From positions 1-64,000 of the forward strand of contig CALJZN010000017.1 of the NCBI GenBank assembly GCA_937983405.1: DNA of 64,000 bases. The letters are read 5' to 3'. The number at the start of each line of letters is the position of its first letter. Positions within the stretch are counted from its first letter, which is position 1. This DNA comes from an uncultured Paracoccaceae bacterium. GTDB taxonomy: Bacteria; Pseudomonadota; Alphaproteobacteria; Rhodobacterales; Rhodobacteraceae. This document shows positions 1 through 64,000 of the stretch, piece after piece. The translations under genes and the position numbers were made by a program. The notes below the pieces were generated by a model. It did no database searches. It had not been told where the DNA came from and saw only the letters and a program-made list of their open reading frames with translations.

Positions 1-1
1 G

Positions 2-157
2 GTGTGGGACGAATCGACGATGATCGCCTATGTCGCCGACCCGACGACCTTCCTGCGCGAGGTCACCGGCAACGCCCGCGCCCGCGGCAACATGGCCTTC
101 AAGCTCGGCGCCGGGGTCGAGCACATCGTCGCCTATCTCGAGAGCGTGCGGCAGTAG
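2..157 (+). CDS. Class I cytochrome c family protein, C-terminal end only
   Basis: Only the last 51 residues are inside the window; the heme-binding CXXCH would lie to the left. The visible part has the usual tail of small soluble c2/c550-type cytochromes: a helix with ADPTTFLRE, then GNMAFKL, whose Met is the expected sixth heme ligand, then a final helix ending HIVAYLESVRQ. Such proteins carry electrons in the periplasm between the bc1 complex, oxidases and other partners. The reading frame ends in TAG and a hairpin follows about 60 bases later. The subfamily cannot be fixed without the N-terminus. Confidence 0.75.
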   Translation: MWDESTMIAYVADPTTFLREVTGNARARGNMAFKLGAGVEHIVAYLESVRQ

Positions 158-215
158 GGCGGCACGGCGGCGCCGGGCACGGCCGGCGGCGCCGCCCTGC
201 GGCATCCCCGGGCCG

Positions 216-241
216 AGGCCGCCCCAAGGCCAGGGCGGCCT
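216..241 (+). terminator. Hairpin after the cytochrome c gene
   Basis: A 9-bp perfect stem (AGGCCGCCC with GGGCGGCCT) closes an 8-base loop between the cytochrome c stop and yejA. There is no long T run, so this is a terminator-like hairpin rather than a textbook intrinsic terminator. Confidence 0.4.
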
Positions 242-387
242 TGTGCGTTGCGTCACCCCCGTGCCCCGCACCGCGGCACGGTCACGCAATATCGACTTGG
301 CGGAGGTCCGGCCGCCCACTAGCTTGGGATGGATCATGCGCGGCTGCGCATCGCCCGCGCTGCGTCCGCCCCGAGGAGGATCCGACG

Positions 388-2289
388 ATGCCCCGCCGTC
401 CCGCCCCCCCTGCCGATGCCGCCGGTGCCCCCGCGACGGCCGCCATGGCCGGCCTTGCGGTTGCCCTCGGCCTTGCGCTTGCGGCGGGCCCGGCGCGGGG
501 CGACGAGCCGGTGATCGTCGCGCATGGGATCAAGACCTTCGGCGAGCTCGTCCTGCCGCCCGATTTTCCGCACCTGCCCTATGTCAACCCCGACGCGCCG
601 AAGGGGGGCGAGATCTCGGTCTGGGCCTTCGGCGGATTCGACTCGATGCATCCCTATTCGGTCAAGGGGCGGGCCGGGGCGCTGTCGTCGGTCTTTTTCG
701 AAAGCCTGCTCGAGGGCACGGCCGACGAGATCGGGGCGAGCTATTGCCTGATCTGCACGACGCTGGAATACCCCGAAAGCCGCAGATGGGTGATCTTCAA
801 CCTGCGCGACGACGTCACCTTCTCGGACGGCACGCCGCTGACGGCGGAGGATGTGCATTTCTCCTACGACATCCTGCTCAACCAGGGCCTGACCGACTTC
901 CGCACCGTGCTGGCCCAGCAGGTGGAGCGCGCCGAGGTGCTGGGCCCCCACCGCATCCGCTTCGACTTCAAGGAAGGCTTCCCGACGCGCGACCTGCCGG
1001 CGCTGGTGGGCGGGTTGCCGATCTTTTCGCGCGCCTCCTACGCGGCGCGGGGGGTGGCCTTCGACGACAGCACGCTGGTGCCGCTGACGGGTTCGGGGCC
1101 CTATGTGCTGGACCGGCTGGATGTGGGCCGCACCATCGTCTACCGCCGCAACCCCGACTACTGGGGCTGGACCCATCCGCTGATGCGCGGCCGGTCGAAC
1201 TTCGACCGCATCCGCATCGAGTATTACGCCGACTACGACGCCGCCTTCGAGGGGTTCAAGGCCGGGTCCTACCATTTCCGCAGCGAGGCGCGCGCGGCGC
1301 TCTGGGCCACGGGCTACGACTTTCCCGCGCTGCAACGGGGATGGGTGAAGAAGGTCGATCTGCCCGACGGCACGCTCGCCACCGGGCAGAGCTTCATCTT
1401 CAACCTGCGGCGCGAGAAGTTCCAGGACATCCGCGTGCGCGAGGCGCTGGGGCTGATGTTCAACTTCGAATGGTCGAACGCGACGCTGTTCTTCGGCCAG
1501 TATGCCCGCATCCATTCCTTCTGGGAGAACAGCGATCTTGCCGCGACCGGCGTGCCGGCCGACGCGGAGCGCGCGATCCTCGCGCCGCTGGTGGCCGAGG
1601 GGTTGCTGTCCGAAGGCATCCTGACGGAGCCGGCGGTGATGGCGCCGACTTCCGGCCCGCGCCAGCTCGACCGTGCGAACCTGCGCGCGGCCGGCGCGCT
1701 TCTTGATGCGGCGGGCTGGACGGTGGGCAGCGACGGGTTGCGCCGCAACGCCGCCGGGCAGACGCTGCGGGTGGAGTTCCTCAACGACTCCCCCTCGTTC
1801 GACCGCATCATCACGCCCTATGTGGACAATTTGCGCAACCTCGGGGTCGATGCCGTGATGAACCGGGTCGACAGCGCGCAGCGCGAGTTCCGCGAGCGCA
1901 GCTACGACTTCGACATCACGACCTTCCAGTTCCCGATGTCCTACATCCCCGGGTCGTCGCTGAAGCAGTATTTCGGGTCGGAGACCGCCGATGTCTCGGT
2001 GTTCAACCGCCCCGGCATCAAGGACCGGGCCGTGGACCGGCTGGTGGACGTGGTGCTGGCAGCCCGGACCCCGGCCGAGCTGACGCCGGCGGTCCGGGCG
2101 CTCGACCGGGTGCTGCGGGCGCTGCGGCCCTGGGTGCCGCAGTGGTATAAAAATACCCACTGGGTCGCCTACTACGACATGTACGAACATCCCGACCCGC
2201 TGCCGCCCTTCGCCCGGGGCGAGCTGGACTTCTGGTGGTTCAACGCCGAGAAGGCTGCCGCGCTGCGCGCGGCCGGCGCGATCCGCTAG
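388..2289 (+). CDS. yejA: Peptide ABC transporter, periplasmic substrate-binding protein (YejA type)
   Basis: This is an extracellular solute-binding family 5 protein of 633 residues that would capture oligopeptides in the periplasm and deliver them to YejB/YejE. Residues 1 to about 38 form a signal peptide (basic start, then an Ala/Leu-rich core, cleavage near ARG-DEP). The mature start, with HGIKTFGELVLPP and the YVNPDAPKGGEI segment, is typical of YejA-like proteins. The frame is open much further upstream, but the ATG at 388 is chosen because GAGGAGGA lies seven bases before it and it begins the signal peptide. It is first of four same-strand genes with gaps or overlaps of at most 12 bases, so it heads an operon. 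Confidence 0.9.
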   Translation: MPRRPAPPADAAGAPATAAMAGLAVALGLALAAGPARGDEPVIVAHGIKTFGELVLPPDFPHLPYVNPDAPKGGEISVWAFGGFDSMHPYSVKGRAGALSSVFFESLLEGTADEIGASYCLICTTLEYPESRRWVIFNLRDDVTFSDGTPLTAEDVHFSYDILLNQGLTDFRTVLAQQVERAEVLGPHRIRFDFKEGFPTRDLPALVGGLPIFSRASYAARGVAFDDSTLVPLTGSGPYVLDRLDVGRTIVYRRNPDYWGWTHPLMRGRSNFDRIRIEYYADYDAAFEGFKAGSYHFRSEARAALWATGYDFPALQRGWVKKVDLPDGTLATGQSFIFNLRREKFQDIRVREALGLMFNFEWSNATLFFGQYARIHSFWENSDLAATGVPADAERAILAPLVAEGLLSEGILTEPAVMAPTSGPRQLDRANLRAAGALLDAAGWTVGSDGLRRNAAGQTLRVEFLNDSPSFDRIITPYVDNLRNLGVDAVMNRVDSAQREFRERSYDFDITTFQFPMSYIPGSSLKQYFGSETADVSVFNRPGIKDRAVDRLVDVVLAARTPAELTPAVRALDRVLRALRPWVPQWYKNTHWVAYYDMYEHPDPLPPFARGELDFWWFNAEKAAALRAAGAIR

Positions 2290-2301
2290 GGGGGCGCGGG
2301 G

Positions 2302-3390
2302 TTGGGCGCCTACATCCTGCGGCGGCTTCTGCTGATCGTCCCGACGCTGATCGGGATCATGGTGATCAACTTCGCGCTGGTGCAGTTCGTCCCCGGCGGC
2401 CCGATCGAGCAGATCATCGCCCGGCTGGAAGGCGGCGGCGACGTGTTCGAGGCGATCTCGGGCGGCGGCGACGCGGGAATGCGCGACCAGGGCGGGGCGA
2501 TGGACGAGCGCTACATCGGCGCCCGCGGCCTGCCGCCCGAGTTCATCGCCCAGCTCGAGCGCGAGTTCGGCTTCGACAGGCCGCCGCTCGAGCGGTTCCT
2601 GACGATGATGTGGAACTACCTGCGCTTCGACTTCGGCACGAGCTATTTCCGCTCGATCTCGGTGGTGGACCTGGTGCTCGAGAAGATGCCGGTGTCGATC
2701 ACGCTGGGCCTGTGGTCGACGGTGATCGCCTATCTGGTCTCGATCCCGCTGGGCATCCGCAAGGCGGTGCGCGACGGCACGCCCTTTGACACCTGGACTT
2801 CCGGCGCGATCATCGTGGGCTATGCGATCCCGGGCTTCCTGTTCGCGATCCTGCTGCTGGTGCTTTTCGCCGGCGGCTCCTACCTTCAGTGGTTCCCGCT
2901 GCGGGGGTTGACCTCGGAGAACTGGGCCGAACTCTCCTGGCCGGGGAAGATCGTCGATTACCTCTGGCACATCACGCTGCCCGTGATCGCCTCGACCATC
3001 TCGGCCTTTGCCACGCTGACGCTGCTGACGAAGAACTCGTTCCTCGACGAGATCAAGAAGCAGTATGTGATCACCGCCCGCGCCAAGGGCCTGACCGAGG
3101 CCCGCGTGCTCTACGGCCATGTGTTCCGCAACGCGATGCTGATCGTGATCTCGGGCTTTCCGGCGGTGTTCGTGAGCGTGTTCTTCGGCGGCTCGCTGAT
3201 CATCGAGACGATCTTCTCGCTCGACGGGCTGGGGCGGCTGGGGTTCGAGGCCGCGGTCGCGCGGGACTATCCGGTGATCTTCGGCACGCTGTTCGTGTTC
3301 GGGCTGATCGGGCTTATCATGGGGCTGATCTCGGACCTGATGTATGTCTGGATCGACCCGCGGATCGACTTCGAGACGCGGGAGAGCTGA
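2302..3390 (+). CDS. yejB: Peptide ABC transporter permease (YejB type)
   Basis: This inner-membrane permease of 362 residues starts with TTG, 12 bases after yejA. It opens with [15 protein letters not shown], the first membrane helix of DppB/YejB permeases. A long periplasmic loop follows, containing the Gly/Asp-rich stretch around residues 50-75 typical of the YejB branch. The cytoplasmic EAA loop lies near residues 257-280 ([22 protein letters not shown] region), where the ATPase docks. It should pair with YejE to form the translocation channel. The TTG start is supported by the conserved N-terminus and a G-rich sequence before it. Confidence 0.9.
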
Positions 3391-3394
3391 GGCG

Positions 3395-4603
3395 ATGAAC
3401 GAGCCCTTCGCGGCCGACGCCGCCCGCACCGCCGAGGCCGCGCCGCGCCCGGCCTTCGATCCCGCGCGCCTGCCGCCCGAGCCCGGGGGGATGTTCCGGC
3501 TGTCGCCGCTGAACCGCCGGCGCTGGCAGAACTTCCGCGCCAACCGCCGGGCGTTCTGGTCGCTCGTCCTGTTCGGGGTGCTGTTCGGGCTGTCGCTGTT
3601 TGCCGAGGTCATCGCCAACGACAAGCCGCTGCTTGTCAGGTTCCGCGGCGAATACCGCCTGCCGATCTTCGCCTTCTATCCCGAGACGGCATTCGGCGGC
3701 GACTTTCGCACCGAGGCCGTCTATCGCGACCCCGAGGTGCAGTGCCTGATCCGCACCGGCGGCGCCGAGCTCTGCCTCGACGACCCCGCCGCGGCGCTGG
3801 AAGAGGCCCGCAGCCGCGGCACCGTCGAGGGGCGGCCCATCGAGGCGGGCTGGATCCTGTGGCCGCCGATCCCCTATTCCTACCGCACGGTGAACGACCT
3901 CGGCGGCCCGGCACCCTCGCCCCCCGACGCGCGGCACTGGCTGGGCACCGACGACACCGCGCGGGACGTGCTGGCGCGGGTGATCTACGGCTTCCGGCTG
4001 TCGGTGGCCTTCGCGCTGATCGTGACCTTCGCGACCTCGGTCATCGGCATCGCGGCGGGGGCGGTGCAGGGCTATTTCGGCGGGCTTCTGGATCTGTTCT
4101 TCCAGCGCGTGATCGAGATCTGGGGCGCCACCCCGTCGCTTTACATCATCATCATCGTCGCCGCGATCTGGCAGATGGATTTCTGGCTGCTGGTGGGTCT
4201 GATGACGCTGTTCGGCTGGACGGCGCTGGTGGGCGTGGTGCGGGCCGAGTTCCTGCGGGCGCGCAACTTCGAATATGTCCGCGCCGCGCGGGCGCTGGGG
4301 GTGTCGAGCACGCGCATCATGTTCCGCCATGTCCTGCCCAACGCCATGGTGGCCACGATCACCTTGCTGCCCTTCATCGTCACCGGCACCATCGGCAGCC
4401 TCGCCGCGCTCGACTTCCTGGGCTTCGGCCTGCCGTCCTCGGCGCCGAGCCTTGGCGAGATGACGCTGCAGGCCAAGCAGAACCTGCAGGCGCCCTGGCT
4501 CGGCTTCACCGCCTTCTTCACCTTCGCGATCATGCTGTCGCTTCTGGTGTTCATCTTCGAGGGCGTGCGCGACGCCTTCGACCCGCGCAAGACCTTCCGG
4601 TGA
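3395..4603 (+). CDS. yejE: Peptide ABC transporter permease (YejE type)
   Basis: This second permease subunit has 402 residues. A hydrophilic N-terminus of about 50 residues carries the SPLNRRRWQNFRANRRAFWSL motif region that precedes the first helix in YejE. There is then a large periplasmic domain and a block of membrane helices. The EAA loop (RAARALGVSSTRIMFRHVLPNAM region) is near residues 296-318. The stop overlaps the upstream GTG candidate of the next gene, consistent with translational coupling. It begins four bases after the yejB stop, and the ATG agrees with the family N-terminus. Confidence 0.9.
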   Translation: MNEPFAADAARTAEAAPRPAFDPARLPPEPGGMFRLSPLNRRRWQNFRANRRAFWSLVLFGVLFGLSLFAEVIANDKPLLVRFRGEYRLPIFAFYPETAFGGDFRTEAVYRDPEVQCLIRTGGAELCLDDPAAALEEARSRGTVEGRPIEAGWILWPPIPYSYRTVNDLGGPAPSPPDARHWLGTDDTARDVLARVIYGFRLSVAFALIVTFATSVIGIAAGAVQGYFGGLLDLFFQRVIEIWGATPSLYIIIIVAAIWQMDFWLLVGLMTLFGWTALVGVVRAEFLRARNFEYVRAARALGVSSTRIMFRHVLPNAMVATITLLPFIVTGTIGSLAALDFLGFGLPSSAPSLGEMTLQAKQNLQAPWLGFTAFFTFAIMLSLLVFIFEGVRDAFDPRKTFR

Positions 4604-4608
4604 GGGCC

Positions 4609-6537
4609 GTGACCGAGCCGGTGCTTCAGGTGCGCGACCTGACCGTGCGCTTCGTGCAGGGCGGCCGGACGACCGAGGCGGTCCGCGGCGTCTCGTTCGA
4701 CGTGGGCCGCGGCGAAACGGTCGCGATCGTGGGCGAATCGGGCTCGGGCAAGTCGGTCACCGCGCTGGCGACCGTGGCGCTCTTGCCGGATGCGGCCGAG
4801 ATCGGCGGCTCGATCCGCTGGCGCGGGCAAGAGATGGTGGGCGCGCCGCAGGACATCCTGCGCAAGGTCCGGGGCAACGAGATCAGCTTCGTCTTCCAGG
4901 AGCCGATGACGTCCCTCAACCCGTTGCATACGGTGGAACGGCAGATCGCCGAGGTTCTGTTCGTCCACCGGGGCCTGCGCCCGCGCTCGGCGGCGCAGCG
5001 GCTGGCCGAGCGGGCAGGGCGGCTGCGGCCGGAACGGACGCTGGCCTGGGCGCTGGCCGCGGGCGCCGCGGCGGGCCTCTACGGCCTGCTCGTGTCGCTG
5101 CCGCTGCTGGCCGAGACGACGGCGGCCGACCGGCTGGAGGCGGCGCTGGGGATGCTTCTGTCCCCCGTGGCGACGCTGGGCCTGATCGGGGCGGGGCTGG
5201 CGGCGGTGGGGTTCGGCCTGCGCGCCCTGGCCCGGCGGCCCGGGGTGGCCGAATGGGCGCGGCGCTCGCCCTCGCGCGAGGCGGTCCTCGCGCTGCTCGA
5301 GAAGGTCGGCATCGCCGAGGCCGAAACGCGCCTCGGCGCCTATCCGCACCAGCTGTCGGGCGGGCAGCGCCAGCGCGTGATGATCGCGATGGCGCTGGCC
5401 AACCAGCCCGAGCTGCTGATCGCGGACGAGCCGACGACCGCGCTCGACGTCACCATCCAGGCGCAGATCCTCGACCTGCTGGCCACGCTCAAGCGCGAGA
5501 GCGGCATGTCGATGCTGTTCATCACCCACGATCTGGGCATCGTGCGGCGCTTCGCCGACCGGGTCTGCGTGATGCAGGGCGGCGAGATCGTCGAGCAGGG
5601 GCCGGCGGCCGAGCTGTTCGCCGCCCCCCGCCACCCCTACACCCGCAAGCTGCTCGCGGCCGAGCCCCGGGGCCGCCCCGACCCGGTGCCCGAGGGCGCC
5701 CGCGAGGTGGTGGCGACCCAGGCGCTGCGCGTCTGGTTCCCGATCCAGCGCGGCCTGCTGCGCCGAACCGTGGGCCACATCAAGGCGGTGAACGCCGCCA
5801 CGATCGCGGTGCGCGAGGGCGAGACGGTGGGGATCGTGGGCGAGTCCGGCTCGGGCAAGACCACCCTCGCGCTGGCCGTCCTGCGGCTGATCCGGTCGGA
5901 GGGCCCGATCCTGTTCCTTGGCCGCGACATCACCCGCCGGACGGGCGCCGGCGCAGACGGGCCGCCGCCCCTGACGCGGGCCGAGCTGCGGCGCCTGCGG
6001 CGCGACATGCAGGTGGTGTTCCAGGATCCCTACGGCAGCCTCAGCCCGCGCATGACGGTCGAGGAGATCATCGCCGAGGGGCTGGGCGTGCACGGCCTTC
6101 CCCCCGGCGAGACCGCGCGTGCGATGGTGGCGCGGATGATGGACGAGGTGGGCCTCGACCCGATGACGATGGGGCGCTACCCGCACGAGTTCTCGGGCGG
6201 GCAGCGCCAGCGCATCGCCATCGCCCGCGCCATGATCCTGCGCCCGAAGCTTGTGGTGCTGGACGAGCCCACCAGCGCGCTGGACATGACCGTTCAGGTG
6301 CAGATCGTGGAGCTGTTGCGGGCCTTCCAGCGGCGCCACCGGCTTGCCTATGTCTTCATCAGCCACGACCTGCGGGTGGTGCGGGCGCTGGCGCACAAGG
6401 TGGTGGTGATGAAGGCGGGCGACGTGGTCGAGGCGGGCGAGGCCGCGCAGGTCTTCGGCGCGCCGAAGTCCGACTATACCCGCGCCTTGATGGCCGCGGC
6501 GTTCGACCTTAAGGCGGTGGCGGGGGCCGGGCACTGA
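4609..6537 (+). CDS. yejF: Peptide ABC transporter, dual ATPase (YejF type) with a hydrophobic insertion
   Basis: Two ABC ATPase domains are fused, as in YejF, to power the YejBE channel. Domain 1 has Walker A GESGSGKS (about residues 42-49), LSGGQ near 249 and [12 protein letters not shown]. Domain 2 has GESGSGKT near 411, FSGGQ near 528 and [12 protein letters not shown]. At 642 residues it is roughly 100 longer than usual YejF. The excess lies in domain 1 between the Q-loop region and LSGGQ, and holds two strongly hydrophobic stretches (about residues 144-169 and 178-207). All nucleotide-binding motifs are intact, so the insertion seems tolerated. GTG at 4609 is used; an in-frame GTG at 4600 overlapping the yejE stop is the alternative. 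Confidence 0.88.
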
Positions 6538-6560
6538 GGCCCGGACCGGAGGGCCTGCGC

Positions 6561-7787
6561 GTGAACATCCTGTTCGTCCACCAGAACTTTCCCGGACAGT
6601 TCCTGCATGTCGCGCCCGAGCTCATGCGCCGCGGGCACCGGGTGGTGGCGCTGACCGATGCGGTCAACCAGCAGAAGACCTCCGTGCCGACCTTCCGCTA
6701 CAAGCACGAGGCCAAGGCGCCCGACCCCGAGGCGACGCGGCTGGCGCGCACCTACACCGAGATGACCGACCGCGCGACCACCGCGGCGCGGGCCGCGGCG
6801 ACGCTGCGCGAGAGGCACGGCTTCGTCCCCGACGTCGTGTTCGGCCATCTCGGCTGGGGCGAGACGCTGTTTTTGCGCGAGGTCTTTCCCGAGGCGCGGC
6901 ACCTCGTCTATGCCGAGTTCTACTATGGCACCCGCGGCCGGGATTCGACCTTCGACCCCGAGTTCCAGACGGCGTCGCTGAACCGCGCGATGAGCGTGAC
7001 GGCGCGCAAGGCCCATCTCGCGCTGGCGATGGCCGAGGCCGATGCCGGGATGGCCCCGACCGCGTGGCAGGCCAGCACCTTCCCCGAGACGTTCCGCAGC
7101 AAGATCTTCGTCTGCTTCGACGGGGTGGATACCGAGCGGCTGCGGCCGGACCCCGATGCGGCTCTGACCCTGCCGAACGGCCGCACGCTGGTCGCGGGCG
7201 ACGAGGTGCTGACCTTCATCAACCGCAACTTCGGCCCCTACCGCGGCTTTCACATCTTCATGCGGGCGCTGCCCGAGGTGCTGCGGGCGCGGCCGAACCT
7301 TCAGGTGGTGATGATCGGCGGCGACGGATCGTCCTATGAATCGCCGCCCGCCGAGGGCGGGACATGGCGCGAGAAGATGCTCAAGGAGGTCGGCACCCGG
7401 CTGGACCTGCGCCGCGTGCATTTTCTCGGCCGCGTGCCCTACGACAGCTTCGTGGCCGCGATGCAGGTCAGCCGGGTGCATGCCTATCTGACCTATCCCT
7501 TCGTGCTGTCCTGGTCCACCATCGAGGCGATGAGCTGCGGCGCCTGCATCGTCGGCTCGCGCACGCCGCCCGTCGAGGAGGTGATCGAGGACGGCGTGAC
7601 TGGCCGGCTGGTGGATTTCTTCGACGTCAGGGGCTGGTCCGAGACGCTGATCGACGCGCTGGCGCGGCCCGACGATCACGACTGGATGCGCGCCGCCGCC
7701 CGGGCGCAGACGATCGAGCGCTACGACCTGCGCAGCCGCTGCCTGCCCCGGATTGCCGACTGGGTCGAGGCCGGCGGGCCGGTCTGA
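6561..7787 (+). CDS. GT-B glycosyltransferase (GT4-like)
   Basis: This 408-residue protein begins NILFVHQNFPGQFLHVAPEL, a GT-B N-terminal Rossmann start found in family 4 glycosyltransferases. The C-terminal half has the nucleotide-sugar site with PFVLSWSTIEAMSCG (near residue 311) and PPVEEVIEDGVTGRLVDF. It probably transfers a sugar in surface polysaccharide or glycolipid synthesis; donor and acceptor cannot be read from the sequence. The GTG start has GGAGGG about seven bases upstream. It lies 23 bases after yejF and could be cotranscribed with it, although no shared function is evident. The next gene is convergent. Confidence 0.8.
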   Translation: MNILFVHQNFPGQFLHVAPELMRRGHRVVALTDAVNQQKTSVPTFRYKHEAKAPDPEATRLARTYTEMTDRATTAARAAATLRERHGFVPDVVFGHLGWGETLFLREVFPEARHLVYAEFYYGTRGRDSTFDPEFQTASLNRAMSVTARKAHLALAMAEADAGMAPTAWQASTFPETFRSKIFVCFDGVDTERLRPDPDAALTLPNGRTLVAGDEVLTFINRNFGPYRGFHIFMRALPEVLRARPNLQVVMIGGDGSSYESPPAEGGTWREKMLKEVGTRLDLRRVHFLGRVPYDSFVAAMQVSRVHAYLTYPFVLSWSTIEAMSCGACIVGSRTPPVEEVIEDGVTGRLVDFFDVRGWSETLIDALARPDDHDWMRAAARAQTIERYDLRSRCLPRIADWVEAGGPV

Positions 7788-7893
7788 GGCGCAGGGGCGC
7801 GCGCGCCGCGCCGTCGGCGCGGGCGGGGGGCGCGGCCGGGGGGGAAGCGCGGTCAGGGGAGGCGCGGTCGGGGGGCGCGGATCGTCGGCAGGG

Positions 7894-9249
7894 TCAGACG
7901 GCGCTGCTGTGGCCGGCGCGCGACAGTTCGTAGGCATCGAGGCTGCGGGCGATCATCCGGGTCAGCGGACGCGCCCGCCGCGGGATCGCGAGGCCGCGCG
8001 CGTCGATCTCGACCATGCCGGGAAAGGCCGCCGCGGTGCGGGCGAAGGCCGCGTCCAGCGCGGCTTCCGCGACGTCCCCGCCCGCGAGGATCTCGTCACG
8101 GTCGATGCGGAAGTCGCACATCAAGGCCTCGATGGCGCGGCCGCGCCAGCGGTCCTCGGCGGTGAAGACATGGCCGCGGTGGGTGGCGAAACGACCGTCG
8201 CGGATTGCCCTGACATAGGCCGAGGTGACCGCCGCGCTCTGCGCGTAGCCCTGGGGGAAGCGCGCGATCGACGAGGCGCCGAGGCCCACCAGCACCGGCG
8301 CGGTGTCGTCCGTGTAGCCCTGGAAGTTGCGCCGCAGCCGCCCCGTCCGCGCCGCCGTCGCCAGCCCGTCGTCGGGCCGGGCGAAGTGGTCGATCCCGAT
8401 CTCCTCGTAGCCGTCCCAGACGAACAGGTTGCGGGCGGTCTCGAACAGGCGCAGCCGGTCCTCGGGCCGGGGAATCGCGTCGGAGGGGATCATCGTCTGC
8501 CGCCGTGCCATCCACGGCACATGGGCATAGCCGTAGAGCGCCACGCGGTCGGGCGACAGCGACAGCAGTTTCTGCACGCTGTCGGAGATGCGCGTGGCGG
8601 TCTGCTCCGGCAGGCCGTAGAGGATGTCGGCATTGAGGCTGGTGACCCCGCGGGCGCGGATCGCATCCGCCGCCGCCTTCGTGACCTCGTAGGTCTGGTC
8701 GCGGCCGATGATCGCCTGGATCTCGGGGTCGAAATCCTGCACGCCGATCGAGGCGCGGGTCATCCCCGCCTCGGCGAGGGCGTCAAGGCGGGGCCCGTCG
8801 ATCTCGTTGGGGTCGATCTCGACCGAGAACTCGGCGCCGGGGGCCAGCGGCAGGACGGCGCGAATCGCCGCCGCAAGCCCGGCGATCGCGGGCGCTGGCA
8901 TCAGCGTGGGCGTCCCCCCGCCCCAGTGCATGCGCGCAAGGCGCACCCCCTCGGGCAGCGCCGCGGCGAGCAGCCGCAGCTCGGCCTTCAGCGTTTCGAC
9001 ATAGGCCAGCACCGGGGCGTCGCTGCTGGTGCCCTGGGTGCGGCAGGCGCAGAACCAGCACAGCCGGCGGCAGAACGGCACATGGACATAAAGCGAGATC
9101 GGCGAGCCGGGCGGAATGGCGCGGATCCAGGCGGCGTAGGTGTCCGGGCCGACGGCGTCGGAGAAGTGCGGCGCGGTCGGATAGCTCGTGTAGCGCGGCA
9201 CGCGCGCGTCAAAGAGCCCGAGCTTGCCGAGGGTTGATTCCGCTTCCAT
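7894..9249 (-). CDS. hemN: Oxygen-independent coproporphyrinogen III dehydrogenase
   Basis: This radical-SAM enzyme of 451 residues converts coproporphyrinogen III to protoporphyrinogen IX without O2 in the cytoplasm. The start PRYTSYPTAPHF and the cluster motif VPFCRRLCWFCAC (Cys 60, 64, 67 for the 4Fe-4S cluster, plus Cys 69) are diagnostic of true HemN. Later HWGGGTPTL and EIDPNEID segments belong to the radical-SAM barrel. The ATG at 9249 is the first Met of the conserved N-terminus. It is divergent from fnrL and shares a 63-base gap holding an FNR box, so it is probably induced at low oxygen. Confidence 0.95.
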   Translation of the reverse strand: MEAESTLGKLGLFDARVPRYTSYPTAPHFSDAVGPDTYAAWIRAIPPGSPISLYVHVPFCRRLCWFCACRTQGTSSDAPVLAYVETLKAELRLLAAALPEGVRLARMHWGGGTPTLMPAPAIAGLAAAIRAVLPLAPGAEFSVEIDPNEIDGPRLDALAEAGMTRASIGVQDFDPEIQAIIGRDQTYEVTKAAADAIRARGVTSLNADILYGLPEQTATRISDSVQKLLSLSPDRVALYGYAHVPWMARRQTMIPSDAIPRPEDRLRLFETARNLFVWDGYEEIGIDHFARPDDGLATAARTGRLRRNFQGYTDDTAPVLVGLGASSIARFPQGYAQSAAVTSAYVRAIRDGRFATHRGHVFTAEDRWRGRAIEALMCDFRIDRDEILAGGDVAEAALDAAFARTAAAFPGMVEIDARGLAIPRRARPLTRMIARSLDAYELSRAGHSSAV

Positions 9250-9283
9250 GAACCGACATTGTGCCGGACAAGCTGCGCCAGCC

Positions 9284-9297
9284 TTGACGCAGATCAA
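9284..9297. promoter_or_regulatory. FNR-type operator between hemN and fnrL
   Basis: TTGAC-GCAG-ATCAA matches the FNR consensus TTGAT-N4-ATCAA with one mismatch. It sits between the divergent hemN and fnrL starts, 35 bases before hemN and 16 before fnrL. Known Rhodobacter systems make FnrL activation of hemN likely; FnrL autoregulation from the same box is inferred from its closeness to the fnrL start. Confidence 0.8.
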
Positions 9298-9312
9298 AGA
9301 CGGGGATCGAAC

Positions 9313-10059
9313 ATGTCTCTGCAGGACGTCAAGCTGGCATCGCAGAAATGCGCGGACTGTCCGATCCGGCATCGGGCCGTCTGCTCGCGCTGCGAGCCCG
9401 AGGAGCTGGCGCTGCTCGAAGAGGTGAAGTTCTACCGCAGCTATGCCGCCGGCCAGACGGTGATCTGGTCGGGCGACCGGATGGATTTCGTGGCCTCGGT
9501 CGTCTCGGGCATCGCCACCCTGACGCAGACGCTCGAGGACGGACGGCGGCAGATGGTGGGCCTTCTGCTGCCCTCCGATTTCGTCGGCCGGCCGGGGCGC
9601 GGGACCGCGGCGTTCGACGTGACCGCCACCACCGATCTGGTGATGTGCTGCTTCCGCAGGAAGCCGTTCGAGGAGATCCTCGCCAACACCCCGCACATCG
9701 CCAACCGCCTGCTCGAGATGACGCTCGACGAACTCGACGCGGCGCGGGAGTGGATGCTTCTGCTCGGCCGCAAGACGGCGCGGGAAAAGATCGCGAGCCT
9801 GATCGCCATCATCGCGCGGCGCGATGCGGCCCTCGGCCGGCGCACGCCGGGCCGGCGGTTCAGCTTCGAACTGCCGCTGACGCGCGAGGCGATGGCCGAT
9901 TACCTCGGCCTCACGCTCGAGACGGTCAGCCGCCAGATGTCGGCGCTGAAACGCGACGGGGTGATCGAGCTGGAAGGCAAGCGCGGCATCACCATCCCCG
10001 ACGTCGATCGGCTGATCGAGGAAGCGGGCGACGATTCCGACGGCGGGTTCCCGGGCTGA
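9313..10059 (+). CDS. fnrL: FnrL, oxygen-sensing transcription regulator
   Basis: This Crp/Fnr family activator has 248 residues, the length of Rhodobacter FnrL. The N-terminus has the cluster cysteines KCADCP(IRHRAVC)SRC at positions 13, 16, 24 and 27, and Cys 112/113 (MCCF) provides the distal ligand, so it should hold an O2-labile 4Fe-4S cluster. A cyclic-nucleotide-binding fold follows. The C-terminal helix-turn-helix is LTREAMADYLGLTLETVSRQ (about residues 194-213), with the ETVSR recognition helix that reads TTGAT half sites. ATG at 9313 is used; the frame extends upstream but loses family similarity. All four matching boxes in this window are near its likely targets. Confidence 0.95.
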   Translation: MSLQDVKLASQKCADCPIRHRAVCSRCEPEELALLEEVKFYRSYAAGQTVIWSGDRMDFVASVVSGIATLTQTLEDGRRQMVGLLLPSDFVGRPGRGTAAFDVTATTDLVMCCFRRKPFEEILANTPHIANRLLEMTLDELDAAREWMLLLGRKTAREKIASLIAIIARRDAALGRRTPGRRFSFELPLTREAMADYLGLTLETVSRQMSALKRDGVIELEGKRGITIPDVDRLIEEAGDDSDGGFPG

Positions 10060-10099
10060 GCCAGCGCCACTGCCCCGCCCCCGCCCCCCGGGCAAGCGG

Positions 10100-10939
10100 C
10101 TAGCGGGCCATGAACACCGGCACCGGCGCCTGTTCCAGCATGTTCCGCGTCGTCCCGCCGAGGATCGCCTCGCGAAAGCGCGAATGGCCGTAGGCGCCCA
10201 TCACGAGAAGATCGGCATTCTGGTCGGCGATATGGCGCGTCAGCGTGTCCGAGACGCGCGGCAGCGTCTGGGCGAGAATCGCCACCTCGGCCCGCACCCC
10301 GTGCCGGGCGAGCATCTGCGACAGCATCCCGCCGGGGTCCGAGCGTTCGGGCCCGTGCGGCGGCGGGTTGATCACGGTGATCGTGACCCGCTCGGCCGCC
10401 TGCAGCAGCGGGAGCGCATGGCGCACGGCGCTCAGCGCCTCGGCGCCCTGGTTCCAGGCCACGACGATCCGCCGTCCCAGACGCTCGGGCAGCGTCCCCC
10501 CGGGCAGGACCAGCACGGGCACCAGCCCGTCGAACAGCACGGCCTCCAGGATCGCCTCGGCCTCGGGCTCGCGCCCCTCGCCGTAGGGCCGGGGCAGGAC
10601 GACCAGATCGGCATAGCGCGCGCGATGTCCGACAAGCGCCGAAAGCCCGCCGATCTGGGCGACCGCGGCGTCGACCGACCAGCGGATATCTTCCCGCGAC
10701 AGCCGGTCGCGGGCGGCGTCCGCCAGCCGCTGCGCCTGCTCCTGCGCCAGTTCGAGCGTCTCCTGCTGGATCAGCGCCATCGCGCCGACGTAGTAGTAGC
10801 CGACCTGCGTGCGGTCGATCCCGAGGCAGAAGACCTCGAGATGCGCATCCTCCCGCCGGGCGAGTCCCACGGCCGCATCCAGCGTCGCGGCGGCCTCGTC
10901 CCCCTCGGACAGGATCGTCAGAAGCGTCTTGTAAGCCAT
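10100..10939 (-). CDS. uspA: Tandem universal stress protein
   Basis: This cytoplasmic protein of 279 residues has two UspA domains. The first begins YKTLLTILSEGDEAAATLDAAVGLARR. The second ends with LLVMGAYGHSRFREAILGGTTRNML, a G-2X-G-9X-G(S/T)-like nucleotide-binding loop near the C-terminus. Usp genes beside cco operons are common in Rhodobacterales, where they are induced with microaerobic metabolism. It is convergent with fnrL (40-base gap) and divergent from ccoN, and it shares with ccoN an intergenic region carrying two FNR boxes. The ATG at 10939 is the first residue of domain 1, with GAGGGGG before it. The molecular role is unknown. Confidence 0.85.
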   Translation of the reverse strand: MAYKTLLTILSEGDEAAATLDAAVGLARREDAHLEVFCLGIDRTQVGYYYVGAMALIQQETLELAQEQAQRLADAARDRLSREDIRWSVDAAVAQIGGLSALVGHRARYADLVVLPRPYGEGREPEAEAILEAVLFDGLVPVLVLPGGTLPERLGRRIVVAWNQGAEALSAVRHALPLLQAAERVTITVINPPPHGPERSDPGGMLSQMLARHGVRAEVAILAQTLPRVSDTLTRHIADQNADLLVMGAYGHSRFREAILGGTTRNMLEQAPVPVFMAR

Positions 10940-10999
10940 GCCGGCCCCCTCCTCTCGCCGTTGCCCCCGCCTCGATACCCGGCGCCGGCCGCGCCGGCC

Positions 11000-11013
11000 T
11001 TGACGCGGATCAA
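11000..11013. promoter_or_regulatory. FNR-type operator, uspA-proximal
   Basis: TTGAC-GCGG-ATCAA, one mismatch from the FNR consensus. Its edge is 61 bases upstream of the uspA start. It is one of a pair in the uspA-ccoN divergent region, centred 31 bp (about three helical turns) from the second box, so the two dimers would bind the same DNA face. Confidence 0.8.
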
Positions 11014-11030
11014 GCGGGTGACAGGTTCGG

Positions 11031-11044
11031 TTGACATGGATCAA
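11031..11044. promoter_or_regulatory. FNR-type operator, ccoN-proximal
   Basis: TTGAC-ATGG-ATCAA, one mismatch from the FNR consensus. It ends about 130 bases before the ccoN ATG. This position fits activation of a ccoN promoter with a leader of roughly 90 bases; the promoter itself was not resolved. Confidence 0.8.
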
Positions 11045-11173
11045 TGCGCGCCGCAGCACCCGGAGCCAAGAGGACGATGGGCCAACAGGCCCCGGCTTCG
11101 CGCGCGCGCTCCGCAGACGACCTGCCGACGGGGCGGCGGCACGACGTAAGGACAACGGACGAAGGGATGCAGG

Positions 11174-12775
11174 ATGTGGGATACCGTTAAACTGGTCGCG
11201 CTGGGGCTTGTCGCGCTCCTTGCCGCGATCGCAGCCAACTACGCACGCGACGTCGCCTACCAGCTTCACATGATCATGTTCATGGTGGTGGCTGCGGGTC
11301 TCTTTCTCTGGACGCTGCGCCGCGTGGGCGAGCCGCGGGCAGCAACGAACGAGGGCGAATACCTCGACGGGGTGGTCCGCGCCGGGGTCATCGCGACCGC
11401 ATTCTGGGGCGTGGTGGGCTTTCTCGCGGGCACCTGGATCGCCTTCCAGCTCGCCTTTCCGCAGCTCAACTTCGCCTGGGCCGAGGGCTATCTGAACTTT
11501 GGCCGGTTGCGGCCGCTGCACACCTCGGCGGTGATCTTCGCCTTCGGCGGCAACGCGCTGATCGCGACCTCGTTCTACGTCGTCCAGCGCACCAGCGCGG
11601 CGCGGCTGTGGGGCGGCAACGCGGCCTGGTTCGTGTTCTGGGGCTACAACTTCTTCATTGTGCTCGCGGCCACCGGCTATCTTTTGGGCGTCACCCAGTC
11701 CAAGGAATACGCCGAGCCCGAGTGGTACATCGACCTGTGGCTGACGATCGTCTGGGTGGTCTACCTGGCGGTGTTCCTCGGCACGATCATCAAGCGCAAG
11801 GAACCCCACATCTACGTCGCCAACTGGTTCTTCCTGGCGTTCATCGTGACCATCGCGATGCTGCATGTGGTCAACAACCTCGCGGTGCCGGTGTCGGTGT
11901 TCGGCTCGAAGTCGGTGCAGCTCTTCGCCGGCGTGCAGGACGCGATGACGCAGTGGTGGTACGGCCACAACGCCGTCGGCTTCTTCCTGACCGCGGGCTT
12001 CCTGGGGATGATGTATTATTTCATCCCCAAGCAGGCCGAGCGTCCGGTCTACAGCTACAAGCTGTCGATCATCCACTTCTGGGCGCTGATCTTCCTCTAC
12101 ATCTGGGCTGGGCCGCACCATCTGCACTACACCGCCCTGCCCGACTGGGCGTCGACGCTCGGCATGGTGTTCTCGATCATGCTGTGGATGCCCTCCTGGG
12201 GCGGCATGATCAACGGGCTGATGACGCTGTCGGGCGCCTGGGACAAGCTGCGCACCGATCCGATCATCCGCATGATGGTGGTGTCGGTCGGCTTCTACGG
12301 CATGGCCACCTTCGAGGGGCCGATGATGTCGATCAAGGCCGTTAACTCGCTGTCGCACTACACCGACTGGACCATCGGGCACGTCCACTCCGGCGCGCTC
12401 GGCTGGAACGGCATGATCACCTTCGGCGCGCTCTACTTCCTCGTGCCGCGGCTGTGGAACCGCGAGCGGCTCTATTCGCTCGCCCTCGTCTCCTGGCACT
12501 TCTGGCTCGCGACCATCGGGATCGTCCTTTACGCCTCGTCGATGTGGGTCACGGGCATCATGGAGGGGCTGATGTGGCGCGAGGTCGATGCCCAGGGCTA
12601 CCTCGTCAATTCCTTCGCCGACACCGTGGCGGCCAAGTTCCCGATGTATGTCGTGCGCGGCCTCGGCGGGGTGCTCTATCTGAGCGGTGCGATCATCATG
12701 TGCTACAACCTCTGGAAGACCGTGACTTCGGTGGGCGCAAGGAAGCCTGTCGCCGCGGCCGTTCCGGCTGAATGA
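11174..12775 (+). CDS. ccoN: cbb3 cytochrome c oxidase subunit I
   Basis: This is the catalytic subunit of the high-affinity cbb3 oxidase, an inner-membrane protein of 533 residues with about 12 helices. Visible heme and copper ligands include the His in [33 protein letters not shown] (His pair for CuB) and [17 protein letters not shown] (heme b and b3 ligands). It reduces O2 to water with proton pumping, using electrons from CcoO and CcoP. ATG at 11174 is followed directly by the first helix. It is first gene of ccoNOQP, preceded by the FNR boxes, so expression should rise at low oxygen. Confidence 0.97.
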
Positions 12776-12789
12776 CGGAGGCCCGGACC

Positions 12790-13515
12790 ATGGCAATCCT
12801 TGACCGGCACAAGGCCATCGAGACCCACGCCACGCTGCTGCTGGTGCTGAGTTTCCTTGTGGTCTCGATCGGCGGGATCGTGCAGATCGCGCCGCTCTTC
12901 TACCTCGAGAACACGATCGAGAAGGTCGAGGGGGTGCGTCCCTATTCGCCGCTCGAGCTGACGGGGCGGAACATCTACATCCGCGAAGGCTGTTATGTCT
13001 GCCACAGCCAGATGATCCGCCCCATGCGCGACGAGGTCGAGCGCTACGGGCACTACTCGCTTGCCGCCGAGTCGATGTACGACCACCCCTTCCAGTGGGG
13101 CTCGAAGCGCACCGGGCCCGACCTTGCCCGCGTCGGCGGCCGCTATTCGGACGACTGGCATGTGCAGCACTTCATCAACCCGAAGTCGGTGGTCCCGGAA
13201 TCGGTGATGCCGCCCTATGCCTATCTGCTCGACCGGATGGTGACGCCGCAGCACATCGAGGATCTGCTCCGGACCAACCGCACCGTGGGCGTGCCCTACA
13301 CCGACGAGATGATCGCCAACGCCCGTGCCGACTTCCTCGCGCAGGCCGACCCCGACCGCGACCCCTCGGGCCTGCTCGAGCGGTATCCGGGCGCGCAGGT
13401 GCGCAATTTCGACGGCCAGCCGGGGATCAGCGAGATGGATGCGCTGATCGCCTATCTGCAGATGCTGGGGACGCTGGTGGACTTCTCCACCTTCATCCCC
13501 GACGCCAGCCGGTAG
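12790..13515 (+). CDS. ccoO: cbb3 oxidase monoheme cytochrome c subunit II
   Basis: CcoO has 241 residues. One N-terminal helix ([22 protein letters not shown]) anchors a periplasmic cytochrome domain with a single CXXCH (CYVCH in [22 protein letters not shown]) and a distal Met. It passes electrons from CcoP to CcoN. The ATG at 12790 is chosen because GGAGG lies eight bases upstream and the N-terminus [17 protein letters not shown] matches the family; an in-frame ATG at 12772 overlapping the ccoN stop lacks such a site. It belongs to the ccoNOQP operon. Confidence 0.96.
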
Positions 13516-13523
13516 GGGGCGGG

Positions 13524-13733
13524 ATGGAGACCTACACCGCCCTCAGGGCCTTCGCCGACAGCTGGATGCTCTTGGGGATGACGCTGTTCTTCCTTGGCGT
13601 CGTCCTCTGGGCCCTCCGCCCCGGCAGCCGAAGGACGCACGCCGACACCGCCAGCCTGATCTTCCGCAACGACGACAAGCCAGCCGCGGAGACCCCCGCG
13701 CGCGCGGCCAAGACCAAGGAGCTGCGGCCATGA
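13524..13733 (+). CDS. ccoQ: cbb3 oxidase small subunit CcoQ
   Basis: This small membrane protein of 69 residues has one helix (WMLLGMTLFFLGVVLWAL) and a charged cytoplasmic tail rich in Lys, Arg and Ala. CcoQ protects or stabilises the cbb3 complex and in Rhodobacter also affects oxygen-dependent signalling. It lies eight bases after ccoO, and its stop overlaps the ccoP ATG by four bases, so the two are likely coupled in translation. Confidence 0.92.
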   Translation: METYTALRAFADSWMLLGMTLFFLGVVLWALRPGSRRTHADTASLIFRNDDKPAAETPARAAKTKELRP

Positions 13734-14605
13734 GCGCCAAGCACGACCCCTCCCGCCAGCCGGGCGACCCGGAGACGACCGGGCATGAATGGGACGGGAT
13801 CCGGGAGTTCAACAACCCGCTTCCGGCCTGGTGGCTGTGGATCTTCTATGCCACGATCGTCTGGGCACTGATCTACACCATCCTCTACCCGGCCTGGCCG
13901 ATGCTGACGCGGGCCACGCCCGGCGTGCTGGGCTATTCCACCCGCGCCGCCGTGGCCGCCGAGATCGAGCGGTTCGAGCGCACCAACGAGCCCTGGTTCC
14001 AGCGGCTGGTGGACACCGAGCTGGCCGAGATCGAGGCCGACCCGGACCTCAACCGCTTCGCCCGCTCGGCCGGGGCGGCGGTGTTCCGCGCCCATTGCTC
14101 GCAGTGCCACGGCGCGGGCGCGGCGGGGGTGCAGGCCTCGGGCTTTCCGAACCTGCGCGACGACGACTGGCTCTGGGGCGGCACGATCGAGGAGATCCAC
14201 CTGACGATCACCCACGGCATCCGCAACGAGACCGACCCCGATGCCCGCTGGTCGCAGATGCCTGCCTTCGGCGAACTGCTCGAGCGCGAGGAGATCGAAA
14301 GCCTCGTGCAGTATGTCCGCAGGATCTCGGCGCAGCCCCACGATGCGGCACTGGCCGAGGCGGGGGCGGAACTGTTCCTCGAAAACTGCGCGTCCTGCCA
14401 CGGCGAGGACGGCGAGGGCAACCAGGCCCTCGGCGCGCCGACGCTGAACGATGCGATCTGGCTTTACGGCGGCAGCGAAGAGGCGATCCGCCACACCATC
14501 ACCTACAGCCGCTGGGGCGTCATGCCGGCCTTTGCCGCCCGCCTGCGCGAGGCCGAGATCCGCGCGGTCGCGGCCTATGTCCACCAGCTTGGCGGCGGGC
14601 AGTAG
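13730..14605 (+). CDS. ccoP: cbb3 oxidase diheme cytochrome c subunit III
   Basis: This 291-residue protein has a short cytoplasmic N-terminus containing HEWDGIREFNNPLPAWW. One or two helices follow, then two cytochrome c domains with CSQCH (near residue 124) and CASCH (near 221). CcoP receives electrons from soluble cytochromes or bc1 and hands them to CcoO. The start is the ATG within the ATGA overlap with ccoQ. A perfect 13-bp inverted repeat follows 10 bases after the stop and closes the operon. Confidence 0.96.
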   Translation: MSAKHDPSRQPGDPETTGHEWDGIREFNNPLPAWWLWIFYATIVWALIYTILYPAWPMLTRATPGVLGYSTRAAVAAEIERFERTNEPWFQRLVDTELAEIEADPDLNRFARSAGAAVFRAHCSQCHGAGAAGVQASGFPNLRDDDWLWGGTIEEIHLTITHGIRNETDPDARWSQMPAFGELLEREEIESLVQYVRRISAQPHDAALAEAGAELFLENCASCHGEDGEGNQALGAPTLNDAIWLYGGSEEAIRHTITYSRWGVMPAFAARLREAEIRAVAAYVHQLGGGQ

Positions 14606-14615
14606 CCCGCAGACG

Positions 14616-14641
14616 GGCGGCCGGGGTCGACCCCGGCCGCC
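14616..14641 (+). terminator. Hairpin at the end of ccoNOQP
   Basis: A perfect palindrome of two 13-base arms centred on GTCGAC (GGCGGCCGGGGTC with its complement) lies 10 bases after the ccoP stop, followed by TTGTCC. The T run is weak, but position and stem strength favour a terminator between ccoNOQP and ccoGHIS. Confidence 0.55.
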
Positions 14642-14716
14642 TTGTCCTGCCCCGGCACCGTGGCATTTTCTCGCGTCCCCGGCCTGCGCGGAATGATGTA
14701 TCGCAAACCCATGTTG

Positions 14717-14730
14717 ATGATGCAGATCAA
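14717..14730. promoter_or_regulatory. FNR-type operator upstream of ccoG
   Basis: ATGAT-GCAG-ATCAA differs from TTGAT-N4-ATCAA at one base. It ends 58 bases before the ccoG GTG, so ccoGHIS probably has its own FnrL-dependent promoter separate from ccoNOQP. Confidence 0.7.
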
Positions 14731-14788
14731 GGGCCGGATCGCAGCGGCCGGCTAGATCTCTCAGTGTTCCGTCACCCCGGAGTCTGCC

Positions 14789-16219
14789 GTGACCGCGCCC
14801 GATACGCACCCGCCCCGCCTGTACGCCCCGCGCGAGCCGGTCTTCCCCCGCCGCGTCAAGGGCAGCTTCCGCACGATGAAGTGGGGGCTGATGGCGGCGA
14901 TGCTGGCGATCTACTACGTCACGCCCTGGCTCCGCTGGGACCGCGGGCCGGTCCTGCCCGACCAGGCGGTCCTGGTCGATCTGGCCAACCGGCGCTTCTA
15001 TTTCTTCATGATCGAGATCTGGCCGCACGAGTTCTATTTCGTCGCGGGTCTTCTGATCATGGCGGGGCTGGGGCTGTTCCTGTTCACCTCGGCGCTGGGC
15101 CGCGTCTGGTGCGGTTACGCCTGCCCGCAGACGGTCTGGACCGACCTCTTCATCACCGTCGAGCGCTGGATCGAGGGCGACCGCAACGCCCGCGTCAGGC
15201 TGTGGAATCAGGGCTGGGATGCGCGCAAGGCGCGGCTCAGGCTGACGAAATGGGCGGTCTGGCTGCTCATCGCGCTGGCGACCGGCGGTGCCTGGGTGTT
15301 CTATTTCGCCGATGCGCCCACGCTCATGCGCGAGCTCGTCACCCTGCAGGCGCACCCCGTCGCCTACACCACCGTCGCCATCCTGACCGCCACCACCTTC
15401 TTCTTCGGCGGCTTCGCGCGCGAGCAGATCTGCATCTACGCCTGCCCCTGGCCGCGCATCCAGGCGGCGATGATGGACGAGGACACCATCACCATCGGCT
15501 ACCGCGACTGGCGGGGCGAGCCGCGGGGCAAGCACCGCAAGGCCGAGGGCGCCGAGCGGCTGGGCGACTGCATCGACTGCGGCGCCTGCGTCGCCGTCTG
15601 CCCGATGGGCATCGACATCCGCAACGGCCAGCAGCTTGCCTGCATCACCTGCGGGCTGTGCATCGACGCCTGCAACGAGGTGATGGACAAGATCGGCAAG
15701 CCGCGCGACCTGATCGGCTATCTCGCGCTGTCGGACGAGGCCGCGGAACGGGCAGGCAAGCCCCCGAAATCGGTGTGGAAGCATGTGTTCCGGCCGCGCA
15801 CGATCCTCTACACCGTGCTGTGGGCGGGGGTGGGCATCGGCCTTGTCGTGGCGCTCTTCCTGCGCTCGGACCTCGACCTGACGATCTCGCCCATCCGCAA
15901 TCCGCTCTATGTCACGCTGTCGGACGGCTCGATCCGCAACGACTACGACCTGCGCATCCGCAACATGAACAACAGCGAGCGCACCTTCTTCGTCACCCTC
16001 GAGCGCAACCCCTCGCTGACGCTCACGCTGGAGGGGCGCCAAGGGCAGCTCGTCACCGTGGCGCCCGACGCCATGCTGATCCAGCGCATCTATGTGACCG
16101 CCGCGGCCGGCACGCCGGCCGCCCGTGCCGAGCGCACCCCGCTGCGCATCTGGGCCAGCGACGTGGCCAGCCGCACCCGCGTCTCGGTCGACACCGTCTT
16201 CAACGGGAGGCCGCAGTGA
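14789..16219 (+). CDS. ccoG: cbb3 oxidase assembly ferredoxin-like protein CcoG (RdxB)
   Basis: This polytopic inner-membrane iron-sulfur protein has 476 residues. Membrane helices near residues 30-50 and 85-110 flank the CGYACPQTVWTD motif, and CIYACPWPRIQ follows further on. Two ferredoxin motifs are seen, CIDCGACVAVCP and CITCGLCIDACN, about residues 261-300. A C-terminal periplasmic immunoglobulin-like domain with RNMNNSERTF ends the protein. CcoG is a cupric reductase aiding copper delivery to CcoN. The GTG start has CGGAG about seven bases upstream. It is first in ccoGHIS, and its stop overlaps ccoH. Confidence 0.95.
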   Translation: MTAPDTHPPRLYAPREPVFPRRVKGSFRTMKWGLMAAMLAIYYVTPWLRWDRGPVLPDQAVLVDLANRRFYFFMIEIWPHEFYFVAGLLIMAGLGLFLFTSALGRVWCGYACPQTVWTDLFITVERWIEGDRNARVRLWNQGWDARKARLRLTKWAVWLLIALATGGAWVFYFADAPTLMRELVTLQAHPVAYTTVAILTATTFFFGGFAREQICIYACPWPRIQAAMMDEDTITIGYRDWRGEPRGKHRKAEGAERLGDCIDCGACVAVCPMGIDIRNGQQLACITCGLCIDACNEVMDKIGKPRDLIGYLALSDEAAERAGKPPKSVWKHVFRPRTILYTVLWAGVGIGLVVALFLRSDLDLTISPIRNPLYVTLSDGSIRNDYDLRIRNMNNSERTFFVTLERNPSLTLTLEGRQGQLVTVAPDAMLIQRIYVTAAAGTPAARAERTPLRIWASDVASRTRVSVDTVFNGRPQ

Positions 16220-16686
16220 ACCCCTTCAACCCGCTGACCGGCCCGAAGGTGCTGGCGATCTTCCTGGCCGCCTTCGGCATCGTGATCGCCGTCAATCTGG
16301 TCATGGCGCGCCAGGCCATCGCCACCTTCCCCGGGCTCGAGGTGGCCAACAGCTATGTGGCCAGCCAGACGTTCGACACCGACCGCAGCGCGCAAGCGGC
16401 GCTGGGCTGGCGGGCGGCGGCCGGGTTCGAGCGCGGGCTGCTGACCATCGCCTTCCGCACCGAGGGCGGCCATCCCGCCCCGGTGGCGGCGCTGGAGGCC
16501 ACGGTCGGGCGCCCGACCCATGCGCGCGACGACGTGACGCCCGAGTTCGACTATCTCGCCGGGCGGTTCGAGGCGCCGGTCGCGCTTGCCCCGGGGCTGT
16601 GGCACGTCCGCGTCCGGGCGACGGCCATCGACGGCACCGAGTTCCGCCAGCGCCTGACCCTGTCGGTGCGCGAGGGCGCCCAGTGA
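16216..16686 (+). CDS. ccoH: cbb3 oxidase assembly protein CcoH (FixH)
   Basis: CcoH has 156 residues. The N-terminus NPFNPLTGPKVLAIFLAAFG leads into one membrane helix (residues 11-32), followed by a periplasmic FixH domain ending with FRQRLTLSV. It binds the assembling oxidase and works with CcoI. The GTG start overlaps the ccoG stop, and its own stop overlaps the ccoI GTG, so translation is coupled. Confidence 0.93.
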   Translation: MNPFNPLTGPKVLAIFLAAFGIVIAVNLVMARQAIATFPGLEVANSYVASQTFDTDRSAQAALGWRAAAGFERGLLTIAFRTEGGHPAPVAALEATVGRPTHARDDVTPEFDYLAGRFEAPVALAPGLWHVRVRATAIDGTEFRQRLTLSVREGAQ

Positions 16687-18869
16687 CCGCGGCGCTTCGC
16701 CCCTCGCCCTCGGCCTGCCCGGCCTGCGCGGTGGCCCCGGCGGCGGCGGGGGCAACGGCGGCGGACGCCGCGGAGGAGCGGCTGATCCTGTCGTTGCCGG
16801 GGATCCACTGTGCCGCCTGCATCGTCGCGGTCGAGGGCGACCTTGCGCGCCATCCCGGCGTCCGCTCGGCCCGGGTCAACCTGACGCTGAAGCGCGTCAG
16901 CGTCGCGGCCGACCCCGGGGTGACGGCCGAGGCGCTGATCGACCGCCTCGGCCGGCTGGGATACGAGGCGCACGAGCTCGACGCCTCCGCCCTCTCGGCG
17001 ACCGAGACCGACCGGCAGGGCCGCGACCTTCTGATGCGCATGGGCGTCGCGGGCTTCGCGATGATGAACGTCATGCTGTTGTCCGTGTCGGTCTGGTCGG
17101 GGGCCGAGGCGGCGACGCGCGACCTGTTCCACTGGATCTCGGCCGCCATCGCCCTGCCGACGGTGGCCTTCGCCGGGCAGCCCTTCTTCCGCTCGGCCTG
17201 GGCGGCGCTGCGGGCCTGGCGGCTGGGCATGGACGTGCCGATCTCGCTGGCGCTGATCCTGGCCTCGGCGATCTCGCTCTACGAGACGGCGAACTCGGGC
17301 CGGCACGCCTATTTCGACGCGGCGGTGATGCTGTGCTTCTTCCTGCTCGCCGGCCGCTACCTCGACCACCGCACCCGCGCCATCGCGCGGTCGGCGGCGC
17401 AGGAGCTTGCCGCGCTCGAGGTGCCCCGCGCGGTGCGGCTGCGCGACGGCATCGAGGAGACAGTCGCGCTGGCCGAGCTTGCCCCGGGCGACCTGGTGCG
17501 CGTGCGCCCCGGGGCGCGGATGCCCGTGGACGGGGTGGTGGAGGAGGGCGCGAGCGAGATCGACCGCTCGCTCCTGACGGGCGAGAGCCTGCCGGTCGCG
17601 GTGGCGCCGGGTGCCGCCGTCTGCGCGGGCGAGGTGAACCTGACCGGGCCGCTTGCCGTGCGGGTGACGGCGGCGGGCAAGGACAGCGCGCTGCACCGCA
17701 TGGCCGATCTGGTGGCGGTGGCCGAAGCCGCGCGCACCCGCTACACCTCGCTTGCCGACCGGGCGGCGCGGGCCTATTCGCCGCTGGTGCATCTCCTGGC
17801 CCTCGCCTCGTTCCTCGCCTGGATGTGGGCCTCGGACGGCGATGTGCGGCTGGCGGTGAACATCGCGGCCGCGGTGCTCATCATCACCTGCCCCTGCGCG
17901 CTGGGGCTTGCCGTGCCGGCGGTGGTGACGGCCGCCTCGGGGCGGCTGTTCCGCAAGGGTCTGCTGATCAAGAACGGCACGGCGCTGGAGCGGCTGGCCG
18001 AGGTGGACACGGTCGCGTTCGACAAGACCGGCACGCTGACGCTGGGGGCGCCCGAGCCCACCAATCTGGCCGACCACCCGCGCGAGGCGCTGGCCGTCGC
18101 CGCCGCCCTCGGCGCGGCGTCGGGGCACCCGCTGGCGCAGGCGCTGGCGGCCGGGGCGCGGGCGACGGGCATCGCCCCGCCGCGGCTCGAGGGGCTGCGC
18201 GAGGTGCCGGGCTTCGGCGTCGAGGGGCGCTGGCACGGCCGGACCGTGCGTCTCGGCCGGGCCGACTGGGTGGGCGCCGCGCCGGTGGCGCAGACCGCGA
18301 CCTACCTTGACCTGGGCGACGCCGCGCCGCGCGCCTTCACCTTCGAGGACCGGCTGCGCCCCGGCGCGGCCGCGGCGGTGGCGGCGCTTCAGGCCCGGGG
18401 GCTGCGGGTGATCCTTCTGTCGGGCGACGTGCCCGCCGCGGTGGGGGCCCTGGCCCGCCGCCTTGGGATCAGGGAATGGCACGCCGGCGTGCGCCCCGAA
18501 GAGAAGGCGGCCGCCGTGGCGGCGCTGTCGGCCGAGGGGCGGCGGGTGATGATGGTGGGCGACGGGCTGAACGACACCGCTGCCCTGGCCGCGGCGCATG
18601 TCTCGGTGTCACCCGCCTCGGCGCTCGATGCCGCCCGCGTGGCCTCGGACATCGTGCTGCTGGGCCGCGACCTTGCCCCCATCGCCGATGCCGTGCAGAC
18701 CGGCGTCCGCGCCCGGCAGCGCATCCGCGAGAACTTCGCCATCTCGGCCATCTACAACGTTGTCGCCGTGCCGATCGCGCTGGCGGGCTTCGCCACCCCG
18801 CTGGCGGCGGCCCTGGCCATGTCGCTGTCCTCGATCACCGTGTCGATCAATGCCCTGCGGTTGAAGTAG
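16683..18869 (+). CDS. ccoI: Copper-exporting P1B ATPase for cbb3 assembly (CcoI/FixI)
   Basis: This 728-residue CopA2-type ATPase moves Cu(I) to the periplasmic face for CuB of CcoN. In order it has an N-terminal CPAC, a heavy-metal domain with GIHCAAC (about residues 40-46), the membrane metal site ITCPCALGLAVP (near 403), the phosphorylation site DKTGTLT (447), SGHPL in the nucleotide domain and GDGLNDTAAL. These residues support an active copper pump. GTG at 16683 overlaps the ccoH stop. The low-turnover CopA2 role is inferred from the ccoGHIS context. Confidence 0.95.
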   Translation: MTAALRPSPSACPACAVAPAAAGATAADAAEERLILSLPGIHCAACIVAVEGDLARHPGVRSARVNLTLKRVSVAADPGVTAEALIDRLGRLGYEAHELDASALSATETDRQGRDLLMRMGVAGFAMMNVMLLSVSVWSGAEAATRDLFHWISAAIALPTVAFAGQPFFRSAWAALRAWRLGMDVPISLALILASAISLYETANSGRHAYFDAAVMLCFFLLAGRYLDHRTRAIARSAAQELAALEVPRAVRLRDGIEETVALAELAPGDLVRVRPGARMPVDGVVEEGASEIDRSLLTGESLPVAVAPGAAVCAGEVNLTGPLAVRVTAAGKDSALHRMADLVAVAEAARTRYTSLADRAARAYSPLVHLLALASFLAWMWASDGDVRLAVNIAAAVLIITCPCALGLAVPAVVTAASGRLFRKGLLIKNGTALERLAEVDTVAFDKTGTLTLGAPEPTNLADHPREALAVAAALGAASGHPLAQALAAGARATGIAPPRLEGLREVPGFGVEGRWHGRTVRLGRADWVGAAPVAQTATYLDLGDAAPRAFTFEDRLRPGAAAAVAALQARGLRVILLSGDVPAAVGALARRLGIREWHAGVRPEEKAAAVAALSAEGRRVMMVGDGLNDTAALAAAHVSVSPASALDAARVASDIVLLGRDLAPIADAVQTGVRARQRIRENFAISAIYNVVAVPIALAGFATPLAAALAMSLSSITVSINALRLK

Positions 18870-18880
18870 CAAAGGCGCCC

Positions 18881-19039
18881 ATGGAGATCCTGGCCTGGCT
18901 CATCCCGGTGTCGCTGTTCCTTGGGGGGGTCGGCCTGGCTGCCTTTGTCTGGACGCTGCGCGCGCGGCAATACGACGACCCCGAGGGCGACAGCCGCCGC
19001 ATCCTGTCCTCCGAGCACGACGACCGCCCGAAGCGTTGA
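18881..19039 (+). CDS. ccoS: cbb3 oxidase maturation protein CcoS
   Basis: CcoS has 52 residues: one N-terminal helix (EILAWLIPVSLFLGGVGLAAFVWTL region), then RARQYDDPEGDSRRIL, the conserved CcoS segment. It is needed for insertion of heme and copper into CcoN. It is last gene of ccoGHIS, 11 bases after ccoI. Only nine bases separate it from the convergent carboxypeptidase gene, and no terminator is seen there. Confidence 0.92.
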   Translation: MEILAWLIPVSLFLGGVGLAAFVWTLRARQYDDPEGDSRRILSSEHDDRPKR

Positions 19040-19048
19040 GGCCGCCGC

Positions 19049-20962
19049 TCAGGGCCCGACGGTGAAGCAGGCATGCCCGCGGGCCTGAAGCCTTCGGCAG
19101 GCAAGGTCGGCCTGGTCGCGCGACAGTCCGACCATCAGCGCCTCGAACCCGCCCGAGCGGGGGGTCACCCGCCGGAGCGCCCCGTCCAGTGCCGCCGCCT
19201 CTGCCAGCGCCACGCGCAGCAGCGCGCGCTCGGCCTCGCCGCGCGAGCTGTAGCGGCCCAGCAGCACGGCCCAGTGCCGCCCGCCGGACGACGACACGCG
19301 GGTGACGATCTCGGTTTCGGTTGCTGCCGGCGCCGGGGGCGCGGCCGCGGCAAGGACGATGATCTCCGCCGACGGCGCGGGCTGGGGCTCGGCCTCGGGC
19401 GCGGACTGGGGCTCGGCCTCGGGCGCGGACTGGGGCGCGGACTGGGGCGCGGACTGGGGCTCAGGCCGGGGCTCGGCCGTCGCGGCCACCGCATGGGCGG
19501 GATCGGGCGCGGCGGCCGCGACCGTCTGCGCCGGCGCCGCGGGGGCGTCCGGCTGGCGCGGCGCCGGAGGCGGGCGCAGCGTGGCGGCCGCCGCCGCCGC
19601 CACCACGACCGCCGGCCCTTCGCCCGCGGCCGCGGCCGGCGCCCCGGCCGGAAGCCCCTCGGCGGGGGCCTCGGCCAGCACCGCGAAGGGCAACGGCTCT
19701 GCCGCAGCCCGGACCGGGCGCGGCGGCGGCGCGGATGACCTCGGCACAGGCGCCCCCGCAGCCGACGGCGCCGGACCCTCGGGCGCGGCCTCGGCCACCT
19801 CGACCAGCGCCAATTCGATGCCCTCCCGCATCGCGGCCATGAGCGTGGAGGGCACCTCGACCGGCGCGGCCTCGGGCAGTGTATCCGTGCCGCGGTCGGG
19901 GCGGGGCCGCGGCCGGGCGCTGGTGGCGGGCGCGGCGACCACGCGGATCGAGCGGCCGGCGGCGGGGCGGTCGGCCGGGCCCGCCGCGGCGGTTGCCGAG
20001 GCGGCGGGCGCCGGCGCGGCTGCGGCGAGGGCGGGCGCGGCTGCGGCCGGCGGCGACGGGGCAGGCGCGGGCGCTGAGGCGGTGCGCGGCGCGTCGGCCC
20101 CCCAGTTCGGCGGCGGCAGGGGACGTTCCTGCACCCGGCCCGGCGCCTCCCGGAACCCGAGGTCGAGCAGTTCGGCCACCCGGGCGTTGCGCTGCGCCGC
20201 CGAGGTGCCGCCGAAGACCGTGGCGATGATACGCTTGCCCCCCCGCTCGGCCGAGGCGACGAGGTTGAAGCCGGCGGCGCGAGTGAAACCGGTCTTGATC
20301 CCGTCCGCGCCCGAGTAGCTTTCCAGCAGCCGGCTGTTGGTGTTGATGACCTGGCTTACCCCGGCATCCGCGCTGCGGCGGCCGAAGATGTTGTAATATT
20401 GCGGAAAGTCGTAGATCAGGCGGCGGCCCAGCACGGTCATGTCGCGGGCGGTGGACAGGTGGCCGGCCGCGGTCAGCCCGTGGGCGTTCACGAAGGAGGT
20501 GTTCGTCATCCCCAGCGCCCGGGCGGTGCGGTTCATCCGCTGGGCGAAGGCGCGCTCGCTGCCCGAGATCGCCTCGCCGATCGCCGTTGCGGCATCGTTG
20601 GCCGACCGCACGGCGGCAGCGCGGATCAGGTAGCGCAAGGCGATGCGCTGCCCGGGTCGCAGGCCAAGCTTCGAGGGCGCCTCGCTTGCCGCATTCGCCG
20701 AGACCGTCACCAGCGTGTCGAGCGTGATCTCGCCGCGGCGGATCGCGTCGAAGGCGACGTAGAGCGTCATCATCTTGGTCAGCGAGGCGGGATGCAGCCG
20801 GGTATCGGCGTTGACGGAATGCAGCACCTCGCCGGTGCGGGCATCCATCACCACCGCCGCATAGGGCCCCGCCTGCGCCGGGCCCGGCGCCAGCCCGACA
20901 CCGACGATCAGCCAGACCACGATCAGCCCGAATCGGGCACGCGCCGCCAGAGCCCGTGTCAC
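19049..20962 (-). CDS. D-alanyl-D-alanine carboxypeptidase (DacA/S11 family) with long linker and SPOR domain
   Basis: This 637-residue periplasmic penicillin-binding protein trims the terminal D-Ala of peptidoglycan peptides. A signal peptide (about residues 1-31) leads into an S11 domain with SLTK (Ser60, Lys63), SAN (Ser120-Asn122) and KTG (near residue 228). Residues about 290-550 are a very long Ala/Pro-rich linker that includes a short tandem repeat. The last 80 residues (HWAVLLGRYSSRGEAERALL onward) form a SPOR domain, which targets septal, denuded glycan strands. GTG start, with AAGGGG upstream. It is convergent with ccoS; clpS is divergent. Confidence 0.9.
   Translation of the reverse strand: MTRALAARARFGLIVVWLIVGVGLAPGPAQAGPYAAVVMDARTGEVLHSVNADTRLHPASLTKMMTLYVAFDAIRRGEITLDTLVTVSANAASEAPSKLGLRPGQRIALRYLIRAAAVRSANDAATAIGEAISGSERAFAQRMNRTARALGMTNTSFVNAHGLTAAGHLSTARDMTVLGRRLIYDFPQYYNIFGRRSADAGVSQVINTNSRLLESYSGADGIKTGFTRAAGFNLVASAERGGKRIIATVFGGTSAAQRNARVAELLDLGFREAPGRVQERPLPPPNWGADAPRTASAPAPAPSPPAAAAPALAAAAPAPAASATAAAGPADRPAAGRSIRVVAAPATSARPRPRPDRGTDTLPEAAPVEVPSTLMAAMREGIELALVEVAEAAPEGPAPSAAGAPVPRSSAPPPRPVRAAAEPLPFAVLAEAPAEGLPAGAPAAAAGEGPAVVVAAAAAATLRPPPAPRQPDAPAAPAQTVAAAAPDPAHAVAATAEPRPEPQSAPQSAPQSAPEAEPQSAPEAEPQPAPSAEIIVLAAAAPPAPAATETEIVTRVSSSGGRHWAVLLGRYSSRGEAERALLRVALAEAAALDGALRRVTPRSGGFEALMVGLSRDQADLACRRLQARGHACFTVGP
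19381..19475. repeat. In-frame tandem repeat in the carboxypeptidase linker
   Basis: Units built on GACTGGGGCTCGG and GACTGGGGCGCG repeat about five times. On the minus strand they encode Pro-Glu/Gln-Ser-Ala-Pro repeats (PQSAPEAEPQ type). Repeat number is likely to vary by slippage without breaking the frame. Confidence 0.75.
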
Positions 20963-21424
20963 GTGCTTGCCCCTTGCCTCAAGAGATGCGCCCCGGTCGT
21001 TGGTGGTGCCGGACGCTTTCTGCCCAAGCGGCAGGCTAGCACAGGCGTCAGCTGGAAAAAACCCTGAATTTCAATAAGTTTCATGCCGCAATTTCGCCAC
21101 TTTCCGAGATCTTGCGGCGCACCTGCCGGTAGGCTCAAGATGCGGCCCAACCCGCGCCGCAAATCCGGCGGCCGGGTGGCGCGGCCGGGCGCGGCACGGG
21201 GTCGGCGCTGTCCGGGCAGCACGGGCGCGCGCTCGGCCGCGGGGTGGCGTCGGCGTGCGGGCCCCCGGGGTTGCGGCTGCGCCTCCCGTCAGGGCGCTTC
21301 CGCCTCCACCGCCCGGAGCATCCCGTGCCCCGCCGCGCCCGGGCGCCTGCCCCCCCCTTTTCAGGCGGACAGGAGGGTCTATATTCGCGCTGTATCCGCA
21401 TTGCCCGCAGAAGGGGTTGCCCCC
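20963..21424. other. Divergent intergenic region between the carboxypeptidase gene and clpS
   Basis: This 462-base stretch has no gene that I can support. Around 21050-21110 it is markedly AT-richer than the rest of the window (AAAAAACCCTGAATTTCAATAA type). Close to clpS there is a possible -10 element TATATT at 21380-21385, with TTTTCA 16 bases further upstream as a weak -35. This would give a leader of about 30 bases for clpS. Confidence 0.45.
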
Positions 21425-21766
21425 GTGCCGCGCCTGCCCGTCACCGCTGCCGCCGATCGGACCGACCGGGACGGTCAGACCGGTCTGCTGACGCGCACGC
21501 GCAGCAAGACCCAGCGTCCGCCGCTCTACAAGGTCATTCTGCTCAACGACGACTACACGCCGATGGAGTTCGTCGTGCATGTGCTAGAGCGGTTCTTCGG
21601 CATGAGCCACGCCCAGGCCTTCGACCTCATGCTCACGGTGCACAAGAAGGGGCTGGCCGTGGTGGGCGTGTTTTCGTTCGAGGTGGCCGAAACCAAGGTC
21701 GCGCAGGTGATGGATTTCGCGCGCCGCCACCAGCACCCGCTGCAATGCACGATGGAACGGGAGTAG
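21425..21766 (+). CDS. clpS: ATP-dependent Clp protease adaptor ClpS
   Basis: ClpS has 113 residues. It delivers N-degron substrates to ClpAP in the cytoplasm. A flexible N-terminus (about 30 residues) is followed by the core [20 protein letters not shown]; the NDD and Met line the N-degron pocket, and [14 protein letters not shown] continues it. The GTG start has AGAAGGGG eight bases upstream; the frame is open further left but unlike ClpS. clpA is not adjacent. rsmC follows after 34 bases. Confidence 0.93.
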
Positions 21767-21800
21767 GGCCGCGCGCCCCCCGACCCATGGACACCCGGCG

Positions 21801-22844
21801 ATGAGAGCCGCCCGACTGACGCGCGCGCTCGAGACCGGCGCGCTCGTGCTGCCCGAGACCGGGGCGATCCTGGTGCTGCGCCCGGTGGCGGGCGATGATC
21901 TTTCGGCGCTGCCCCGAGGGCGGGTGCAGCTGGTCACCGGGTTCCGCCCCGACTTCGACGCCTTCGCCGCCGAGGGCTGGCGCACCCTGCGCGCGCCCGA
22001 AGGGCGGTTCGCGGCGGCGCTGGTCTGCCTGCCGCGGTCGCGGGCGGCCGCGCGGGCGCTGGTGGCCCAGGCGGCCGAGCGGCTGGAGCGCGGCGGCCTT
22101 CTTGTCGTGGACGGGCAGAAGACCGACGGCATCGACGCCTTCCTGCGCGAGATGCGCGGGCTGGCAGAGGTGGGCGAGCCGGTGGTGCGCGCGCATGGCA
22201 AGCTGTTCGTCTGCCGCCCCGCGGCCGGCGCCTTTGCCGCCTGGGCGGCGGCCGAAGCGGCGCTGCCGGGCGGCTTCGTCACCCGGCCGGGGCTGTTTTC
22301 GGCCGATGCCACCGACCCGGGCACCGCGCTTCTGGCGCAATCCCTGCCTGCGGCGCTGCCGGGGCTGGTGGCCGACCTCGGCGCGGGCTGGGGGCGGCTG
22401 GCCGCGGCGTCGCTGGCGCGCGAGGGCGTGCGCGAGCTGCATCTGGTCGAGGCCGAGGCCGACGCGCTCGACTGCGCCCGCGCGGCGATCGCCGATCCGC
22501 GGGCGCGGTTCCACTGGGCCGATGCGCGGACGTTCCGCCCCGAGCGGCCCTTCGATGCGGTGGTGATGAACCCGCCCTTCCATGCGGGGCGCGCGGCCGA
22601 CCCGGGCCTGGGTGCGGCGATGATCGCGGCGGCGGCGCGGATGCTCGGGCCGAACGGGGTGCTGTGGCTCGTGGCCAACCGTCGCCTGCCCTACGAAGCG
22701 GTGCTGGCCTCGGCCTTCCGCGAGATGGCCGAGGTCGCGGGGACGCCTGCCTACAAGATCATCCGCGCCGGCCGGCCGGTGCGGGCCGCGGCGGGCGCCC
22801 GGCCGGGCGGGGGGGCCCTGCGCCGCCGCCCGCTGCACGTCTGA
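21801..22844 (+). CDS. rsmC: RsmC-like 16S rRNA guanine-N2 methyltransferase
   Basis: This 347-residue protein has the two-domain layout of RsmC/RlmG: a degenerate N-terminal Rossmann half, then a C-terminal SAM domain with DLGAGWGRLAAASL (SAM loop, near residue 195) and the base-flipping motif NPPFHAG (near residue 257). E. coli RsmC (343 residues) methylates G1207 of 16S rRNA. Rhodobacterales commonly keep it beside clpS. RlmG is an alternative, but length and context favour RsmC. The SDR gene starts 22 bases downstream. Confidence 0.82.
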   Translation: MRAARLTRALETGALVLPETGAILVLRPVAGDDLSALPRGRVQLVTGFRPDFDAFAAEGWRTLRAPEGRFAAALVCLPRSRAAARALVAQAAERLERGGLLVVDGQKTDGIDAFLREMRGLAEVGEPVVRAHGKLFVCRPAAGAFAAWAAAEAALPGGFVTRPGLFSADATDPGTALLAQSLPAALPGLVADLGAGWGRLAAASLAREGVRELHLVEAEADALDCARAAIADPRARFHWADARTFRPERPFDAVVMNPPFHAGRAADPGLGAAMIAAAARMLGPNGVLWLVANRRLPYEAVLASAFREMAEVAGTPAYKIIRAGRPVRAAAGARPGGGALRRRPLHV

Positions 22845-22866
22845 ACCAAAGCGAGATCGAGGCGCC

Positions 22867-23676
22867 ATGTCCTTTTCCATCGACGGCAAGACCGCCATCG
22901 TCACCGGCGCCGCCGCCGGCGTGGGCCTGGCCATCGCCCGGCATTTCGTCGATCAGGGCGCGAACGTGATGTTCGCCGACATGGACGAGGAGCTGCTAGA
23001 GGAGGCGATCGGCGAGGAAGCGCGGCGCGAGGGGCCGGTGCGCCGCTTTGGCGGCGATCTGCGCCAGCGGCTGACGGTGGCCAACCTGCTGTCGGCGACG
23101 ATCGACGCCTTCGACAGGGTGGACATCCTGGTGAACGGGCACCGGATGTGCCTGCCCTCCGATGCGCTCTCGGCCGAGGACGACGCGGTCGAGACGATGC
23201 TGCAGCAGAACCTGCTGATCGGCCTGAGGCTGAGCCAGCTTTGCGCCCGCCGGATGATCGCCGAGGCCGAGCGCGCGGGGCGGACCGAGGGGCCCGTGGG
23301 CGCCATCGTGAACCTGTCGTCCATCGCCGCGCAGCGCACCCAGCCGGGGCTGATGGCCTATTCGCTCTCCTGCGCGGCGCAGGACCAGATGACCCGCTCG
23401 CTGGCCGTGGCGCTGGCGCCGAGGCGCATCCGGGTGAATGCGGTCGCCTTCGGCAGCGTGTTGAGCGCCAGCCTGCAGGCGTGGCTGAAGGAGAACCCCG
23501 AGGCCCGCGACCGCATCCGCGAGGGCACGCCGCTGGGCCGCATCGCGTCGCCGTCCGAGGTGGCCGAGGCGGCGCAGTTCCTGGCCTCGGACGGATCGGG
23601 CTTCATGACCGGGCATATCCTGACACTGGACGGCGGCCGCTCGCTCATCGACGCGGTGTCGGCGGCGGTGCACTGA
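22867..23676 (+). CDS. SDR-fold oxidoreductase-like protein lacking the catalytic lysine
   Basis: This 269-residue protein has a classical SDR fold. The cofactor loop TGAAAGVG (about residues 16-23) is intact, VNLSS keeps the catalytic Ser, and the C-terminus has GFMTGHILTLDGG. Two hallmarks are altered. The NNAG motif reads VNGH. The YXXXK active site reads YSLSC, so Cys replaces the Lys that binds the ribose and lowers the Tyr pKa. The surrounding residues (AAQDQMTRSLAVALAPRRIRVNAV region) are well kept, so this does not look like general decay. It may be a cofactor-binding pseudoenzyme or use an unusual mechanism. The substrate is unknown. It is probably cotranscribed with rsmC. Confidence 0.8.
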   Translation: MSFSIDGKTAIVTGAAAGVGLAIARHFVDQGANVMFADMDEELLEEAIGEEARREGPVRRFGGDLRQRLTVANLLSATIDAFDRVDILVNGHRMCLPSDALSAEDDAVETMLQQNLLIGLRLSQLCARRMIAEAERAGRTEGPVGAIVNLSSIAAQRTQPGLMAYSLSCAAQDQMTRSLAVALAPRRIRVNAVAFGSVLSASLQAWLKENPEARDRIREGTPLGRIASPSEVAEAAQFLASDGSGFMTGHILTLDGGRSLIDAVSAAVH

Positions 23677-23690
23677 GGCCCAGCGCCGGA

Positions 23691-24455
23691 TCATGCGGCG
23701 GCGGCGGGCGCGATGTGCCAGCCCGCGCCCTCGAGCGCCGCGCGCAGGCTGCGCGCCATCGCCACCGCCCCCGGCGTGTCGCCGTGGACGCAGACCGTAT
23801 CGATCTGCGCCGGCAGCCGCGCCCCGCCGGCGGCGATGACCGCGCCCTCGCCCAGCATGGCCAGCACCGCACCAACGGCCCTGGCAACGTCGTGGATCAC
23901 CGCCCCGGGCAGGCTGCGGTCGGCCAGCGTGAAGTCGGGGGCATAGGCGCGGTCGGCATAGATCTCGAAGATCGGCCGCAGCCCCGCCCGCGCCGCCGCG
24001 CGCTCGGTCGCCGTGCCGGGCATGACGATGAAGGCCAGCCCCCGGTCCACCGCGCGGATGCCGCGCGCCACCGCAAGCGCCGCCGCCTCGTCCTCGGTGC
24101 AGAGGTTGCCCAGCGCGCCGTGGGTCTTGACATGGGTGGCCCGGTGGCCGGCCAGGGCGCAGACCCCGGCGAAAGCCGCGACCTGATAGGCGACGAGGGT
24201 CTCGATCTGCCGCGCCGAGACGCCCGGCAGGCGGCGCCGGCCGAAGCCTGCAAGGTCGGCATGGCCGGGATGCGCGCCCACCGCGACGCCGCGGGCAAGG
24301 GCGGCCTCGACCGTGGCGCGCATGATGTCGGGGTCGCCGGCATGGAAGCCGCAGGCGATGTTGGCGGTGGTGACGATGTCCAGCATCGCGGCATCGTCGC
24401 CCATCGTCCAGGGGCCGAAACCCTCGCCGAGGTCGGCGTTGAGGTCGATGCGCAT
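23691..24455 (-). CDS. pxpA: 5-oxoprolinase subunit PxpA (LamB/YcsF family)
   Basis: This 254-residue protein starts MRIDLNADLGEGFGPW, the LamB/YcsF signature, with ANIACGFHAGDP, GAHPGHAD and HVKTHGALGNL further on. PxpA, with PxpB and PxpC, cleaves 5-oxoproline to glutamate using ATP. The ATG at 24455 is chosen because GGAGGG lies six bases upstream and it begins the conserved core. No pxpB or pxpC is present nearby, which is unusual for this pathway. It is convergent with the SDR gene (14-base gap). Just upstream of its start lies a triple 10-bp tandem repeat. Confidence 0.88.
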   Translation of the reverse strand: MRIDLNADLGEGFGPWTMGDDAAMLDIVTTANIACGFHAGDPDIMRATVEAALARGVAVGAHPGHADLAGFGRRRLPGVSARQIETLVAYQVAAFAGVCALAGHRATHVKTHGALGNLCTEDEAAALAVARGIRAVDRGLAFIVMPGTATERAAARAGLRPIFEIYADRAYAPDFTLADRSLPGAVIHDVARAVGAVLAMLGEGAVIAAGGARLPAQIDTVCVHGDTPGAVAMARSLRAALEGAGWHIAPAAAA

Positions 24456-24470
24456 CGCGGCCCTCCGTGG

Positions 24471-24500
24471 CGGTTCGTGGCGGTTCGTGGCGGTTCGTGG
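24471..24500. repeat. Three perfect 10-bp tandem repeats upstream of pxpA
   Basis: CGGTTCGTGG occurs three times head to tail, with partial copies on both flanks (CTCCGTGG and CGGCCCCCGG). The array begins 16 bases upstream of the pxpA start, in its leader or promoter, so copy-number change could alter spacing there. Confidence 0.85.
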
Positions 24501-24618
24501 CGGCCCCCGGCGACCCCCGATGATCCTGCCGGGACGGGGGGCGCGCCGCAAGGGGCGGTTGCCGCCGGACTCCCGACGGTCTACCACTGCCGCGCAGCCG
24601 GGCCGGGAGGGTGCGGCG

Positions 24619-25324
24619 ATGGCGCGGCGTCTCTATCTCGGCAGCGGACGGACGCTGAGCACCGCCGCCCGGCTGAACGAGCGGTTCGCGGGCTGGGGGC
24701 TGGAGACTGACCGGCGATAGGCCCGGGCCGGCGCGTTTCCCGAGCGCCGTGCGGGCCAGGACGGCATCTTCCTCTCGCGCAGCCCGCACGGCGTCTGCGA
24801 GGACATCGCCTTGATCTTCCGCGAGCACGACCTGATCCGCGCGGCCAAGCGCGGGCGATCCCGAGGCACGGCATCTGCTTCGGCAGCCAGATCCCTGCCT
24901 CGGCGCTGTGCGGGCGCGACCCGGTGTTCCGCCGCCGCGTCTGCGAGATCGGCTTGAAGGATCTGCCCACCCCCCGGCGGCGCAGGGCGATGCCGTCGCG
25001 GGCGGGCACGGGGCGGCGGTGCCCATGTTCGTCTGGCACAACGACAAGGCGCGCGCCGACCACCCCGACATGACGATCCCTTCAACCTCGGACCTCTGCC
25101 CCAACCCGATCTGGCGCTTCCGCGACCTGCCCGCCCCGGGTATCCAGGGCCATCCCGAGATCGCCGCCGCCCGGGCCCCGGTCTGGTTCGAGGCGAACCG
25201 CGCCCGGATAAAGGCCGACGGCGCCGACGTGGACCGGCCGAAGGCACAGGCCGCCGAGACCGCCGAGGCCAAGACGATGCCGACCTGCGTCGTCGAGGTC
25301 GTGAGGGGCGCGCGGCCATGGTGA
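24619..25324 (+). pseudogene. Class I glutamine amidotransferase-like gene, frameshifted
   Basis: The pieces, read in three frames, line up as one class I amidotransferase (GATase1). Frame 1 gives MARRLYLGSGRTLSTAARLN and, after an in-frame TAG at 24718, GIFLSRSPHGVCEDIALIFR. A shift near 24860 gives GICFGSQIPASALCGRD, with the nucleophile Cys in GICFGSQ. A second shift gives VPMFVWHNDKARADHPDMTI and IQGHPE, with the catalytic His-X-Glu. One stop and two frameshifts make it non-functional. It runs into the next gene with a small overlap. The original substrate is unknown. Confidence 0.8.
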
Positions 25325-26448
25325 CGCCGAACCACGCCTTCCCGAGGGCCGAACACGAGGGCCGGCTGGCGCGGGCGCAGTCAGCGCTGCGGGCGGCCGG
25401 GCAGGACGCGCGGCTGGCCTTCATGCCCCAGAGCGTGACCTGCCCGACCGGCTTCTTCACCCGCGGCTGCACGAGCCTCCAGATGGCCATCGTGCCGGCG
25501 AAGGGTGCGCCCTGCATCGTCTGCCGCGACGTCTCGGCCTACCATCTTGACGCGACCAGCGTCTTTCCCGACCCGCCGCCGTCGTCGGACGGCGACCGGC
25601 CCGTGGACGTGGCAGCGGCCGCGATGCGCGCGCGGCTGGGCGCGGCGCCGCGGCTGGCGGTCGGGATGGCGGCCTGGCCGCTGTCGGTCGCCCGCCGGCA
25701 GGCGCCGACGGCCGGGCTGCCCGGGGCGACGTTCGAGGATGCGGGGCGGCTTGTCACCGACCTGCGGCTGGTCAAGTCGCCCGCCGAGATCGCCTATCAG
25801 CGCCGCGCGGCGCGCGCCGCTAAAGCCGGGATGCAGGCCGCGCTCGACGCCGTCGCTCCGGGGATCAGCGAGCGCGCGCGCGCGATGGCGATCTGCGCGG
25901 CGATGATCCGCGCGGGCAGCGACCTGCCGGGCCCCGGCGTGCTGTCGTCGGGCGAACGGGCCTGCCGCCTGCACGGCGGCTGTTCCGACCGGGTGCTCGC
26001 GCCCAGCGACATCGTGCAGACCGAGACGACGCCCGCGGTGCGCAACCTTCACGCCCGCTTCCTGCGCCCGGCCCGGGTGTCGCGGGCGAGCGACGAGGGT
26101 CACCGGACGGTCGAGCGGCTGATCGCCATCCAGGACGCCGCGCTCGCCGCGGTGCGCCCGGAACTGCCGGCGCGCGCGGCTGCCGCCATCGTGCGCGAGG
26201 GCGTGCTGTCGGCCGGCCTGCGCGAGACCTTCACCAACCCGACGTTCCATTCCTTGGGTCTGCCGCCTGCCCCCTCGGGCGGTGCGCCGCGCGAGGCCCA
26301 CCCCGGCGCCGCCGGGACCTTCGCCGAGGACATGGTGTTTTACGCCTGCGTCCCGGCCCGCGGTTTCGGCATGGCCGAGACGATCGCGGTCAACGCCGGC
26401 GGGATCGAGCGGCTGACGACTTTCCCGCGCCGGCTTTTCGTGCTCTGA
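25318..26448 (+). CDS. M24 (Xaa-Pro peptidase/creatinase-fold) protein, possibly decaying
   Basis: The 376-residue open frame ends GFGMAETIAVNAGGIERLTTFPRRLFVL, a typical C-terminus of M24 proteins related to creatinase and prolidase. The centre has LVKSPAEIAYQRRAARAA and LSSGERACRLHGGCSDRVLAPSDIVQTE. The Asp, Asp and His metal ligands of active aminopeptidases are not evident, and only the final Glu region looks conventional. Creatinase-like members also work without metal, so this alone does not prove loss. Out-of-place Cys and Pro residues (for example GGCSDR, SVTCPT) and the broken amidotransferase gene directly upstream suggest drift. The frame is intact from ATG to TGA. Confidence 0.6.
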   Translation: MVTPNHAFPRAEHEGRLARAQSALRAAGQDARLAFMPQSVTCPTGFFTRGCTSLQMAIVPAKGAPCIVCRDVSAYHLDATSVFPDPPPSSDGDRPVDVAAAAMRARLGAAPRLAVGMAAWPLSVARRQAPTAGLPGATFEDAGRLVTDLRLVKSPAEIAYQRRAARAAKAGMQAALDAVAPGISERARAMAICAAMIRAGSDLPGPGVLSSGERACRLHGGCSDRVLAPSDIVQTETTPAVRNLHARFLRPARVSRASDEGHRTVERLIAIQDAALAAVRPELPARAAAAIVREGVLSAGLRETFTNPTFHSLGLPPAPSGGAPREAHPGAAGTFAEDMVFYACVPARGFGMAETIAVNAGGIERLTTFPRRLFVL

Positions 26449-26549
26449 GGGCAGCGGGCATCGCCGCCGATTGCATGGCGGGCGCCGGCCGGTTAACCGG
26501 GGCGACCGCGACGGACGCCGGCGCGGGTCGCCAAACCCGGGGAGACAGG

Positions 26550-27131
26550 ATGACGCCCTTGCTTTCGCGCGCCCAAGGCATGGCCGCCGCACCGCCTTCG
26601 GCGGCAGGCGGCGGGGCCGCCCCGGCCCCCTTCCGCATCGGCACGCTTCCGGTCGGCCCCGGGTGGCTGGGCCTCGCCCGCTGCCCCGGCAGCGCGACGC
26701 CGCTTGCCGACGATCTCGCCGCCGTCGCCGGCTGGGGCGCCGGCGCGGTCCTGACCCTGCTCGGCCCGCCGGAGCTGGCGGCGCTGGGCGCGGCCGGTCT
26801 GCCCGACGCGGTTCGGGCCGCGGGGATGGACTGGCTGCACATGCCCATCGACGACTTCGCCGCGCCGGGCCCGGCGGCGCTGGCGGCCTGGGCCGTCGCG
26901 GGGCCCGAGGTCGCCGCGCGGCTTGCGGCAGGGGGGCGCGTGCTGGTGCATTGCCGCGCCGGGCTCGGCCGCAGCGGGACGGTGGCCGCGATGGTGCTGG
27001 TCGAGGCCGGTCTGGCGCCGGAGGCCGCCTTGGCGGCGGTGCGCGCTGCCCGCCCCGGCGCGGTCGAAACCCCGGGGCAGGCGGCCTTTGTCCTTGGCTG
27101 GCGCGCAGGCGGCACGGGGGCAAGGGCCTGA
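26550..27131 (+). CDS. Tyrosine/dual-specificity phosphatase-like protein
   Basis: This 193-residue protein contains VLVHCRAGLGRSGTVAAMVLVEAG; the CX5R loop (Cys135 to Arg141) is that of cysteine-based phosphatases. The general acid Asp is probably in PIDDFAAP, about 30 residues earlier. This resembles the cyclin-dependent-kinase-inhibitor-3/dual-specificity group of short bacterial phosphatases. ATG at 26550 is used because GGGGAGACAGG lies just upstream; the first 30 residues are Ala/Pro-rich. It is convergent with dacB. The substrate, protein or small molecule, is unknown. Confidence 0.75.
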   Translation: MTPLLSRAQGMAAAPPSAAGGGAAPAPFRIGTLPVGPGWLGLARCPGSATPLADDLAAVAGWGAGAVLTLLGPPELAALGAAGLPDAVRAAGMDWLHMPIDDFAAPGPAALAAWAVAGPEVAARLAAGGRVLVHCRAGLGRSGTVAAMVLVEAGLAPEAALAAVRAARPGAVETPGQAAFVLGWRAGGTGARA

Positions 27132-27172
27132 CGGGCGCCTCGCGCGCCTGCCCGCCGGTGCCTGGGGGCCGA

Positions 27173-28702
27173 TCAGCCGTAGAGCGTGCCCCAGCGCTCG
27201 ATCAGCTGCTGCTGCAGGCGCCGTGCCCGGGCCGTCCACTCCGACCCGCCGGCGGGGCGCTCGCGCTCGGAGGGCGCCAGGCGATCGCGTCGCGGCACGT
27301 CGGCGGCGAAGATCGCGAAGGCAAGGTCGCGCCCCGACGGCGTGGCGAGATAGCCGCCGAGACCCGCGACGAAGTTGAGCGTTCCGGTCTTGGCCACCAC
27401 CCGCAGGGGATGGTTGCGGATCTCGCTGCCGCGGGCGTCGCGCATGGCGAAGGGCCGCAGGATCGGGCGCAGCCGCCCTTCGGCCCCCGCGCGCAGAAGC
27501 GCCTGCACCATGTCGGCCGGAGACAGCCGCGCGGCATCGCCGAGGCCCGAGTGATCGACGAAGCGCGGCGCGGCCAGTCCCAGCCGCTCGGCCCCCCAGG
27601 CCCCCATCCGCCGCGCCGATTCGGCCAGGCTGCCGACCGGCCCGCCGCGGGCGGCCGAGGCGGACAGGCCCACCGCCTCGGCCGTCAGGTTGGTCGAGAA
27701 GCGCAGCATGTCGCGCAGGATGACCGCCAGCTCGTCGCTGCGCGCCTCGGCCAGGACGGTGCCGCGCATCTCTCCGGCGGCGGGCTGGGGCGCGGGCAGG
27801 GCGATGCCCTGCGCCCGGGCGAGGGTGCGGAACACCTCGCCGGCGTAGAGGTCGGGGCGGCGCACCGGCAGCCAGCGGCTGCCGCCGTTGCCCAGCGACG
27901 CGGCGGCGACCGTCCAGCGCTCGCGCCCCGCCTCGGCGGCGAAGGTGAACAGCGGCGCCGCGCGCTGGACGATGCGCACCTCGGCCATGGCGACCGCCGG
28001 GCGAAAGCGTTCGCCGCGCGCGTCCACGGCGACCTGCCACTGCCCGCCCGCCCGCCGCCATTCGAAATGCACCCGATTGTGGTTGAGGTTGAGGCCCGAG
28101 ACGGCCGGGTTGTAGCCGACATGCTCGGGCTGCGCGGGGTCGATCTGCGGCACGAAGGGCAGCGCCGCGGCATGGATCAGAAAGCGCCCCTCCACCGCCC
28201 GCAGGCCCGCCGCTGCCAGCGCCGCGGCCATGTCGCCCAGCGTGTCGGTGGTCAGCACCGGATCGCCCCCGCCCACGAGCACCAGATCGCCCGCAAGCCG
28301 CCCGCCCTCGACCGGACCGGTGGCGATGGCTTGGGTGCGGAAGCGGTGCTGCGCGCCCAGCGCCTCGAGCGCGTAGAGCGCCGTGATCGCCTTGGCCACG
28401 CTCGCGGGGGGCAGGGCGAGGGCGGGATCGCGCAGCTCGAGCATCTCGCCCGTGCGGGCATCGGCCACCGCATAGGCGACGGACCCGCCCAGCCGCGCCG
28501 CCTCGATCAGCGCCGCCGCCGCCGGCACCGCGGGGCGCGGGGCGACGGCGGATGCCCCGGCCTGGGCCGCCGCGGCGGACAGGGGGCGCGGACGCGGCCG
28601 GGGCGAGGTGGCCGGCGGATCGGCGAGTGCCCGGGTCGCGGCCCCCGCGAGGAGCGCACCCAGAACCCAGCGGCGATCGAACGAAGGTGGCCGCGACTGC
28701 AT
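27173..28702 (-). CDS. dacB: D-alanyl-D-alanine carboxypeptidase/endopeptidase (PBP4 type, S13)
   Basis: This 509-residue periplasmic enzyme starts with a twin-arginine-like or Sec signal (FDRRWVLGALLAGAATRALA). It carries SVAK (Ser101, Lys104), an SXN motif as STN in RFSTNLTAEAVGL, and KTG in VVAKTGTLNFVAGLGG. The large insert between SXXK and SXN is normal for PBP4. It removes terminal D-Ala or cuts cross-links in peptidoglycan. ATG at 28702 starts the signal peptide. It lies 47 bases after nadD on the same strand. Confidence 0.9.
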   Translation of the reverse strand: MQSRPPSFDRRWVLGALLAGAATRALADPPATSPRPRPRPLSAAAAQAGASAVAPRPAVPAAAALIEAARLGGSVAYAVADARTGEMLELRDPALALPPASVAKAITALYALEALGAQHRFRTQAIATGPVEGGRLAGDLVLVGGGDPVLTTDTLGDMAAALAAAGLRAVEGRFLIHAAALPFVPQIDPAQPEHVGYNPAVSGLNLNHNRVHFEWRRAGGQWQVAVDARGERFRPAVAMAEVRIVQRAAPLFTFAAEAGRERWTVAAASLGNGGSRWLPVRRPDLYAGEVFRTLARAQGIALPAPQPAAGEMRGTVLAEARSDELAVILRDMLRFSTNLTAEAVGLSASAARGGPVGSLAESARRMGAWGAERLGLAAPRFVDHSGLGDAARLSPADMVQALLRAGAEGRLRPILRPFAMRDARGSEIRNHPLRVVAKTGTLNFVAGLGGYLATPSGRDLAFAIFAADVPRRDRLAPSERERPAGGSEWTARARRLQQQLIERWGTLYG

Positions 28703-28749
28703 GGACAGCAGATAACCGCAGCCGGCGTCCGCGGGCAAGCCGCCGGCCG

Positions 28750-29406
28750 TCACAGCCGCGTTCCGGGCGGGGCGCCGTCCCCGGCGGGCCACACCCCGCG
28801 GTTCCTGAGCGCCGTGGACGACAGCGGCGACAGCGGCATCGTGAGGTAGGTCCAGGCCGGCGGCCGCGCCCGGCCCAGCCGGCGGGCCGCCGCCGCCGGC
28901 AGCCGCGCGCCCGCAAAGCGCCGCGCCGCGCGCGAGCCCAGCGCCTTCAGCCCGCTGCCCGGCCGCGCCAGAACGGCGATGGGCACGCCTGCCACGATGT
29001 CGGTCCAGCGCTGCCAGCGATGGAAGCCCGCCAGATTGTCGGCCCCCATCAGCCAGACAAAGCGCACGCCGGGATAGGCCCGGGCCAGCCGCGCCAGCGT
29101 GTCGGCGGTGAAGCGGGTGCCGAGCCGGGCCTCGACATCGGTGACGATCACGCGGGGATGGTCCGCAAGCAGCCGCCGCGCCGCCGCGATGCGCCGGTCG
29201 AGCGGCGCGGCGGGCCTGGCCTTCAACGGATTGCCCGGGCTGACGAGCCACCAGATGCGGGCCAGCCCGAGCCGGCGCAGCGCCTCTTGCGTCAGCCGGA
29301 CATGGCCGGCGTGGGGCGGGTCGAACGACCCGCCGAGCAGGCCGATGCGTTCGCCGGCCCGGGCGACGGGCCAGCCGGCCCGGCCCTGCCCTGACCCGCC
29401 GCGCAT
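28750..29406 (-). CDS. nadD: Nicotinate-nucleotide adenylyltransferase
   Basis: This 218-residue protein makes nicotinic acid adenine dinucleotide from NaMN and ATP in NAD synthesis. It has [14 protein letters not shown] (the HXGH motif at His32-His35), [19 protein letters not shown] and near the C-terminus SPLSSTALR (the ISSTXXR motif). The ATG at 29406 is used because GGGGCAGGG lies directly upstream and the length matches Rhodobacter NadD. It lies 13 bases after the periplasmic protein gene and before dacB, so the three may form an operon. Confidence 0.9.
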
Positions 29407-29419
29407 CCCTGCCCCGCGC

Positions 29420-30049
29420 TCAGGGCGCCGCAGGGGGCTGGGCGGCGGGCGGGGCGATCTCGATGTCCAGCTCGAAGCTGCCCGCCTTGCCCGAATGCCG
29501 GTCGCGCAGGGTCGTGACCAGCCGGTAGGCCCCCGGCCCTGCGCCGGCCCAGTCGTAGGTGATGCTGGCCGGAAACTCGCGGATCGGGCGGCGCGAGGCG
29601 AAGCGCATCGACTGGATGCCGGGAATCGCCGCGATCCGCCGGCCGCGGGCGTCGAAGATCGCCAGATCGACGTCGAAGGCGATCTCGAGCAGCTCGCCGA
29701 CATGGCCATGGGCGAAGCCCACCGGCTCGGCATAGATGCGGATCGGCTCGCCGGGCAGGAAAGGCCCCTTGGCACGCGGCTGGTACAGCCCGTAGCCCGC
29801 CGGCGGCGCATCCACCAGGACGACGGCCGAGAAGTCCAGCGGCACCGCCGCCCAGACCGCGGCCACAAGCCGCTCGGTCTCGGCCAGCGCGGCGGCGCCG
29901 CGGCCGGCCGCAAGATGCGTGTCGATCGCCTCGGCGATCCCTGCCGCGGGCCCGGTTGCTGCCCGTGCACCGACCCCCGCGGCCAGCACCCCTGCGAGCA
30001 GAAGGCCGGCCACGCGCCCCCGAGCGGCCGAACCCGATGTCGTTGCCAT
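29420..30049 (-). CDS. Secreted or periplasmic protein of unknown function
   Basis: This 209-residue protein has a clear signal peptide ([20 protein letters not shown], cleavage near residue 31). The mature part is rich in beta-type segments: [46 protein letters not shown] and SFELDIEI. This would fit a single immunoglobulin-like or jelly-roll domain. I do not recognise a family. The ATG at 30049 has an excellent GGAGAGAG site five bases upstream. It is first of a likely operon with nadD and dacB. Confidence 0.7.
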
Positions 30050-30293
30050 TCCCTCTCTCTCCGCTTCGCCGCGCCGCGCGCCCCCCGGACCGTTCCGTGC
30101 CACTTCCGGCCGGCAAGTCAAGGGCATGACCGGCGATCATAGGCATTCGCCCGGCCTTCGTCCATTGCCTGACTGGGCCTCGGGCGCGGCCCCGCGGCGA
30201 TTTCGCAGCGCCTGCGGCTGCCGGGTGCCGCACGGGGTGTCCGAGGCAGGGGCTTTCGGCGCGGCAAGGCACGGGGCCGGCCGCGCCCGGGGC

Positions 30294-30323
30294 TTGCCTT
30301 GCCGCGGCAATTCGGGTTAGATA
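30294..30323 (+). promoter_or_regulatory. Probable sigma-70 type promoter for cspA
   Basis: TTGCCT (30294-30299) and TAGATA (30318-30323) are separated by 18 bases. This predicts a start near 30331 and a leader of about 112 bases before cspA, a length usual for cold-shock genes. The 393-base gap 30050-30442 holds no gene apart from this promoter and leader. Confidence 0.5.
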
Positions 30324-30399
30324 CTGAATGCGACGTTACGCTATCGAACTGCTGTCCACCTTCCGGCCACAGTCACTCGATCTGCCACGACTGAGCCGG

Positions 30400-30422
30400 G
30401 CTGCCGCACTTCCGCGGGCAGC
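30400..30422 (+). other. Hairpin in the cspA leader next to the ribosome site
   Basis: GCTGCCGC and GCGGGCAGC pair with one bulged base around a six-base loop. The stem ends six bases before the AAGGGGA ribosome site (30429-30435) of cspA. A temperature-sensitive role in translation is an inference from position. Confidence 0.45.
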
Positions 30423-30442
30423 AACTTCAAGGGGACATCACG

Positions 30443-30652
30443 ATGGCCACCGGCACCGTGAAATGGTTCAACGCCACCAAGGGCTTCGGCTTCATTCAGC
30501 CCGATGGCGGCAGCAAGGACGTGTTCGTCCACATCTCCGCCGTCGAGCGTGCCGGCCTGCGCGGCCTGAACGATGGCCAGAAGGTCACGTTCGACCTGGA
30601 AACCGGCCGCGACGGCCGCCAATCGGCGACGAATCTCTCGATCCCGCGCTGA
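30443..30652 (+). CDS. cspA: Cold shock protein of the CspA family
   Basis: This 69-residue single cold-shock domain has RNP1 as KGFGFIQP and RNP2 as VFVHIS, in a protein starting ATGTVKWFNATKG. It binds single-stranded RNA and DNA and melts RNA structure in the cytoplasm. The ATG has AAGGGGA eight bases upstream. A long leader with a hairpin and a strong downstream terminator make it a single-gene transcript. Which csp paralogue this is cannot be told from one window. Confidence 0.93.
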   Translation: MATGTVKWFNATKGFGFIQPDGGSKDVFVHISAVERAGLRGLNDGQKVTFDLETGRDGRQSATNLSIPR

Positions 30653-30697
30653 TCCGGCAGCGGCTGCGGCCGCCCGTCGGCGCAGGCCTGCAGTCTG

Positions 30698-30734
30698 GGG
30701 GGGCGCCCGGGGCACCGGCGCCCCCCTGTTTTTT
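30698..30734 (+). terminator. Strong intrinsic terminator after cspA
   Basis: A 10-bp stem (GGGGGGCGCC with GGCGCCCCCC) with a nine-base loop is followed by TG and six T residues. It is the clearest factor-independent terminator in the window. Confidence 0.88.
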
Positions 30735-30890
30735 CTGCCCGCGCGCCGCCAGGCAACCCGAAACCTGCAGCCAACCCCGGGCTCGGGCAAAGCCCCGTCG
30801 CGGGCGCGCCGCCGGCGGCCGGGACGAGCGGTTACGTTTCGGCCTTCGGCTGCGGGCGTTGCGCGCGGCGGCGCGGCGCGCCGCCACGGT

Positions 30891-32771
30891 CTATCGGCCG
30901 GCCGCGACGCGCCGGAGTCCAAGGACCTTGGCCCGCGCCCGCGGGTCGGCCTCGAACAGCGCCGCCAGCTGTTCGGTCATCGCGCCGGCAAGCTGCTCGG
31001 CATCGGTGATCGTCACCGCCCGGGCGTAGTAGCGCGTCACGTCATGGCCGATGCCGATGGCGATCAGCTCGACAAGCTTCCGACGCTCGATCATCGCGAT
31101 CACGTCGCGCAGGTGCTTCTCCAGATAGTTGGCGGGGTTGACCGACAGCGTCGAGTCGTCCACCGGGGCGCCGTCGGAGATGACCATCAGGATCTTGCGC
31201 GCCTCGGGGCGGCGGGTCAGCCGGCGGTGCGCCCATTCCAGCGCCTCGCCGTCGATGTTCTCCTTCAGGAGCCCCTCCTTCATCATCAGCCCGAGGTTGT
31301 CGCGCACCCGCCGCCAGGGTGCATCGGCGGGCTTGTAGACGATGTGGCGCAGGTCGTTCAGCCGCCCGGGCTGCTGCGGCCGGCCTGCGGCCAGCCATTT
31401 CTCGCGGCTCTGCCCGCCCTTCCAGGCCCGGGTGGTGAAGCCCAGCACCTCGACCTTGACCTGGCAGCGCTCGAGCGTGCGGGCCAGCACGTCGGCGCAG
31501 ATCGCGGCGATGCTGATCGGCCGGCCGCGCATGGACCCCGAGTTGTCCAGCAGCAGCGTCACCACGGTGTCGCGGAACTCGGTGTCCTTCTCCATCTTGA
31601 ACGACAGCGGCGTGGTGGGGTTCGCCACCACCCGCGCCAGCCGGCCGGCGTCGAGATAGCCCTCCTCCAGGTCGAACAGCCAGCTGCGCGCCTGCTGCGC
31701 CTGCAGCCGGCGCTGGAGCCTGTTCGCCAGCCGCCCCACGGCACCCTTCACCGGCTCGAGCTGCTGGTCGAGATAGGCGCGCAGCCGCTCGAGCTCGGCC
31801 GGCTCGGCCAGATCTTCGGCGCGCACCTCCTCGTCGAAGGCGGTCAGGAACACCTTGTAGCCCGGATCGGCCTCGGAATGGGGCGGCGGCGGCGGCGGCT
31901 CGAACGGCGCCTCGGCCTCGGCCATCTCGGCGTCGTCGGCCTTGTCCATGTCGGCCGCCTCGTCCATGGCGACCTGCGCCTTCGTCGGGTCGTCCTGCGT
32001 CGCGTCCCGGTCGTCCCGGTCGTCGCCCTCGTCGCCGTCCTGCCGGTCGTCGCCGGTCTGGTCGGGGCTGTCGTCCGCGTCGGTCGCGCTGGTCTCGTCG
32101 CTGTCCTCGTCCGGACGGTCGGGGTCGTCGCCCAGCTGGTCGCCGAAGCCCAGATCCTCGATCACCCGGCGCGTCAGGCGGGCAAAGGCCGCCTGGTCGG
32201 CCAGCGCGGCATCAAGCCCCTGCAGCGTGCCGCCCGCCTGCGCATCGAGAACGGCGCGCCACAGCGCCAGAACGCGGTCGGCGCCGCGCGGCAGCGGCCG
32301 CCCCGTGGCCAGCGTGCGCACCAGATACCCCGCCGCCAGCGGCAGCGGCGCGTCGGCGGCCTCCTTCAGATGGGCATAGCCTTTCCGGTCGGCCTCCTGC
32401 GCGATGCGCGCGTCGATGTTGACCGCGGTGCCGGGCATGTCGCGCGCCCCCAGCGCCTCGCAGCGGGCGGTCTCCATCGCCTCGTAGAGGTCGCGCGCCA
32501 TCGGGCCCTGCGGCTGATAGCGGGCATGCGTCGCAGCATCGTGGTAGCGGCGGCGCAGCGCGAAGCCGTCGGCGGTGCCGCGGGCCAGCAGCACCTCGTC
32601 GCGCGTCATCCGACGGCTGACCTGCGGCAGGCGGATGCCGTCCTTCGACATCCCCGGCGGATCGACCGAGAAGGTCACGGTCAGATCGCCATCCTCGGCC
32701 AGCGTCTTGGTCGCCTCGGCGAGGGCCTTCTTGAAGGGGTCGGCGGGGTTGAGCTCGGGGCGCTTGCTCAT
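30891..32771 (-). CDS. cobT: Cobaltochelatase subunit CobT
   Basis: This 626-residue protein is part of the ATP-dependent CobNST chelatase that inserts cobalt into hydrogenobyrinate diamide in aerobic B12 synthesis. The N-terminal half has conserved CobT helices. A highly acidic Asp/Glu/Ser-rich linker covers about residues 225-310, followed by PPPPPP. The C-terminal von Willebrand A domain has the MIDAS motif DNSGSMRG near residue 407, with [11 protein letters not shown] later. It lies 111 bases downstream of cobS on the same strand. The large subunit cobN is not in the window. Confidence 0.95.
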
Positions 32772-32882
32772 CGGCGCAGGCTCATCGGCGCAGGCCCACG
32801 GGCGCAGGCCTTGCGGCGCAGACCGCTCGCGTGCCTGCCGCCGTCGGGGGCGTGCCCCGCGCCCGGACTGCCGCGGCGGGCC

Positions 32883-33866
32883 TCATCCCAGCGTCATCGA
32901 CACCGCGCTTTCGGGCAGTTCCTCGCCGAAGCAGCGCTGGTAGAACTCGGCCACGGTCGCCCGCTCGAGCTCGTCGCACTTGTTGAGGAAGCTGAGCCGG
33001 AAGGCATAGCCCACCGAGCGGAAGATGCGCGCGTTCTCGGCCCAGGCGATCACCGTGCGCGGCGACATCACGGTCGAGAGATCGCCGTTCATGAAGGCCG
33101 TGCGCGTCATGTCGGCGACCGTGACCATCTGGCTGATCGTCTTGCGCCCGGCCGCGGTGTTGTAGGCGGGGTTCTTGGCCAGCACGATCGCCGCCTCGGC
33201 GTCGTGGCTGAGGTAATTGAGCGTGGCCACAAGGCTCCATCGGTCCATCTGGCCCTGGTTGATCTGCTGCGTGCCGTGGTAAAGCCCCGTGGTGTCGCCC
33301 AGCCCCACGGTGTTGGCGGTGGCGAACAGCCGGAAGTAGGGGTGCGGCGTGATGACCTCGTTCTGGTCGAGCAGCGTGAGCTTGCCGTCGGCCTCGAGCA
33401 CGCGCTGGATGACGAACATCACGTCGGCCCGGCCGGCGTCGTATTCGTCGAACACGATGGCGCAGGGGTTGCGCAGCGCCCAGGGCAGGATCCCCTCCTG
33501 GAACACCGTCACCTGCTTGCCGTCCACCAGCTTGATCGCATCCTTGCCGATCAGGTCGATGCGGCTGATGTGGCTGTCGAGGTTGACCCGCACGCAAGGC
33601 CAGTTGAGCCGCGCGGCCACCTGCTCGATGTGGGTGGACTTGCCGGTGCCGTGGTAGCCCTGGATCATCACCCGTCGGTTGTAGGCAAAGCCTGCAAGGA
33701 TCGCAAGGGTGGTGTCGGGGTCGAACTTGTAGGTCGGGTCGAAGGCCGGGACGCGGTCGGTCGGCTCGGCGAAGGCTTTCACCTTCATGTCGCTGTCGAT
33801 GCCGAACACCTCGCGGACCGAAACGTCCTCGGTCGGTTTCGCTGCCGTCGCCATCCCGTCCGCCAT
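32883..33866 (-). CDS. cobS: Cobaltochelatase subunit CobS
   Basis: This AAA+ ATPase of 327 residues forms rings with CobT and drives cobalt insertion. Walker A is GYHGTGKST (about residues 70-78), Walker B is [10 protein letters not shown] (near 136-145), and FRLFATANT holds sensor 1. The N-terminus [23 protein letters not shown] fits; Met at 33866 is used, with 33854 as the alternative four codons in. The frame continues upstream into an Arg-rich stretch unlike the family. It is transcribed with cobT. Confidence 0.95.
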
Positions 33867-33966
33867 CGCCCTGCCGCCCGTCCGAACGCCCGCCCGCGCG
33901 GCCCGCGGCCGCGGATCCTTCTCTGGAACAGAACGCCGGGCCATGCAAGGGGCCGCGGCCCCGCCC

Positions 33967-35085
33967 TCACCGCGGGATCAGCGCCGGATCGCCCGCGGCG
34001 ACGGCGGCATCCAGCGCCTGCGGGTCGACCACCGGCAGCGCCGCGAGCATCCGCTCGGGGTGGCGCAGCGGTTCGGGCAGGTCGGACAGCAGGGCGCGCA
34101 GGCGCTCCACCTCGGCTTTCAGCGCCTCGAGATGGGGCCCGGGGAAGGGGTCGGGCACCTCGTTGAAGTCATGGGCGGCGAAGTAGCCGGGCGACCTGAG
34201 CTCGCCCGAGGTCGTCCGCCGCAGCGGCAGCTTGCGGAAGAAGAACTCCGAGCGCGACTTGACCGCATAGTGGCGCAGCCGCAGCGCACCCCAGACGCAG
34301 GCGCGCGACCGCCCGGAGGCCTTGCGCCCGGCTTCCGCAAGGGGGTTGCCGTTGCTGTCGACGATGGCGAAGCCCTCCGCGAGTTCGAGGTGATGGGGGC
34401 TGATCATCCGCCGTATGCAGGCCGGCCGGACGATCATCTTGTAGTGCCGGTTCGGGGCGCGGGCATCGTGGCCGCGGCGGGGAAACCGCTCCGCGACCAG
34501 CCCCTCGCCCGGCGCGTTGCGGCCGGCCGAGCCGTAGCAGGCCCAGTTCATCGCCACGCCGCCGACCTCGGCCGGCAGGGTCTGCAACCAGTCGGTCGCC
34601 CGCCGGTACCCGGCCCGCGGCTCGATGAACTCGTCGGCGTCGATCGCGGCGAGCCAGTCGACCTCGGTCCCGGCCGCCAGGATCAGCGCGCGATGGCCGT
34701 GCTTCTGCGGCGGGGTGCCCGGGGTTCCGGGAAAGTCGATGCGGCGGACCACGCCCGCCCGGTCGAGGGCCGCAAGAATGCTGCCGAGCCCGTCGTCCGA
34801 GCCGTTGTCGGCGATGTAGAACCGGCTGACCCCGACCAGCCGGTGGTGCGCGATCCATTCGAGGATGTAGGGCGCCTCGTTGCGCATCATCGCCATCACG
34901 CCAAGCGTCGGCACCCCCGCCGTCGCCGTCGCGGCCCCTGCTCGCGCCGCGCATGCCCCGGGCCCGGCCGCGGCCGGCCCGGGCCTGCGCTGCCGAAGCC
35001 AGACCCACCAGAGGGCGCGCGACAGCGCCTGCCGCGCCGCGCGCCGCAGGCGGTCCAGCCGTTCCGCTGTCTGCCGAAGTCCCAT
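33967..35085 (-). CDS. Glycosyltransferase family 2-like protein
   Basis: This 372-residue protein has a basic N-terminus, then [25 protein letters not shown] (about residues 62-86), [10 protein letters not shown] and DADEF (149-153, the DXD metal/nucleotide-sugar site). This is the pattern of GT2-like enzymes of the Glyco_tranf_2_4 group, common in alphaproteobacterial envelope polysaccharide loci. The C-terminal region has [15 protein letters not shown] and predicted helices. No neighbour suggests its acceptor. ATG at 35085 is the only convincing start before the core. Confidence 0.75.
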
Positions 35086-35168
35086 CGCTGCACCACCCTC
35101 GGACGAAAGCGACGCGCCCCGGCCCGATCGCGCCCGCGGCCCAAGGGGCCGCCGCGGCGCGGCTGCCG

Positions 35169-35792
35169 TCAGTCGCGGAAGTTGCGGCTTTCCTTGATCT
35201 GGTCCCAGGCCCAGACGACCTCTTGCAGGCGGTCCTCGTCGTCGCGGTTGCCGCCGTTGAGGTCGGGGTGGAGATCCTTGACCAGGCTCTTGTACTGCTT
35301 GCGGATCTCGGCGCGCGTCCAGTGCTCGCGCGCGTCGAGGATCTCGAGCGCGCGGCGTTCGGTCGACGGCAGGCGGCGCGCTCCGGCGCCGCTCCGGCCG
35401 GTCGCGGCCGTGGCGCCCAGCACCTCGTGCGGGTCATCCGAGGCAAGCCGGTGCCAGGCGCGCGGCTCCTCGCGATGGCCGAAGGGGCGCGTCGCCCGGC
35501 CCCAGACGCGGTCGCGGTCGACCAGCCGTTGGAACTCCTCTTCGGTCTGGCCGGCGAAGAAGTTCCACTTCAGGTTGTACTCGCGGATGTGGTCCTTGCA
35601 GAACCACAGCCATTCTTCCAGCTGGTCGGGCGCGCGCGGGGCGCGGAACTCGCCGCGGGCGGTGCAGCCCGGGTGGTCGCAGGGCCGGTCGATCCCCTCG
35701 ATCGCGCCGGTCGCGGTGCGGCGCCCGCGGGTGCGGCGCTTCTTGTCTGCAGAGACACGGATGTCGAAATCGAACGGCGAACCCTTGCGCAT
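35169..35792 (-). CDS. J-domain protein with N-terminal Cys/His segment
   Basis: This 207-residue protein has at its C-terminus (about residues 148-205) a J-domain with HWTRAEIRKQYKSLVKDLHPDLNGG; the HPD triad is essential for stimulating Hsp70 (DnaK). The N-terminal half has CDHPGCTARGEFRAP and FCKDHIREYNLKWNFFAG, a compact Cys/His motif that may bind zinc. This architecture recurs in alphaproteobacteria as a DnaJ-family protein beside bolA. The client is unknown. It is divergent from bolA with a 73-base gap. Confidence 0.88.
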   Translation of the reverse strand: MRKGSPFDFDIRVSADKKRRTRGRRTATGAIEGIDRPCDHPGCTARGEFRAPRAPDQLEEWLWFCKDHIREYNLKWNFFAGQTEEEFQRLVDRDRVWGRATRPFGHREEPRAWHRLASDDPHEVLGATAATGRSGAGARRLPSTERRALEILDAREHWTRAEIRKQYKSLVKDLHPDLNGGNRDDEDRLQEVVWAWDQIKESRNFRD

Positions 35793-35865
35793 GCCGCAGA
35801 CCCTTCTCGACTCGGACGCGAAACTTTAGGGTATCCGGAAGAATGGAAAAGGGGTGCCACGCGAA

Positions 35866-36126
35866 ATGACGGTCGCTGACGAGATCAGGACACGGCTCGA
35901 GGCAAGCTTTGCCCCGCAGGCGCTGGAGGTCGTGGACGAGAGCGAGGCGCACCGCGGGCACGCCGGCTGGCGCGAGGGGGGCGAGACGCATTTCCGCGTG
36001 GCCATCGTCGCCCCCGCCTTCGCGGGCATGACGCGAATCGCGCAACACCGGGCGATCCACGCCGCGCTCGGCCCCGACCTGGTGCGGCGGATTCACGCGC
36101 TGGCGCTCTCGGTGCGGGCGGGCTGA
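35866..36126 (+). CDS. bolA: BolA family protein
   Basis: This 86-residue protein begins TVADEIRTRLEASFAPQALEVVDES. It continues EAHRGHAGWREGGETHFRV, which contains the conserved His residues used with monothiol glutaredoxin to hold a 2Fe-2S cluster, and IAQHRAIHAAL near the end. BolA proteins act in iron-sulfur trafficking and stress morphology. ATG at 35866 is preferred over the GTG at 35854 because it starts the family core, with AAAAGGGG 12 bases upstream. It is divergent from the J-domain gene. Confidence 0.92.
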   Translation: MTVADEIRTRLEASFAPQALEVVDESEAHRGHAGWREGGETHFRVAIVAPAFAGMTRIAQHRAIHAALGPDLVRRIHALALSVRAG

Positions 36127-36147
36127 GCGCGCGGCCCGACGGCCCCC

Positions 36148-36660
36148 TCACTCTGCCCTGGGCGCCTCGGGCTTGGGCGCCGTCCGGAACAGGCCCTTGC
36201 CGGTGGCCCCGCCGAGACGGGGCAACAGGCCCGGCGGGGCCCCGTCGCGCGGCGGAACGGCGACAAGGCGCATGGCGTCGCGCGGCGCGGCCTCCACCGC
36301 CTGTGCAACCACGCTCAGCGTGGGCGCCGGGCGCGGCGAGGCCGGGTCCGCGGCCGCCGCCGGCGTCGGAGGGGGCAGGTCGGGTGCGGCCGCCGCATCC
36401 CGCGGGGTCACGACGGCGGGCGTGGCGAGGGACCGGCGGAACACGAGCATGTGATGCGTTGCGGTCCGGGCCTTCGACAGCAGGCCCGCCTTCTCCTCGC
36501 AGGGCAGCGTGTCGGTCCGCAGATACTCCCACCCGTCGCGCCCGAGGGCGTTCATGACCTCGGCAAGGGCGTGGGCAAAGCGCTCGGCAGCGGTCTTGAG
36601 GCCCTTCACCTTGGCCGCGCGGAAGGGCGCGGGAACCACCTTGTACTCGTAGCGCTGCAT
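36148..36660 (-). CDS. DUF4177-domain protein with Pro/Ala-rich tail
   Basis: This 170-residue protein begins MQRYEYKVVPAPFRAAKVKG, and NALGRDGWEYLRTDTLPCEEK follows in the first 60 residues. This is the pattern of small DUF4177 proteins (YEYK at the start, a GWEL/GWEY motif). Residues about 80-170 are a low-complexity Pro/Ala/Arg region. Function is unknown. The ATG has AGGGAG about nine bases upstream. It is convergent with bolA (21-base gap). Confidence 0.75.
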   Translation of the reverse strand: MQRYEYKVVPAPFRAAKVKGLKTAAERFAHALAEVMNALGRDGWEYLRTDTLPCEEKAGLLSKARTATHHMLVFRRSLATPAVVTPRDAAAAPDLPPPTPAAAADPASPRPAPTLSVVAQAVEAAPRDAMRLVAVPPRDGAPPGLLPRLGGATGKGLFRTAPKPEAPRAE

Positions 36661-36890
36661 GACCGATTCGCTCCCTGTCGCCGGCGGAGACGGTAAACGC
36701 TGGCCGGGCGGCGCGAAAGCACCGACGCTCCAGAGAGGCCGAGCACCGTGCCGTTCCGGTCCCTCGGCCGTGCCGGGCAGGCCTGGCGGCGGCGGCGGCA
36801 CGGCCGGCACGCCCCCCCGTCCTGCCGGTTCGCCCGCAGCGGGCGGCTTTACTTCCCCCGCCCTGCGCGCGAAACGAGCGGGGCCGCACG

Positions 36891-37805
36891 ATGCGCCACA
36901 GGGTCCATCCCATGACCAGCCAGCCCCGCCCGCTGCTCGCCGCGCTCTGGATGTGCGGGACGATCGCCTCGTTCACCCTGATGGCGGTCGCCGGGCGCGA
37001 GGTGCAGACCGAGATGAACAGCTTCGAGCTGATGGCCTGGCGGTCGGGCATCGGCCTGTGCGTCGTCCTCGCGCTCGTCCTGCGGTCGGACCGCGGCCTG
37101 GCGCAGCTGCGCAGCGCGGTGCCGGGGTTGCACCTGCGGCGCAACCTCTTCCACTTCGCCGGGCAGAACCTGTGGTTCTGGGCGCTCACCGCGATCCCGC
37201 TTGCGCAGCTGGTGGCGCTGGAGTTCACCAGCCCGGTCTGGGTGGTGCTGCTGGCGCCCTTCCTGCTGGGCGAGCGCTTCACCGCGCGCAAGGCGCTCGC
37301 GGCCGCGCTCGGCTTCGCGGGCGTGCTGGTCGTGGCTCAGCCGGGGGCAGCGCCGGTGGGCTGGGGGCACGCGGCGGGGCTGCTCTCGGCCGTCGGATTC
37401 GCGATGAACATGATCTACACCCGCAGGCTGATGGCCCATGACAGCGTGCTGTGCGTGCTGTTCTGGATGACGGTCAGCCAGGGGCTGATGGGGCTGGTCC
37501 TGGGCGCCCCGGGCGGCATTCCGCTGCCCAGCGCGCAGGTGCTGCCCTGGCTCGTGATCGTGGGCATCACCGGGCTGTCGGGGCATTTCGCGCTGACCTC
37601 GGCGCTGTCCCACGCGCCGGCAACGCTGGTCGGGCCGATGGACTTCCTGCGCCTGCCGGTGATCGCAGCCGTCGGAGCCCTGCTTTACGACGAGCCGGTT
37701 GTGGCCGCGGTCTTTCTCGGTGCGGCGCTGATCTTCGCGGGCAATCTGCTGAACCTGCTCGGCCCCCGCGCGGTGCCCGCGGCGCCGCCCGGTCCCGCGC
37801 CCTGA
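36891..37805 (+). CDS. EamA/DMT family permease
   Basis: This 304-residue protein has about ten membrane helices in two EamA repeats. The first holds FHFAGQNLWFWALTAIPLAQLVALEFTSPVW, and the second VGPMDFLRLPVIAAVGALLYDEPV near the end. DMT proteins export or exchange small metabolites across the inner membrane; the substrate is not predictable. ATG at 36891 has GAGCGGGG seven bases upstream; a Met at 36912 is an alternative without a good site. The last helix ends NLLNLLGPR. Confidence 0.85.
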   Translation: MRHRVHPMTSQPRPLLAALWMCGTIASFTLMAVAGREVQTEMNSFELMAWRSGIGLCVVLALVLRSDRGLAQLRSAVPGLHLRRNLFHFAGQNLWFWALTAIPLAQLVALEFTSPVWVVLLAPFLLGERFTARKALAAALGFAGVLVVAQPGAAPVGWGHAAGLLSAVGFAMNMIYTRRLMAHDSVLCVLFWMTVSQGLMGLVLGAPGGIPLPSAQVLPWLVIVGITGLSGHFALTSALSHAPATLVGPMDFLRLPVIAAVGALLYDEPVVAAVFLGAALIFAGNLLNLLGPRAVPAAPPGPAP

Positions 37806-37889
37806 CCGGCGCCTGCGGCCCCGACCGGCACGGCGGCGCGCGTCGCGGTCCTTGACATCCCGCGGCAATGCCCCGATGTCACGACCACC

Positions 37890-37944
37890 CCCTGCCCCCG
37901 CCGCGTGAGCGGGGTGCCGCCCCGCGCGGCCGGCGGGGGCAGGG
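37890..37944 (+). other. Nested hairpin between the permease and helicase genes
   Basis: Perfect 14-base arms (CCCTGCCCCCGCCG and its complement) enclose 27 bases, which themselves contain a GCGGGG/CCCCGC inner stem. It starts 85 bases after the permease stop and ends 187 bases before the helicase start. It could terminate the permease transcript, or form a structured leader of the helicase gene if transcription begins near the TTGACA at 37852-37857. The 326-base gap holds no gene. Confidence 0.55.
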
Positions 37945-38131
37945 CCAGCGGCCCGACAGCCAGGTTCCCAGATCACGCGGGGGGCTATCGGCCGGACGGC
38001 ATGGCGGGCATCCGGCCCGTCCTGCGGGGTTCCGGCCGCCTCGAACCGCCGTCCGCCCGTCGCTGCAGCTGCGGCCCGGGCGCCACCTGACCTGCCGCGC
38101 CGAGGCGCGGCGCCCCATGAAAGCCTGACCC

Positions 38132-39370
38132 TTGACCCATTTCGACAGCTTCGGCCTTGCGCCGCGCCTCCTGCAGCGGATCGCCGAGCAGGGCCACACC
38201 ACCCCCACCCCGATCCAGTCGCGGGCCATCCCCGAGGTCTTGGCCGGCCGCGACGTGATGGGCCTGGCCCAGACCGGCACCGGCAAGACGCTGGCCTTCG
38301 GCCTGCCCGTCGTCCATCTCCTCTCGGCCCAGCGCAACCGCCCGGCGCCGAAGGCGGTCCACGCCCTGGTCCTTGCCCCGACGCGCGAGCTGGCGCGCCA
38401 GATCGAAAGCACGCTGGGCACGCTGACCCGCGGCACCCCGGTCAGGATCGGCCTTGTCGTGGGCGGCGCCTCGGTCCACGCCCAGTCCGAGCGGCTGGCG
38501 AAGGGCACCGACATCCTTGTCGCCACCCCCGGCCGGCTGATCGACCACCTCGACCGCGGGACGGTCAGCCTCGCGCACACGCGCTTCCTGGTGCTCGACG
38601 AGGCTGACCAGATGCTCGACCTCGGCTTCATCCACGCCCTGCGCCGGATCGCGCGGATGCTGCCGCACGGCCGCCAGACGCTGCTGTTCTCGGCCACCAT
38701 GCCGAAACTGATGGCCGAGATCGCCGCGGCCTATCTGCGCGACCCGGTCTGCATCGAGGTGGCGCCACCCGGCAGGGCGGCCGACCGGGTCGAGCAGGGC
38801 GTGCATTTCGTCCCCCAGGGGGACAAGGCGCGGCTGCTCGAAAGCTACCTCGCGGCGCACCGGTCCGAGCTGGCGCTGGTCTTCGCGCGAACCAAGCACG
38901 GCGCCGAGAAGCTGATGAAGCTGCTCGAAAGCTGGGGGTTCGCCGCCGGCTCGATCCACGGCAACAAGAGCCAGGGACAGCGCGACCGCGCGCTCGCGGC
39001 ATTCCGCGCGGGCGAGCTGAAGGTGCTGGTGGCCACCGACGTTGCCGCGCGCGGGCTCGACATTCCCGGGGTCCGGCACGTCTTCAACTACGACCTGCCG
39101 AACGTCCCCGAAACCTACGTCCACCGCATCGGTCGCACCGCCCGCGCCGGGGCCGACGGCCGCGCCGTCGCCTTCTGCGCCCCGGCCGAGATGGACGAGC
39201 TGCGCGCCATCGAGAAGGCGATGGGCCTGCGCATCCCGGTGGTCGGCGGGGCGCCCTGGGCCGGCGCCGCCCCGGCTGCGGCACAGGCCAAGGGCCAGCC
39301 CGCCGCCGCCGCGCGCCCGGCCCGCCCGCGCCGCCCCGCCCGTGCGTCTGCCCCGCGCCGCGCCGCCTGA
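38132..39370 (+). CDS. rhlE: DEAD-box RNA helicase, RhlE type
   Basis: This 412-residue helicase has all the DEAD-box motifs: PTPIQ (Q motif), AQTGTGKT (I), PTRELARQI (Ia), TPGRLIDHL (Ib), VLDEADQML (II), SATMP (III), [12 protein letters not shown] (IV), [15 protein letters not shown] (V) and [10 protein letters not shown] (VI). A basic Ala/Pro/Arg tail of about 60 residues follows, as in RhlE. It unwinds RNA duplexes in ribosome assembly or RNA decay. The TTG start begins the core [14 protein letters not shown]; no ATG fits. Confidence 0.9.
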
Positions 39371-40272
39371 GGCGCGGCACGCCGCCGGTCGCCCCCCTTG
39401 CGGCGAAGGGTGCACGGCGGTCCGCCCGGGGCGAGGGGGCCGGTGCACGGCCGCACGGCGGGCGCAAGCCCGCCACGCCCCCGGGGCCTGCCGGGGTGGG
39501 CGGGCGGGAGGCGGGCCCCGGGGGCGTTGCTCTGCCCCGGCCGTCCGTTTCGCGCACCCCCGGCGGCCGTGCCGACATCGGGAACCCGGCCGCCGGCCAG
39601 CGGGGCAGGCCGGGCCGCCCGACGACGGTTCGGATCGGCGCGATGTGCGGCACGACCTTGGGCGCGGCGCCGCCTTGCGCCGGGTGGACGGGCACCCCCC
39701 AAGGGGGGCGCGCGTCATCATCCGGGCCCGCCCCGTGTCGCGGCCGGTGCGCGGGGCCGTCGGGCCGGCGCGACCCGATGGTCGGCGCATCGCCGGCGGG
39801 GACTGGCGTTGCCGCGCCGGATCGATGATGCCGTCGGGCAAGCAGGGGGCCGGAGGGACCGCCCGGCGCTGGGGCGGCGCGCGGCCCGGGCAGGCTCCGG
39901 CAGCGGCCCGCGCGCGCCCCGAAAACCCCGGCCGCGGCCGCGACCGGCGGCACCGCGTCATCCGGGCCGCAGGCCGGCGCGGGGACATCCCGCGCGCGGC
40001 CGGCGTCGTCCCGCCGATCGGCGTGCCGGCCGGGACCGGGCCGCAGCGGCCTGCGATCGAGGGCGGCGCCATCCTCCCTCGCCGGGTCTCCGCGGGCCGT
40101 CGCGCCGGGCCGGCCGCTGCCGGCGCGCGCCGGAGTCCGGCGCCCGACGGCGCGCCCGCCGTCCGCACCGAGGCCGGGCGGTCAGCGGGCGAGGTCCGGG
40201 GCGCGAGCCCCACCGGAACCTTCCACAGCCAGGGCACGCCCCGCGTGCCGGGCACCCGTCGCGGCAACGCCC
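39371..40272. other. GC-rich stretch without recognisable genes
   Basis: This stretch of about 900 bases between the helicase gene and the broken galB has a G+C content visibly above the window average, and none of the six frames gives a protein-like sequence. Long open frames exist but encode only Arg/Pro/Ala/Gly-rich text with no domain motif, as expected by chance at this composition. Given the decayed genes to its right, it may be the remains of older genes. Confidence 0.6.
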
Positions 40273-41309
40273 ATGGCGAACCTCTCCGCGCGGGTCGTCA
40301 GCGCCCATTCCGCCGATTTCGTCTGGCGCCGCTGCGGCGCCATCGCCCTGCATGCGAAGAAGGGCGATGCGGTCACCATCGTCTGCCTCGCCTTCGGCGA
40401 GCGCGGCGAGAGCGCCAAGCTCCGGCAGGAGCCGGCATGACGCGGGAGCGGGTTGAGGCGGCGCGCCGCGCCGAGGCCGGGCGGGCGGCGGCGGCGCTGA
40501 ACGCCCATGACATCCGCTTCTTCGACCTCGGGGACTATCCGCTCGAGATGGGCCGCGCGGCGCGCTTCCGCCTCGTCGAGGTGATCCGGCAGGTGCAGCC
40601 CGCCTTCATCCTGTCGCATTCCCTCGAGGACCCCTACACTCCCGACCGGCCTCATGCCACGCGCGTGGCGCTCGAATGCCGCTCGACCGCGCGGGCCTGG
40701 GGGCACATCCCGGAGCAAAGGGTTCTGGGCGCGCCGCAGCTCTACCTGTTCAAGCCGCACCAGCCCGAGCAACGCGGCTGGAAGCCCGACACGATCCTCG
40801 ACATCGCGGAAGTGTGGGAGCAGAAGCGCGCCGCGATCGCATGCACGGCGGGGCAGGAGCACCTGTGGGCCCAAGACACCCAGGTCGCTGCGATTCGCGC
40901 CAACCGGTTCCGCCGCAACTCGGGCGGGCAGGCGGGCGGGCGCGAGGCGAGCCATGGTGAGGCGTTCCAGTCGGTCTTTCCCCGCGGCCCGCGCGACCTG
41001 ACGCGGATGGGCTTTCCCGTCTGGTCGCGCTCGGTCGGCGCCCGGGGCACGGTGAAGGCGACGCTGGGCTCGGTCAACGTGCCGATCGTCTGCGCCGGCG
41101 CGCTGGTGAACCCGGGCGACGTGGTGGTGGCCGACGACGACGGGGGGTGCGTCGTGCCGCGGGCCGCCGCTGCCCCTGTGCTGAAGGCCGCCGAGGCGCG
41201 CCTTGCCAGCGAGGAGGAGAAGCGCGCGCGGCCGGCGGCGGGCGAGCTGGGTCTCGACCTCTACGGCATGCGCGCCAAGCCGGCGGCGAAGGGGCTGAAA
41301 TATGTCTGA
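40273..41309 (+). pseudogene. galB-galC remnant: frameshifted 4-oxalomesaconate hydratase joined to the end of an aldolase
   Basis: Frame 1 from ATG 40273 reads [20 protein letters not shown] and continues to a TGA at 40438. One base out of phase, [15 protein letters not shown] continues the same protein with [11 protein letters not shown] and [20 protein letters not shown]. This is the PIG-L/LmbE-type hydratase GalB (LigJ-like), cut by a one-base deletion. After [21 protein letters not shown] the frame passes directly into [20 protein letters not shown] and [20 protein letters not shown], the C-terminal third of 4-carboxy-4-hydroxy-2-oxoadipate aldolase (GalC/LigK). An in-frame deletion removed the galB end and the first two thirds of galC. 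Both enzymes should be dead. Confidence 0.85.
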
Positions 41310-42365
41310 CGCCGACGGCGTGCGCGTCATGTGGATGCGCGGCGGCACCTCGAAGGGGGGGCTATTCCCCGGCCGGCGACATCCCCGCCGACCCTGCCGC
41401 GCGCGGCGTTCTTCCTGCGGGTCATGGGCTTGCCCGACCCGCGCCGGATCGATGGGATGGGGGGCGGCGACCCGCTGACCTCGAAGGTCGCGGTCATCTC
41501 GCCCTCGCCCGACCCGGGCGCGGATGTGGACGATCCCTTCTACCAGGTCTTCGTGGACAAGCCGCTCGTCTCGGACGCGCAGACCTGCGGCAACATCCTG
41601 GCCGGCGTCGGCCCCTTCGCCATCGAGCGCGGGCTGGTGGTGGCCCGCGACGGCACCACCGAGGTGCGGGTGCGCAACACCAACACCGGCCGGATCGCGG
41701 TGCAGACGGTGCAGACCCCGGGCGGTCGCGTCACCTACGCCGGCACGGCACGGAACGACGGGGTGCCGGGCACCGCCGCGCCGGTGGCCATCGCCTTCCG
41801 GGGCACCGCGGGATCCTCCTGCGGGGCGCTGCTGCCCACCAAGCGGGCCGAGGACCTCATCGACGGCATCACCTGCACGCTGATCGACGACGGCATGCCC
41901 TCGGTCATCATGGCCGCGGCCGACTTCGGGCTGCGGGGCGACGAGCCGCCCGAGGCGCTGGACGCCAGCGCCCCCCTGCGGGCGCGGCTCGAGGCGATCC
42001 GGTTGAAGGCCGGGCCGATGATGACCCCGGGCGCTGTGGCGCGGGCCTCGGTGCCCAAGATGGTGCTGGTCAGCCCGCCCGCGCGGCGCGGCGCCATCGC
42101 CACCCGCAGCTTCATCCCCCATGTCTGCCACCGGGCGATCGGCGTGCTCGGCGCGGTCACCGTCGCCGGCGCCTGCCTGCTGCCCGCGGGCCCGGCCGTG
42201 CGCGCGGCGCGCCTGCCCGAGGGCGACCCGATGGCGCTGGCCGTCGAGCACCCCGGCGGCGCGCTTACCGTGCTCGTCCGTCGCGCCCCGGGGGACGGAG
42301 GGGCGGCGGGGGCGGCCGTGGTGAGCACGGCGCGCAAGCTGGCCGACGGCGTGGTCTTTGCCTGA
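41302..42365 (+). pseudogene. galD: galD remnant: frameshifted 4-oxalomesaconate tautomerase
   Basis: The gene starts [20 protein letters not shown], the N-terminus of the PrpF-fold tautomerase GalD. A run of seven G residues (41356-41362) shifts the frame; the next frame gives PAGDIPADPAARG. A second shift near 41407 brings in AFFLRVMGLPDPRRIDGMGG, and the rest is continuous to LADGVVFA. The remainder keeps QTCGNILAGVGPFAIERG and SSCGALLPT, whose Cys residues match the PrpF-type active site. Two frameshifts in the first 40 codons make a full protein impossible without recoding. It overlaps the galB-galC remnant by eight bases, as in a former operon. Confidence 0.85.
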
Positions 42366-42487
42366 CGCCCGGCCGGGCGGCCGCCTGCGCGCCGGCCTGC
42401 GCCGCCGCCCGCGGGTCCGCCTGCGGGTCCGTCCGCGCGCCCGGCGCCGTCCGCCGGCGCGGCCTGCGCGGTCGGCAGAGGCAGCGG

Positions 42488-42559
42488 ACGCGCCTTCGGC
42501 GCGGCGGCCTTCCTCTCGCTTCGCCCCTCCGGGGCTCGGGCTCGGGGCGCCTTCGGCGC
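42488..42559. terminator. Hairpin cluster between galD and matB
   Basis: GCGCC-TTC-GGCGC occurs twice (42490-42502 and 42547-42559), with a GCCCC-TCC-GGGGC hairpin between them. The right-hand hairpin lies four bases past the matB stop, so the cluster can end the converging matB and gal transcripts. No T runs are present. Confidence 0.5.
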
Positions 42560-42563
42560 GGGC

Positions 42564-44081
42564 TCAGCCGGCCGCCGTGAAGCGCGCGGCCTCGGCGGCC
42601 CGCAGCACGGCCTTCTGCACCTTGCCCATGGCGTTGCGCGGCAGGTCGGGAACGACGAGGACGGCCTTGGGCAGCTTGAAGGCGGCAAGCCGGCCGCGCA
42701 GGGCGGCCAGCAGCGCCGCGGGATCGGGCGCTGCCCCCGGGGCGGGGACGACGAAGGCCAGCACCGCCTCGCCGAAATCGGGGTGGGGCACGCCCACCAC
42801 CGCGCTTTCGGCCACGCCCGGCAGCGCGTCGAGCGCGAGCTCGACCTCCCGGGGATAGACGTTGAGGCCGCCCGAGATGACGAGGTCCTTCGCGCGCCCG
42901 ACGATGGCGAGATAGCCGTCGGCGTCGATGCGCCCGAGGTCGCCGGTCACGAAGAAGCCGTCGGCGCGCATGTCCTCGGCGGTCCTGTCGGGCATCCGCC
43001 AGTAGCCGGCGAAGACGTTGGGCCCGCGCACCTCGATCATGCCGGTCGCGCCGGGCGGCACGGCTGCGCCCGTCGCGGGGTCGGTCAGCCGCAGCTCGAC
43101 CCCGGGCAGGGGCAGGCCCACCGTGCCCGCCCGCCGCTGGCCCGCGTAGGGGTTCGAGGCGATCATATTCGTCTCGGTCATGCCGTAGCGTTCGAGGATG
43201 GCATGGCCGGTGCGGTCGAGAAAGGCGGCATGGGTCGCCTCGAGCAGGGGCGCCGAGCCCGAGACGAAGAGGCGCATGTGCGCCGTCGCAGCCCGGGTCA
43301 GGCCGGGTTCGGCCAGCAGGCGGGTGTAGAAGGTGGGCACGCCCATCATCGCCGTGGCGCGGGGCATCAGCCGCAGCACCTCGGCGGCATCGAAGCCGGG
43401 CAGCCAGAGCATCGCGCCCCCGCTCAGCAGCGCGACATGGGTGGCCACGAACAGCCCGTGGGTGTGGAACACCGGCAGGGCATGCAGCAGCACGTCGTCG
43501 GGCCCGAAGCGCCAGAGATCGGCGAGGACGCGGGCGTTGGACAGAAGGTTGTCCTGCGTCAGCATCGCCCCCTTCGCCCGCCCCGTGGTGCCCGAGGTGT
43601 AGAGCAGCGCCGCGAGATCCTGCGGGCCCCGCGGCACGACCCGCCCGCTGCCCGGCTGCGCCGCCGCCAGCGCGCCGAAGCTGCCGCCGCCCGCGGCATC
43701 GAGCGTCTCGAGCCGCGCACCCGCCGCGGCCGCCACCGGCGCCAGGGCCGCGGCGCGCGCAGGCTCGCACAAGAGCAGGCGCGGCTCGGCGTTGCCGGCG
43801 AAATAGCCGACCTCGTCCGGCGTGTAGGCGGTGTTCAAGGGCAGGAACACCGCCCCCCGGGCGACGGCCGCGCCCCACAGGGCGAGCCCCGCGACCGACT
43901 TGGCCAGCTGCACCGCCACCCGGTCGCCCGGCGCCACGCCGAGCGCCTCCAGCGCATCCGCTGCCCGGGCAAGCATGCCAAGAAAGGCCGCGCCCGACAC
44001 CTCGGCCCCGTCGGGCAGGATCAGGAGCGGCCGGTCGCGCCCCGCGAGCGGGGCGAACAGCGCGTCGTGGAGCGGGTTCAT
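42564..44081 (-). CDS. matB: Malonyl-CoA synthetase (MatB type)
   Basis: This 505-residue ANL-family enzyme makes malonyl-CoA from malonate, ATP and CoA. It contains [43 protein letters not shown] (AMP-binding motif), [37 protein letters not shown] and [17 protein letters not shown], and ends [15 protein letters not shown] with the catalytic Lys. The combination FHTHGLF and [10 protein letters not shown] is characteristic of MatB rather than of fatty acyl-CoA ligases. ATG at 44081 has GGAGAG five bases upstream. matA (malonyl-CoA decarboxylase) is not adjacent. Confidence 0.88.
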
Positions 44082-44322
44082 CGGGCTCTCCGGGCCGGGG
44101 ACAGGGCGTTCGGGCTGGATAGGAGCAGGCCGGCGCGGGAGCAAGGGGCCGGCGGCGGCGCGCCGGCCCGGGCGGCGCCGGTGCTGCCGACGAAGGGCCC
44201 CGCGGCACCCCCCTGCAGGCGGGTCGGCAGGTCGCGCGCGGTCGCCGACCGATCGGGTCCGGGACAGGCTGCGCCGCGTGAACCCCGGGACGACGGCGGA
44301 CCATCGCCCGACCGCGGTGGCC

Positions 44323-44345
44323 CGCCGGCCGCGCAACGGCCGGCG
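44323..44345 (-). terminator. Hairpin downstream of the P1B ATPase gene
   Basis: A 9-bp perfect stem (CGCCGGCCG with CGGCCGGCG) with a five-base loop lies 68 bases past the ATPase stop on the minus strand. The surrounding gap 44082-44412 (331 bases) contains no gene I can support. Confidence 0.4.
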
Positions 44346-44412
44346 CGCGCGCTGCCGCCGTCCGCGGACGGCCTGCCGCATCCTGGGCGATCGCCTCGGC
44401 GGCCGTCGTGGC

Positions 44413-46317
44413 CTAGGCGGGGGCGGGCGCCGCGAGCTTGGCCACCCGCGGCTCGATCCGAAGCGCGCGCAGGGCGTTCAGGATCACGGCGATGTCGATC
44501 GCCTCTTGCAGCAGTGCGCCCTCGACGGGCGCAAGATGGCCAAGCGCCGCCGCGATCATGCCGGCAACCGACAGTCCGATCCCGGCCACCACGCTGCCGA
44601 CGGCGATCCGGCGCGTCCGCTGCGCCACTTCGATCCCCGGCAGCAGCGGGTCGAGGCGATCGACCAGCAGCACGACATCGGCGGCCTCGGCCGAGGCCGC
44701 GGCGCCGCGCGCGCCCATGGCAACCCCGACATCGGCCGCGGCCAGGGCGGGGGCATCGTTCACCCCGTCGCCCACCATCATCACGGGGCCGTTCTTGCGC
44801 TCGCACCGGACGAGGCGCACCTTCTGGTCGGGCGTCAGCCCGGCCCGGACGGCGTCGAGGCCGAGGCCCCTTGTGACCGCCTCGGCCACGGAGCGGCGGT
44901 CGCCGGTCGCGAGCAGGATGCGGCCGATCCCGAGGCAGCGCAGCCCGGCGAGCAGCTCGGACGTGCCCGAGCGCAGCGCATCGGCCATCACGAGGTGGCC
45001 CTGAAGCTGCCCGTCCACGGCGAGGGCCACCAGAACCGCCCCGGTGTCGGCCGCCCCGGTGTCGGCCGCCGCGGTGTCGGGCGTTGTGGCGGCGGCTGCT
45101 GCGGCGGCGGCTGCGGGCGCGCCGGTCCGCCCCGCGACGAACGCGGGCCCGCCCACCACCACCCGGCGGCCGTCGACGGTGCCCGCCAGCCCCTCGCCGG
45201 GTGTCTCGGTCACCGCCTCGGGGACGGGCAGGGCCATCCCGCGGGCCTGCGCGGCGGCGACGATGGCCTGCGCGATGGGGTGCTTCGACGCCTGCTCGAG
45301 GGCGGCGGCGAACTGCAGCACGGCATCGCGCGACATCCCGCCGGTGGCCTCGATCGACAGGATCTGCGGGCGCCCGTCGGTCAGCGTGCCGGTCTTGTCG
45401 AGGATCAGCGTGCGGATCCGTGCCAGCGCTTCCAGCGGTCTGGCCCCCTTGATCAGAACGCCGAAACGGGCCGCGCGCGACAGCCCGGCCACCAGGGCCA
45501 CCGGGACCGCGAGGATCAGCGGGCAGGGCGTGGCCACGACGAGCACCGCCACCGCGCGGACCGGATCGCCGCTGAACCACCAGGCCGCGGCGGCAAGGGC
45601 GACCGCGACGACCACGAACAGCAGCGACCAGCGGTCGGCCAGCCGGGCCATGGGCGCCTTCGACCTCTGCGCCGCCTCGACCAGCCGGACGATCCCGGCA
45701 TAGGTGCTCTCGCCCGCGGGCCGGGTCGCGCGCAGGTCGAAGGCGTCGCCCGCGTTGGTCGCGCCGCTCGGCACCTCCTGCCCGCGCTCCCGCCGCACGG
45801 GCAGGGATTCGCCCGTCAGCGCCGACAGGTCGAGAAGGGCGCGGTCGCTTTCGACGGTGCCGTCCACGGGCGCCACGTCGCCCTGCCGCACCAGCAGCAG
45901 GTCGCCCGGCGCGATGTCGTCCAGCGGCACCTCGTCCAGCGCGCCGTTGCGGTGGCGCGTGACCGTGCGCGGCACCCGCGCCAGCAGGTCGCGCATCTCG
46001 CGCCCGGCGCGGCCCTCGGCATAGCGCTCGAGGAAGGTCCCGCCGGAATACATCAGGGCGACGACCGCCGCCGCAAGGGTTTCGCCGAACAGCAGCGCGG
46101 CCGACATGGACAGGGCGGCCACGATGTCGAGCCCGACGTCGCCCTGCCGAAGGCGTCGCACGATCTCGACCGCCAGCGCCGCCAGCACCGGCAGCACCCC
46201 TGCCGCAAGGGCCAGCGTCGCGGTGGCGGCCCGGCCCGCAAGGCTCAGGGCCAGGCCCGAGAGCAGCCCGGCAAGGGCGATGGCAAGAAGGGCAAGGCTC
46301 AGGCGGTTGCGGGGCAT
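44413..46317 (-). CDS. Heavy-metal P1B ATPase with TPC membrane motif
   Basis: This 634-residue cation pump has no N-terminal metal-binding domain; the first helices begin at residue 5. It has SALTGESLPV, the membrane metal motif ATPCPLILAVP (about residue 260, TPC instead of CPC), DKTGTLTDG (Asp306), SKHPIA and VGDGVNDAPAL. TPC-type P1B ATPases form a separate class of uncertain metal, so substrate should not be assumed to be copper or zinc. Between the nucleotide domain and VLVALAVDGQLQGH there is an Ala/Thr/Asp-rich insert with three ADTGA-like repeats. The ATG at 46317 has AGGACA upstream. Confidence 0.88.
   Translation of the reverse strand: MPRNRLSLALLAIALAGLLSGLALSLAGRAATATLALAAGVLPVLAALAVEIVRRLRQGDVGLDIVAALSMSAALLFGETLAAAVVALMYSGGTFLERYAEGRAGREMRDLLARVPRTVTRHRNGALDEVPLDDIAPGDLLLVRQGDVAPVDGTVESDRALLDLSALTGESLPVRRERGQEVPSGATNAGDAFDLRATRPAGESTYAGIVRLVEAAQRSKAPMARLADRWSLLFVVVAVALAAAAWWFSGDPVRAVAVLVVATPCPLILAVPVALVAGLSRAARFGVLIKGARPLEALARIRTLILDKTGTLTDGRPQILSIEATGGMSRDAVLQFAAALEQASKHPIAQAIVAAAQARGMALPVPEAVTETPGEGLAGTVDGRRVVVGGPAFVAGRTGAPAAAAAAAAATTPDTAAADTGAADTGAVLVALAVDGQLQGHLVMADALRSGTSELLAGLRCLGIGRILLATGDRRSVAEAVTRGLGLDAVRAGLTPDQKVRLVRCERKNGPVMMVGDGVNDAPALAAADVGVAMGARGAAASAEAADVVLLVDRLDPLLPGIEVAQRTRRIAVGSVVAGIGLSVAGMIAAALGHLAPVEGALLQEAIDIAVILNALRALRIEPRVAKLAAPAPA
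45038..45082. repeat. Three 15-bp tandem repeats inside the P1B ATPase gene
   Basis: GCCCCGGTGTCGGCC occurs twice exactly and once with two changes. The unit is a multiple of three, so copy changes keep the frame. It encodes the ADTGA-type insert in the ATPase nucleotide-binding region. Confidence 0.8.
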
Positions 46318-46495
46318 GGGCTGTCCTGTGGCGCAGCGATGCCCACGGGACGGCGCCGGGCGGGCCGCCTTTTCTGCGACGCGGCTGCCTGGCCTCGGCT
46401 CGGGCACGACTCGGTTCCCTGGCTGCAGCGGGCAGGATACGCGCCCGGTCGCGCCGCTTGAAGGGGCCGCGCCGCGACCCGTGGCCGCCCGCAGG

Positions 46496-46794
46496 TCAGC
46501 GACCCGGGCGCAGCGCCTCCGCCGCCGGGGTGAGCAGGGCGCCCGCGGCCACGGCGTCGACCAGCCGGTCGATCGGCGCGGTGGCGAGGTCGGAGGCGGG
46601 AAGGTGGCGTTCCGCCCCCCGGATGCGACCTCGAGCGCGGCGGCCCACCGGCCCATGCCCGGGCAGACGACGGCGCGCGCGCCCCGAAGCCCGATCAGCC
46701 GGTACAGGCCGGGCCCGGTGTCGCCGCCGGCCAGCACCGCGGCCGCCCGCCGGTCGGGCATCGCGCCCGGATCGAAGGCCGCACGCTCCAGCGC
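46496..46794 (-). pseudogene. Unidentified frameshifted remnant
   Basis: Two overlapping frames read like one coherent protein end. Upstream is ALERAAFDPGAMPDRRAAAV followed by GGDTGPGLYRLIGLRGARAV and CPGMGRWAAALEVASGG. After a shift at the run of six G residues (plus strand 46615-46620) the text continues ERHLPASDLATAPIDRLVDA and AVAAGALLTPAAEALRPGR before a stop. The natural amino-acid mix on both sides of the shift supports a real former gene, but I do not recognise the family. Confidence 0.4.
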
Positions 46795-47172
46795 TCAGGT
46801 TGCGGCGAACCGGGCGAAGCGGGCCGCAAGCGCCGCATCCGCCGCGATGCGCCCCGCCAGGGCGGCCGCCGCAGGCAACTCGCCATCTGCAAGGGCTGTC
46901 AACGGGGTCGCCCGCTGCGGTCGGTCGGGTGATGCGGCGGTCCCCCGTCGGGTCGGGCTTGCGGCGGCATCAGGGTCGGGGGCAGCGGCCAGCGCCCGGC
47001 GGGCGCGGCCTGTAACACGCCGACGATCACGGGCGCGGGCGCTGCCCGGGCTGACGACGACCACGACGACGGCCGCGACGACCAGAGCGACGACGACGAC
47101 CGGCACGGGCCGGGGCCGTCGCGCACCCGGGGCAACGGCCGCCGGCGCCGCCGGGCCCGCCGCTGACATCAA
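46795..47172 (-). CDS. Hypothetical small protein with one hydrophobic segment
   Basis: A 125-residue open frame with a hydrophobic, Val-rich stretch (VPVVVVALVVAAVVVVVV) and a C-terminal piece LTALADGELPAAAALAGRIA followed by ADAALAARFARFAAT. The C-terminal piece resembles the start of zinc-less anti-sigma factors (a DGELP motif followed by an ALAARFA helix), but the order is wrong for one. The DNA under the Val run is a CGACGA-type low-complexity tract. It touches the next remnant and may be part of the same decayed gene. No function is offered. Confidence 0.25.
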   Translation of the reverse strand: MMSAAGPAAPAAVAPGARRPRPVPVVVVALVVAAVVVVVVSPGSARARDRRRVTGRARRALAAAPDPDAAASPTRRGTAASPDRPQRATPLTALADGELPAAAALAGRIAADAALAARFARFAAT

Positions 47173-47425
47173 AGGTCTGCGGAACGGACGCGCGGCGAGG
47201 CGGACGCCGCGACCGCGCCGCGACGATCCGCGAGGGCGTGGCCGACCCGTGGCATCATCGCCGCCGCGATCCGGGCGCGGCCCGCCCGCCGCGGGCCGGC
47301 CTGCGGGCGAAGGCGCGGCCCGCGGGTCGCCGCCGGCCCTCGCTTGCGGCCGGCCCCGGATGCCGGCGCCGCGTGCGTGCAGGCTTTGCGGCCGCGCGCT
47401 GCGGGGCCGGGCGCCTTCGCGCCGG

Positions 47426-47443
47426 ATGTCATGCGATCGTCAT
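47426..47443 (+). promoter_or_regulatory. Pho box upstream of the pst remnant
   Basis: ATGTCAT-GCGA-TCGTCAT is a pair of 7-mers 11 bases apart, matching the CTGTCAT-N4-CTGTCAT PhoB site at 6 and 5 of 7 positions. A further perfect CTGTCAT is at 47459-47465. The site ends 83 bases before the pstS ATG. The gap 47173-47526 contains nothing else that I can identify. Confidence 0.6.
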
Positions 47444-47526
47444 CCTTCTGGGGCACGGCTGTCATCGGCCGCCGCTACCCGTAGGTGCTGCGCTGTCGGC
47501 CCGACTCAGGAGTGACAGGGGCTAGC

Positions 47527-48555
47527 ATGATTTCCATGAAAACGCCGGTTGCGGTCCAAGCCGCCGTCGCCCTCGCTGGGACGGCCGCGGCGCCCTGCGA
47601 CCGGTTCCGGGTCTTCGGCTTCTCGACCCTGTTCCCCTGCAGCCGGGCTGCGGCGGATGAGCTTGCCTACCGGCTCGGCGCTCCGGCGCCCATCGTGGAA
47701 GCGCTGGACACCGGCGGCGGCTTGCAGGCGTCCTGCCAGGGGTTCGGCGCGAGCCAGCCCGACATCACCGGCGCCGCGCGGGCGATGCCGAAGTCCGGGC
47801 GGGACCCCTGCGTGTCGAACGGCGCGATCCACATCACCGGGGCGCTGACCGGCTTTGACGGCCTGTCGATGGCGGTCTCGCGCTCGAACACCTCCGAGCG
47901 GGACATGCCCCCGGGAAAGATGGACAGGGCGCTCGGCGCGCAGGTGCGCGTGAACGGCCGGCGGGTCAACACCCCCCAGCGCAAGCGGTCGCGGATCAGC
48001 CCGCACGTCTCCGAGGTCGACATCGTCGTCATCGGCCTGCCGCCGGCCTCGGGCACCGGTGACGCGTGGGGCGAGACCGCCAGGCACAAGGGCTGCAGGC
48101 CGCTCGACGACGGCAAGTCCGGCGGCTTCGACGCCGAGCGGTTCAACGCGACCTTCGCGCGCCTGCGCCTCGAGGGCCCGTTCGGCGACGCCGGCGAGAA
48201 CGACAGCCTGATCGTGCAGCCGCCGGTCGCCGACCCGAAGGCCGCCGGCATCTTCGGCGGCTCGGTCGTCTGCGAGGACCCCGACCGGCTGAAGGGCGTC
48301 ACGCGGGACGGTCTCGAACCGAACCTCGGCACGGGCGCCGACGTTCCGCGCCCGCTCTGCCTCCACGTCAGGAACGCGCATTGCGGCGCGATCCCGCAGC
48401 TGCAAGCGATGCTCGAGGCATCCGTCTGGGACGAGGCGCTGGCGCGCGGCGGCAACCTGGCCGAGCGCGGCCTTGTGCCGCCGCCGGAGGCGGTGCGGAC
48501 CGGGATGCAGGCCGACGTGATCGGTGCCGTCCGGATGGGGCTGCCGACCGGCTGA
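47527..48555 (+). pseudogene. pstS: Phosphate-binding protein PstS, drifted but open
   Basis: The 342-residue frame follows PstS from end to end: a signal-like start (MKTPVAVQAAVALAGTAAA), FRVFGFSTLFPCS for the usual GSSTVFPF, DTGGGLQASCQGFG, PDITGAARAM, GENDSLIVQ, AGIFGGSV and ERGLVPPP at the end. No stop or frameshift is seen, but many conserved positions are replaced, for example SGTGDAWGE where an Arg is expected after SGT, and several out-of-place Cys residues. Because pstC, pstA and pstB behind it are clearly dead, I treat it as drifting. ATG at 47527 has ACAGGGG six bases upstream. A still-functional divergent binding protein is possible. Confidence 0.65.
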
Positions 48556-48640
48556 TCGCTGGTCACTGCGAAACCGTGCCGTCCGGATCCTCGGGGCGGC
48601 ACACCGACAGCGGCCTGGCCGCACCAACACGGGTCCGGTC

Positions 48641-49387
48641 GTGGGTACGGTTGCCTTCGCTCTCCTGATCGCCGCCTGGATCGCGGCCCATGCCCCGAAC
48701 CGCTGGGCCGCGGTCCGGATCCGGGCAAGCCTTGGGCGACCGCAGTGGGTGCCGGGCTTCCACGGGCGGTGCGCGCTGCTGGTGGTGCTCGTCCCGTCCT
48801 TCCTGCCGCTGATCGCGTGGCTGCCGTTCGAAACGCCGGTGATCGACGCGCTCGTCATGGGCGGCCGGCCCGAGGGCGTGCCGGACGGTCTGGGGTCGGG
48901 CGAGGTGCAGCTTGTCCTGTCCGGGATCCGGCAGATCGCCGGCGGTCGCATCTTCGGCACGCCCGAGCCGCGGAGGGTCGAGGCTGCGCAGCGCATGCTG
49001 GCGCTGCGCGAAACGTCCGAATGGCTCATGACCGGGCTCGTCGCCGCGCGGGCCGAGACGATGGTGAACGTGCTGTTCCTGGCCGCGATCCCCGGGAGGG
49101 TCGGCGGCATCCTGCTGGCCGTCAGCCGCACCATCGGCGAGACGATGATCGTCGCATTGGCCGAGGGGCTGGTCGCCAAGATGACGATCACCCCGCCCGT
49201 CAGCGTGACCACCGGGACCGTGCAGATCGTGGCGCGGCTGATCGGGGACAGCTTGTTCGACAGCCCCGGGACGCTTGCGGCCTTCGCGCTCGGCATGCTG
49301 CTGTTCGTGGTGACGCCGGGGGTCAACAGCTGCGCCCTGCGAAGCCTCGGTGCGTCCTCGCGAAATCTGCGGCCCGGGGTGGCCGGA
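48641..49387 (+). pseudogene. pstC: Phosphate permease PstC with a large internal deletion
   Basis: The frame from GTG 48641 begins with a helix (VGTVAFALLIAAWIA) and PGFHGRCALLVVLVPSFLPL, the PstC N-terminus, then VQLVLSGIRQIAGGRIF. At WLMTGLVAARAETMVNVLFL it jumps to the C-terminal ISRTIGET-type region (PGRVGGILLAVSRTIGETMI). About 249 codons remain of the 450 or more expected, so the central transmembrane core including most of the channel is missing in frame. The normal stop is also lost: the frame runs on into pstA without interruption. Such a product could not form a transporter. Confidence 0.8.
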
Positions 49388-50609
49388 ATGACCGAAGTCG
49401 GCATCCGGGGCAAGCGTCCGACCGACTGGGCTTTCGTCGATGTCGGCCGCGGGATCGGCCGGCGCCGGCCGTCGGACCTCCGGCTGAAGGCGATCGGGCT
49501 GGTGGCGAGCGGTTTCGCCTGCGCGATGTTCGCGACCCTGATCGGCTGGCTGCTGCGGCGGACGGGCCCGCAGGCCTTCCGCCGGACCCGGCCGGCCATC
49601 GACGTCGGCGACGAACCCGCCGTCCTGACCGCCGCCAACCTGCAGCGCGGCAACGCCAACGCGATCCGGGGCATCCTGCCGAACGGGGCGCGCTTTTCGG
49701 TGCGAAACCGGATCGTGGCCGATCCCTCGCCGCTCGGCCGGACGGTCACGCCGCAGCGGCCGGTCTCCGACCCCTGCCACCGGCTGCACCGGGGGCTGAT
49801 CGACCGCGAGACGCCCGCGGCGCTTTGCCGCCTGAAGGACCCCGGGATCGCGAACTTCGACCGGCCGGTTGCCCCGGGGCGCGTGTCGGGGCCGTTCAAC
49901 CGGAGGCTGCTCAGCAGCGCGGCCTCGCGCTTTCCCGGGCTTGCGGGGCTGCGCGGCGCCGTCGTGGCGCGGTTCCGGGCGCTGCTGACCTGCGTCCTGC
50001 CGTCCTTGCCCATCGGGATCGGCGCCGCGACCTACCTTGAGGGGATCGCGCCGAACAGCCGCACCTCGGCCCTGATCGAGGTGAGCCTCAACACCCTCGC
50101 CGCAGGCCCGCCGGTCCTGTTGGGCCTGCTTGCGCGCGCGGCGTCCTCGGACCGGTTCGGCTTGCCGTGCCGGGCCCCCCGGCATGGGCGGCATGACGCC
50201 GGCGCCGACGACCCTGCCCACCGTCATCGCCGCCAGCCGCGCCGCGCTTTGGTCGGTGCCGCGCCCGATCCGCGCGGCCGCCCTCGGGCCCGGGGCCTGG
50301 CGCCAGCCGGGCGTGTTCCGGCATGGTCTGCCCCCGGCGATGCCGGACTTCCTGACGGACACGATCGTCGGCCGCGCCCGGGCGCCGGGCAAGACCGCGC
50401 CGCGTCTCCCCGTCGGCACGAATGCCTTCGTGACCGCGGTGCCGGGACGCCCGTTCGACCCCTGCCCGGCGCTGCCTGCGCAGATCTTCATCCGCACCGG
50501 CAGGCCCGAGGGCAGCTTCGTCTGCCCTACCTCCGCCGCGATCCCCGTGCTGCCGATGGTCCGCGTCGCGATGCACGCGCGCGCCGTCTTCCTGCCCCAG
50601 CGCTGCTAG
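49388..50609 (+). pseudogene. pstA: Phosphate permease PstA, frameshifted
   Basis: From ATG 49388 (MTEVGIRGKRPTDWAFVDVG) the frame carries a first helix and a long periplasmic part. It reaches LPIGIGAATYLEGIAPNSRT and EVSLNTLAAGPPVLLGLL, the start of the permease core. Near 50170 the frame shifts and GMGGMTPAPTTLPTVIAASR, RAAALGPGAWRQ and TDTIVGRARAPGKTAP continue in another frame to a TAG at 50609. Each of these differs from the usual PstA text at many conserved residues (the ALGET element reads RAPGKT). It is non-functional by frameshift and by missense change. Confidence 0.82.
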
Positions 50610-50632
50610 CGGACGTGGTGCAGGGTTCCCAG

Positions 50633-51428
50633 ATGCCCAGCAAAGCCACCCCGGAGACCGCCGTGACGAGCCGGAGGAAGAAGATCGGCGCCCGCCGCGT
50701 GCAGGTCTACCCCGGCGCCACGCCCGCGCCGAACGAGGTCTTGGCGGACATCCCCGTCACGACCGTGACCGCCTTCATCGGTCCGTCGGGCTGCGGCAAA
50801 CCCGCCTTCCTGCGCCGCCTGAACCGGGTGAACGACACGATCGACATCTGCCGCCTGGAGGGCAACATCATCTCGATCGAGGGCCCGACATCTCCGACGC
50901 AAGGGTCGATCCGGTGCCTGCGCGTCCGCGTCGGGGGGGTGGTCGCGAAGCCCGATCCCTTCCCGAAGTCGGCCCGTGACAACGTCGCCGACGCGCCGCG
51001 CAGTCGCGGCCCGGCCCGCAGCAGACCCGATCTCGACAAGATCGTCGAACGCCCGCCGCGCCGCGCCGCGCCCTGGGGCAAGGCCAAGGGCCGGCCCGAT
51101 GCGCAGGGGACGGGGCCGTGGGGCGGCCGGCAGCAGCGGCTCTGCATCGCCCGCGCCTTGGCCACCTCGCCCGAGGTGCTTGCGATGGACAAGCCCTGCC
51201 CGGCGCTCGACCGTCGCGACGACCCGGATCGCAGGGCTGGTCGACGCGCTGCGCTCGCAGGTCTCGGCGGCGATCGTGGCGCCTTCGGTGCAGCAGACGG
51301 CGCGCATCGGCCACAAGACGACAGTCTTGCACCTCGGCAACCTTGTCGAGACCGGCGACACCGAACACATCTTCATCAACCCCAAGGATCCGCGGACCGA
51401 AAGCGACATCTCGGGCCGGATCGGCTGA
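50633..51428 (+). pseudogene. pstB: Phosphate-transport ATPase PstB with all catalytic motifs altered
   Basis: The alignment to PstB is unmistakable: FIGPSGCGK, RLNRVNDTIDICRLEG, KPDPFPKSARDNVA, RLCIARALATSPEVLAMD and ETGDTEHIFINPKDPRTES. Yet every catalytic motif is changed. Walker A ends GKP instead of GKS/T. The Q-loop Gln is gone (VVAKPDPFP for VFQKPNPFP). LSGGQ reads PWGGRQ. Walker B DEP reads DKP. The H-loop THSMQQ reads APSVQQ. A frameshift near 51210 separates the last 70 residues. It lies 23 bases after pstA and 10 before phoU, the normal pst order. Confidence 0.88.
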
Positions 51429-51438
51429 GGACCATCCG

Positions 51439-52155
51439 ATGACCAGCGACTCGCCCCATATCCAGAGCGTCTTTGACCGCGACCTCGAACGCATCCAGGC
51501 GCTTCTGATGCGCATGGGCGGGCTGGTCGAGGCCGCCATGTCCGATGCCGCCCGCGCGCTCGATCAGCGCGACGAGGAGCTGGCGCAGAAGGTCCGCGCC
51601 GCGGACGCCGAGGTGGACGCGCTCGAGCACCAGATCAACCAGGAATGCGCCCGCATCATCGCCCTGCGCGGCCCGAACGCGACCGACCTGCGCACGGTGC
51701 TGTCGGTGCTCAAGGTCGCCGGCAGTCTCGAGCGGATGGGCGACTATACCAAGAACGTCGCCAAGCGGGTGACGGTGCTGGCCGGGATGCCCCCCGTGGG
51801 CAACGCCGCAGGAACGCTGCGGCGGATGATGCGCACGGCCGAGCTGATGCTGAAGGACGCGCTCGACGCCTACATCCGCCGGGATGCCGAGATGGCCGCC
51901 CATGTCCGCCTTCAGGACGAGGAAGTGGACCAGATCTACAATACGCTCTTCCGCGCCTTCCTGACCCACATGATGGAGGATCCGCGCAGCATCACGCCCT
52001 TCATGCACCTGCACTTCGTTGCCAAGAACATCGAACGCATGGGCGACCACGCGACCAACATCGCCGAACAGGTGATCTATCTGGCCACGGGCGAGCTTCC
52101 GGCCGAACCGCGGCCGAAGGCCGACACCACCTCGCTGACGTCGGCGGACGGTTGA
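51439..52155 (+). CDS. phoU: Phosphate-signalling regulator PhoU
   Basis: This 238-residue protein has two three-helix PhoU repeats. The metal-binding E/DXXXD motifs are present in [15 protein letters not shown] and [16 protein letters not shown]. PhoU normally relays the state of PstSCAB to the PhoR kinase and limits phosphate uptake. Unlike the four genes before it, it has an intact frame and conserved residues throughout. ATG at 51439 follows GAGGACC and lies 10 bases after the pstB remnant. phoB and phoR are not in the window. With its transporter lost, its partner is unclear. Confidence 0.92.
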
Positions 52156-52261
52156 TGCGGGGCCGCCCCGGCAGGACGGCCCGGCCCCCGGGGCAAGGTT
52201 GCCGCCGCACCCGTTCTGTGGCACAGATCGGGGCGAAGCGAAGTCAGCCGCGAGAGGCCCC

Positions 52262-52915
52262 ATGACCGATTTCAGCGAGCGTCGGCGGATGATGGTGGAC
52301 ACCCAGATCCGCCCGTCCGACGTGACCCGCTATCCGGTGATCGCCGCCATGCTCGCCGTCCCGCGCGAGACCTATGTGCCCATGGCGCTGCGCGAGGCCG
52401 CTTACCTGGGCGAAAACCTGCCGCTGGCGCCCGGGCGGGTGCTTCTGGCCCCGCGGACACTGGCCAAGATGCTCGATCTGCTCGAGATCGGGCGCGGCGA
52501 TGTGGTGCTCGACGTGGGCTGCGGGCTTGGCTATTCCGCGGCGGTGATCGCGCGGTTGGCCGAGACCGTCATCGCGGTCGAGGAGGATGCGGCCCTGGCT
52601 GCCGAAGCCGAAGCGCTGCTGGCGGCCGAGGGTGTGGACAATGTGGCCGTGCTGTGCGCGCCGCTGGCCGAGGGCGCCCCGCGCCATGCCCCCTATGACG
52701 CGATCACCGTGCAGGGCGCGGCCGAGGTGGTGCCCGAGGCACTGCTCGACCAGCTCAAGGACGGGGGGCGCATCGGCTGCCTGTTCGAGGAGCACCGGCT
52801 TGGCGTCTGCCGCATCGGGGTGAAGTCGGCCGGTCGGGTGGCCTGGCGCTATGGCTTCGCCGCGGGGGCGCCGGTGCTGCCGGGTTTCGCGCGGCGGCCG
52901 GCGTTCGTGTTCTAG
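52262..52915 (+). CDS. Protein-L-isoaspartate O-methyltransferase family protein
   Basis: This 217-residue SAM methyltransferase contains [21 protein letters not shown] at the start, then [15 protein letters not shown] and the SAM loop [18 protein letters not shown] (near residue 82), with [29 protein letters not shown]. This is the short alphaproteobacterial Pcm-like type found beside tolC genes. Whether it repairs isoaspartyl proteins is not certain, because some residues of the Pcm substrate pocket differ in this group. ATG at 52262 has GAGAGG six bases upstream. Confidence 0.82.
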
Positions 52916-52978
52916 CGGGCAGCGACCGGGCGCAAACCGGCCGCGACGACCCGCGCCGCAGGATGTGGAGGTGGACGG

Positions 52979-54391
52979 ATGGCCTGTGGATATCTCGCGC
53001 CCCTCGGGCGGATGGCCGCCGCGGTGGCGCTGGCGCTCGGCCTTGCTGCGCCGCCTGCGACGGCGCAGTCACTGACCGATGCCCTGGTGGCCGCCTATCG
53101 CAGCTCGAACCTGCTCGAGCAGAACCGCGCCCTGCTGCGCGCCGCCGACGAGGACGTGGCCCAGGCCGTCGCCACGCTGCGCCCGGTCATCACCTTTGTC
53201 GCCTCGGCCGAGCGGCGCTGGGTCACCAACGGCAGGCCCGCCACCGGCACCACCCCGGCGCGGCGCGTGACGGTCGAGGATCTGTCGGCGCAGATCGCGC
53301 TGGCGGCCGACCTGACGCTGTATGACTTCGGGCGCAGCCGGCTGGCGATCGAGGCGGCGAAGGAGACCGTTCTAGCCACCCGCGAGGGGTTGCGCGGCGT
53401 CGAGCAGCAGGTGCTGCTGAACGCGGTGTTCGCCTTCATGAATGTGCGCAACGCCACCGAATTCGTCGCGTTGCGGCGCAACAACGTCCGGCTGATCGAG
53501 CAGGAACTGCGCGCCGCCCGCGACCGCTTCGAGCTGGGCGAGGTCACCCGGACCGACGTGGCCATCGCCGAGGCGCGGCTGGCCGCCGCGCGGTCGAACC
53601 TTGCGGCCGCCGAGGGCGACCTCGCCGTGGCGCGCGAGGCCTACCGCGCCGCCACCGGCACCGACGCGGGCGCCCTGCGGGCCCCGCCCCGCCTGCCGCA
53701 GACCGCCGCCAGCCTGGCCGCGGCGCGCGAGATCGCGCTGCGCACCCATCCCACGATCCGGCAGGCGCAGCGGCAGGTGAGCGTTGCCGAACTGACCTCG
53801 CGGCGGGCCGAGGCGGGTTTCCGCGGCACGCTCAGCGCCGGCGCGCGCATCGGGCAGACCGACGACGGGCTGTCCAGCCAGAGCCTCTCGCTGACCTTCT
53901 CGCAGCCCATCTACACCGGCGGCCGCATCTCGTCGCTGCACCGCCAGTCGCTGGCGCGGCTCGACGCGGCGCGCGCCGCCCTGCAGCAGGCGGCGGTCGT
54001 GGTGGCGCGCGATGTCGGCCAGGCCTGGGCCGAGCTCGATGTCGCCCGCGCCCGGATCGAGGCGTCGAACCGCCAGATCGCGGCGGCGCAGACCGCCTAT
54101 GACGGCGTGCGCGAGGAGGCGACGCTGGGCGCGCGCACCACGCTCGACGTGCTGAACGCCGAGCAGGAGCTGCTCGACGCCCGCGCCAGCCGCATCGCGG
54201 CCGAGACCGCGCAATACATCGCCGTCTATCAGCTTCTGGCGGCCATGGGGCTGATGACGGTCGAGCATCTGGGCCTCGGTATCCCGACCTACGACCCCGA
54301 GGCCTATTACAATGCCGTGCGCGCGGCGCCGGCCACGACACCGCAGGGGCAGGCGCTGGACCGCGTGCTCTCGGCCATCGGGCGCAACTGA
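52979..54391 (+). CDS. tolC: TolC family outer-membrane channel protein
   Basis: This 470-residue protein has a signal peptide (cleavage near TAQS, about residue 30) and two TolC repeats of long alpha-helical coiled coil with beta segments. LSLTFSQPIYTGGRI is the typical YTGG strand turn of the second repeat, and LTLYDFGRSRLAIEAAKE that of the first. It forms the trimeric tunnel of type I secretion and multidrug efflux. ATG at 52979 has TGGAGG upstream. The Pcm-like gene 63 bases upstream is a common partner; no inner-membrane pump is adjacent. Confidence 0.9.
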   Translation: MACGYLAPLGRMAAAVALALGLAAPPATAQSLTDALVAAYRSSNLLEQNRALLRAADEDVAQAVATLRPVITFVASAERRWVTNGRPATGTTPARRVTVEDLSAQIALAADLTLYDFGRSRLAIEAAKETVLATREGLRGVEQQVLLNAVFAFMNVRNATEFVALRRNNVRLIEQELRAARDRFELGEVTRTDVAIAEARLAAARSNLAAAEGDLAVAREAYRAATGTDAGALRAPPRLPQTAASLAAAREIALRTHPTIRQAQRQVSVAELTSRRAEAGFRGTLSAGARIGQTDDGLSSQSLSLTFSQPIYTGGRISSLHRQSLARLDAARAALQQAAVVVARDVGQAWAELDVARARIEASNRQIAAAQTAYDGVREEATLGARTTLDVLNAEQELLDARASRIAAETAQYIAVYQLLAAMGLMTVEHLGLGIPTYDPEAYYNAVRAAPATTPQGQALDRVLSAIGRN

Positions 54392-54404
54392 CGCGCGCAA
54401 GGGC

Positions 54405-54433
54405 TTGTGGTGAACAAGGGCCGCGGCTACGAT
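54405..54433 (+). promoter_or_regulatory. Probable sigma-70 type promoter for the PopZ-like gene
   Basis: TTGTGG (54405-54410) and TACGAT (54428-54433) are separated by 17 bases. The predicted start lies about 20 bases before the ATG at 54462, just ahead of the GGGAGG ribosome site. Confidence 0.45.
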
Positions 54434-54461
54434 CTGTGGCTGTCGTGACAGGGAGGCGCAG

Positions 54462-55133
54462 ATGTCCGATCCGTTGACGCGGGCCGAGATCGAGGATGTG
54501 CTGTCCTCCATCCGACGCCTGGTGTCCGAGGAGGGTCGCAGCGCGGCACCGCCGCGGCCGCCCGGGCCCGCCGCCGCCGCCGCCGGCCGGCTGGTCCTGA
54601 CGCCGGCACAGCGCGTGGGCGATGCGGCGCCGTCCGCCCCTGCCGCAGATCGCGACGCGACGATCCGCGATGCCGCGCGCCGGCTGGCCGATGCCCGGGT
54701 GGCTGCCGTGGCGGCGGCACAGGTGACGGGCCCCGCGGTGGCCGATCCTTCGGCCGCACGGGGGGCCTCGGCGCTGGAGGAGACCATCGCCGAACTCGAG
54801 GCCGCCGTTGCCGCCGCGGGCGATGACTGGGAGCCCGACGGCAGCGAGCGCGCCGCGGCGCCGGCTTCGGCAGCTGCGGCCCCGGCGGTGGCCACCGCGG
54901 CGGCCCGGGCGGGGAACGTCCACAGCCTTGCCGTTCTGCGCCGACCGCCGGCCGACCTCGCCCCGGCGCCAGAGATCCCGGACGGCCTGGACGAGGCGTC
55001 GCTGCGCGACCTCGTGGCCGAGATCGTGCGGGAAGAGCTTCAGGGCGCCCTGGGCGAGCGCATCACGCGCAACGTGCGCAAGCTTGTCCGCGCCGAGGTT
55101 GCCCGGGCGCTGGCCAGCCGCCAGTTCGACTGA
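54462..55133 (+). CDS. DUF2497/PopZ-like protein
   Basis: This 223-residue protein has an N-terminal motif DPLTRAEIEDVLSSIRRLVSEE, like the SMEEILASIRRIISEE helix of DUF2497/PopZ proteins. A long Ala/Pro-rich disordered middle follows. The C-terminal helical block is LDEASLRDLVAEIVREELQG and then GERITRNVRKLVRAEVARAL. PopZ-type proteins assemble at the cell pole and recruit partners through the N-terminal helix. The layout fits, but sequence identity is too low to claim orthology. It has its own promoter-like element and a hairpin after the stop. Confidence 0.7.
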   Translation: MSDPLTRAEIEDVLSSIRRLVSEEGRSAAPPRPPGPAAAAAGRLVLTPAQRVGDAAPSAPAADRDATIRDAARRLADARVAAVAAAQVTGPAVADPSAARGASALEETIAELEAAVAAAGDDWEPDGSERAAAPASAAAAPAVATAAARAGNVHSLAVLRRPPADLAPAPEIPDGLDEASLRDLVAEIVREELQGALGERITRNVRKLVRAEVARALASRQFD

Positions 55134-55165
55134 CCGGCGCGGCACGGCGCCGTCTGCAACGGCAA

Positions 55166-55189
55166 CGCCCCGGACGAAGGTCCGGGGCG
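55166..55189. terminator. Hairpin between the convergent PopZ-like and DUF6280-like genes
   Basis: A 10-bp perfect stem (CGCCCCGGAC with GTCCGGGGCG) closes a GAAG tetraloop 32 bases after the stop at 55133 and 60 bases past the stop of the opposite gene. It probably acts in both directions; no T run is present. Confidence 0.6.
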
Positions 55190-55249
55190 CCCAGTTCGCA
55201 GACATCGCGTTGTGACGGTCACCCCGGCGACGCGGGCGCGCGCCCCGGC

Positions 55250-55570
55250 TCAGGCCGCCTCGGCCTCCTGCTGGGCGGCGCGACGCTCGCTTTCCTCGCG
55301 CGACAGCGCGACCGAGGTGCGCACGCCCTTGCCGACGAACTCCATCAGCCCCTTCACGACCCGCTCGTTGGGGTCGATCCCGGCGCAAGTCAGCACCTCG
55401 CGCCCGTCGCGCGAGCGCGCCCACCGGGCGATCTGTTCCGGCCCGTTGCCGTATTTCTTGTCATCCGCGATCGCGTCGTCGAGCGCAGCCAGCACCACCG
55501 CGGCGAACAGCTTGCGCGAGCGCTGCCCCTGCTCGAAGTTGAACGCAGTCGCATCTACACGGTCGTTCAT
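55250..55570 (-). CDS. Conserved small alphaproteobacterial protein (DUF6280-like)
   Basis: This 106-residue protein contains VDATAFNFEQGQRSRKLFAA, ADDKKYGNGPEQIARWARSR and GREVLTCAGIDPNERVVKGL, a strongly patterned sequence that I recall as conserved among Rhodobacterales and named DUF6280; the name should be checked. It is mostly helical, without signal or membrane segment. Function is unknown. ATG at 55570 is chosen because GGGGAC lies seven bases upstream; in-frame Met codons at 55588 and 55603 are alternatives. Confidence 0.72.
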   Translation of the reverse strand: MNDRVDATAFNFEQGQRSRKLFAAVVLAALDDAIADDKKYGNGPEQIARWARSRDGREVLTCAGIDPNERVVKGLMEFVGKGVRTSVALSREESERRAAQQEAEAA

Positions 55571-55884
55571 CGAAACGTCCCCGGTCATCCTTGTCTTCCG
55601 CATCGAAGTGCCGCTCTGCTTACGCCCTGCAGTGGACGATTCGGTATGCAGCAGATTGCATATCAGTCATGCGTCAGCCGCATGGCGCAGAGACCTGCCC
55701 CCGTCAAGGCGTCGGCACCCAGGGCAGGCCTGCACAAGATATGGGGTCTGCCCGGGTCATGCAAGGTTTTGCCAAGGCCTTGCGACAGGTTCGAACCGAC
55801 GCTGCCCGAACGCCCGGCGCCGCAGCACCGCAACGCGAGGCCGCGTTGCGGCAAGGGGTGCGGCCGCGTGGCGCAAGCCGGAGG
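55571..55884. other. Intergenic region between the DUF6280-like gene and ygfZ
   Basis: About 314 bases between two minus-strand genes. The part 55610-55680 is AT-richer than its surroundings and probably holds the promoter of the DUF6280-like gene, but no clear -35/-10 pair could be fixed. No gene is seen. Confidence 0.4.
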
Positions 55885-56640
55885 TCAGGCGATACGACGC
55901 AGACGCGCGGACCCGGCCTGCAACTCGCCCTCGGCCCGGTCGAACCGCAGGAAGGCCAGGCCACGGCCGTCTGCCTGGGTGAAGATCTGCCCGGCCGGGC
56001 GGCCCCCGGCCAGCACCTCGGCCCCGACCGGCGCCGTGCCGTCGATCTCCACCTGCACAAGCCCCTTCCTGAGCTCGGCCTTGTGCTTCATCCGCGCCGT
56101 CACCTCCTGCCCGACATAGCAGCCCTTGCGGAAATCGACCCCGTGCAGCCGCTCGAAGCCGAGCTCGAGGATGTAGCTGTCCTCGGGGATCAGCTCGATC
56201 CCGCTTTCGGGGATGCAGCGGTCCACGCGGATCGCGTCCCAGTCGATCGCAGGGGGCCCGCCGGGCGCGGCGGTGTACAGCCGCCAGCCGAGCGCCGGGT
56301 CGCGCGGGTCGGCAAAGGCGCCGGGCGGCGCCGCGCCCAGGCCGCGCAGCACGTTCAGGCCGGCCGGTTCGATGGCGACATCCGCGCGCAGCCGGTAGAG
56401 CGCCAGGCGACGCAGCAGCGCCTCGGCCAGGCTGTCGCGCACATCAAGCAGGATCGCCTCGGGCGCGGGCACCAGGAAGAAGTCGGCCAGATACTTGCCC
56501 TGCGGCGTCAGCAGCGCGGCGTAGACCAGGCCTTGCCGCAGGCCGCGCACGTCATTGGAGACCAGCCCCTGCAGAAACCGCTCGCGGTCCGCGCCCGTGA
56601 TGCGGAACACCGCCCTGTCGCCTGCCCGTTCGCCCGTCAT
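55885..56640 (-). CDS. ygfZ: Folate-binding protein YgfZ
   Basis: This 251-residue protein is related to aminomethyltransferase GcvT. It has FLQGLVSNDVRGL at the start, LLTPQGKYLADFFLV and the signature KGCYVGQEVTARMKH (near residue 171) with the conserved Cys. YgfZ supports repair and assembly of certain iron-sulfur enzymes using folate. ATG at 56640 starts the core. It lies downstream of the ABC exporter genes only by position, being separated from them by 160 bases. Confidence 0.9.
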   Translation of the reverse strand: MTGERAGDRAVFRITGADRERFLQGLVSNDVRGLRQGLVYAALLTPQGKYLADFFLVPAPEAILLDVRDSLAEALLRRLALYRLRADVAIEPAGLNVLRGLGAAPPGAFADPRDPALGWRLYTAAPGGPPAIDWDAIRVDRCIPESGIELIPEDSYILELGFERLHGVDFRKGCYVGQEVTARMKHKAELRKGLVQVEIDGTAPVGAEVLAGGRPAGQIFTQADGRGLAFLRFDRAEGELQAGSARLRRIA

Positions 56641-56801
56641 GTCCGCACCCGCTCGCCCTGCCGGTTTTCCGGGGCTTCCTACGATATAGCCGGTCTGCGA
56701 CGGCGGAAAAGCCCTGCGCCTTGGCGGCCGGGTCTGCGCCCTCGCCGCCCGGATCGCCGGCCCCGCGCCGCGGGCCGCGCCGGGCCTCCCGCCGCCGCCG
56801 G

Positions 56802-58556
56802 TCAGGTCCCCGACCCGAACTGAAGCCGGCAGAGCGAGGCATAGAGGCCGCCCGCCGCCATGAGGTCGTCATGCGTCCCCTCCTCGACGATGCGCCCGCG
56901 GTCCATCACCAGGATGCGGTCGGCACGCCGCACCGTCGCCAGCCGGTGCGCGATGACGATCGTCGTGCGCCCCTCGGCCAGCCGGTCGAGCGCGGCCTGC
57001 ACCGCCTGTTCCGACGCCGCGTCGAGCGCGCTCGTCGCCTCGTCAAGCAGCAGCACCGGCGCGTCGCGCAACAGCGCCCGGGCGATGGCCACCCGCTGCC
57101 GCTGCCCGCCCGACAGGGCCGAGCCGCGGGGGCCCGCGGGCGTCTCGATCCCCGCGGCAAGGGCGGGCAGGAAGCCCGCCACATCCGCCGCCGCCACCGC
57201 CGCGGCCAGCAAGGGCTCGGGCACGTCGCGGCCGAGGGTGATGTTGTCGCGCAGCGTCTCGTCGAACAGCGCGGTGTCCTGCGCGACGACCGACAGCATC
57301 CCGCGCAGGTCGGCCAGCCGCATCGCCCGCAGGTCGGTGCCGCCCAGCAGGATGCGCCCCGCCTGCGGGTCGGCCAGCCGGGCGATCAGCGCGAACACCG
57401 TGCTCTTGCCCGACCCCGACGGTCCGACCAGCGCCGTCGTCCGCCCCGCCGGCGCGACCAGGCTGACCCCGCGCAGCACCGGCTCGGTTCCGTAGGCAAA
57501 CTGCACCGCCTCGAAGCGGATCTCGGGCGGGCCGGGGGGCGGCGGCACGGGGCGGGGCGGGTCGGCCAGCGTCACCGGCACCGACAGCAGGCCGTGCAGC
57601 CGCTCCATCACCGCCAGCGCCGCCTGCGCTGCCCCGCTGACGGCGCCGAGCCGCCGCAGCGGGTCGAAGGTAAGGCCCATGGCGGTGAAGAAGCTCATGA
57701 GCTCGCCCACCGTCTTCTGCCCCCCCGCGATCTGCATGCCGCCGTAGGAGAGCACCGCCGCAAGCCCGATCGCGGCGACCAGATCGACCATCGCCGGAAT
57801 CCCCGCCGCCGCCGCCTCGGCCCGGATCTGGAGGCGCTTGAAGGCGTCGAGCATGGCGCGGAAGCGCGCGGCCTCGCGCGCCTCGGACCCCGAAAGCTGC
57901 ACCGTGACGATGCCGTGGAACACCTCGTCAAGCCGGGTGGACAGCCGGGCCGAGGCCGTGCGCGCCGCCCGCACCGTGCGGCGGACCAGCCTTTGCAGCG
58001 CGACGACCGGCACCACAAGGATCGGCACGCCGACGATGGCAACCAGCGTCCAGGCCCAGTCGATCCACAGCGCCACCGCCAGCAGCGAGACGAGCGCCAC
58101 GCCGTCGCGCACCACCCCGCCCAGCACCTTGGCCCACGTCTCGCGCAGCGCCGTGGTGTCGCCGCGCACCCGGTCGATCAGCGCGCCGGGCGGATGGCTG
58201 CGGTAAAAGGCAAGGTCGAGGCGCATCAGGTGCCGCAGCAGATCCGCCTGAAGGTCGGCCGCCACGCGCTCGCCGGCGATGCCGAGGAGCACGCGCTGGC
58301 CGAACCCCGCGAGCGCGCGCAGCACGAAGGCCCCGGCGATGGCGGCGACGACCCAGCCCATGCCCGCCCCGCCGCCGGGGGCGAAGAGACCGTCGAACAC
58401 CGGCTGCACGAGGTAGCCGACCGCCCCGACCGAGGCGCCCTCGAGCGTCATCAGCACGAGCGCGGCGACCAGAAGCGCGAGGCGCCGCCGCACATAGCCG
58501 CGCCAGAGCCAGATCGCGAGGCGCCGGTCGGCGCCGGGGCGCGGCGCCTGGCTCAC
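56802..58556 (-). CDS. MsbA-type ABC exporter (fused permease and ATPase)
   Basis: This 584-residue half transporter has six helices in residues about 25-310 and an ATPase domain with GPSGSGKS (near 380), [33 protein letters not shown] and IVIAHRLATVRRAD. The N-terminal EGASVGAVGYLVQPVFDGLF is typical of MsbA-like lipid or drug exporters in alphaproteobacteria. It functions as a homodimer in the inner membrane; the substrate is unknown. The GTG start overlaps the stop of the upstream phosphatase gene by four bases, so the two are translated together. Confidence 0.88.
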   Translation of the reverse strand: MSQAPRPGADRRLAIWLWRGYVRRRLALLVAALVLMTLEGASVGAVGYLVQPVFDGLFAPGGGAGMGWVVAAIAGAFVLRALAGFGQRVLLGIAGERVAADLQADLLRHLMRLDLAFYRSHPPGALIDRVRGDTTALRETWAKVLGGVVRDGVALVSLLAVALWIDWAWTLVAIVGVPILVVPVVALQRLVRRTVRAARTASARLSTRLDEVFHGIVTVQLSGSEAREAARFRAMLDAFKRLQIRAEAAAAGIPAMVDLVAAIGLAAVLSYGGMQIAGGQKTVGELMSFFTAMGLTFDPLRRLGAVSGAAQAALAVMERLHGLLSVPVTLADPPRPVPPPPGPPEIRFEAVQFAYGTEPVLRGVSLVAPAGRTTALVGPSGSGKSTVFALIARLADPQAGRILLGGTDLRAMRLADLRGMLSVVAQDTALFDETLRDNITLGRDVPEPLLAAAVAAADVAGFLPALAAGIETPAGPRGSALSGGQRQRVAIARALLRDAPVLLLDEATSALDAASEQAVQAALDRLAEGRTTIVIAHRLATVRRADRILVMDRGRIVEEGTHDDLMAAGGLYASLCRLQFGSGT

Positions 58557-59311
58557 GCGTCCCCGGTCCCCTCGGGGGGAAACCAGCGCGCTGCCGCGGC
58601 GGGCGGGGCCGGGGCGAGGCGCCCGGACCAGCGCGTCCTGCGGGCGTGGTAGTCGCGCAGGATCGCCTCGGGGTCATAGCCGTCGCGGATCCAGTCGAGC
58701 ACGCCGATGCCGGTTGCGGCCCGGGCCCGGCCGTAGGTGGCCAGCATGTGGTCGAGCACCCCCGCCTCGCCGCGCGCAAGATGCAGGAAGCGCCAGTGCA
58801 GTTGCCGCGCGGCCTCGGCCAGCGGCGCCTCCTCGATCATCAGCAGATACAGCGCAGCCGCGATCCCGGTGCGGTCGGCGCCCGACTTGCAGTGCATCAC
58901 GAAGGGCTTCGGGATGGTCCGAAAAACCTCGTGCAGCGCCAGCAGCGTCTCGCGCGCGGCCGGCCGGGCGGCCGACAGCGGCAGGTTGACCAGCGTCAGG
59001 CCGAGGCGCGCGCAGGCCTCGCGCTCGAGCGCGAAATGCGAAAGCCCCTTCGATCCGCGCAGGTTCAGCACCGCCCTGATGCCCATCGCGCGATACCGCG
59101 CCAGCCGCGCGGGCGAGGGCTGGTTCGCCCGCCAGACGCCGGGGGCCACGCGGTGCAGGTTGGGCCAGACGGTGCGCAGGATGCCGTGGTCCACAAGGTG
59201 ATAGTCCAGCAGCGCGCGGCGCCGCGCGGCGGGCGAGGCAAGCGACGCCACCCGCCGGTCCGACATCCGGCGGGCCAGCTGCCTGAGCCGCGTCGAGATG
59301 GACTTGACCAT
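58553..59311 (-). CDS. Cysteine-based protein phosphatase-like protein
   Basis: This 252-residue protein has WRANQPSPARLARYRAMGIR, AVLNLRGSKG and FVMHCKSGADRTGIAAALYL; the CX5R loop (CKSGADR) marks a dual-specificity or tyrosine phosphatase. The C-terminal part, YHARRTRWSGRL, is basic. Start at 59311 is preferred because GCGGGGA lies about six bases upstream; the Met at 59317 overlaps that site. The stop overlaps the ABC exporter GTG. The pairing suggests a role in envelope lipid or polysaccharide handling, which is inference only. Confidence 0.82.
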   Translation of the reverse strand: MVKSISTRLRQLARRMSDRRVASLASPAARRRALLDYHLVDHGILRTVWPNLHRVAPGVWRANQPSPARLARYRAMGIRAVLNLRGSKGLSHFALEREACARLGLTLVNLPLSAARPAARETLLALHEVFRTIPKPFVMHCKSGADRTGIAAALYLLMIEEAPLAEAARQLHWRFLHLARGEAGVLDHMLATYGRARAATGIGVLDWIRDGYDPEAILRDYHARRTRWSGRLAPAPPAAAARWFPPEGTGDA

Positions 59312-59486
59312 GCGCATTCCCCGCTCCGGCCGGCCGCCGGGCCCCGCCGCGCGGCAGCCCTAGCCCGAACCGGGGCAGGCGCGCAAGCCGCGCGGCCGCG
59401 GCCTGCCCCCCGGATTGACGGCACCCGGGCAACCGCCTAGGGAAGGGCGCCGCTCAGCCCCCCCTCCCGACCGCAAGGTGCCCGCG

Positions 59487-60686
59487 ATGCCCCAGTCCTA
59501 CGGCCGCCCCTATCTGGCCATCCCCGGCCCGACGGTCATTCCCGACCGGGTGCTGGCGGCCATGCAGCGCCCGGCGCCCGACATCTACGGCGGCCCGCTC
59601 TATGACCTCGCAGACAGTCTTGTGCCCGACCTCAAGGCGGTGGCGGGGACACGCCAGCATCTGGCCATCTACATCGGCAACGGCCATGCCGCGTGGGAGG
59701 CGGCGGATGCGAACGTCTTTTCCCGCGGCGACCGGGCGCTCGCGCTGGTCTCGGGCCATTTCGGGCTGGGCTGGGCCAATGCCGTGCGCGCGCTGGGGGT
59801 CGAGGTCGAGGTGATCGAGGCCTCGCGCTGCGGCCCGGCCGATCCCGGGCCGCTCGAGGCCGCGCTGCGGGCCGACCGCGGCCACCGGATCAAGGCGGTG
59901 CTGACCACCCATGTCGATACCGCGACCTCGGTGCGCACCGACATTCCTGCCGTCCGCGCCGCCATCGACGCCGCCGGCCACCCCGCGCTGCTGATGGTGG
60001 ACTGCATCGCCTCGATGGGCTGCGAGGTGTTCCGCATGGATGCCTGGGGCGTCGATGTCGCCGTGGCCGCCAGCCAGAAGGGGCTGATGACGCCGCCGGG
60101 GCTGGCCTTCGTCTGGTTCGGCGACAAGGCCCGCGCGCGCGCCCGCGGCGGCGACCTTGTCACCCCCTACTGGGCATGGGAGCCGCGGGCCTTTCCCACC
60201 GCCTTCTGGATGCGCTGGTGCGGCACGGCGCCCACCCATCAGCTGTTCGCCCTGCGCGAGGCGCTCACCATGCTGGTCCACGAGGAGGGGATCGAGGAGG
60301 CGGCCGCGCGCCACGCCCGGCTGGCCCGCGTGCTCTGGGCGGCGGCCGAAGCCTGGGGCGAGGCCGGGGCGCTGAGGCTCAACGTCGCCGACAGGTCGGC
60401 GCGCAGCCATGCCGTTACCGCTCTGTCGCTGCCCGCGCCCGAGGGCACGCGGCTGCGCGACTGGACGACCCGGGTCGCCGGCGTCACGCTGGGCATCGGC
60501 ATCGGCATGGCCGCGCCCGAGGATCCCGCCTGGCACGGCCATTTCCGCATCGGCCACATGGGCCATGTGAACGCCCACATGATGCTGGGCGCGCTGGCCA
60601 GCATCGACGCCGGGCTCAAGGCGCTGCGCATCCCCCACGGGCAGGGCGCGATGGCCGCCGCCGCGGCCGCGCTCGCGGCGGGCTGA
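59487..60686 (+). CDS. Class V aminotransferase (serine/alanine-glyoxylate type)
   Basis: This 399-residue PLP enzyme contains AIPGPTVIPDRVLAAMQRP, IYIGNGHAAWEAADANVFSRGD, MVDCIASMGCE and AASQKGLMTPPGL (Lys198 binds PLP). GPT near the start and SQKGL are the marks of alanine-, serine- or aspartate-glyoxylate aminotransferases. It probably makes glycine from glyoxylate in photorespiratory-like or C1 metabolism. The Met at 59487 starts the conserved core; upstream in-frame residues are Pro/Arg-rich. It is divergent from the phosphatase gene. Confidence 0.85.
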   Translation: MPQSYGRPYLAIPGPTVIPDRVLAAMQRPAPDIYGGPLYDLADSLVPDLKAVAGTRQHLAIYIGNGHAAWEAADANVFSRGDRALALVSGHFGLGWANAVRALGVEVEVIEASRCGPADPGPLEAALRADRGHRIKAVLTTHVDTATSVRTDIPAVRAAIDAAGHPALLMVDCIASMGCEVFRMDAWGVDVAVAASQKGLMTPPGLAFVWFGDKARARARGGDLVTPYWAWEPRAFPTAFWMRWCGTAPTHQLFALREALTMLVHEEGIEEAAARHARLARVLWAAAEAWGEAGALRLNVADRSARSHAVTALSLPAPEGTRLRDWTTRVAGVTLGIGIGMAAPEDPAWHGHFRIGHMGHVNAHMMLGALASIDAGLKALRIPHGQGAMAAAAAALAAG

Positions 60687-60723
60687 GGCCGCGCGCGCGG
60701 CCGCGGCGGCGGGGCCCTGCGCG

Positions 60724-61149
60724 CTACAGCCCCCGGGCCGCGAGCCAGGCGCGCATCCAGGCGATCTCCTCCTCCTGCGCGGCGATGATCGCGCGGGCAA
60801 GCGCCTGCACCTCGGGGTCGCGCCCGTGCGCGAGCACGATCCGCGCCATCTCGACCGCGCCCTCGTGATGCGGGATCATGCCGCGGATGAAGTCCACATC
60901 GGCGTCGCCGGTGAAGGCGAGGGCCATGCCGGCGTGCATCCGGTTATTGGCCGCGATGAAGGCAAGGGTCGAGGGCGCGGCCTCTGCCGCCGCGGCCGTG
61001 CCCGGGGCCGCGGGCCCGGCGTGGGCATCGTGCCCGCCGTGCCCGCCGTGCCCGCCGTGCCCGCCGATGGCCTGGGCCAGCCCCAAGCCCGCCGCGGCCG
61101 CCACGAGGCCCGCCGCCGCGAGGCCGGCTGCCCACTGTGCCATGCGCAT
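60724..61149 (-). CDS. DUF305 protein with histidine-glycine repeats
   Basis: This 141-residue exported protein has an N-terminal helix or signal ([21 protein letters not shown]), then [17 protein letters not shown], a His-rich stretch likely to bind copper or another metal, then the DUF305 ferritin-like core with [21 protein letters not shown] and the Met-rich [11 protein letters not shown]. Members are periplasmic and often copper-linked. ATG at 61149 is chosen because GGGGAGG lies seven bases upstream. It is convergent with the aminotransferase gene and 77 bases after the hisC start on the right. Confidence 0.85.
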
Positions 61150-61226
61150 GTCTGTCCTCCCCATCCGTGACCGGGGCTACCCCCCCTGCCGCCGCGCCTG
61201 ACCCCTTCCAGCTGCGGGAAGGAAAG

Positions 61227-62357
61227 TCACCTCTGCGCGAGGCTGCGCGCCTCGTTGAGCGCTTCGTCCAGCGCCGCGGGCAGCGCCTCGTCCAGCCGGT
61301 CGAGGTCGGAGGGAAGGCCCGCGCTGATGCGGATGCAGCGGTCGTGGGGCGCAACGAAGGGCATGCGCACGAAGATGTCGCGCGCGACCAGCGCCGCCAG
61401 CACCCGGCGCGCCCGCGCGCCGTCGCCGCCGCAGTCGAGCGTGACGAAGTTCGTGGCCGAGGGCAGGGCGACCAGCCCGTTCGCCGCGCCGATAGCGACG
61501 ATCCGGGCGCGTGCCTGCGCGACCGCATCCACCACGCGGGCCAGATGCGCGCGGTCGGCCAGGGCCGCCAGCGCCCCGGCCTGGGCGACGCGGCCGACGC
61601 CGAAGTGGTTGCGCACCTTGTCGAAGGCCGCAATCAGCCCCGGCGCCCCGATGCCGTAGCCCACGCGCAGCCCGGCCATGCCCTGCGCCTTGGAGAAGGT
61701 GCGCAGCCGGATCACCCGGGGATCGTCGGGGTCGAGCGCGGGCGCGGTGCCTTCGGGCGCAAACTCGACATAGGCCTCGTCGAGCACCATCAGGCAGCCC
61801 TCGGGCAGCGCCGCGACCGCCCGCGCAACGGTCGCGCCGTCGTGCCAGGACCCCATCGGATTGTCGGGGTTGGCGAGGTAGACAAGCTTCGCCCCGGTCT
61901 CGGCCGCGCGGGCGACCAGTGCCGCGGGATCCTCGCGGTCGCCGGCATAGGGCACCTTGTGCAGCACGCCCCCGAACCCCGCGACGTGGAAGTTGAACGT
62001 GGGATAGGCCCCGTCCGAGGTGACGACGGCATCGCCGGGCGCCACCAGCAGCCGCACCAGCAGGCCGAGAAGCCCGTCGATCCCCTCGCCCACCGCCACA
62101 TGCTGCGCGCCGACCCCGTGCCGGGCGGCCAGCGCCGCCCTGAGCTCGAACATCTCCGGGTCGCCGTATTTCCACACCTCGGCCGCGGCGCGCGCCATCG
62201 CCTCGACGGCAAGGGGCGAGGGGCCGAACACGCTTTCGTTGGCGCCGAGCCGCGCGGCGAAGGGGCGGCCGCGCGCGCGCTCCTGCGTCTCGGGCCCGAC
62301 GAAGGGCACCGTGGCGGGCAGGCTGGCGACAAGGGGCGTGAAGCGCGGTCCGGTCAT
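61227..62357 (-). CDS. hisC: Histidinol-phosphate aminotransferase-like (class I/II PLP enzyme)
   Basis: This 376-residue protein contains GANESVFGPSPLAVEAM, KYGDPEMFELRAALA, VGEGIDGLLGLLV, YLANPDNPMGSW, VLDEAYVEFAP and RTFSKAQGMAGLRVGYG (Lys223 binds PLP). These are HisC-family motifs. In Rhodobacterales several HisC paralogues exist and this one may serve tyrosine/phenylalanine or another substrate, because no other his genes are here. ATG at 62357 starts the conserved region. It is divergent from the MFS gene. Confidence 0.78.
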   Translation of the reverse strand: MTGPRFTPLVASLPATVPFVGPETQERARGRPFAARLGANESVFGPSPLAVEAMARAAAEVWKYGDPEMFELRAALAARHGVGAQHVAVGEGIDGLLGLLVRLLVAPGDAVVTSDGAYPTFNFHVAGFGGVLHKVPYAGDREDPAALVARAAETGAKLVYLANPDNPMGSWHDGATVARAVAALPEGCLMVLDEAYVEFAPEGTAPALDPDDPRVIRLRTFSKAQGMAGLRVGYGIGAPGLIAAFDKVRNHFGVGRVAQAGALAALADRAHLARVVDAVAQARARIVAIGAANGLVALPSATNFVTLDCGGDGARARRVLAALVARDIFVRMPFVAPHDRCIRISAGLPSDLDRLDEALPAALDEALNEARSLAQR

Positions 62358-62507
62358 GCCCGCGACAGAAGCGCAAAGCGCGCCCCGCGGCAAGGGCCGG
62401 GCCGCTGCCGCAGGCTTGCAGCCCGCCGCAGGGGGCGGCTAAGGTGGCGGCGCGGTTCCGGCGCGGCGATCTGCCCCTCCGGCCGGTCCGCAGCCGGGGC
62501 GGTGCCG

Positions 62508-64000
62508 GTGCGCCCGCCGCTGCCGACGCTGCGCAGGGGGCGGGGAGCCGCGGCCATCGAACCCGCCTCGACCTGGACCCCCCTGCGCAACCCGACCTAC
62601 CGCCGGTTCTGGCTGGCGCTCGGGCTGTCCAATCTCGGCGGGCTGATCCAGGTCGTGGGCGCGGGCTGGCTGATGGTCGAGCTCGCGCCCTCGCCGGTGA
62701 TGGTGGCGCTGGTGTCGTCGTCGAACACGCTGCCGATGATGGCGCTGTCGCTGGTCGCCGGGGCGCTGGCCGACAGCATCGACCGGCGGCGGCTGATGAT
62801 CGCGGCGCAGGTGTTCATGGCGCTGGCGTCGGCGGGGCTGATGCTGGCGGCGGCGCTGGGCGCGATCACGCCGGTCCTGCTGCTGACCTTCGTCTTTCTG
62901 GTCGGCTGCGGCAATGCGCTGTTCAACCCGGCCTGGCAGGCCTCGGTGGGCGACATCGTGCCGCGGCGCGAGGTGCCGGCGGCGGTCTCGCTGAACTCGA
63001 TGGCCTTCAACGTGATGCGCAGCATCGGGCCGGCGGCGGGGGGCGCCATCGTCGCCGCGGCGGGGGCGGCGGCGGCCTTCCTTGTCAACACGCTCTCCTT
63101 CCTGCCCCTGATCTGGACGGTCTGGCGCTGGCGGCCCGATGTGCCGCCGCGGCGGCTGCCGCGCGAGCCGCTGATCGCCGCTCTCGGGGCCGGATTGCGC
63201 TATCTTGCGATGTCGCCCGCGCTCGGCCGGGTGATGCTGCGCGGCGCGCTGTTCGGCTTCGGCGGGTCGGTGGCGCTGTCGCTGATGCCGCTCGTGGCGC
63301 GCGACCTGCTGGGGGGCACGGCGGTGACCTACGGGCTCCTCCTCGGCTTCTTCGGGGCGGGGGCGCTGGCCGCCGGGGTGACGAACATGCGCCTGCGCGC
63401 GCGGCTGGGCGCCGAGACCACGGTGCGGCTGGCCTTCGCGCTGTTCGCGCTGGGGCTGGCAGGTGTGGCCGCCGGCCGGACGCTGTGGGCGACCGGGCCG
63501 GCGATGATGCTGTGCGGGGCCGCCTGGGTGATGGCGCTGGCGCTGTTCAACGTCAGCGTGCAGCTCTCGACCGCGCGCTGGGTGGTGGGCCGGGCGCTGT
63601 CGCTTCACCACACCGCCACCTTCGGCGGCATGGCGTTGGGCGGCTGGGTCTGGGGCATGGTCGCCGCGGCCCATGGCGCGGTGGCCGCCCATCTGGTCGC
63701 CGCGGCGCTGCTCGTCGCGACGCTCGCCGCCGCGCGCTGGATCGCGCTTGACGAGCCCGGCGCGCTCGACCTCGACCCGCTGGGCCGCTTCCGCGAGCCC
63801 GAGTTGCAACTGGACCTGCGCCCGTCGAGCGGGCCGATCATGGTGATGGTGGACTACCGCATCGCCCCCGAGGACACCGATGCCTTCCTCGCCGCGATGC
63901 GCGCGCGGCGGCGCATCCGCATCCGCGACGGGGCGCGGCAATGGGCGCTGCTGCGCGACCTCGAGGCGCCCGAGACCTGGAGCGAGGCCTACCATGTCCC
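62508..64000 (+). CDS. MFS exporter (DUF894/EntS-like), cut by the right edge
   Basis: The gene is open to the end of the window; 497 codons are visible. A short basic start leads into NPTYRRFWLALGLSNLGGLI and 12 membrane helices with RRLMIAAQVFMALAS and FLVGCGNALFNPAWQASVGDIVP. After the helices comes a soluble piece, VMVDYRIAPEDTDAFLAAMR, resembling an antibiotic-monooxygenase-like fold often fused to this MFS group. Such proteins export siderophores or drugs, with substrate unknown. GTG at 62508 has GGGGCGG six bases upstream; GTG 62502 is possible. Confidence 0.82.
   Translation, partial: MRPPLPTLRRGRGAAAIEPASTWTPLRNPTYRRFWLALGLSNLGGLIQVVGAGWLMVELAPSPVMVALVSSSNTLPMMALSLVAGALADSIDRRRLMIAAQVFMALASAGLMLAAALGAITPVLLLTFVFLVGCGNALFNPAWQASVGDIVPRREVPAAVSLNSMAFNVMRSIGPAAGGAIVAAAGAAAAFLVNTLSFLPLIWTVWRWRPDVPPRRLPREPLIAALGAGLRYLAMSPALGRVMLRGALFGFGGSVALSLMPLVARDLLGGTAVTYGLLLGFFGAGALAAGVTNMRLRARLGAETTVRLAFALFALGLAGVAAGRTLWATGPAMMLCGAAWVMALALFNVSVQLSTARWVVGRALSLHHTATFGGMALGGWVWGMVAAAHGAVAAHLVAAALLVATLAAARWIALDEPGALDLDPLGRFREPELQLDLRPSSGPIMVMVDYRIAPEDTDAFLAAMRARRRIRIRDGARQWALLRDLEAPETWSEAYHV

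Follow-up and report, generated by a model that had tools for sequence, protein, structure and literature searches.

A decayed pstSCAB operon beside a constrained phoU in a Paracoccaceae bacterium whose assembly also carries a plasmid-type Pst operon

In the uncultured Paracoccaceae bacterium studied here, the inherited phosphate transporter operon pstSCAB is dead, and phoU at the end of this operon is intact and under purifying selection, so that its retention calls for an explanation. A second pstCAB-phoU, of a type known from plasmids, lies on another contig (C35) of the same assembly. We consider it probable, albeit far from assured, that the inherited pstSCAB was displaced by this acquired Pst and that the resident PhoU is still needed, whether for the acquired Pst, for PhoR or for both.

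Results

The window, i.e. the whole stretch of DNA analyzed, comprises 64,000 nucleotides, and the parts of it listed below with coordinates lie on its forward strand. The pstS remnant (47527..48555) is still an open frame over 47527-48546, with 47% amino acid identity to its counterpart in the congener G002. The pstC remnant (48647..49342) survives as two pieces (48647-49048 and 49043-49342), with deletion of about 212 codons between them near 49048; in the alignment to G002, the gap covers residues 136 to 349. In the pstA remnant (49412..50618), the segment 49412-50188 continues in another frame as 50178-50618, with a frameshift near 50178-50188, a 20-codon gap relative to G002 and an early stop at 50607-50609. 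The pstB remnant (50633..51428) likewise changes frame near 51208-51213, between the segments 50633-51208 and 51213-51425; its stop ends at 51428 and the ATG of phoU starts at 51439. A preliminary description of this DNA had reported a drifted pstS, loss of the core of pstC, frameshifts in pstA and pstB and a phoU ten bases further on, and each of these was located where it had been described.

The extent of this decay exceeds what chance would produce. The near-invariant residues lost amount to 47 of 154 in PstB, 42 of 106 in PstA, 18 of 56 in PstS and 8 of 45 in PstC, vs. a median loss of 0 in the other 67-76 sequences per gene, none of which loses more than 9 (PstA of L014). The near-invariant replacements in PstB include S57P, T58A, L162P, S163W, Q166R, E187K and H218P, affecting what we take to be the Walker A motif, the ABC signature, the Walker B glutamate and the switch histidine, and the end branch of this protein in the PstB tree reaches 2.99. 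Against G002, dN/dS (NG86) was 0.82 for pstS and 0.59 for pstB, vs. 0.34 and 0.17, respectively, between congeners. Both congeners and five to seven outgroups served to define conserved first and second codon positions; of these, 246 of 1399 (17.6%) have changed in pst, compared with 9 of 268 (3.4%) in phoU (Fisher p 3e-11). The two congeners keep pstSCAB-phoU at the same syntenic place, and when the genes of contig G002:C2 were compared with their syntenic counterparts on our contig (47.5 to 68 kb), identity and frame singled out the four pst genes. A further gene of this syntenic set carries one in-alignment stop. The possibility of a divergent yet working transporter was discarded on account of the replaced catalytic residues in PstB, the frameshifts in pstA and pstB and the 212-codon loss in pstC.

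The phoU gene (51439..52155) encodes an intact protein of 238 residues, with 77% and 72% amino acid identity to those of the two congeners, with which it groups at 100/100 in the PhoU tree. Both PhoU domains (PF01895) score over the curated cut-off (94.9 and 83.5 bits vs. 23.5), as does the full-length model TIGR02135 (227.1 bits vs. 130.25). Of 86 near-invariant residues, 2 are lost, a number also reached by at least four other sequences, and the figure is 1 of 71 when the set is enlarged to 106 distinct homologues. In agreement with the conservation and intact metal motifs noted in the preliminary description, the protein keeps ERMGDY and ERMGDHATN, which we take to be these motifs. Relaxed selection, the sign that would have spoken against a retained role, was not what we found, with dN/dS (NG86) of phoU being 0.26-0.30 (0.26 against G002; 0.18 between congeners) and near-invariant losses within the family range. 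A neutral phoU is ruled out by the 3.4% change vs. 17.6% in pst, together with only one or two near-invariant losses. As a point against our reading, amino acid change is somewhat higher on the phoU branch of the window than on those of the congeners (synonymous/nonsynonymous changed codons 24/21 vs. 17/8 and 15/4), though the same holds for tolC (46/57 vs. 36/14 and 50/11).

The canonical Rhodobacterales locus reads pstSCAB-phoU-phoB, and its genes and their order recur at 69 of the 76 loci for which sufficient upstream sequence was available (pstSCAB present in 68, one cut before pstS); in the window, pst is dead. In the genus of the window, phoU is followed not by phoB but by pcm (52262..52915) and tolC (52979..54391), both named by eye, syntenic with the corresponding genes of both congeners and used as intact controls. 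Upstream of the dead genes, a putative Pho box of CTGTCAT-like 7-base repeats (47426..47465; ATGTCAT, TCGTCAT, CTGGGGC and CTGTCAT at 11-base spacing) is retained at the usual distance, starting 101 bases before pstS; in 10 of 12 comparators, the best match (at least 10/14) lies at -94 to -114. It is the sole match with at most 3 mismatches to CTGTCATNNNNCTGTCAT in the 64 kb (1.29 expected on both strands); we presume that this repeat consensus is bound by PhoB. Scanning of the 64-kb window with Rfam gave no match, and a promoter and terminator consensus scan of 47300-52300 found none.

The assembly is 76.4% complete and lacks roughly one fourth of the genome. Contig C35 (11,185 bases) carries pstCAB-phoU and ends inside pstC; its pstC and pstB score over curated cut-offs, pstA is present, and its phoU has both PhoU domains over cut-off, the encoded protein being 36% identical to the resident PhoU. 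Against our explanation, the genome keeps both phoU genes, so that the resident one is not simply the last left. No match to a PstS-type binding protein (PF12849) was obtained in the assembly; a pstS of C35 would lie beyond the contig end. The preliminary description had regarded a full pstSCAB-phoU elsewhere as evidence against its proposal; of such an operon, pstCAB and its own phoU exist on C35, which comes close to this evidence, and pstS is absent from the assembly. Among the other genes it had suggested looking for, phoR and phoB are both on contig C40, and a search for Pit in this 76% complete assembly found none.

In sequence affinity, the Pst of C35 sides with the plasmid type and not with the Rhodobacterales chromosomal type: 1) across 40 other genomes searched, no best match to its PstC exceeds 43% identity, but it is 87.8% identical to that of plasmid pORIO3 of Cereibacter azotoformans and 74-78% identical to those of plasmids of Martelella, Agrobacterium and Sinorhizobium; 2) its PhoU groups with those of pORIO3 and Martelella at 100/100, and its PstB with plasmid Pst at 99/98; 3) this operon type is absent from the two congeners. 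As to whether C35 belongs to this cell, its tetranucleotide profile correlates with the window at 0.86-0.91 (0.87-0.93 for window pieces of about 11 kb among themselves) and fits the congener G002 equally (0.89), and no gene in its 11 kb ties it to any congener gene. While we surmise that it does belong, C35 could be a misbinned contig.

Arsenic genes occur in 3 of the 4 opened neighborhoods of plasmid-borne relatives of this Pst, and the pstCAB-phoU of C35 groups with the Pst (island or plasmid) of pSinA, Martelella and pORIO3, akin to the pst1 operons of arsenic islands (PMC3834237). By inspection, no arsenic gene was recognized in the 11,185 bases of C35, and we do not claim it as part of an arsenic island. 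Elsewhere in the genome, on contigs other than those with pst, the joined pieces of an arsenite-oxidase large subunit reach 481.5 bits (family cut-off 359.05); none above cut-off is present in either congener. In the aioA piece on contig C70, considered as a possible second case of decay, 23 of 193 invariant residues are changed, including an out-of-frame stretch (references 7-35 of 370-398); outside that stretch, 24 of 468 sites are changed, within the reference range (1.6-6.6%).

Resident phoU genes parted from their pst were also found in other genomes. Actibacterium Soudan_12_2 has a pstSCAB 72-80% identical to that of C35 (pstC, pstA and pstB) and an intact resident phoR-phoU-phoB without pst; no second PhoU domain was found in this genome. 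Directly after its pstB is an 18-residue stub resembling the PhoU C-terminus (28.5 bits vs. 26.6 for the best of 200 shuffles), probably a remnant of the acquired phoU. Three genomes forming one clade (L020, L027 and L040) keep phoR-phoU-phoB; their Pst, located elsewhere, belongs to a third type and has no phoU with it. In all four searched genomes having phoU without adjacent pst (these three and L043), pstC over cut-off occurs elsewhere; as in the window genome, the resident phoU is kept and Pst comes from another operon, but pst has been cleanly removed, the phoR and phoU matches being 174-280 bases apart, whereas in the window the remnants are still readable.

Discussion

The preliminary description erred in its premise, since the same assembly carries the pstCAB-phoU of C35; on account of this operon, a phoU without any Pst was rejected here, and the resident PhoU probably does not lack a Pst. 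What remains of the earlier proposal, more narrowly put, is a PhoU that works directly with PhoR or with another transporter, which is probably the acquired Pst. Our preferred explanation is that an ancestor gained a foreign Pst operon, of the plasmid kind often situated beside arsenic genes and now represented by the pstCAB-phoU of C35; the inherited transporter genes would then have lost function, probably as a result of this acquisition, and drifted without constraint. The phoU gene at the operon end stayed under purifying selection, along with the PhoB-type promoter 4 kb upstream that presumably drives it, and would be kept for work which the incoming PhoU leaves at least partly undone, namely curbing the acquired Pst, signaling the state of this transporter to the resident PhoR-PhoB, or both.

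A comparable arrangement of two unlike PhoUs with two Pst systems is reported in Streptococcus pneumoniae (34% identity there, 36% here), where PhoU1 controls only Pst1 and PhoU2 controls Pst2 plus a two-component system (PMC4913102). The division of work reported in the pneumococcus is one we surmise here, and both pneumococcal Pst systems are intact, in contrast to the window genome, in which one Pst is dead and its PhoU remains. The PhoR half of our explanation may fail, since control of the two-component system by pneumococcal PhoU2 is reported to depend on its own Pst2 (PMC4913102) and for C. crescentus and S. meliloti the reported target of PhoU is Pst transport, with PhoR perhaps not among its targets (PMC11208175).

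One may instead assign the PhoU of C35 to the acquired Pst and assume that the resident PhoU serves a different system of the cell's own, for instance a low-affinity transporter or some function of PhoR, in the missing quarter of the genome. The intact C35 phoU fits this scenario, as does an additional protein with a PhoU domain, about 580 residues long, which occurs in the congeners and was not found in the window genome; on the other hand, no Pit is in the assembly, and in Actibacterium, where the acquired Pst has lost its phoU save for a probable stub, the resident phoU is the sole one found and apparently suffices. On balance, we regard this scenario as rather unlikely.

Still less likely, in our view, is a PhoU role that needs no Pst (direct control of PhoR, or metal or polyphosphate metabolism), with C35 being foreign or irrelevant. 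Such a role would account for a constrained phoU beside its dead Pst, C35 may not belong to this genome, and PhoU is reported to be essential in C. crescentus (PMC11208175). However, each of the four searched genomes with a pst-less phoU has pstC elsewhere, and among PhoU genomes in a survey of 926 genomes, 99.4% are reported to have PstSCAB as well (PMC13170248). In addition, inactivation of the Pst pump is reported to restore growth in phoU mutants of E. coli, C. crescentus and the pneumococcus (PMC4913102), which also renders less likely the earlier idea that loss of phoU is harmful even without Pst.

We also weighed whether selection keeps the frames from the Pho box to phoU open, since stop codons would cause polarity on phoU, with the dead genes serving as a translated leader. 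Besides the Pho box, which has persisted 101 bases before pstS, a stop-free frame of 972 codons (48524..51442) spans the pstC, pstA and pstB remnants, with its TGA overlapping the phoU start (ATGA), and one stop is seen in 1232 aligned codons, where the best-polarized, strict spectrum predicts 4.8 and looser spectra 6.9 (our second estimate, at 17% change) or 8.4 (our first, with P ~0.0002 of zero stops). The scarcity of stops is, however, largely due to drift of the dead genes towards GC (A/T to G/C 172/656; G/C to A/T 40/743; equilibrium 0.83), and an ATGA ending would, by our reasoning, arise by chance about one time in three. In the window, 19 frames reach 700 codons or more, and many of them overlap one another on opposite strands, so that the length of the 972-codon frame, probably a by-product of high GC, means little by itself. 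With P(<=1 stop) at 0.047 under the strict spectrum, we dropped this frame and the few stops as strong evidence, and we hold a translated leader to be quite improbable. That phoU, as the promoter-distal gene of the operon, is simply the last to decay is highly improbable even though pseudogene series often decay unevenly, given the 17.6% vs. 3.4% change at conserved positions and a near-invariant loss normal for the family, which refute a neutral phoU over the same time and are compatible only with a very late release of constraint.

The dead operon is also of interest in itself, as a long-dead stretch in a bacterium of 73% GC that is yet drifting towards GC, even though bacterial mutation is reported to be AT-biased (PMC2936535). 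As unconstrained DNA heading for about 83% GC, it would be evidence for a genome-wide GC force acting without coding selection.

Returning to displacement by the acquired Pst, the Pst that comes with arsenic islands is reported to be an addition to the inherited Pst, and almost all strains with an island pst1 to keep a vertically inherited pst2 (PMC3834237, Li et al. 2013); here, the inherited one is dead. Our literature search, of partial coverage, did not turn up a published example of such a case. It is possible, if somewhat short of an even prospect, that in Rhodobacterales the resident PhoU and not the incoming one is the durable partner, which adopts a foreign Pst arriving with its own PhoU, whereupon the resident Pst dies and the incoming phoU is later discarded, with the window at an early stage and Actibacterium Soudan_12_2 at a late one. 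If so, the partnership of PhoU would be fixed by its signaling side, and PhoU could work with a Pst that did not co-evolve with it. Within phosphate sensing, PhoU is the component understood least, and there is debate as to whether its main role is to restrain Pst or to communicate with PhoR. A transporter swapped with the resident PhoU kept, as in the window genome, Actibacterium and the clade of three, separates the two partners of PhoU, and such natural swaps make the question of its partner testable.

Decay of the inherited pst genes beside phoU

The genome of the window (G000, Rhodobacterales; 127 contigs totalling 2.735 Mb, with a completeness of 76.4% and a contamination of 0.97%) carries still readable remnants of pstS, pstC, pstA and pstB at 47527-51428, followed by phoU (51439-52155), pcm (52262-52915) and tolC (52979-54391), the last two named by eye; the order pstSCAB-phoU-pcm-tolC is identical in two congener genomes, G001 and G002. 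PstC and PstA of both congeners score above curated family cut-offs, as does PstB of G002 (395.8 vs. 343.2 bits), while PstB of G001 aligns without gaps over 249 codons (89%) and PstS of the congeners falls under the subfamily cut-off (156 and 121 vs. 207) yet aligns along its length. Synteny with the congener contig G002:C2 starts at the dead pstS (47500), and no syntenic partner was found on G002:C2 for the window genes to the left of that point, which by eye include a P-type ATPase. Open frames reaching 700 codons or more number 19 in the window, and many of them overlap one on the other strand; at 73% GC, frame length alone is poor evidence for a gene.

The four pst genes of the window are dead. 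Proteins of G002 match them at 48% (pstS), 58% (pstC, half its length), 57% (pstA) and 59% (pstB) identity, and the same genes are 72-89% identical between the congeners. About 212 codons are missing from pstC, pstA and pstB have one frameshift apiece, PstB has lost catalytic residues, and identity is nearly level over the codon positions of the remnants (pstS 0.70, 0.70, 0.64). Near-invariant residues were changed in PstB (47/154), PstA (42/106), PstS (18/56) and PstC (8/45, aligned part only), with a median of 0 and a maximum of 9 such changes in the other 67-76 sequences per gene. The preliminary description had a decayed pstSCAB adjoining an intact phoU at 47527-52155, and both halves of that claim are borne out. 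In the window PhoU, 2 of 86 near-invariant residues are changed (1 of 71 with a wider set of 106 distinct homologues).

Judged by its pattern of substitution, the window phoU is alive, i.e. constrained. Among first and second codon positions on which the two congeners and every one of at least 5 outgroup loci agree, 9 of 268 were changed in phoU vs. 246 of 1399 in pst (Fisher p 3e-11), and codon-position identity in phoU is uneven (0.83, 0.89, 0.67). Identity to G002 is 77% for phoU, 80% for pcm and 70% for tolC, with 86%, 79% and 81% from congener to congener. We looked for relaxed selection on phoU, which was not borne out: dN/dS was 0.26 and 0.30 for the window vs. the congeners, and 0.18 for congener vs. 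congener. In the PhoU tree, window and congeners are grouped at 100/100 with branches of 0.18 (window) and 0.16 (G001); amino-acid change in the window phoU is somewhat higher than along the branches of the congeners, and the same holds for tolC.

In the dead pst genes, 172 of 656 conserved A/T sites at first and second codon positions have changed to G/C, against 40 of 743 in the opposite direction (Fisher p 1e-28), giving an equilibrium GC of 0.83 (0.78-0.88), or 0.78 with a looser polarisation; the window GC is 0.733. No GC-ward excess was found in phoU (4/126 vs. 3/142) or, with the looser polarisation, at second positions of pcm and tolC (0.056 and 0.066). That the remnants have almost no stops (one, against 4.8 expected; P 0.047) is largely due to this drift. 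As reported in PMC2936535, bacterial mutation is AT-biased, high-GC species included, and pseudogenes are under the same base-composition pressure as the genome. The drift at 47527-51428 runs opposite to that mutation bias, and base changes in the remnant would agree with a genome-wide GC-ward force.

A predicted Pho box, ATGTCAT GCGA TCGTCAT CCTT CTGGGGC ACGG CTGTCAT (47426-47465), lies at -101 of the dead pstS and is the sole match to the pattern with at most 3 mismatches in the 64-kb window. In 10 of 12 comparators (G001, G002 and ten loci), the best match is at least 10/14 at -94 to -114; locus L016 has 9/14 at -180, a distance taken from a match beginning at residue 24, and G001 has 7/14 with an uncertain pstS start. 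It thus seems that a PhoB-type promoter has been retained although four dead genes, some 4 kb, separate it from phoU.

A second Pst operon and arsenic genes

A check of G000 for a second pst operon and for phoR/phoB found both. Contig C35 (11,185 bases) holds pstC, pstA, pstB and a phoU of its own, its pstS being unseen because the contig starts inside pstC, and PhoR and PhoB adjoin on C40, PhoB above cut-off and PhoR just under it (313.5 vs. 334.2 bits). Neither a PstS-type protein (PF12849) nor Pit (PF01384) was found in the 76.4% complete assembly. Tetranucleotide correlation of C35 with four to five 11-kb window pieces is 0.86-0.91, comparable pieces of the window correlate with each other at 0.87-0.93, but G002 DNA fits C35 equally (0.89); C35 likely belongs to the same cell as the window.

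Among 40 other genomes (24 of the same family, both congeners included), the best match to the C35 PstC was 43%. In the best 15 of 142 plasmid records with a match, it is 87.8% identical, among the matches listed, to PstC of pORIO3 from Cereibacter azotoformans (Owen's River, California) and 74-78% to PstC on plasmids of Martelella, Agrobacterium, Sinorhizobium M14 (pSinA) and Rhizobium Q54. Trees place the C35 PstB with plasmid Pst at 99/98, and the C35 PhoU with PhoU of pORIO3 and Martelella at 100/100, far from the window PhoU. Arsenic genes (aioBA or arsC, arsH, arsenite efflux) adjoin the pst operon in three of the four opened plasmid neighbourhoods (H1, H2, H4, H5), and in pORIO3 ArsR/SmtB-family regulators adjoin pstSCAB-phoU-phoB. 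No arsenic gene was seen in the 11,185 bases of C35. Its remaining genes resemble 2-aminoethylphosphonate-type ABC transporters, with scores that stay under the model cut-offs, and a ferredoxin-type reductase.

The arsenite-oxidase large subunit (TIGR02693) is present in G000 with a joined score of 481.5 vs. a cut-off of 359.05 bits, split over two contig ends (L190:11417-12841 on C70 and L191:12598-12930 on C55), and is absent above cut-off from G001 and G002. About 75 residues of the C70 piece are read out of frame, and C70 also carries an IS5-type transposase and dnaE. On C55, the two pieces of an AioR-like regulator do not share a frame. C81 (L192) carries a protein distantly related to the arsenite-oxidase large subunit (27% identity to AioA), accompanied by a small-subunit-like frame.

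Parallels in other Rhodobacterales

The surroundings of the closest phoU relatives were compared at 80 Rhodobacterales loci, of which 4 have too little upstream sequence to tell. In 69 of the remaining 76, pst lies directly upstream of phoU (68 with pstSCAB, one cut before pstS); four (L020, L027, L040, L043) have phoR-phoU-phoB without intervening pst, and three have only pstB upstream. These last (L056, L060, L074) read pstB-phoU-phoB with no pstSCA upstream, and the presence of pstSCA elsewhere in the L060 and L074 genomes indicates that the operon is split there.

In all four genomes with phoR-phoU-phoB, a pstC above cut-off lies elsewhere. The L043 genome (Actibacterium Soudan_12_2) has a Pst of the C35 kind (pstC 80%, pstA 72%, pstB 78%) and an intact resident phoR-phoU-phoB; a search of this genome gave no second PhoU domain. 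A stretch resembling the C-terminus of the C35-type PhoU, ERAGDQATPIAAEILFMT (L166:9739-9792, on contig C11 of this genome, G064), lies 155 bases past the acquired pstB and scores 28.5 bits vs. 26.6 for the best of 200 shuffles; this stretch is probably the stub of a lost acquired phoU. The PhoU tree unites loci L020, L027 and L040 in a single clade (99/97), and the Pst elsewhere in their genomes is of a third kind, with no phoU found adjoining it. Taking the window, L043 and this clade together, there are perhaps three independent lineages in which the resident PhoU has survived the loss of its Pst.

PstS identity to G002 is bimodal, at 64-72% in 8 loci (one being the congener) and 36-50% in the remaining 60 with a pstS match, and PhoU is 62-86% identical in all 80 loci. 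Two kinds of pstS thus precede similar phoU genes (L014, L018, L030, L044, L046, L081 and L093 vs. the other loci). Two pstS groups within one PhoU range are a further sign of transport genes exchanged around a stable phoU.

Proposed basis for phoU retention

In E. coli, C. crescentus and pneumococcus, inactivation of phoU is described as harmful while Pst pumps, and inactivating Pst relieves this harm (PMC4913102); the PhoU of C. crescentus and S. meliloti is considered a brake on Pst, possibly one without action on PhoR (PMC11208175). Given that the harm of phoU loss depends on Pst, a kept phoU points to an active Pst, for which the C35 operon is the candidate. In the reading we favour, the acquired Pst came under the resident PhoU, which may or may not also have a role at PhoR, and the incoming C35 PhoU would be partial or redundant, as the loss of the acquired phoU in Actibacterium also suggests. 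According to PMC4913102, pneumococcus has two PhoUs with 34% identity, one serving only its transporter and the other also a two-component system; however, the two-component function of this second PhoU needed its own Pst, which counts against a simple transfer.

Precedents exist separately for two Pst-PhoU pairs, for island Pst and for dead transporters. To our knowledge, and within the part of the literature covered, the combination of an acquired Pst with a dead inherited one whose PhoU is still alive is apparently undescribed, and so is the mirror case in Actibacterium.
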